NCBI GenBank assembly: GCA_946408315.1
Contig: CAMJRV010000028.1
Span: 1-12,620 of the forward strand
Length of the DNA: 12,620 nt
DNA from: an uncultured Bacillota bacterium
Lineage (GTDB): Bacteria; Bacillota; Clostridia; Peptostreptococcales; Anaerovoracaceae
Reading direction: 5' to 3'
Shown here one piece after another: positions 1-12,620 of the stretch. Both the position numbers and the translations under genes were made by a program. The notes beneath the pieces were generated by a model. The model was not told the DNA's origin. It did no database searches and saw only the letters and a list, made by a program, of their open reading frames with translations. The number at the start of each line of letters is the position of its first letter. Position 1 is the first letter of the stretch.

Positions 1-30
1 CCCCTCCGGAAAATGAAGTTATATTTTACC

Positions 31-185
31 GACAGGCAGGTCTCCTGGCTCGCGCCTTTATTTATCGCCTTCCCAGCAACAGCCAGTGGCATAATGATAA
101 ATAAATCTTTTGATGGCGCTCACAGTAACGGGGGTTGTGCAGGACTCACACCTGCTTCCCTTTTCATTACTTACGTAAACCTGTC
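31..185 (-). ncRNA. Cobalamin (adenosylcobalamin-type) riboswitch
   Basis: Read on the minus strand, this stretch carries the conserved blocks of the B12 riboswitch in the right order: AAAAGGGAA, a GGTGTGAGTCC-like segment, CCCCCGTTACTG, GCCACTG, GGGAAGGC, and finally the B12 box AGCCAGGAGACCTGCC (plus-strand 35-50). The outer stem P1 is visible as GACAGG (about 180-185) pairing with CCTGTC (31-36). The element points toward lower coordinates, so the controlled gene and the expression platform lie left of position 1. Such genes are usually for cobalamin synthesis or transport, or are B12-independent isozymes; which applies here cannot be seen. I found no convincing promoter between it and the stop codon at 241. 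Confidence 0.93.
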
Positions 186-240
186 AATACTTCCTTATTT
201 TATTTTGAACCGGCATCCTGCCACTTTGAAGGATATCCTG

Positions 241-651
241 CTATTCAGCCGCAGGGCACAATTCCCTGCTATATGGCTTGATATCAAGCACGGGAGTTCC
301 ATCCAGCATGTCTACTCCTTCAAAAGTCAGGCAGCGGCCTTCTTTTTTAACAAATCGGACAATCGACATACCGATACCGTTTGGACGGTTGGGTGATCTG
401 GTGGAAAACACACCCATCCTTTGATTGTTCCTGCGGGACAGCGTTGTCAACTGATACCCTTCGGACTTATGAAAGTGGAACAGCACGACGCCGTATTCAC
501 CCTCCTTAATATCGGCAATCCCTTCCTTGTATTCCTCAAAAATTTCAATGACAGCTATCGACTCTGGTGAAAGTATACCTTGTTTGGGAACGGCTGACTT
601 TTCCTTGTGGGGGGATTGGATATAACCGATCGGTTTCATTAAAATTTCCAT
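241..651 (-). CDS. trmO: TrmO/TsaA-type tRNA methyltransferase (short form)
   Basis: This 136-residue protein belongs to the TsaA/TrmO (UPF0066, YaeB) family. Known members use S-adenosylmethionine to N6-methylate the threonylcarbamoyladenosine at tRNA position 37. The family signature is clear: an N-terminal strand with PIGYIQSP (7-14), the block GVFSTRSPNRPNGIG (80-94) and DGTPVLDIKPY (117-127). It is far shorter than the roughly 235-residue E. coli protein and lacks that protein's C-terminal domain, as many Firmicute and archaeal homologs do. The ATG at 651 has an excellent AGGAGGAGG site four bases upstream; a second ATG four codons in is possible but worse placed. It starts 26 bp after the MarR-like gene and is probably co-transcribed with it. 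The tRNA role is inferred from the family; short homologs are mostly untested. Confidence 0.85.
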   Translation of the reverse strand: MEILMKPIGYIQSPHKEKSAVPKQGILSPESIAVIEIFEEYKEGIADIKEGEYGVVLFHFHKSEGYQLTTLSRRNNQRMGVFSTRSPNRPNGIGMSIVRFVKKEGRCLTFEGVDMLDGTPVLDIKPYSRELCPAAE

Positions 652-677
652 AAGCCTCCTCCTTTGCGTTTAACGCT

Positions 678-1103
678 TCATCGATGGCTGCGCTCATACT
701 CGGCGATATTATCAAACATTTTATACAGAAGACGCCTTGCGGTTTCGCGTTCATCATCCGTAAAATCCTTTGCCAGGATGCGGTTCAGGCCCTTAAATAC
801 CTCGTGAAACTCCTGCTCAAAATCCCTGGATTTTTCCGTTATATATACGATCTTTTTACGCGCATCCGCAGGATCTTCCGCTCTGTAGACATAGCCCTCA
901 TCCTCAAGCTTCTTCAACGCTCTCGCTGTGTTCGCCTTGTTGATGTTGAGAATTTCGCTCAATTCCTCCTGCGTAATTCCATCATAATTGAACAACAATT
1001 GGGTCAGAAATGCCCATTGTCCCTGTCCGATGCGATAATCCCTGATGTTCCTTCCAATGTACGTCTGGCTGTAACGATAAATTATGTCAAGAAAACGACT
1101 GAT
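678..1103 (-). CDS. MarR-family regulator with no recognisable start codon (possible pseudogene)
   Basis: The open frame from 1103 to the stop at 678 gives 141 residues with a complete MarR-like plan. There is an N-terminal dimerisation helix (ISRFLDIIYRYSQ at the frame's beginning), then the winged helix with a recognition segment around NINKANTARALKKLEDEGYV, a wing (EDPADARKKIVYIT) and C-terminal helices. The region 999-1103 clearly encodes family-like sequence. However, the only ordinary start in frame is TTG at 998, which would remove the first helix and has no ribosome binding site. A TGA (1104-1106) closes the frame just upstream, and no ATG or GTG lies between. The gene has therefore either lost its start, uses a rare start such as ATT at 1082, or is inactive. 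It lies between the ferredoxin gene and the trmO-like gene on the same strand. The ligand is unknown. Confidence 0.7.
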   Translation of the reverse strand: MSRFLDIIYRYSQTYIGRNIRDYRIGQGQWAFLTQLLFNYDGITQEELSEILNINKANTARALKKLEDEGYVYRAEDPADARKKIVYITEKSRDFEQEFHEVFKGLNRILAKDFTDDERETARRLLYKMFDNIAEYERSHR

Positions 1104-1130
1104 TCAGCTGACTGTATGGAAGTTAAAACA

Positions 1131-1667
1131 CTAATAGTCTATCTTTTCAAAGGCGGAGGCTTTCCCCTCCTGCATTGTGTTTCCATTTACCAATTCCAAT
1201 AGCCGTTTTACTGCCGCTTCCGGAAAATCCGCGGGCTGCTTTTCGCTCAGTAAAGATTCTAAAAGCTCGCCAACGGTCCGGCTCTGAGGGAGCATGTACC
1301 CCGATTCCCGCAGCATATCTTCCGCCATTAATCGATTGGATTTACCGAGCGCCTCCGCCAGTTGGCGCAGCACGGGATTACCTGTGGTTTCCGCGAGCTT
1401 TGAAGCGATCTCCTCCTGATCCATCTTGCTTGCCGCTAAAGTTAGAAGAGCGTTTTTAACAGAAACCGTCTTCTCCTGCTGCGGTGGAAATTCAGCCGGG
1501 ATTAATGATATTGCATGGGATGGGCAGGCATCTACACATGCACGGCACCCGCTTAAACACTTGGAAGCGTCAATCTGGCCAGTCTCCGTATCGGTTGCCC
1601 CGGTAGGACAAACATATAAGCAGAGACAATCCTTTGTACATAATCTGATATTTCGAACTGCATGCAT
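1131..1667 (-). CDS. Two-cluster 4Fe-4S ferredoxin-like protein with helical C-terminal domain
   Basis: The predicted product has 178 residues. Two cysteine motifs fill the first 50: C10, C14, C16, C20-Pro, then C37, C41, C44, C48-Pro, each followed by the ferredoxin-type PTGA or PSHA turn. Spacing is unusual: C-x3-C-x-C-x3-C-P and C-x3-C-x2-C-x3-C-P instead of C-x2-C-x2-C-x3-C-P. The remaining 120 or so residues are predicted helical, contain no cysteines, and match no domain I can name. I start at ATG 1667 rather than 1745 because an AAAGGGGG site lies just upstream and the ferredoxin homology begins there; the earlier start would overlap the rubredoxin gene. The rubredoxin-fusion stop is only four bases away and overlaps this ribosome binding site, so the two are probably translated together. 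A role in electron transfer is inferred; the partner is unknown. Confidence 0.85.
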   Translation of the reverse strand: MHAVRNIRLCTKDCLCLYVCPTGATDTETGQIDASKCLSGCRACVDACPSHAISLIPAEFPPQQEKTVSVKNALLTLAASKMDQEEIASKLAETTGNPVLRQLAEALGKSNRLMAEDMLRESGYMLPQSRTVGELLESLLSEKQPADFPEAAVKRLLELVNGNTMQEGKASAFEKIDY

Positions 1668-1671
1668 TGTA

Positions 1672-2343
1672 TTACCCCCTTTGGATTTGTGCAATTTTAA
1701 GATTTGGGACCTTGCATACGGGGCAGATTTCGGGAGCTTCATCACCTATGTACACAAAGCCGCATATCTCGCAAACATAAACATTTGTATTTGCTAATAA
1801 AGTTTCTCCCTGTTTTTCGTATCGACTCAAAAGAGAGGACAGAATCCGGGTAACCTTTTCTCCCCAAGTCAATGCTCTTAACGCACCTCGATCCGAGACG
1901 GCTGCCGCGCGGCGGTTTGCGTTTTCATATCCTGAACTCAAATCAGCTTCTATCAGAGCCGCCAAATCGGAAATCTGCGCTTCAAAAGCTGCAGAGCTTT
2001 TGCTGTCATAGTATTCTGCAAGCTGGCGGAACAAATCCGCTTCTTCGTTTCGGTATTGCTTTTCGCAGCCTTTTGAAAGATTTGAGCAGAGCGCGCTCAG
2101 TTCTTTAAACGACAGTTCCCGAATCTTCTCCTGATGCTCCTCATCGAGAGAAGATTGTTTTTTCTCCTCCGGAATTACCGTTTCCTGTTCCTTGAATTCA
2201 ACCTTTGTTGCGCCGCACAATGGACAAATCCAGTCTTCCGGCAGATCTTCCCATTTTAAACCGGGAGCAATGCCGCCTTCCGGGTATCCAAGCGATTCGT
2301 CATAAACAAAACCACAGATACCGCACACAAATTTTCGCATCAT
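1672..2343 (-). CDS. Rubredoxin / helical domain / rubrerythrin-type rubredoxin fusion
   Basis: This 223-residue protein has three parts. Residues 3-50 are a full rubredoxin with an Fe(Cys)4 site at C7, C10, C40, C43 and the usual long loop between pairs. Residues 65-185 are a predicted helical domain rich in Glu, Leu and Ala. Residues 188-223 are a short rubredoxin-like knuckle (C191, C194, C207, C210) with the 12-residue loop typical of rubrerythrin C-termini. The middle part sits where rubrerythrin has its diiron four-helix bundle, but I cannot find the usual E-x2-H pairs; its only His is near residue 70. Peroxidase activity is therefore doubtful, and electron transfer or sensing is as likely. 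AGGAGG lies five bases before ATG 2343; ATG 2340 is an equally possible start. It probably supplies electrons to or from the adjacent ferredoxin. Confidence 0.87.
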   Translation of the reverse strand: MMRKFVCGICGFVYDESLGYPEGGIAPGLKWEDLPEDWICPLCGATKVEFKEQETVIPEEKKQSSLDEEHQEKIRELSFKELSALCSNLSKGCEKQYRNEEADLFRQLAEYYDSKSSAAFEAQISDLAALIEADLSSGYENANRRAAAVSDRGALRALTWGEKVTRILSSLLSRYEKQGETLLANTNVYVCEICGFVYIGDEAPEICPVCKVPNLKIAQIQRG

Positions 2344-2390
2344 TCATCCCTCCTGTATGTTTTTACAAATTTACATTTACTGGCTCCTAA

Positions 2391-2723
2391 TTAATGCGTA
2401 TAATCTAAAATGGTGATTTCTTCCCCGACTTTTGCGATGATAGCCGACTTCATTTTGTCAGCATGAGGACAGGCAAATCCGATTGGATTTCCTCTGGTTA
2501 TGCAGGAAGCAAAAGCAATCGTATCGGCGCCTCTTTTCACCATCTCTGCAGCTCTTGTTATTGCCTTCTTACCTGGGCACCCCCCACAGGAAATAAAGCC
2601 TATTACCTCGATTTCATCCTGGACGCCCTCAAATGCGAGCTTCTTTTCTTTTATGACCTTAAAATCGGTTGTTCCCGGGCACATATCTTCCGTCTGCATA
2701 CACCTTATTACTCCGACTTTCAT
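2391..2723 (-). CDS. CGGC-domain protein
   Basis: This 110-residue cytoplasmic protein matches the CGGC domain family (PF08821), named for the motif seen here as SCGGCPGKK (45-53). Six cysteines are spread along the chain (8, 15, 46, 49, 74, 85), including FASCITRGN and FACPHADK segments typical of the family. The family is thought to bind metal or take part in thiol chemistry, but no reaction is established. Its length is normal for a single-domain member. The ATG at 2723 begins one base beyond the stop of the C_GCAxxG_C_C gene, so the pair is almost certainly translationally coupled, which suggests a shared job. A gap of 47 bp with no evident promoter or terminator separates it from the rubredoxin-fusion gene downstream. 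Confidence 0.88.
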   Translation of the reverse strand: MKVGVIRCMQTEDMCPGTTDFKVIKEKKLAFEGVQDEIEVIGFISCGGCPGKKAITRAAEMVKRGADTIAFASCITRGNPIGFACPHADKMKSAIIAKVGEEITILDYTH

Positions 2724-2724
2724 T

Positions 2725-3165
2725 CTATTTCACCAAGCCCTTCTCCTCAAGGAATTCTGCCAGCATCTTACTTGTATTGCCGGTTATTTTCAGGCAATTG
2801 GTCAAATGCTCTTTGGTTTCAAACGGATATGGATTTAATGCCCGGCAGCATGTTACATTATATTTTTCAGTAAACTTGTCGGTAAACTCCTTGGCCAGTT
2901 GATAGGCTTCATCTCTGGACTTTTGATTCGTTGATCTTCCTTTGATCATATTAAGCGCCGTAATTGATCCGGTCAACGCGCCGCACATACAGCCGCTTTC
3001 CCCCACTCCGCTTCCGAATCCGGTCATTAGACTTACCAAAGAAGGATCTAAGTCCGGCGCCAATAATTCACGATAAGTTAAAAATATTGATTCGGCACAA
3101 TTGTATCCCTCTTTAAAATAATTTCCTGCTTTGTTTCTTGCCTCGATAACCATTTCTTCACTCAT
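2725..3165 (-). CDS. C_GCAxxG_C_C family protein
   Basis: This 146-residue protein shows the pattern that names the C_GCAxxG_C_C family (PF09719): GYNCAES (C23), SGCMCGALTG (C59, C61), the pair C106-C107, and C124. Family members are redox proteins, some with selenocysteine in place of a cysteine, found mostly in anaerobes. Their reaction is not known. All key positions here are ordinary cysteine codons. GFGSGVGESG (49-58) forms the glycine-rich stretch ahead of the central motif. The ATG at 3165 has a GGAAGGGGAAAA-like site upstream. It follows the NifX-like gene by 17 bp and abuts the CGGC gene, so all three are probably expressed from the promoter at 3614-3642. Confidence 0.88.
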   Translation of the reverse strand: MSEEMVIEARNKAGNYFKEGYNCAESIFLTYRELLAPDLDPSLVSLMTGFGSGVGESGCMCGALTGSITALNMIKGRSTNQKSRDEAYQLAKEFTDKFTEKYNVTCCRALNPYPFETKEHLTNCLKITGNTSKMLAEFLEEKGLVK

Positions 3166-3182
3166 GATTTTTCCCCTTCCTT

Positions 3183-3575
3183 TTAATGCGTATGACCGGC
3201 TTCGCCACAGCCGGTGGTGCCTTCCAGATTGCGAATCATATTTAATTCTCGCTTCTCCATCTTTTCCAATGCGATAGAAGCCTGATACCCTGCCCCAGAA
3301 TATCTAGTAATACAAGCATCCGCAATCAGTTCGAATTCGGCAGAATCTAAACTCCCGGTAATAACGGCTTCACAATCGTAAGTAATCAGCTCCTGCGCCA
3401 ACTGGCGGCCGGATTCTTTTTCCCGATTCTCTAAAATAATTGTTTCTTTTATCCTTGGAGTTTTTCCTATCGATTGATCATCTATATTAACAATCAATAA
3501 ATAACTACAAGTATTGAACTTCTCAGATACCTTGCTATTAAGGCTTTCACCATCAACTGTTATTCCAATGTTCAT
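3183..3575 (-). CDS. NifX/NifB-like (dinitrogenase iron-molybdenum cofactor family) protein
   Basis: The product has 130 residues and is of the NifB C-terminal/NifX/NafY type (PF02579), an RNase H-like fold. The start MNIGITVDGESLNSKVSEKF, the central stretch QLAQELITYDCEAVITGSLD (59-78) and GAGYQASIALEKM (94-106) are typical. Proteins of this family carry iron or iron-molybdenum cluster precursors in nitrogen fixers, but stand-alone clostridial copies are common without nif genes and their cargo is unknown. The C-terminus TTGCGEAGHTH adds a Cys and two His that could bind metal. I start at ATG 3575 because GGGGAGG lies just upstream and the family homology starts there; the longer frame to 3635 would begin inside the operator. 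No nif genes are visible here. Confidence 0.85.
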   Translation of the reverse strand: MNIGITVDGESLNSKVSEKFNTCSYLLIVNIDDQSIGKTPRIKETIILENREKESGRQLAQELITYDCEAVITGSLDSAEFELIADACITRYSGAGYQASIALEKMEKRELNMIRNLEGTTGCGEAGHTH

Positions 3576-3607
3576 TTTTCCTCCCCTTAAGATGGTCTCT
3601 ATATTTT

Positions 3608-3642
3608 CCCATAATTGTATCGCAATTATGGGCATACGTCAA
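3608..3642 (-). promoter_or_regulatory. Sigma-A promoter with 25-bp inverted-repeat operator before the NifX-like gene
   Basis: On the minus strand, TTGACG (3642-3637) and TACAAT (3619-3614) are separated by exactly 17 bases, a strong promoter, with transcription expected to start near 3607. A perfect 10-bp inverted repeat, CCCATAATTG and CAATTATGGG around a 5-base centre (3608-3632), covers the spacer and the whole -10 box. A protein bound there would block polymerase, so I infer repression. The regulator is unknown. It would drive the NifX-like, C_GCAxxG_C_C and CGGC genes and possibly those beyond. Confidence 0.8.
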
Positions 3643-3667
3643 TTTCATTTGGTATTTTGTCGTATAG

Positions 3668-4192
3668 TTATATATTTGAATAAATCTCCTGCCTTTCTTC
3701 CTGAGATAATATCTTCTCCGTGAAATATGCAATCACCGCGATTCCAACGATATCAAGCAGGAGCCGAAGCACCGTAAATTTCACGCCTAGAGCCGATGCC
3801 TCAAATAACAGAAGCGGGACTTTCGTTGTTGACCATGCTCCCATCATAATAAAAACATTTGATAACTTACTCCCCTTTTTAAGGAGTACCCCTGCCACTG
3901 GAAAAGCTCCATAAAGCGGCCCTGCCGCTGCCGAACCAATAAAAAATGCAAGCAGAACACCAATCAGACCCGAGCCTTCCCCCATATATTTCACCATCGT
4001 TTCCCTTTTCACCCAGACGTCCAGAAGTCCAAGCAAGATAAAGATGGGCGGAATGACCGAAAGCATATCGATCATATTTGACTTTGTTATCATGAGCGAT
4101 TTTATCCCTATGTCGGGCCAGACAGCGATCATAATACCGTTTAATACCGCAAGCAATAAAAACACCCTGTATCTCTTGATTATTTTTTTCAT
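3668..4192 (-). CDS. Permease half 2 (PF03773-type)
   Basis: This hydrophobic protein of 174 residues has about five predicted membrane segments. It matches the predicted-permease family PF03773, whose ArsP members export organoarsenicals. Residues 70-107 carry a glycine-rich block, G-x-G-S-G-x2-G-V-L then IGS, a Pro and GAFPVAGVLLKKG, that mirrors the same block in the upstream gene. It has no cysteine, so the thiol-based substrate binding proposed for ArsP is unlikely. I start at ATG 4192: it overlaps the preceding stop as ATGA, a classic coupling arrangement, and hydrophobic family sequence begins there. The longer frame to 4453 is out-of-frame reading of the upstream gene. The protein is half the size of typical permeases of the family, so it likely pairs with its neighbour. 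Substrate unknown. Confidence 0.8.
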   Translation of the reverse strand: MKKIIKRYRVFLLLAVLNGIMIAVWPDIGIKSLMITKSNMIDMLSVIPPIFILLGLLDVWVKRETMVKYMGEGSGLIGVLLAFFIGSAAAGPLYGAFPVAGVLLKKGSKLSNVFIMMGAWSTTKVPLLLFEASALGVKFTVLRLLLDIVGIAVIAYFTEKILSQEERQEIYSNI

Positions 4193-4662
4193 AATACAAT
4201 CCCCATAATCAACGCTACAACCAACGAGAATATAAATGCCGACCCATTCCTTGCAATCGTAGCCTTCTTGCCAAAATACTGTTTTTCCAGCGGCATCGTT
4301 ACAATTCCCACCATCATTAACGTAGATACAAAAGCAGCGATTTGCATATATCCTGCCCCATTTTGCAGAAGCGCTGCCGCCAGTGGGAATGCAACAAAGG
4401 CAGGGACCAATGTGATTGATCCTATGGCTGCGGCAATCAATACGCCAACCCAACCTGATTCAGTTCCAAGCAGACCTGAAATTTGTTCCGGAGTAAGAAC
4501 CGCCAGCATCACCCCAATAATGATCAGGATCGCAAGCAGCTGCGGCAAAAGATTCTCGAAGGACTTCCAAGCTTTTTTCAAGGCCTGTTTCGTCTTTTCT
4601 CTGCTCTTGAAAAATGATAATGCAAGTCCCGACAAAGCAAGTACATAAAACGTAATCGTCAT
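4189..4662 (-). CDS. Permease half 1 (PF03773-type)
   Basis: The product has 157 residues and about five membrane segments: an N-terminal hydrophobic helix (1-18), a charged loop (19-34), then helices near 38-57, 70-100, 106-124 and 140-157. The block at 66-104, with S-G-x2-G-V-L, IGS, a Pro and AFPLAAALLQNG, is shared with the next gene, showing the two halves are paralogs. It contains no cysteine. The ATG at 4662 has a TAGGAGAG ribosome binding site and follows a likely extended -10 promoter (4697-4705). Its stop overlaps the start of half 2. The family transports metalloid or other small solutes, but the substrate cannot be read from the sequence. It is the first gene of the minus-strand series rich in cysteine and Fe-S proteins. 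Confidence 0.8.
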   Translation of the reverse strand: MTITFYVLALSGLALSFFKSREKTKQALKKAWKSFENLLPQLLAILIIIGVMLAVLTPEQISGLLGTESGWVGVLIAAAIGSITLVPAFVAFPLAAALLQNGAGYMQIAAFVSTLMMVGIVTMPLEKQYFGKKATIARNGSAFIFSLVVALIMGIVL

Positions 4663-4696
4663 ATCAAGCTCTCCTATAATATAAAGTTATTTGATT

Positions 4697-4739
4697 ACTA
4701 TACCAGTAAACTTCAATTATTCTCTGTAACATAATCACA
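4697..4739 (-). promoter_or_regulatory. Extended -10 promoter and upstream inverted repeat for the permease genes
   Basis: On the minus strand, TGG followed by TATAGT (4705-4697) forms an extended -10 box, giving a start near 4690, 28 bp before the permease ATG. No -35 box is evident. Centred about 42 bp upstream of that start is the imperfect repeat TGTGA-N5-TTACA (4739-4725), a place where Crp/Fnr-type activators often bind. The Crp/Fnr-type gene at 5153-5818 is a candidate regulator. This is a weak, by-eye prediction. Confidence 0.4.
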
Positions 4740-4785
4740 AATCAGGCTGACCTCAAAAAGAAAAGGGGACAACAGAGGTAATTTT

Positions 4786-4826
4786 GTGATAAACTCACTG
4801 AAATCCTCTATTTTTTCTAATATTAT
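4786..4826 (+). promoter_or_regulatory. Possible regulated promoter for the small ferredoxin
   Basis: GTGA-N5-TCAC (4786-4798) is a short inverted repeat. A TATTAT at 4821-4826 could be a -10 box, placing the repeat about 41 bp upstream of the start, and no -35 box is seen. It resembles the TGTGA-N5-TTACA repeat on the other side of this divergent region. The rest of 4663-4890 is A+T-rich leader with nothing else I can support. Weak evidence. Confidence 0.28.
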
Positions 4827-4890
4827 ATTTTTTGCAGAACGTTGTGAACAGAAGCATGTTTTATAGAAAAGATATCTACTGGAGGTTTCA

Positions 4891-5088
4891 ATGAAAAAAG
4901 CAAAATTTAATGAATCAAAATGTGACAGGTCACCTTTTTGTCCTGTGACAAAAGTCTGTCCGGAAGGAGCCGTCACTCGGATAAAAGAAGGATTTATGCA
5001 GATCAGAATATCATATGATGCATCCAAATGCATCGGCTGCGGAAAATGCGCCAAAGTTTGTCCGCATGCTGCGTTTTCCATGAAATAA
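4891..5088 (+). CDS. Small ferredoxin with seven cluster cysteines
   Basis: The product is a 65-residue bacterial-type ferredoxin. The C-terminal motif is canonical (C47, C50, C53, C57-Pro). The N-terminal motif is reduced and stretched: C11-x5-C17-x5-C23-Pro. By the usual cross-over pattern C23 would complete the C47/C50/C53 cluster, leaving only C11, C17 and C57 for the other. So this may hold one [4Fe-4S] and one [3Fe-4S] or exchangeable cluster; that is inference. GGAGG lies seven bases before ATG 4891. The gene stands alone on the plus strand, divergent from the permease pair and convergent with the Crp/Fnr-type gene, with a terminator right after it. It is a likely cytoplasmic electron carrier, perhaps for the nearby redox proteins. 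Confidence 0.85.
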   Translation: MKKAKFNESKCDRSPFCPVTKVCPEGAVTRIKEGFMQIRISYDASKCIGCGKCAKVCPHAAFSMK

Positions 5089-5109
5089 TTCAGCTCTCCA
5101 TAAAGATAG

Positions 5110-5149
5110 AAACCAGGCTCTCTGCAATCAAGCGAGCCTGGTTTTATTT
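5110..5149. terminator. Bidirectional intrinsic terminator
   Basis: An 11-bp perfect stem, AAACCAGGCTC (5110-5120) with GAGCCTGGTTT (5134-5144), encloses a 13-base loop and is followed on the plus strand by a T-rich run. It ends the ferredoxin transcript. On the minus strand it lies just past the Crp/Fnr-type stop codon and could also serve there. The left arm and its flank closely resemble the terminator at 10230-10286. Confidence 0.87.
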
Positions 5150-5152
5150 TTG

Positions 5153-5818
5153 TCATTTTGACAACAATATTATCTCCTTTGAATTGTAATTTATCAGGTT
5201 TTCCTTCTTCATTTTATTTAATTCCCTGCTCAAAGACGTCCGCTGAACGCCGAATTTCTCTGCCATTTCTTTTTTCGTCATTGGTAATTTAATAGCATCA
5301 CTATTTTGCTCTATATATTCCAACTCCAAAAAATCTAATATTTTTTGTCTTAATGTTTTCATTGCAATCGAATTGATTTTATCCGTCAAGATTAGCGAGC
5401 GATCTGATATTGACTCCAGCAAATGAGCCATAAAAACTTGATTACACTTGCATAGATCCAGGATTGATCCTTTACTGAGATGTAATATCGTAGTTTGAGA
5501 CGCTGCCATGACGTTAAAAGGATAATCGTTTCTTGTTGAGAAAATCAGGTTTACACCGATGGCATCCCCCTTATTGAAGGTATTGATTATTAAAACGTTT
5601 CCTTCTTCATCGATTTTCTGCACGGAGACCTTACCTTCCAAAATAATATCGATAAACCGACAATCCTCTCCCTCCAAATGAATGATTTGCCCTTTCGAGT
5701 AAACCAAAACACTGCATTCAGGCGGATCAAGTATGTCGTTTAACTGATCTGCGGTAAGTCCTTTGAGGAGCTTGATCGAATTAATGCTGCGAAAAATACT
5801 TTTCATAATTTTCCCCAT
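5153..5818 (-). CDS. Crp/Fnr-family transcription regulator
   Basis: The protein has 221 residues, normal for the family. Residues 20-125 form the cyclic-nucleotide-binding-like beta-roll (glycine positions in SKGQIIHLEGE and EGKVSVQKIDEEG). A long dimerisation helix runs from about 127 to 170, and the winged helix-turn-helix follows (TKKEMAEKFGVQRTSLSREL, 181-200). It lacks the N-terminal cysteine cluster of FNR, so it is not an FNR-type oxygen sensor of known design; its few cysteines (35, 53, 123, 125) are internal. The effector is unknown. ATG 5818 has GAGG six bases upstream; ATG 5806 with GGGGAAAA before it is an alternative. It is divergent from the polyferredoxin gene, with a perfect palindrome between them that it probably binds. 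The upstream 70 bp contain no other gene. Confidence 0.87.
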   Translation of the reverse strand: MGKIMKSIFRSINSIKLLKGLTADQLNDILDPPECSVLVYSKGQIIHLEGEDCRFIDIILEGKVSVQKIDEEGNVLIINTFNKGDAIGVNLIFSTRNDYPFNVMAASQTTILHLSKGSILDLCKCNQVFMAHLLESISDRSLILTDKINSIAMKTLRQKILDFLELEYIEQNSDAIKLPMTKKEMAEKFGVQRTSLSRELNKMKKENLINYNSKEIILLSK

Positions 5819-5819
5819 T

Positions 5820-5862
5820 AGTTACCTCGGTAACTCCCAAATGTTTTTATTCGTCATATAAT
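5820..5862 (+). promoter_or_regulatory. Palindromic operator and -10 box of the polyferredoxin promoter
   Basis: AGTTACC-TC-GGTAACT (5820-5835) is a perfect inverted repeat. A TATAAT at 5857-5862 predicts a start at 5869, so the palindrome centre (5827.5) lies at -41.5, the class II position of Crp/Fnr activators, and no -35 box is present. The same palindrome overlaps the ribosome binding site of the divergent Crp/Fnr-type gene (GAGG falls at its centre on the minus strand), suggesting autoregulation. That the neighbour binds here is inference. Confidence 0.72.
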
Positions 5863-5888
5863 TTCGACAATGAAAGGAGTTGAGTTTC

Positions 5889-6530
5889 ATGATTAAAAAA
5901 GTATACAATACGAAGAATAAAGCATTGCAAACGATCACCCAACTAATGTTTCTACTCCTGTTTTTCGCCCTTCTACCAATGGGCAAAATACAGCTATGGA
6001 TGGGGTTATTTGTTATGGGAATCATTGCGTCAGCATGGTGCGGCCGCATATACTGCGGCTGGATTTGCCCTATTAATACTGTAATGAACTATGTAGCTTG
6101 GCTAAAGAATAAACTGCACATAAAAAGCATTGCGGTTCCGTTATTTTTGGAGAAACCCTCGATACGGTTCATCGTTTTGGCGGCGTTCCTCGCGACATTC
6201 TTAGCATCCGTTATCTCAGGAGTAAAGCTCCCTGTTTTGCCTGTTGTTTTCATGTTAGGAGTTATAACGACATTCCTCTATCCTCCCGATTTATGGCATC
6301 ATAAGCTATGTCCATTCGGAACCATATTGAGCTTACCCGCGAGATTGTCCAGACATTATATGCGGATCAATCCATCCAAATGTGTGAACTGTGGGATATG
6401 TTATCAAATATGCCCTGCCAAGTCAGTTAAAAGATCGACTGATTCCCATCAAATTATTAAGAGCGAATGCCTTGTATGTATGAAGTGCTCCAGAAAATGT
6501 CCTAAAAATGCGATAACATATCATCAGTGA
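5889..6530 (+). CDS. NapH/NosR/CcoG-like membrane polyferredoxin
   Basis: The 213-residue product starts with two or three membrane helices (about 13-30, 35-50 and, after a loop, 92-130). The motif CGRIYCGWICP (51-61) and HHKLCPFG (137-144) are the cysteine signatures of the NapH/NosR C-terminal/CcoG-type membrane ferredoxins. Two canonical clusters follow near the C-terminus: C165, C168, C171, C175-Pro and C194, C197, C200, C204-Pro. Known relatives move electrons between membrane quinol or carriers and reductases, or take part in metal-site assembly; no partner reductase is visible here. I start at ATG 5889 with AGGAG nine bases upstream; the TTG at 5880 abuts that site. Expression is probably activated through the palindrome at 5820-5835. 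A cytoplasmic electron carrier such as the small ferredoxin at 4891 could be its partner. Confidence 0.87.
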   Translation: MIKKVYNTKNKALQTITQLMFLLLFFALLPMGKIQLWMGLFVMGIIASAWCGRIYCGWICPINTVMNYVAWLKNKLHIKSIAVPLFLEKPSIRFIVLAAFLATFLASVISGVKLPVLPVVFMLGVITTFLYPPDLWHHKLCPFGTILSLPARLSRHYMRINPSKCVNCGICYQICPAKSVKRSTDSHQIIKSECLVCMKCSRKCPKNAITYHQ

Positions 6531-6535
6531 TCTAT

Positions 6536-6564
6536 ATATTATCACCATAATGGGCATATGTCTA
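6536..6564 (-). promoter_or_regulatory. Second copy of the NifX-type promoter/operator, reading antisense into the polyferredoxin 3' end
   Basis: On the minus strand, TAGACA (6564-6559), a 17-base spacer and TAATAT (6541-6536) reproduce the promoter at 3614-3642: 22 of 29 positions agree, and both spacers begin with TATGCCCAT. The core CCATAATGG (6545-6553) is itself an inverted repeat. No minus-strand gene follows; a transcript would run antisense to the polyferredoxin gene. It may be a real antisense promoter, a relic, or an operator only. Confidence 0.5.
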
Positions 6565-6586
6565 TATTCGGAATCGGTTTTCAACC

Positions 6587-6615
6587 TTGAATCTTTTCTT
6601 TTTATTTGATAGAAT
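6587..6615 (+). promoter_or_regulatory. Promoter of the MarR/OhrR-like gene
   Basis: TTGAAT (6587-6592) and TAGAAT (6610-6615) are 17 bases apart, predicting a start near 6622. A TATAAT at 6627-6632 with TTGATA only 15 bases upstream is an alternative; in that case the start near 6639 would leave the GTG at 6653 as the only usable initiation codon. Confidence 0.5.
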
Positions 6616-6652
6616 AACTGTAAATTTATAATCAATGGAGGCAATCAAACAA

Positions 6653-7087
6653 GTGGACTTTGATTTATCAAAATGTATTGGTTTTGTCACTTCTACGGCA
6701 ATTAAGACCGTTACGAAGGATTTTAACAAGCGCATGGAAAAATGCGGTTCTACCAGGATACAGTGGATTGCCCTGTACTTTTTGCTAAAGTCGGAGAAAC
6801 CAATGAGCCAAAAAGAGCTAGCCGCCTTGATGAATATTGAGGATCCTTCCCTGGCCAGGCTGATCGATCGAATGGAGAGAGACCAATTGCTCCGGCGGGT
6901 CGAAAACCCTAAAGATAAGCGAATGAAAATCCTGGAGCTTACTGAAGTCGGGCGGTTAAAGGCAGAGAGCCTGATGCCTTATGGACAGGAATTCAGTGAC
7001 TTACTGTTAGAAGATATCACAGATGAGGAAGTAGAGATCTTTCAAAAAGTTTTAAAAAAGATGGTGCGAAATATAGAAAAGAGATAG
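6653..7087 (+). CDS. MarR/OhrR-like regulator with N-terminal cysteine
   Basis: The product has 144 residues with the MarR fold: helix 1 (3-30), the DNA-binding helices (SQKELAALMNIEDPSLARLIDRM, 52-74), the wing (RRVENPKDKRMKILELTEVG, 81-100) and C-terminal dimerisation helices. A cysteine in the first helix, C8 in LSKCIGFV, is placed like the peroxide-sensing cysteine of OhrR (LCF motif); C31 is a second thiol. I favour GTG 6653 because GGAGG lies 11 bases before it; ATG 6635 overlaps that same site and has none of its own. The gene has its own promoter and terminator and lies directly upstream of the AhpD/Lpd/LplA operon, whose promoter has a palindrome, so it is the obvious candidate for its repressor. 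Thiol sensing is inferred from residue position only. Confidence 0.86.
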   Translation: MDFDLSKCIGFVTSTAIKTVTKDFNKRMEKCGSTRIQWIALYFLLKSEKPMSQKELAALMNIEDPSLARLIDRMERDQLLRRVENPKDKRMKILELTEVGRLKAESLMPYGQEFSDLLLEDITDEEVEIFQKVLKKMVRNIEKR

Positions 7088-7101
7088 CGTAAATGCAAAT
7101 G

Positions 7102-7127
7102 AATGACCTCAGGCAGGTCATTTTTTT
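7102..7127 (+). terminator. Intrinsic terminator after the MarR/OhrR-like gene
   Basis: AATGACCT (7102-7109) and AGGTCATT (7115-7122) form a perfect 8-bp stem with a five-base loop, followed by a run of T to 7127. It separates the regulator from the operon whose promoter starts four bases later. Confidence 0.87.
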
Positions 7128-7130
7128 ATA

Positions 7131-7170
7131 TTGACAATCTATAAATAGTTGCTATACTAATTATTAGTAT
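7131..7170 (+). promoter_or_regulatory. Promoter with 17-bp palindromic operator for the AhpD/Lpd/LplA operon
   Basis: TTGACA (7131-7136) and TATACT (7153-7158) are 16 bases apart. An exact inverted repeat, ATACTAAT-T-ATTAGTAT (7154-7170), covers most of the -10 box and the start point (near 7165). Length, symmetry and A+T richness fit a MarR/OhrR-type site, and binding would repress. The match to the upstream regulator is inference from position. Confidence 0.82.
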
Positions 7171-7210
7171 GTTAATATTTTATCGTAAATTTTATTAGGA
7201 GGGTAATGAA

Positions 7211-7564
7211 ATGGCGAAAAATGTAAGAGAAATGCTGAACGACTTTGTAGGAGGGCTTGGAAGCCTCGGAGAAACAAATGGCGCGATGGTAGACGCCTTT
7301 ATGGGGTTGCTTGGAGCTGCCTACGAACCAAATGCATTGGATCTGAAGACAAAAGAACTGATCAGTGTAGGAATCGGCTGTTACAACAGATGCGAATATT
7401 GCATCGTATACCATTCCTATAAAGCTTTTGAGGCGGGCGCAACAAAAGAAGAGATTCTGGAAGCTGCTATGGTTGCCGTTGCTTTCGGAGGCGGACCTTC
7501 TATCGCGTATTCCGTTACTTTATTAAAGGATTGCATTGCAGAATTTGAAAACGATTTTAAATAG
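7211..7564 (+). CDS. AhpD-like alkylhydroperoxidase (carboxymuconolactone decarboxylase family)
   Basis: The protein has 117 residues and is of the all-helical CMD/AhpD family. The full AhpD catalytic pattern E-x11-C-x2-C-x3-H is present as E49, C61, C64, H68, followed by the usual KAFEAGATKEEI (71-82). C57 is an extra cysteine nearby. In Mycobacterium tuberculosis AhpD the CxxC pair reduces peroxide and is itself re-reduced by a lipoylated protein recycled by dihydrolipoyl dehydrogenase. The next two genes encode a lipoyl-bearing dehydrogenase and a lipoate ligase, so the same chemistry is likely here. ATG 7211 has AGGAGG ten bases upstream. It is the first gene of a tight operon, nine bases before the next. 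Non-peroxidase CMD functions remain possible, but lack of the CxxC pattern would be expected for a true decarboxylase. Confidence 0.88.
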   Translation: MAKNVREMLNDFVGGLGSLGETNGAMVDAFMGLLGAAYEPNALDLKTKELISVGIGCYNRCEYCIVYHSYKAFEAGATKEEILEAAMVAVAFGGGPSIAYSVTLLKDCIAEFENDFK

Positions 7565-7573
7565 GAGCAGCAA

Positions 7574-9268
7574 ATGGTACAGATCATACTGAATAAATTA
7601 TCTGGCGAGGATAAAAGTGCAAAGGTTGGGAAAATCCTGGTGAAGGTCGGTCAGAAAATCCAAGAAGGTGACGGCTTGTTCAACGCGGAGTCTGCAAAGG
7701 GCAATTTTCTGGTAAAGTCCGAATACAAAGGAACCATAGAAAGCATATTGATCGAGGAAGGCCGCCAGGTCAAAATCGGCGAAGCCATTGCAGAGATCGA
7801 CGGAGAAAAGGTCATTAAAAAACCGGAGCAGATAAATAAGGGATATTGCTTTGGACTGGCAAAGCCGAGGAAAGAAGATATCACCTGTGATGTCGCTGTG
7901 ATAGGCGGAGGTCCCGGGGGATATGTCGCAGCAATCCGGGCCGCGCAGTTGGGAGGAAGCGTCGTACTGATCGAAAAAAACAAAATCGGAGGAACCTGTC
8001 TGAACACCGGCTGTATTCCGACGAAAAGTTTTGTAAAGAGCGCACACCTCTTTGATGAAATACATAGGAGCGCCGAGTTCGGCATAAAAGTCGGTCAGCC
8101 TGAGCTTGAGCTTGCGCGGATTGTCAGCCGGAAGAACGAGGTGGTTACAAATTTATCCGATGGAATCCGGTCGCTTCTGGACTATTGGAAAATCCGATTC
8201 ATTGAGGGAGAAGCGACGGTTTCAAAGGACCTGATTTCCGTGAAGAACAGTAAAATCGAAGCTACGATCCAGGCAAAAAACATCATTCTCGCCACAGGCT
8301 CCTCCCCTGCCAGATTAAATATTCCGGGCGCAGATTTACCAGTCGTCCTTACCAATGAGGAAATTCTGAATCTCAAAAAGATCCCGGCATCTCTTACCGT
8401 CATCGGAGGCGGAGTGATCGGCATGGAGTTTGCGTTTATATTCAACTCCTTTGGAAGCAAAGTGACCGTCATCGAGTATCTGGATGATATTTTATTCAAC
8501 TTTGATGAAGATATGATTGAGATCGTAACAGAGGAATGCAGACAGCGAGGGATTCAATTATACACGAATTCCAAGGTGGAAGAGATCTCCTTGGCGGAAG
8601 ACGGTCAGGCCATCACTGCTTTTTCCCGGGATGAGAAACACTATGTCGTCGGTGAAACCGTTTTGATGGCGGTCGGCAGAAAGCCGAACCTATCCTCCGT
8701 CGATTTGGCTGAGCTTGGTGTTGCCCTGAATGCAAAGCAAAACGGAATCGAAGTGGATGATTACATGGCTACCTCCAGCAAATCGGTCTACGCAATCGGA
8801 GATGTCACGAATAAAATCCAGCTCGCTCACGTTGCCAGCCACCAGGGCATTGTCGCCGCAGAAAACTGTATGGGAAAAGCAAGCGTTATGGATTATACCG
8901 CAATTCCGAGCGCCGTATTTTTATCTCCGGAGCTTGGCGTGGTCGGCCTTTGCGAAAAGGAAGCAAAACGAGTTGGGATTCCTTACAAAGTCAGCAAATT
9001 TCCATTTTGTGCAAACGGAAAAGCGTTGAGCCAGGGAGAGAAAAAGGGATTTGTAAAAATCCTTTATCATGAAGAAAATCATCAGATACTGGGCGCCGCC
9101 GTAATCGGGCCCGGAGCTACCGATTTAATCTCGAATTTCACCTATTATATTCAACATAAAACGGACTACCGGACGCTGAGCCATCTTATTTTTGCGCATC
9201 CAACTACGGCAGAATCCGTGCACGAGGCAATACTGGGAATCACCGGGGAGGCAATCCACTTTGTATAA
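7574..9268 (+). CDS. lpdA: Dihydrolipoyl dehydrogenase with N-terminal lipoyl domain
   Basis: The 564-residue protein begins with a lipoyl domain of about 80 residues; the modification lysine is K42 in ESAKGN. A short linker (81-103) follows, then a complete flavoprotein disulfide reductase: FAD motif GGGPGG (111-116), redox disulfide C142/C147 in GTCLNTGCIPTK, NAD motif GGGVIGMEF (278-286), AIGD (407-410), and the C-terminal dimer region with the active-site base H542 and E547 in HPTTAE. It oxidises dihydrolipoyl groups with NAD+, or runs in reverse to reduce them with NADH. The fused domain could act as its own swinging substrate. No E1, E2 or glycine cleavage gene lies nearby, while an AhpD-like gene precedes it and a lipoate ligase overlaps its end; a peroxide-reduction role is thus more likely than oxoacid oxidation. 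AGGAG precedes ATG 7574. Confidence 0.92.
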   Translation: MVQIILNKLSGEDKSAKVGKILVKVGQKIQEGDGLFNAESAKGNFLVKSEYKGTIESILIEEGRQVKIGEAIAEIDGEKVIKKPEQINKGYCFGLAKPRKEDITCDVAVIGGGPGGYVAAIRAAQLGGSVVLIEKNKIGGTCLNTGCIPTKSFVKSAHLFDEIHRSAEFGIKVGQPELELARIVSRKNEVVTNLSDGIRSLLDYWKIRFIEGEATVSKDLISVKNSKIEATIQAKNIILATGSSPARLNIPGADLPVVLTNEEILNLKKIPASLTVIGGGVIGMEFAFIFNSFGSKVTVIEYLDDILFNFDEDMIEIVTEECRQRGIQLYTNSKVEEISLAEDGQAITAFSRDEKHYVVGETVLMAVGRKPNLSSVDLAELGVALNAKQNGIEVDDYMATSSKSVYAIGDVTNKIQLAHVASHQGIVAAENCMGKASVMDYTAIPSAVFLSPELGVVGLCEKEAKRVGIPYKVSKFPFCANGKALSQGEKKGFVKILYHEENHQILGAAVIGPGATDLISNFTYYIQHKTDYRTLSHLIFAHPTTAESVHEAILGITGEAIHFV

Positions 9269-10223
9269 GGTTTACCTGTCACGCAGCGGCAATCCTTATT
9301 TCAATCTTGCGTTTGAAGAGAATCTGGTCCGCCATGCTGATCAGGAGGATCAGATTCTCTTTTTATGGCAGAATCAGAATACGATTGTCATCGGAAGAAA
9401 CCAGAATCCATGGAAGGAATGCAATCTTCAGGAATTGAACCGTCAGAACGGAAAACTGGTCCGGCGTCTGTCCGGCGGCGGCGCGGTTTATCACGATCTG
9501 GGAAATTTGAATTTTACCTTTGTCTCAGCCTATTCGGAAAGGAGAATAGAGGAAAATATCGGCCTTATTATCAGCGCTTTAGCCCTCAATGGAATCGATA
9601 CTGTTTTCAGCGGGAAAAATGACATTCTGGCGCAAGGATACAAGGTGTCGGGAAACGCATTTTTTGTAGAGAATGATATTCTTTGCCACCATGGAACTCT
9701 GCTGGTAGATACCGATTTAGAAAAGCTGAACTGCTTTCTCACAGTCTCTGAGCGCAAATTGCAATCCAAGGGAATCGATTCGGTAAAATCCAGAGTTAGA
9801 AACCTTACGGAATTCAACAGGGCGATCACAATCGAAGGCTTGAAAACAGCCTTAGTAAGCGTATTTACCCCCGGAGACGACGTCATATCCATATTGGAGG
9901 TCGATGAAGACACAATAAAAGACGGTATTTCCAATCAAGAGGCGGTACTACCGCTGATGAAACGCTTTGAAAGCTGGAAATGGAATTTCGGTTCTTCTCC
10001 TGAGTTCAATCTTCAGGTCTCCGAGAGGTTTCCCTGGGGAGAAGTGGATTTATACCTGCTTGTAAAGGACGGCTTTATTGTGGAAGCGGAAGTGGGCACA
10101 GATGCTTTAGACGTCGATCTGCCCCAGAAAATCAGAAATAAAATACTGCTTGAAAAGTTTGATTATCAGACCGTCGTCTCCTTGACAGGTGAGATCGGTT
10201 TCGATGAAAAAAGGCTCCCGTAA
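9261..10223 (+). CDS. lplA: Lipoate-protein ligase
   Basis: The product has 320 residues and is a LplA-type enzyme that activates lipoate with ATP and attaches it to the lysine of lipoyl domains. The catalytic domain shows FNLAFEENL (14-22), the binding loop RRLSGGGAVYHD (68-79), NFTF (84-87), the lysine motif GYKVSGNAF (126-134) and HHGTLLVD (143-150). The accessory C-terminal domain (about 240-320) is present, so it is a full-size ligase. I start at TTG 9261, with GGAGG nine bases upstream, which overlaps the dehydrogenase stop by 8 bp; homology begins at that point, and the frame further upstream lies inside the dehydrogenase gene. Overlap implies coupled expression, and its natural substrate is probably the lipoyl domain encoded just before it. 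Confidence 0.9.
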   Translation: MYKVYLSRSGNPYFNLAFEENLVRHADQEDQILFLWQNQNTIVIGRNQNPWKECNLQELNRQNGKLVRRLSGGGAVYHDLGNLNFTFVSAYSERRIEENIGLIISALALNGIDTVFSGKNDILAQGYKVSGNAFFVENDILCHHGTLLVDTDLEKLNCFLTVSERKLQSKGIDSVKSRVRNLTEFNRAITIEGLKTALVSVFTPGDDVISILEVDEDTIKDGISNQEAVLPLMKRFESWKWNFGSSPEFNLQVSERFPWGEVDLYLLVKDGFIVEAEVGTDALDVDLPQKIRNKILLEKFDYQTVVSLTGEIGFDEKRLP

Positions 10224-10229
10224 AGAGAA

Positions 10230-10286
10230 AAACCAGGCTCGGCGATCATCGCGTGAGCTTGGTTTTATTTAAGCTTGGTTTTATTT
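10230..10286. terminator. Terminator with duplicated 3' arm between the convergent lplA and pcrA genes
   Basis: AAACCAGGCTC (10230-10240) pairs with GAGCTTGGTTT (10255-10265), with one G-T wobble and a further inner pairing GCGA/TCGC, before a T-rich tail. The 3' arm plus tail is repeated directly: GAGCTTGGTTTTATTT (10255-10270) and AAGCTTGGTTTTATTT (10271-10286) differ at one base. It ends the plus-strand operon and may also act on the pcrA transcript. Positions 10287-10329 hold nothing else I can support. Confidence 0.8.
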
Positions 10287-10329
10287 CAGGTTGCCTTATC
10301 TAAGTAGAGTCTTGCACTTTTATCCTACA

Positions 10330-12594
10330 TCAAATCTTCTTGATCGGGGCGATATCCTTTGCCAGTTTCTTGATCCCTACCGAATCGAAGGCAATGGTTA
10401 CCGTGCTGCCGTCGACGGAAATCACGAGGCCTTCCCCGAATTTGCTGTGGCTTACCTTATCTCCATCCTTGATGTCAGGACCCGCCTTACCGCCGCTGCC
10501 GGTGGTCTGGCTCTGCTTGATATACTTCAGCTGATCGAAAGGCCGGAAAATTTCGTTCCCTGAATAGCCGTCGTTGCCGCCGCCCTGGCTCCATCCGGGA
10601 TTTCTTCCCGAACTCGCCCCAAAGCCGGAGAAACTTCCCTGGGAGCTCTTTTTCTCGTAAATCGCATCCCCGTCCACCAGGGATTTGTCCAGTTCTTTTA
10701 AAAATTGGGACTCCCTCGTATAATCGGTCTTTCCATACAGCGTCCTCAATTCGGCGCTGGTCAGATAAAGCCGCTTCATTGCCCGGGTCATACCCACGTA
10801 GCACAGCCTCCGCTCCTCTTCCACCCCGTCCGGTTTCTCGAAAGCCCGCCAGCCCGGAAACAGGCCGTCTTCCATTCCCGGCATAAACACCACGGGAAAT
10901 TCCAGGCCCTTTGCGCTGTGAAGCGTCATCAGGACCACAGCGTTCTCTCCGGCGTCGTGATTGTCGATCTCCGCCATCAACGCGATCTTTTCCATAAACT
11001 CCGCCAGAGACATCTGGGGATTTTCCTTTTCGTAGTCATAGATGACCGATTTGAATTCCAGCAGGTTTTCGATCCTGCCCTCGGCCTCCACCGTATTCTG
11101 CTGTTCCAGATTTCTCACATACCCCGTCCGGACAAGCAGGCCGTCATAGATGTCGGAAACCTTCAGGTTGTCCTTTTCCCGACTGAACTGACCGAGAGTC
11201 GAGATCATTTCCCGAATGCTGTCCACCGCCTTGGACGGCAGCCCTTCGACGATATCGTCATCCGTCAGGGCGTCAAACAGGCTCTCGTTTCTGACGGAAG
11301 CCAGCGCCCGGAGCTTCTCCAGCGTCTTTTCGCCGATACCACGTTTCGGCTCGTTGATGATCCTGGTCAGGCTCAAATCGTCGGCTGTGTTCTGGACCAG
11401 CCTCATGTATGCCATGATATCCTTGATTTCTTTCCGGTCATAATACCTCGTTCCGCCCAGAACACGATAGGGAACCTCCCTGGCGGACAGCGCCTCTTCA
11501 AAGGTTCTTGATTGGGCATTAGTGCGGTACAGCACGGCAAAATCGCTGTAGGCCAGCTCTTTTCCGTGGAGCCGGTCGATCTCCTGAGCGATGTATCTTG
11601 CCTCTTCCTTCTCGTCATCCGCCCGGTAATACTTTATCTTTTCGCCCTTCTCCTTGTCGGTCCAGAGCTTCTTGTGCTTTCTTCCCTTGTTCTTCTCGAT
11701 GACGGAATGGGCCGCCTCCAGAATATTGGCGTGGGAACGGTAATTCTGTTCCAGCTTGATGACCTTCGTGTTTTTGAAATCCTTTTCAAAATCGAGGATA
11801 TTCTTGATATCGGCGCCCCGCCACTGATAGATACACTGGTCGTCGTCGCCCACGACACAGATATTGTTATGGGCTTCCGCCAGCAGCTTTATGAAGCGAT
11901 ACTGAATATAGTTGGTGTCCTGATACTCATCCACCATGATATATTGAAATTTTTGCTGATAATCGGCCAAAATATCTTCGTTCCGCTCAAAGAGCTGAAC
12001 CGTTCTCAGGATCAGATCGTCAAAATCCATCGCGTTGTTTTTCTTTAAAACCGCTTCATAGGCAGTATACAGGTCCAGAATGATCTTATTCTTAAAATCA
12101 ACGCCGTTGATCTCCGCAAACTTCGCCGGGCTGATTCCCTTTTCCTTGCAGTCGCTGATGATGCTCAGCACATAAGCCGGGGGATATTTCTTCTCATCGA
12201 CGTTCTGCTCCTTGATGCAGTTCTTTATGACCACCTTCTGATCCGTGGGGTCGTAGACGACGAAATCCTTGTCATAGCCCAGCGCTTCGGCATGCTTTCT
12301 GAGAATGCGCAGACAGGCTGAATGGAAGGTAAGAATCCACATACTGATTCCTTCCCCGATCAGATCCTCCACCCTGTCTCTCATCTCCTTCGCCGCCTTG
12401 TTCGTAAAGGTGACGGCCAGAATATGATAGGGGGCAACCCCTTCTTCTCTGATCAGATAAGCGATTCGATGGGTCATGGTGCTGGTCTTGCCGCTGCCCG
12501 CACCGGCCAGTATGAGCAGCGGACCTTCCTTATGTACGGCAGCTTCTCTCTGCTGCGGATTCAGTTTGTCTAAATATTCCATATGATTATTCAT
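10330..12594 (-). CDS. pcrA: ATP-dependent DNA helicase PcrA/UvrD
   Basis: This complete 754-residue superfamily 1A helicase moves 3' to 5' on DNA in repair and replication restart. Motifs are in order: Q-motif LNPQQREAA (11-19), Walker A AGAGSGKTS (30-38), VTFTNKAAKEM (61-71), Walker B VDEYQDTN (221-228), GDDDQCIYQWRG (249-260), LEQNYRS (281-287), VMTLHSAKGLEF (554-566) and EERRLCYVGMTRA (593-605). A flexible Gly/Ser-rich stretch (about 650-700) leads to the small C-terminal domain (710-754) with HSKFGEGLV, which in PcrA contacts RNA polymerase. Length and C-terminus fit Firmicute PcrA. ATG 12594 has AGGAAG upstream; ATG 12582 is also possible. Base composition appears more G+C-rich than positions 2400-7200. 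This is a core gene, probably the edge of the ordinary chromosome. Confidence 0.95.
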   Translation of the reverse strand: MNNHMEYLDKLNPQQREAAVHKEGPLLILAGAGSGKTSTMTHRIAYLIREEGVAPYHILAVTFTNKAAKEMRDRVEDLIGEGISMWILTFHSACLRILRKHAEALGYDKDFVVYDPTDQKVVIKNCIKEQNVDEKKYPPAYVLSIISDCKEKGISPAKFAEINGVDFKNKIILDLYTAYEAVLKKNNAMDFDDLILRTVQLFERNEDILADYQQKFQYIMVDEYQDTNYIQYRFIKLLAEAHNNICVVGDDDQCIYQWRGADIKNILDFEKDFKNTKVIKLEQNYRSHANILEAAHSVIEKNKGRKHKKLWTDKEKGEKIKYYRADDEKEEARYIAQEIDRLHGKELAYSDFAVLYRTNAQSRTFEEALSAREVPYRVLGGTRYYDRKEIKDIMAYMRLVQNTADDLSLTRIINEPKRGIGEKTLEKLRALASVRNESLFDALTDDDIVEGLPSKAVDSIREMISTLGQFSREKDNLKVSDIYDGLLVRTGYVRNLEQQNTVEAEGRIENLLEFKSVIYDYEKENPQMSLAEFMEKIALMAEIDNHDAGENAVVLMTLHSAKGLEFPVVFMPGMEDGLFPGWRAFEKPDGVEEERRLCYVGMTRAMKRLYLTSAELRTLYGKTDYTRESQFLKELDKSLVDGDAIYEKKSSQGSFSGFGASSGRNPGWSQGGGNDGYSGNEIFRPFDQLKYIKQSQTTGSGGKAGPDIKDGDKVSHSKFGEGLVISVDGSTVTIAFDSVGIKKLAKDIAPIKKI

Positions 12595-12620
12595 GAAAGC
12601 TTCTTCCTGTCGTCCTTTCG

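Follow-up and report, generated by a model that had tools for sequence, protein, structure and literature searches.

The window analysed here, a 12,620-nucleotide stretch of DNA, carries three coupled genes, ahpD, lpd and lplA, that on balance probably encode a dedicated, self-maturing, lipoyl-dependent thiol reductase for oxidant defence, with AhpD reducing most likely an organic hydroperoxide. Comparison with related genomes shows a predicted operon of conserved make-up, a pairing of lipoyl domains with AhpD that also occurs as a fusion, putative catalytic residues that are retained and an operator-like palindrome that recurs. In a few relatives, the models used recognise no lipoate system other than this unit. 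The lipoyl-to-AhpD link and the self-containment of the unit are well supported, as predictions, by the conserved grouping, by genomes with neither E2 nor GcvH matches and by the recurrent operator at ahpD. Lipoate is mostly regarded as belonging to central carbon metabolism, where it acts as a cofactor, and its antioxidant use, as in mycobacteria, is seen as borrowed. The operon described here is compact, occurs in at least ten families and seems to reserve lipoate for redox work of its own, with the carrier, the reductase and the maturation enzyme kept together.

The first gene, ahpD (7211..7564, + strand), encodes a 117-aa AhpD-like/CMD protein that matched PF02627 at 78 bits (cut-off 23) and TIGR00778 at 51.3 bits (cut-off 27.8). 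To our knowledge, no activity has been measured for its clade. An alignment of the window with 29 of the 120 relatives among the matches listed, 30 sequences in all, showed no variation at E49, C61, Y63, C64 and H68, and the E49-x11-C61-x2-C64-x3-H68 motif was present in all 33 fetched relatives. With Y63 these residues reproduce the five-residue Glu-x11-Cys-x-Tyr-Cys-x3-His proton relay defined for the CxxC hairpin of AhpD-like proteins, of which PA0269 is described as a weak hydroperoxidase (PMC3141380, excerpt). The predicted model has the helical CMD fold, with TM-scores near 0.5 and a high rmsd that make it a consistency check only. By sequence and fold, the closest solved relatives were RclX (7y4r), Lpg0406 and TM1620, with about 31-35% of the aligned residues identical.

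The second gene, lpd (7574..9268, + strand), encodes a 564-aa dihydrolipoyl dehydrogenase that scored 533 bits against the equivalog model TIGR01350 (cut-off 408.8). Its N-terminal lipoyl domain (7574..7810, + strand, residues 1-79) scored 42.2 bits against PF00364 (cut-off 22.1) and carries the Ex2Kx10G motif, as written in PMC4518038 (excerpt), at E39-K42-G53. Across an alignment of 40 sequences, made up of the window and 39 of the 120 relatives among the matches listed, these three residues did not vary, nor did C142 and C147 of the CxxxxC pattern (the putative redox disulfide) or the His-Glu dyad H542/E547. In the predicted model, the lipoyl domain is all-beta with K42 between two strands, and is followed by a low-confidence linker at residues 82-94. 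The third gene, lplA (9261..10223, + strand), encodes a lipoate-protein ligase that matched TIGR00545 at 324 bits (cut-off 280), PF21948 and, through its accessory C-terminal domain, PF10437 at 40.2 bits (cut-off 24). Its start is most likely the TTG at 9261, with a Shine-Dalgarno sequence, GGGGAGG, in front. The motif and the adjacent lplA together suggest that K42 of Lpd would be lipoylated in the cell. The spacing from ahpD to lpd is 9 nt, the start of lplA overlaps the lpd stop by 8 nt, and a terminator-like hairpin follows at 10229..10266 (+ strand; 3' arm ending in UUUU; -23.4 kcal/mol, z -5.3). The three genes are thus predicted to be one operon, with a single promoter in front and a terminator behind. 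A preliminary description of this DNA had proposed three coupled genes here and assigned the AhpD motif, the lipoyl-bearing Lpd and LplA. Profile matches together with the gap and overlap bear out the gene set, and profiles and alignments confirm all of these assignments.

Upstream lies marR (6653..7087, + strand), encoding a MarR-family regulator that matched PF12802 at 49.6 bits. The GTG start at 6653 given in the preliminary description, behind GGAGG, fits the relatives better than a longer frame from the ATG at 6635. The N-terminal cysteine (C8 if translation starts at the GTG, C14 in the longer frame) was found in the window and in 13 of 13 readable neighbouring MarR genes, a count that leaves out the G661 gene (L073) for its broken frame. 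Going by where the match to 1z91 begins and ends, this cysteine lies about two residues off the reactive position of OhrR, which we take to be Cys15, and is not clearly at the same position. Support for an identification as OhrR stops at the conserved cysteine. While a MarR gene does stand in front as described, it looks like a separate transcription unit. A terminator-like hairpin of 9 pairs with a T-tail closes it (7101..7130, + strand) and is followed by the candidate operon promoter, a sigma-70-type TTGACA-16-TATACT (7131..7158, + strand; 11 of 12 matches). Of the 12 promoter-like sites that 4.8 kb of sequence yielded at the 9-of-12 threshold, this one scored best; 8.2 would be expected by chance.

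A probable operator, TTGCTATACTAATTATTAGTAT (7149..7170, + strand), recurs as the same box upstream of ahpD in relatives. Its core is a 17-bp palindrome, ATACTAATTATTAGTAT, at 7154-7170, which overlaps the -10 element, and to which MarR may bind. Allowing up to three mismatches, 10 of 33 other loci have the box in front of ahpD. Scanning 13 of the 19 genomes that carry the unit (unit genomes) plus G702 and G661, we found it with at most one mismatch in seven of these 15 chosen genomes, always at ahpD, and in none of 20 controls; the 15 are a favourable sample, as the six unit genomes left out (G050, G832, G683, G585, G880 and G581) have no box at ahpD. The evidence is restricted to matches with no or one mismatch, given that two of the 20 controls matched at two mismatches and 11 at up to three. 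For the same reason, a wider regulon was rejected.

We propose that LplA would attach lipoate to K42 in the N-terminal domain of Lpd. Electrons would then pass from NADH through FAD and the C142-C147 disulfide to the lipoyl disulfide on a flexible arm, which belongs either to the same Lpd or to its dimer partner, and the dihydrolipoyl arm would reduce the C61-C64 disulfide of AhpD. AhpD would in turn reduce an oxidant by way of the E49/Y63/H68 proton relay. This oxidant is most likely an organic hydroperoxide, and its reduction would be direct, with no obligatory AhpC. The preliminary description inferred the same path from NADH to peroxide, a reading that the comparison supports in part. Repression of the operon probably falls to the local MarR, acting at the palindrome over the -10 element. 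The role of the unit is probably the destruction of peroxides or the undoing of oxidant damage. The lipoyl-to-AhpD step is directly testable with the three co-encoded proteins.

To place the operon among its relatives, we used loci found by genome search; an earlier contig scan with a single Lpd sequence, which gave two weak loci, was not used. Among the 33 other AhpD-bearing genomes with fetched flanks, 17, spanning ten families, have a lipoyl-Lpd gene adjoining ahpD, and lplA is also present in 12 of these 17 loci. The genome survey proposed in the preliminary description thus reveals a conserved grouping that is not accidental. In G683, the locus consists of AhpD, a free lipoyl protein and LplA. 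AhpD was combined with a lipoyl-bearing E2 in five of the 33 loci (fused in three genomes, adjacent in two), and PF00198 and PF02627 occurred in one protein in 35 of the 120 protein matches listed, the query included. The E2-linked AhpDs form their own clade (support 98/96). No lipoate-related gene was seen in the fetched flanks of nine of the 33 relatives; in two of these, G052 and G120, ahpD lies near the end of a contig. As single cases, a superoxide dismutase (SOD) gene lies inside the unit of G254, rubrerythrin near ahpD in G333 and OsmC near ahpD in G661, two of the three beside ahpD copies without Lpd.

Profiles for E2, GcvH, AhpC, OsmC and LipA were run on 32 of the 34 AhpD genomes (all except G052 and G120) and on 20 controls, a non-random sample picked by hand from those listed genomes that lacked an AhpD match (mostly 2.4 Mb or larger). 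Lpd genes were counted genome-wide in 12 of the 19 unit genomes, five E2-type genomes and four others. E2 was not found in 12 of the 19 unit genomes, and neither E2 nor GcvH exceeded the cut-off in four nearly complete ones (G047, G213, G832 and G683), the other 15 having one or both. The unit's Lpd is the only Lpd above the cut-off in G047, G213 and G832 (97-100% complete); for these three genomes, the models used recognise no lipoyl protein and no Lpd other than those of the unit. G683 has no Lpd above the cut-off despite its AhpD-lipoyl-LplA set, and the NADH/Lpd step is therefore not universal. LipA above the cut-off was absent from 13 of the 19 unit genomes, so that the linked LplA fits lipoate salvage. 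No GcvH was found in the window's own genome, which is 67% complete, and nothing rests on this result. The unit could account for the presence of Lpd and LplA genes where a genome has no dehydrogenase complex, and it calls for caution in deducing pyruvate dehydrogenase or glycine cleavage from an Lpd or LplA annotation.

Alternatively, Lpd could serve as E3 in glycine cleavage or in a dehydrogenase for acetoin or a 2-oxoacid, with AhpD an accidental neighbour. We consider this highly improbable and largely refuted, as the AhpD-Lpd pairing recurs across ten families and the unit is kept where neither E2 nor GcvH passes the cut-off. Lipoyl-Lpd proteins with the domain order of the window do include 5u25 and P64k, presumably from Neisseria, which are named as serving 2-oxoacid dehydrogenases (5u25 as a pyruvate/2-oxoglutarate dehydrogenase E3 in the PDB); others presumably lie in acetoin or pyruvate dehydrogenase operons. 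The preliminary description saw no oxoacid dehydrogenase gene nearby. This holds for the 12.6-kb contig; elsewhere in this genome, contig C88 bears an acetoin-dehydrogenase-like cluster, which has its own Lpd. With the M. tuberculosis chain, the window unit would share the path from NADH through Lpd and a lipoyl group to the AhpD CxxC relay. There, a metabolic E2 reportedly bears the lipoyl group and AhpC is said to be the main peroxidase, whereas in the window the lipoyl carrier forms one protein with Lpd, the ligase gene belongs to the same operon and the unit has no AhpC gene. The window unit would work like the mycobacterial Lpd-DlaT-AhpD-AhpC chain but is distinct from it. The comparison drawn in the preliminary description was thus right in kind, with AhpC lying outside the unit and lacking a match in some unit genomes. 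It is rather unlikely that AhpD here merely reduces an AhpC encoded elsewhere, as the mycobacterial precedent, an NADH-dependent peroxidase and peroxynitrite reductase (Bryk et al. 2002, as cited in PMC8945050, excerpt), would suggest. An AhpC-type peroxiredoxin is encoded on contig C11 of the window's genome, but it adjoins a CoA-disulfide-reductase/rhodanese-like gene (assigned by eye). In a survey of PF10417-bearing peroxiredoxin families, nine of the 19 unit genomes had no match, five of them 99-100% complete. The ten with a match (two marginal) compare with seven of 20 controls, an excess not distinguishable from chance. OsmC-family proteins occurred in six of the 19, and the surveys rule out both AhpC and OsmC as constant partners.

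The same electron chain might serve another acceptor, making AhpD a disulfide-stress reductase. Its substrates would then be disulfides of low molecular weight or in proteins, or else reactive species of chlorine or thiocyanate, and not peroxides. This is possible, if doubtful. In Pseudomonas, ahpD alone gave allicin resistance, and no other mutation described was as severe as the disruption of ahpD (PMC7119367, excerpt); RclX, among the nearest solved relatives, guards P. aeruginosa against HOCl and HOSCN (PMC7950407, excerpt). The inconstancy of AhpC and OsmC also fits, but the Pseudomonas AhpDs are distant homologues and the SOD, rubrerythrin and OsmC neighbours hint, weakly, at oxygen-derived stress. 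We infer the direction from NADH to AhpD, and peroxide as terminal acceptor only provisionally, because nine of the 19 unit genomes lack an AhpC match and other thiol oxidants fit too. The E2-linked relatives suggest instead a flow out of a metabolic complex. AhpD could be a redox adaptor between lipoyl proteins and a further carrier, replacing E3 in these clusters; in the window, the flow could even reverse, from a dithiol through AhpD and the lipoyl group to NAD+. None of the five E2-linked clusters has an Lpd above the cut-off nearby (four have none on the same contig, two of these contigs being <14 kb, and in G907 it is ~390 kb away). All five carry GcvH-like lipoyl proteins, and an HdrA-like protein occurs in G907 and FAD/CCG-domain proteins in G608. 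Still, all five genomes have an Lpd elsewhere, the E2-linked AhpDs sit in their separate clade and the window's operon, seemingly ending at the terminator, suggests no reducing substrate, and we hold this reading to be improbable. More broadly, and tentatively, the AhpD clade may be a general redox adaptor for lipoyl arms with two uses. With a lipoyl-Lpd, its own ligase, a regulator and an operator, it would form a complete NADH-fed antioxidant unit, the only use of lipoate in some cells; fused or adjacent to E2, it would stand in for E3 and drain dihydrolipoyl electrons to GcvH-like, HdrA-like or FAD/Fe-S proteins rather than to NAD+.

We know of no example of a lipoyl-Lpd paired with AhpD and LplA. 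A literature search found no description of such a unit and is weak evidence of novelty, with subscription papers and preprints mostly outside its scope. The proposed unit differs from RclX, Lpg0406, TM1620 and PA0269, for which the source excerpts mention no lipoyl or ligase partner. Ohr/OsmC peroxidases are likewise lipoyl-dependent, being reduced by lipoylated proteins and Lpd (PMC4486171 and PMC8945050, excerpts), but belong to a family unrelated to AhpD and are encoded outside the window unit. SirTM operons (LplA2, GcvH-L) also combine an operon-specific lipoate ligase with its own carrier and a link to oxidative stress; their carrier is GcvH-like and accompanied by a sirtuin and a macrodomain, and the excerpt mentions neither AhpD nor Lpd (PMC4518038). 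Neither sirtuin nor macrodomain genes were found among the 16 window proteins scanned. A dedicated LplA and a non-canonical lipoyl carrier also characterise the sHdr/LbpA clusters, which serve sulfur oxidation by an Hdr-like complex with a GcvH-like carrier and are nearer to the E2-AhpD clusters than to the window (PMC6067878, excerpt).

The preliminary description had read ahpD, a dihydrolipoamide dehydrogenase gene (lpd) with its own lipoyl domain and lplA as a coupled set. This redox unit was confirmed: ahpD (7211-7564), lpd (7574-9268) and lplA (9261-10223), all on the plus strand, are linked by a 9-nt gap and an 8-nt overlap, respectively. They lie downstream of marR (6653-7087), and family assignment was unambiguous for all four (CMD/AhpD, Lpd plus lipoyl domain, LplA and MarR). 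A terminator-like hairpin closes marR, followed by the ahpD promoter (TTGACA-16-TATACT, 7131-7158), and a strong hairpin (-23.4 kcal/mol, z -5.3) lies 3' of lplA. The named close relatives of AhpD and Lpd belong to Sinanaerobacter, Aminipila, Anaerovorax and Clostridium lundense. The source genome is 67% complete in 589 contigs, the window being contig C28.

AhpD searches were positive in 8 of 148 genomes at family level (E up to 1e-15), 10 of 391 at class level and 18 of 398 at phylum level (E up to 1e-25 for the last two). As the window's genome is in all three counts, 33 others remain, and the flanks of all of these were fetched and mapped. A lipoyl-Lpd lies beside ahpD in 17 of the 33, from ten families (G084, G066, G047, G140, G050, G434, G513, G254, G213, G895, G832, G781, G860, G898, G585, G880 and G581), and 12 of these loci also have lplA, so the grouping is conserved. 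A same-strand MarR is present in 12 of the 17. Variations include another ORF and about 1.4 kb between ahpD and lpd (G581), a different order of lplA (G050), lplA after a superoxide dismutase (SOD) and another gene (G254), and genes intervening after marR (G066). Other arrangements were AhpD with a free lipoyl protein and LplA (G683), AhpD-E2 fusions (G608, G653 and G567), an adjoining E2 (G907 and G816) and ahpD behind lipB-lipA (G182). No lipoate gene was seen in the flanks of nine (G052, G120, G333, G354, G355, G460, G702, G661 and G572). In two of these, G702 and G661, MarR nonetheless adjoins ahpD; marR of G661 (locus L073) has a broken reading frame. When the 34 AhpDs were placed in a tree, the E2-linked members formed one clade (98/96). 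Lpd association required 7 changes on this tree, whereas shuffles averaged 11.7 and came that low in 4 of 500 cases, so the pairing is clustered, yet was gained or lost several times.

The AhpD relay residues E49, C61, Y63, C64 and H68, described for AhpD-like proteins in PMC3141380, are kept in 30 of 30 aligned rows. In Lpd, both the core (C142/C147, H542/E547) and the lipoyl domain (E39, K42, G53) are kept in 40 of 40; the rows are the window plus 29 (AhpD) or 39 (Lpd) of 120 relatives listed for each. The AlphaFold2 model of Lpd (mean pLDDT 90) predicts an all-beta N-terminal domain with K42, the putative lipoylation site, between two strands, then a low-confidence linker (residues 82-94) and the Lpd core. 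This modelled anatomy is that of a swinging arm borne on its own reductase. Two N-terminal lipoyl-like segments were seen in Lpd of G832 (L068). G050 also has two lipoyl-like segments, one of which has no obvious lysine motif.

Self-containment was assessed in 19 unit genomes (the 17, G683 and the window's own). E2 (PF00198) was not found in 12, and neither E2 nor GcvH, the two models used to judge absence of lipoyl proteins, exceeded the cut-off in four: G047 (98% complete), G213 (100%), G832 (97%, one contig) and G683 (100%). G047 had a single 20.9-bit match below the GcvH cut-off, within a 1147-aa frame. In an Lpd search of 21 genomes, 12 of them unit genomes, the unit's Lpd was the only one over the cut-off in G047, G213 and G832. 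Lipoyl synthase LipA was over the cut-off in 6 of 19, so lipoate salvage, or some other route, is probably what most unit genomes depend on. Unlike these, the window's genome has LipA on contig C383, and an acetoin-dehydrogenase-like cluster with a separate Lpd on C88.

Of the proposed chain (NADH to FAD, C142/C147, lipoyl-K42, AhpD and peroxide), the course up to AhpD is well supported by comparison, and peroxide reduction by AhpD is plausible. The unit belongs among the lipoyl-dependent thiol reductase/peroxidase systems, as a new variant. A mycobacterial-type AhpC relay was counted against by the peroxiredoxin survey, confined to AhpC-type PF10417, for which 10 of the 19 unit genomes had matches (two of them marginal) compared to 7 of 20 hand-picked controls without an AhpD match. 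OsmC/Ohr proteins occurred in 6 of 19 and 7 of 20, respectively. Both families were absent from seven unit genomes (G066, G084, G434, G213, G860, G898 and G880), suggesting that AhpD probably acts directly or via another partner. On contig C11 of the window's genome, an AhpC-type peroxiredoxin locus (L007, 203-2793), adjoining by eye a CoA-disulfide-reductase/rhodanese-like gene, is a candidate separate peroxide system.

Published AhpD-like proteins guard against peroxide, allicin or HOCl/HOSCN (PMC8945050, PMC7119367 and PMC7950407, respectively), any of which may apply here. Oxidant-defence neighbours were seen in three single cases: an Fe/Mn SOD gene on the opposite strand between lpd and lplA (G254; L061, 8407-9141), rubrerythrin by ahpD (G333) and an OsmC-family gene about 1.7 kb from ahpD (G661). 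Counting against defence through NADH, Lpd-lipoyl and AhpD are the nine relatives with no lipoate gene seen and G683, which has no Lpd over the cut-off. AhpD may instead drain lipoyl groups, as suggested by the E2-linked clusters (L080/L082/L081, L079, L083 and L084-L091; genomes G608, G567, G653, G907 and G816). None of the five has a nearby Lpd over the cut-off (two contigs are under 14 kb), and all five have GcvH-like proteins. G907 has an HdrA-like protein and G608 has FAD/CCG-domain proteins, with ORFs similar by eye in G653 and G816. A protein search with the fused E2-AhpD gave 7241 hits, and among the 120 listed, query included, 35 had both PF00198 and PF02627; named bearers were Desulfotomaculum, Desulfosporosinus, Desulfofundulus, Desulfoscipio and a Helarchaeota metagenome bin. 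This natural fusion to a lipoyl-bearing subunit independently supports AhpD acting on lipoyl arms. The E2-AhpD clusters are acetoin-dehydrogenase-like, with GcvH-like lipoyl proteins and LplA-like enzymes, some also with LipB/LipA or LipS1/LipS2-like enzymes.

The palindrome TTGCTATRCTAATNATTAGYAT overlaps the -10 of the ahpD promoter and is a putative operator that the neighbouring MarR would bind. With up to 3 mismatches, the pattern, derived from the same ahpD loci later scanned, occurred 5' of ahpD in the window and at 10 of 33 other ahpD loci. The fetched loci, 531 kb in total with some overlap, contained no further copy, and one mononucleotide shuffle had none. Whole-genome scans covered 15 chosen genomes (unit or MarR-linked ahpD) and 20 controls. 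With up to 1 mismatch it was found in 7 of 15, always at ahpD, and in none of the 20. A further four of the 15 show a match at ahpD once 2-3 mismatches are allowed, a level at which matches elsewhere are common and 11 of 20 controls also match. The box also precedes ahpD in G895, whose flanks showed no MarR.

The left end of the window carries a cobalamin riboswitch aptamer (RF00174, 18-199, minus strand, 114.7 bits). A minus-strand redox group (1131-4662) encodes an ArsP-like permease in two halves, NifX-like, C_GCAxxG_C_C and CGGC proteins, a rubredoxin/rubrerythrin-domain protein and a ferredoxin-like protein. Between this group and marR lie a divergent CRP/FNR-family regulator and a NapH-like membrane ferredoxin (5153-6530).
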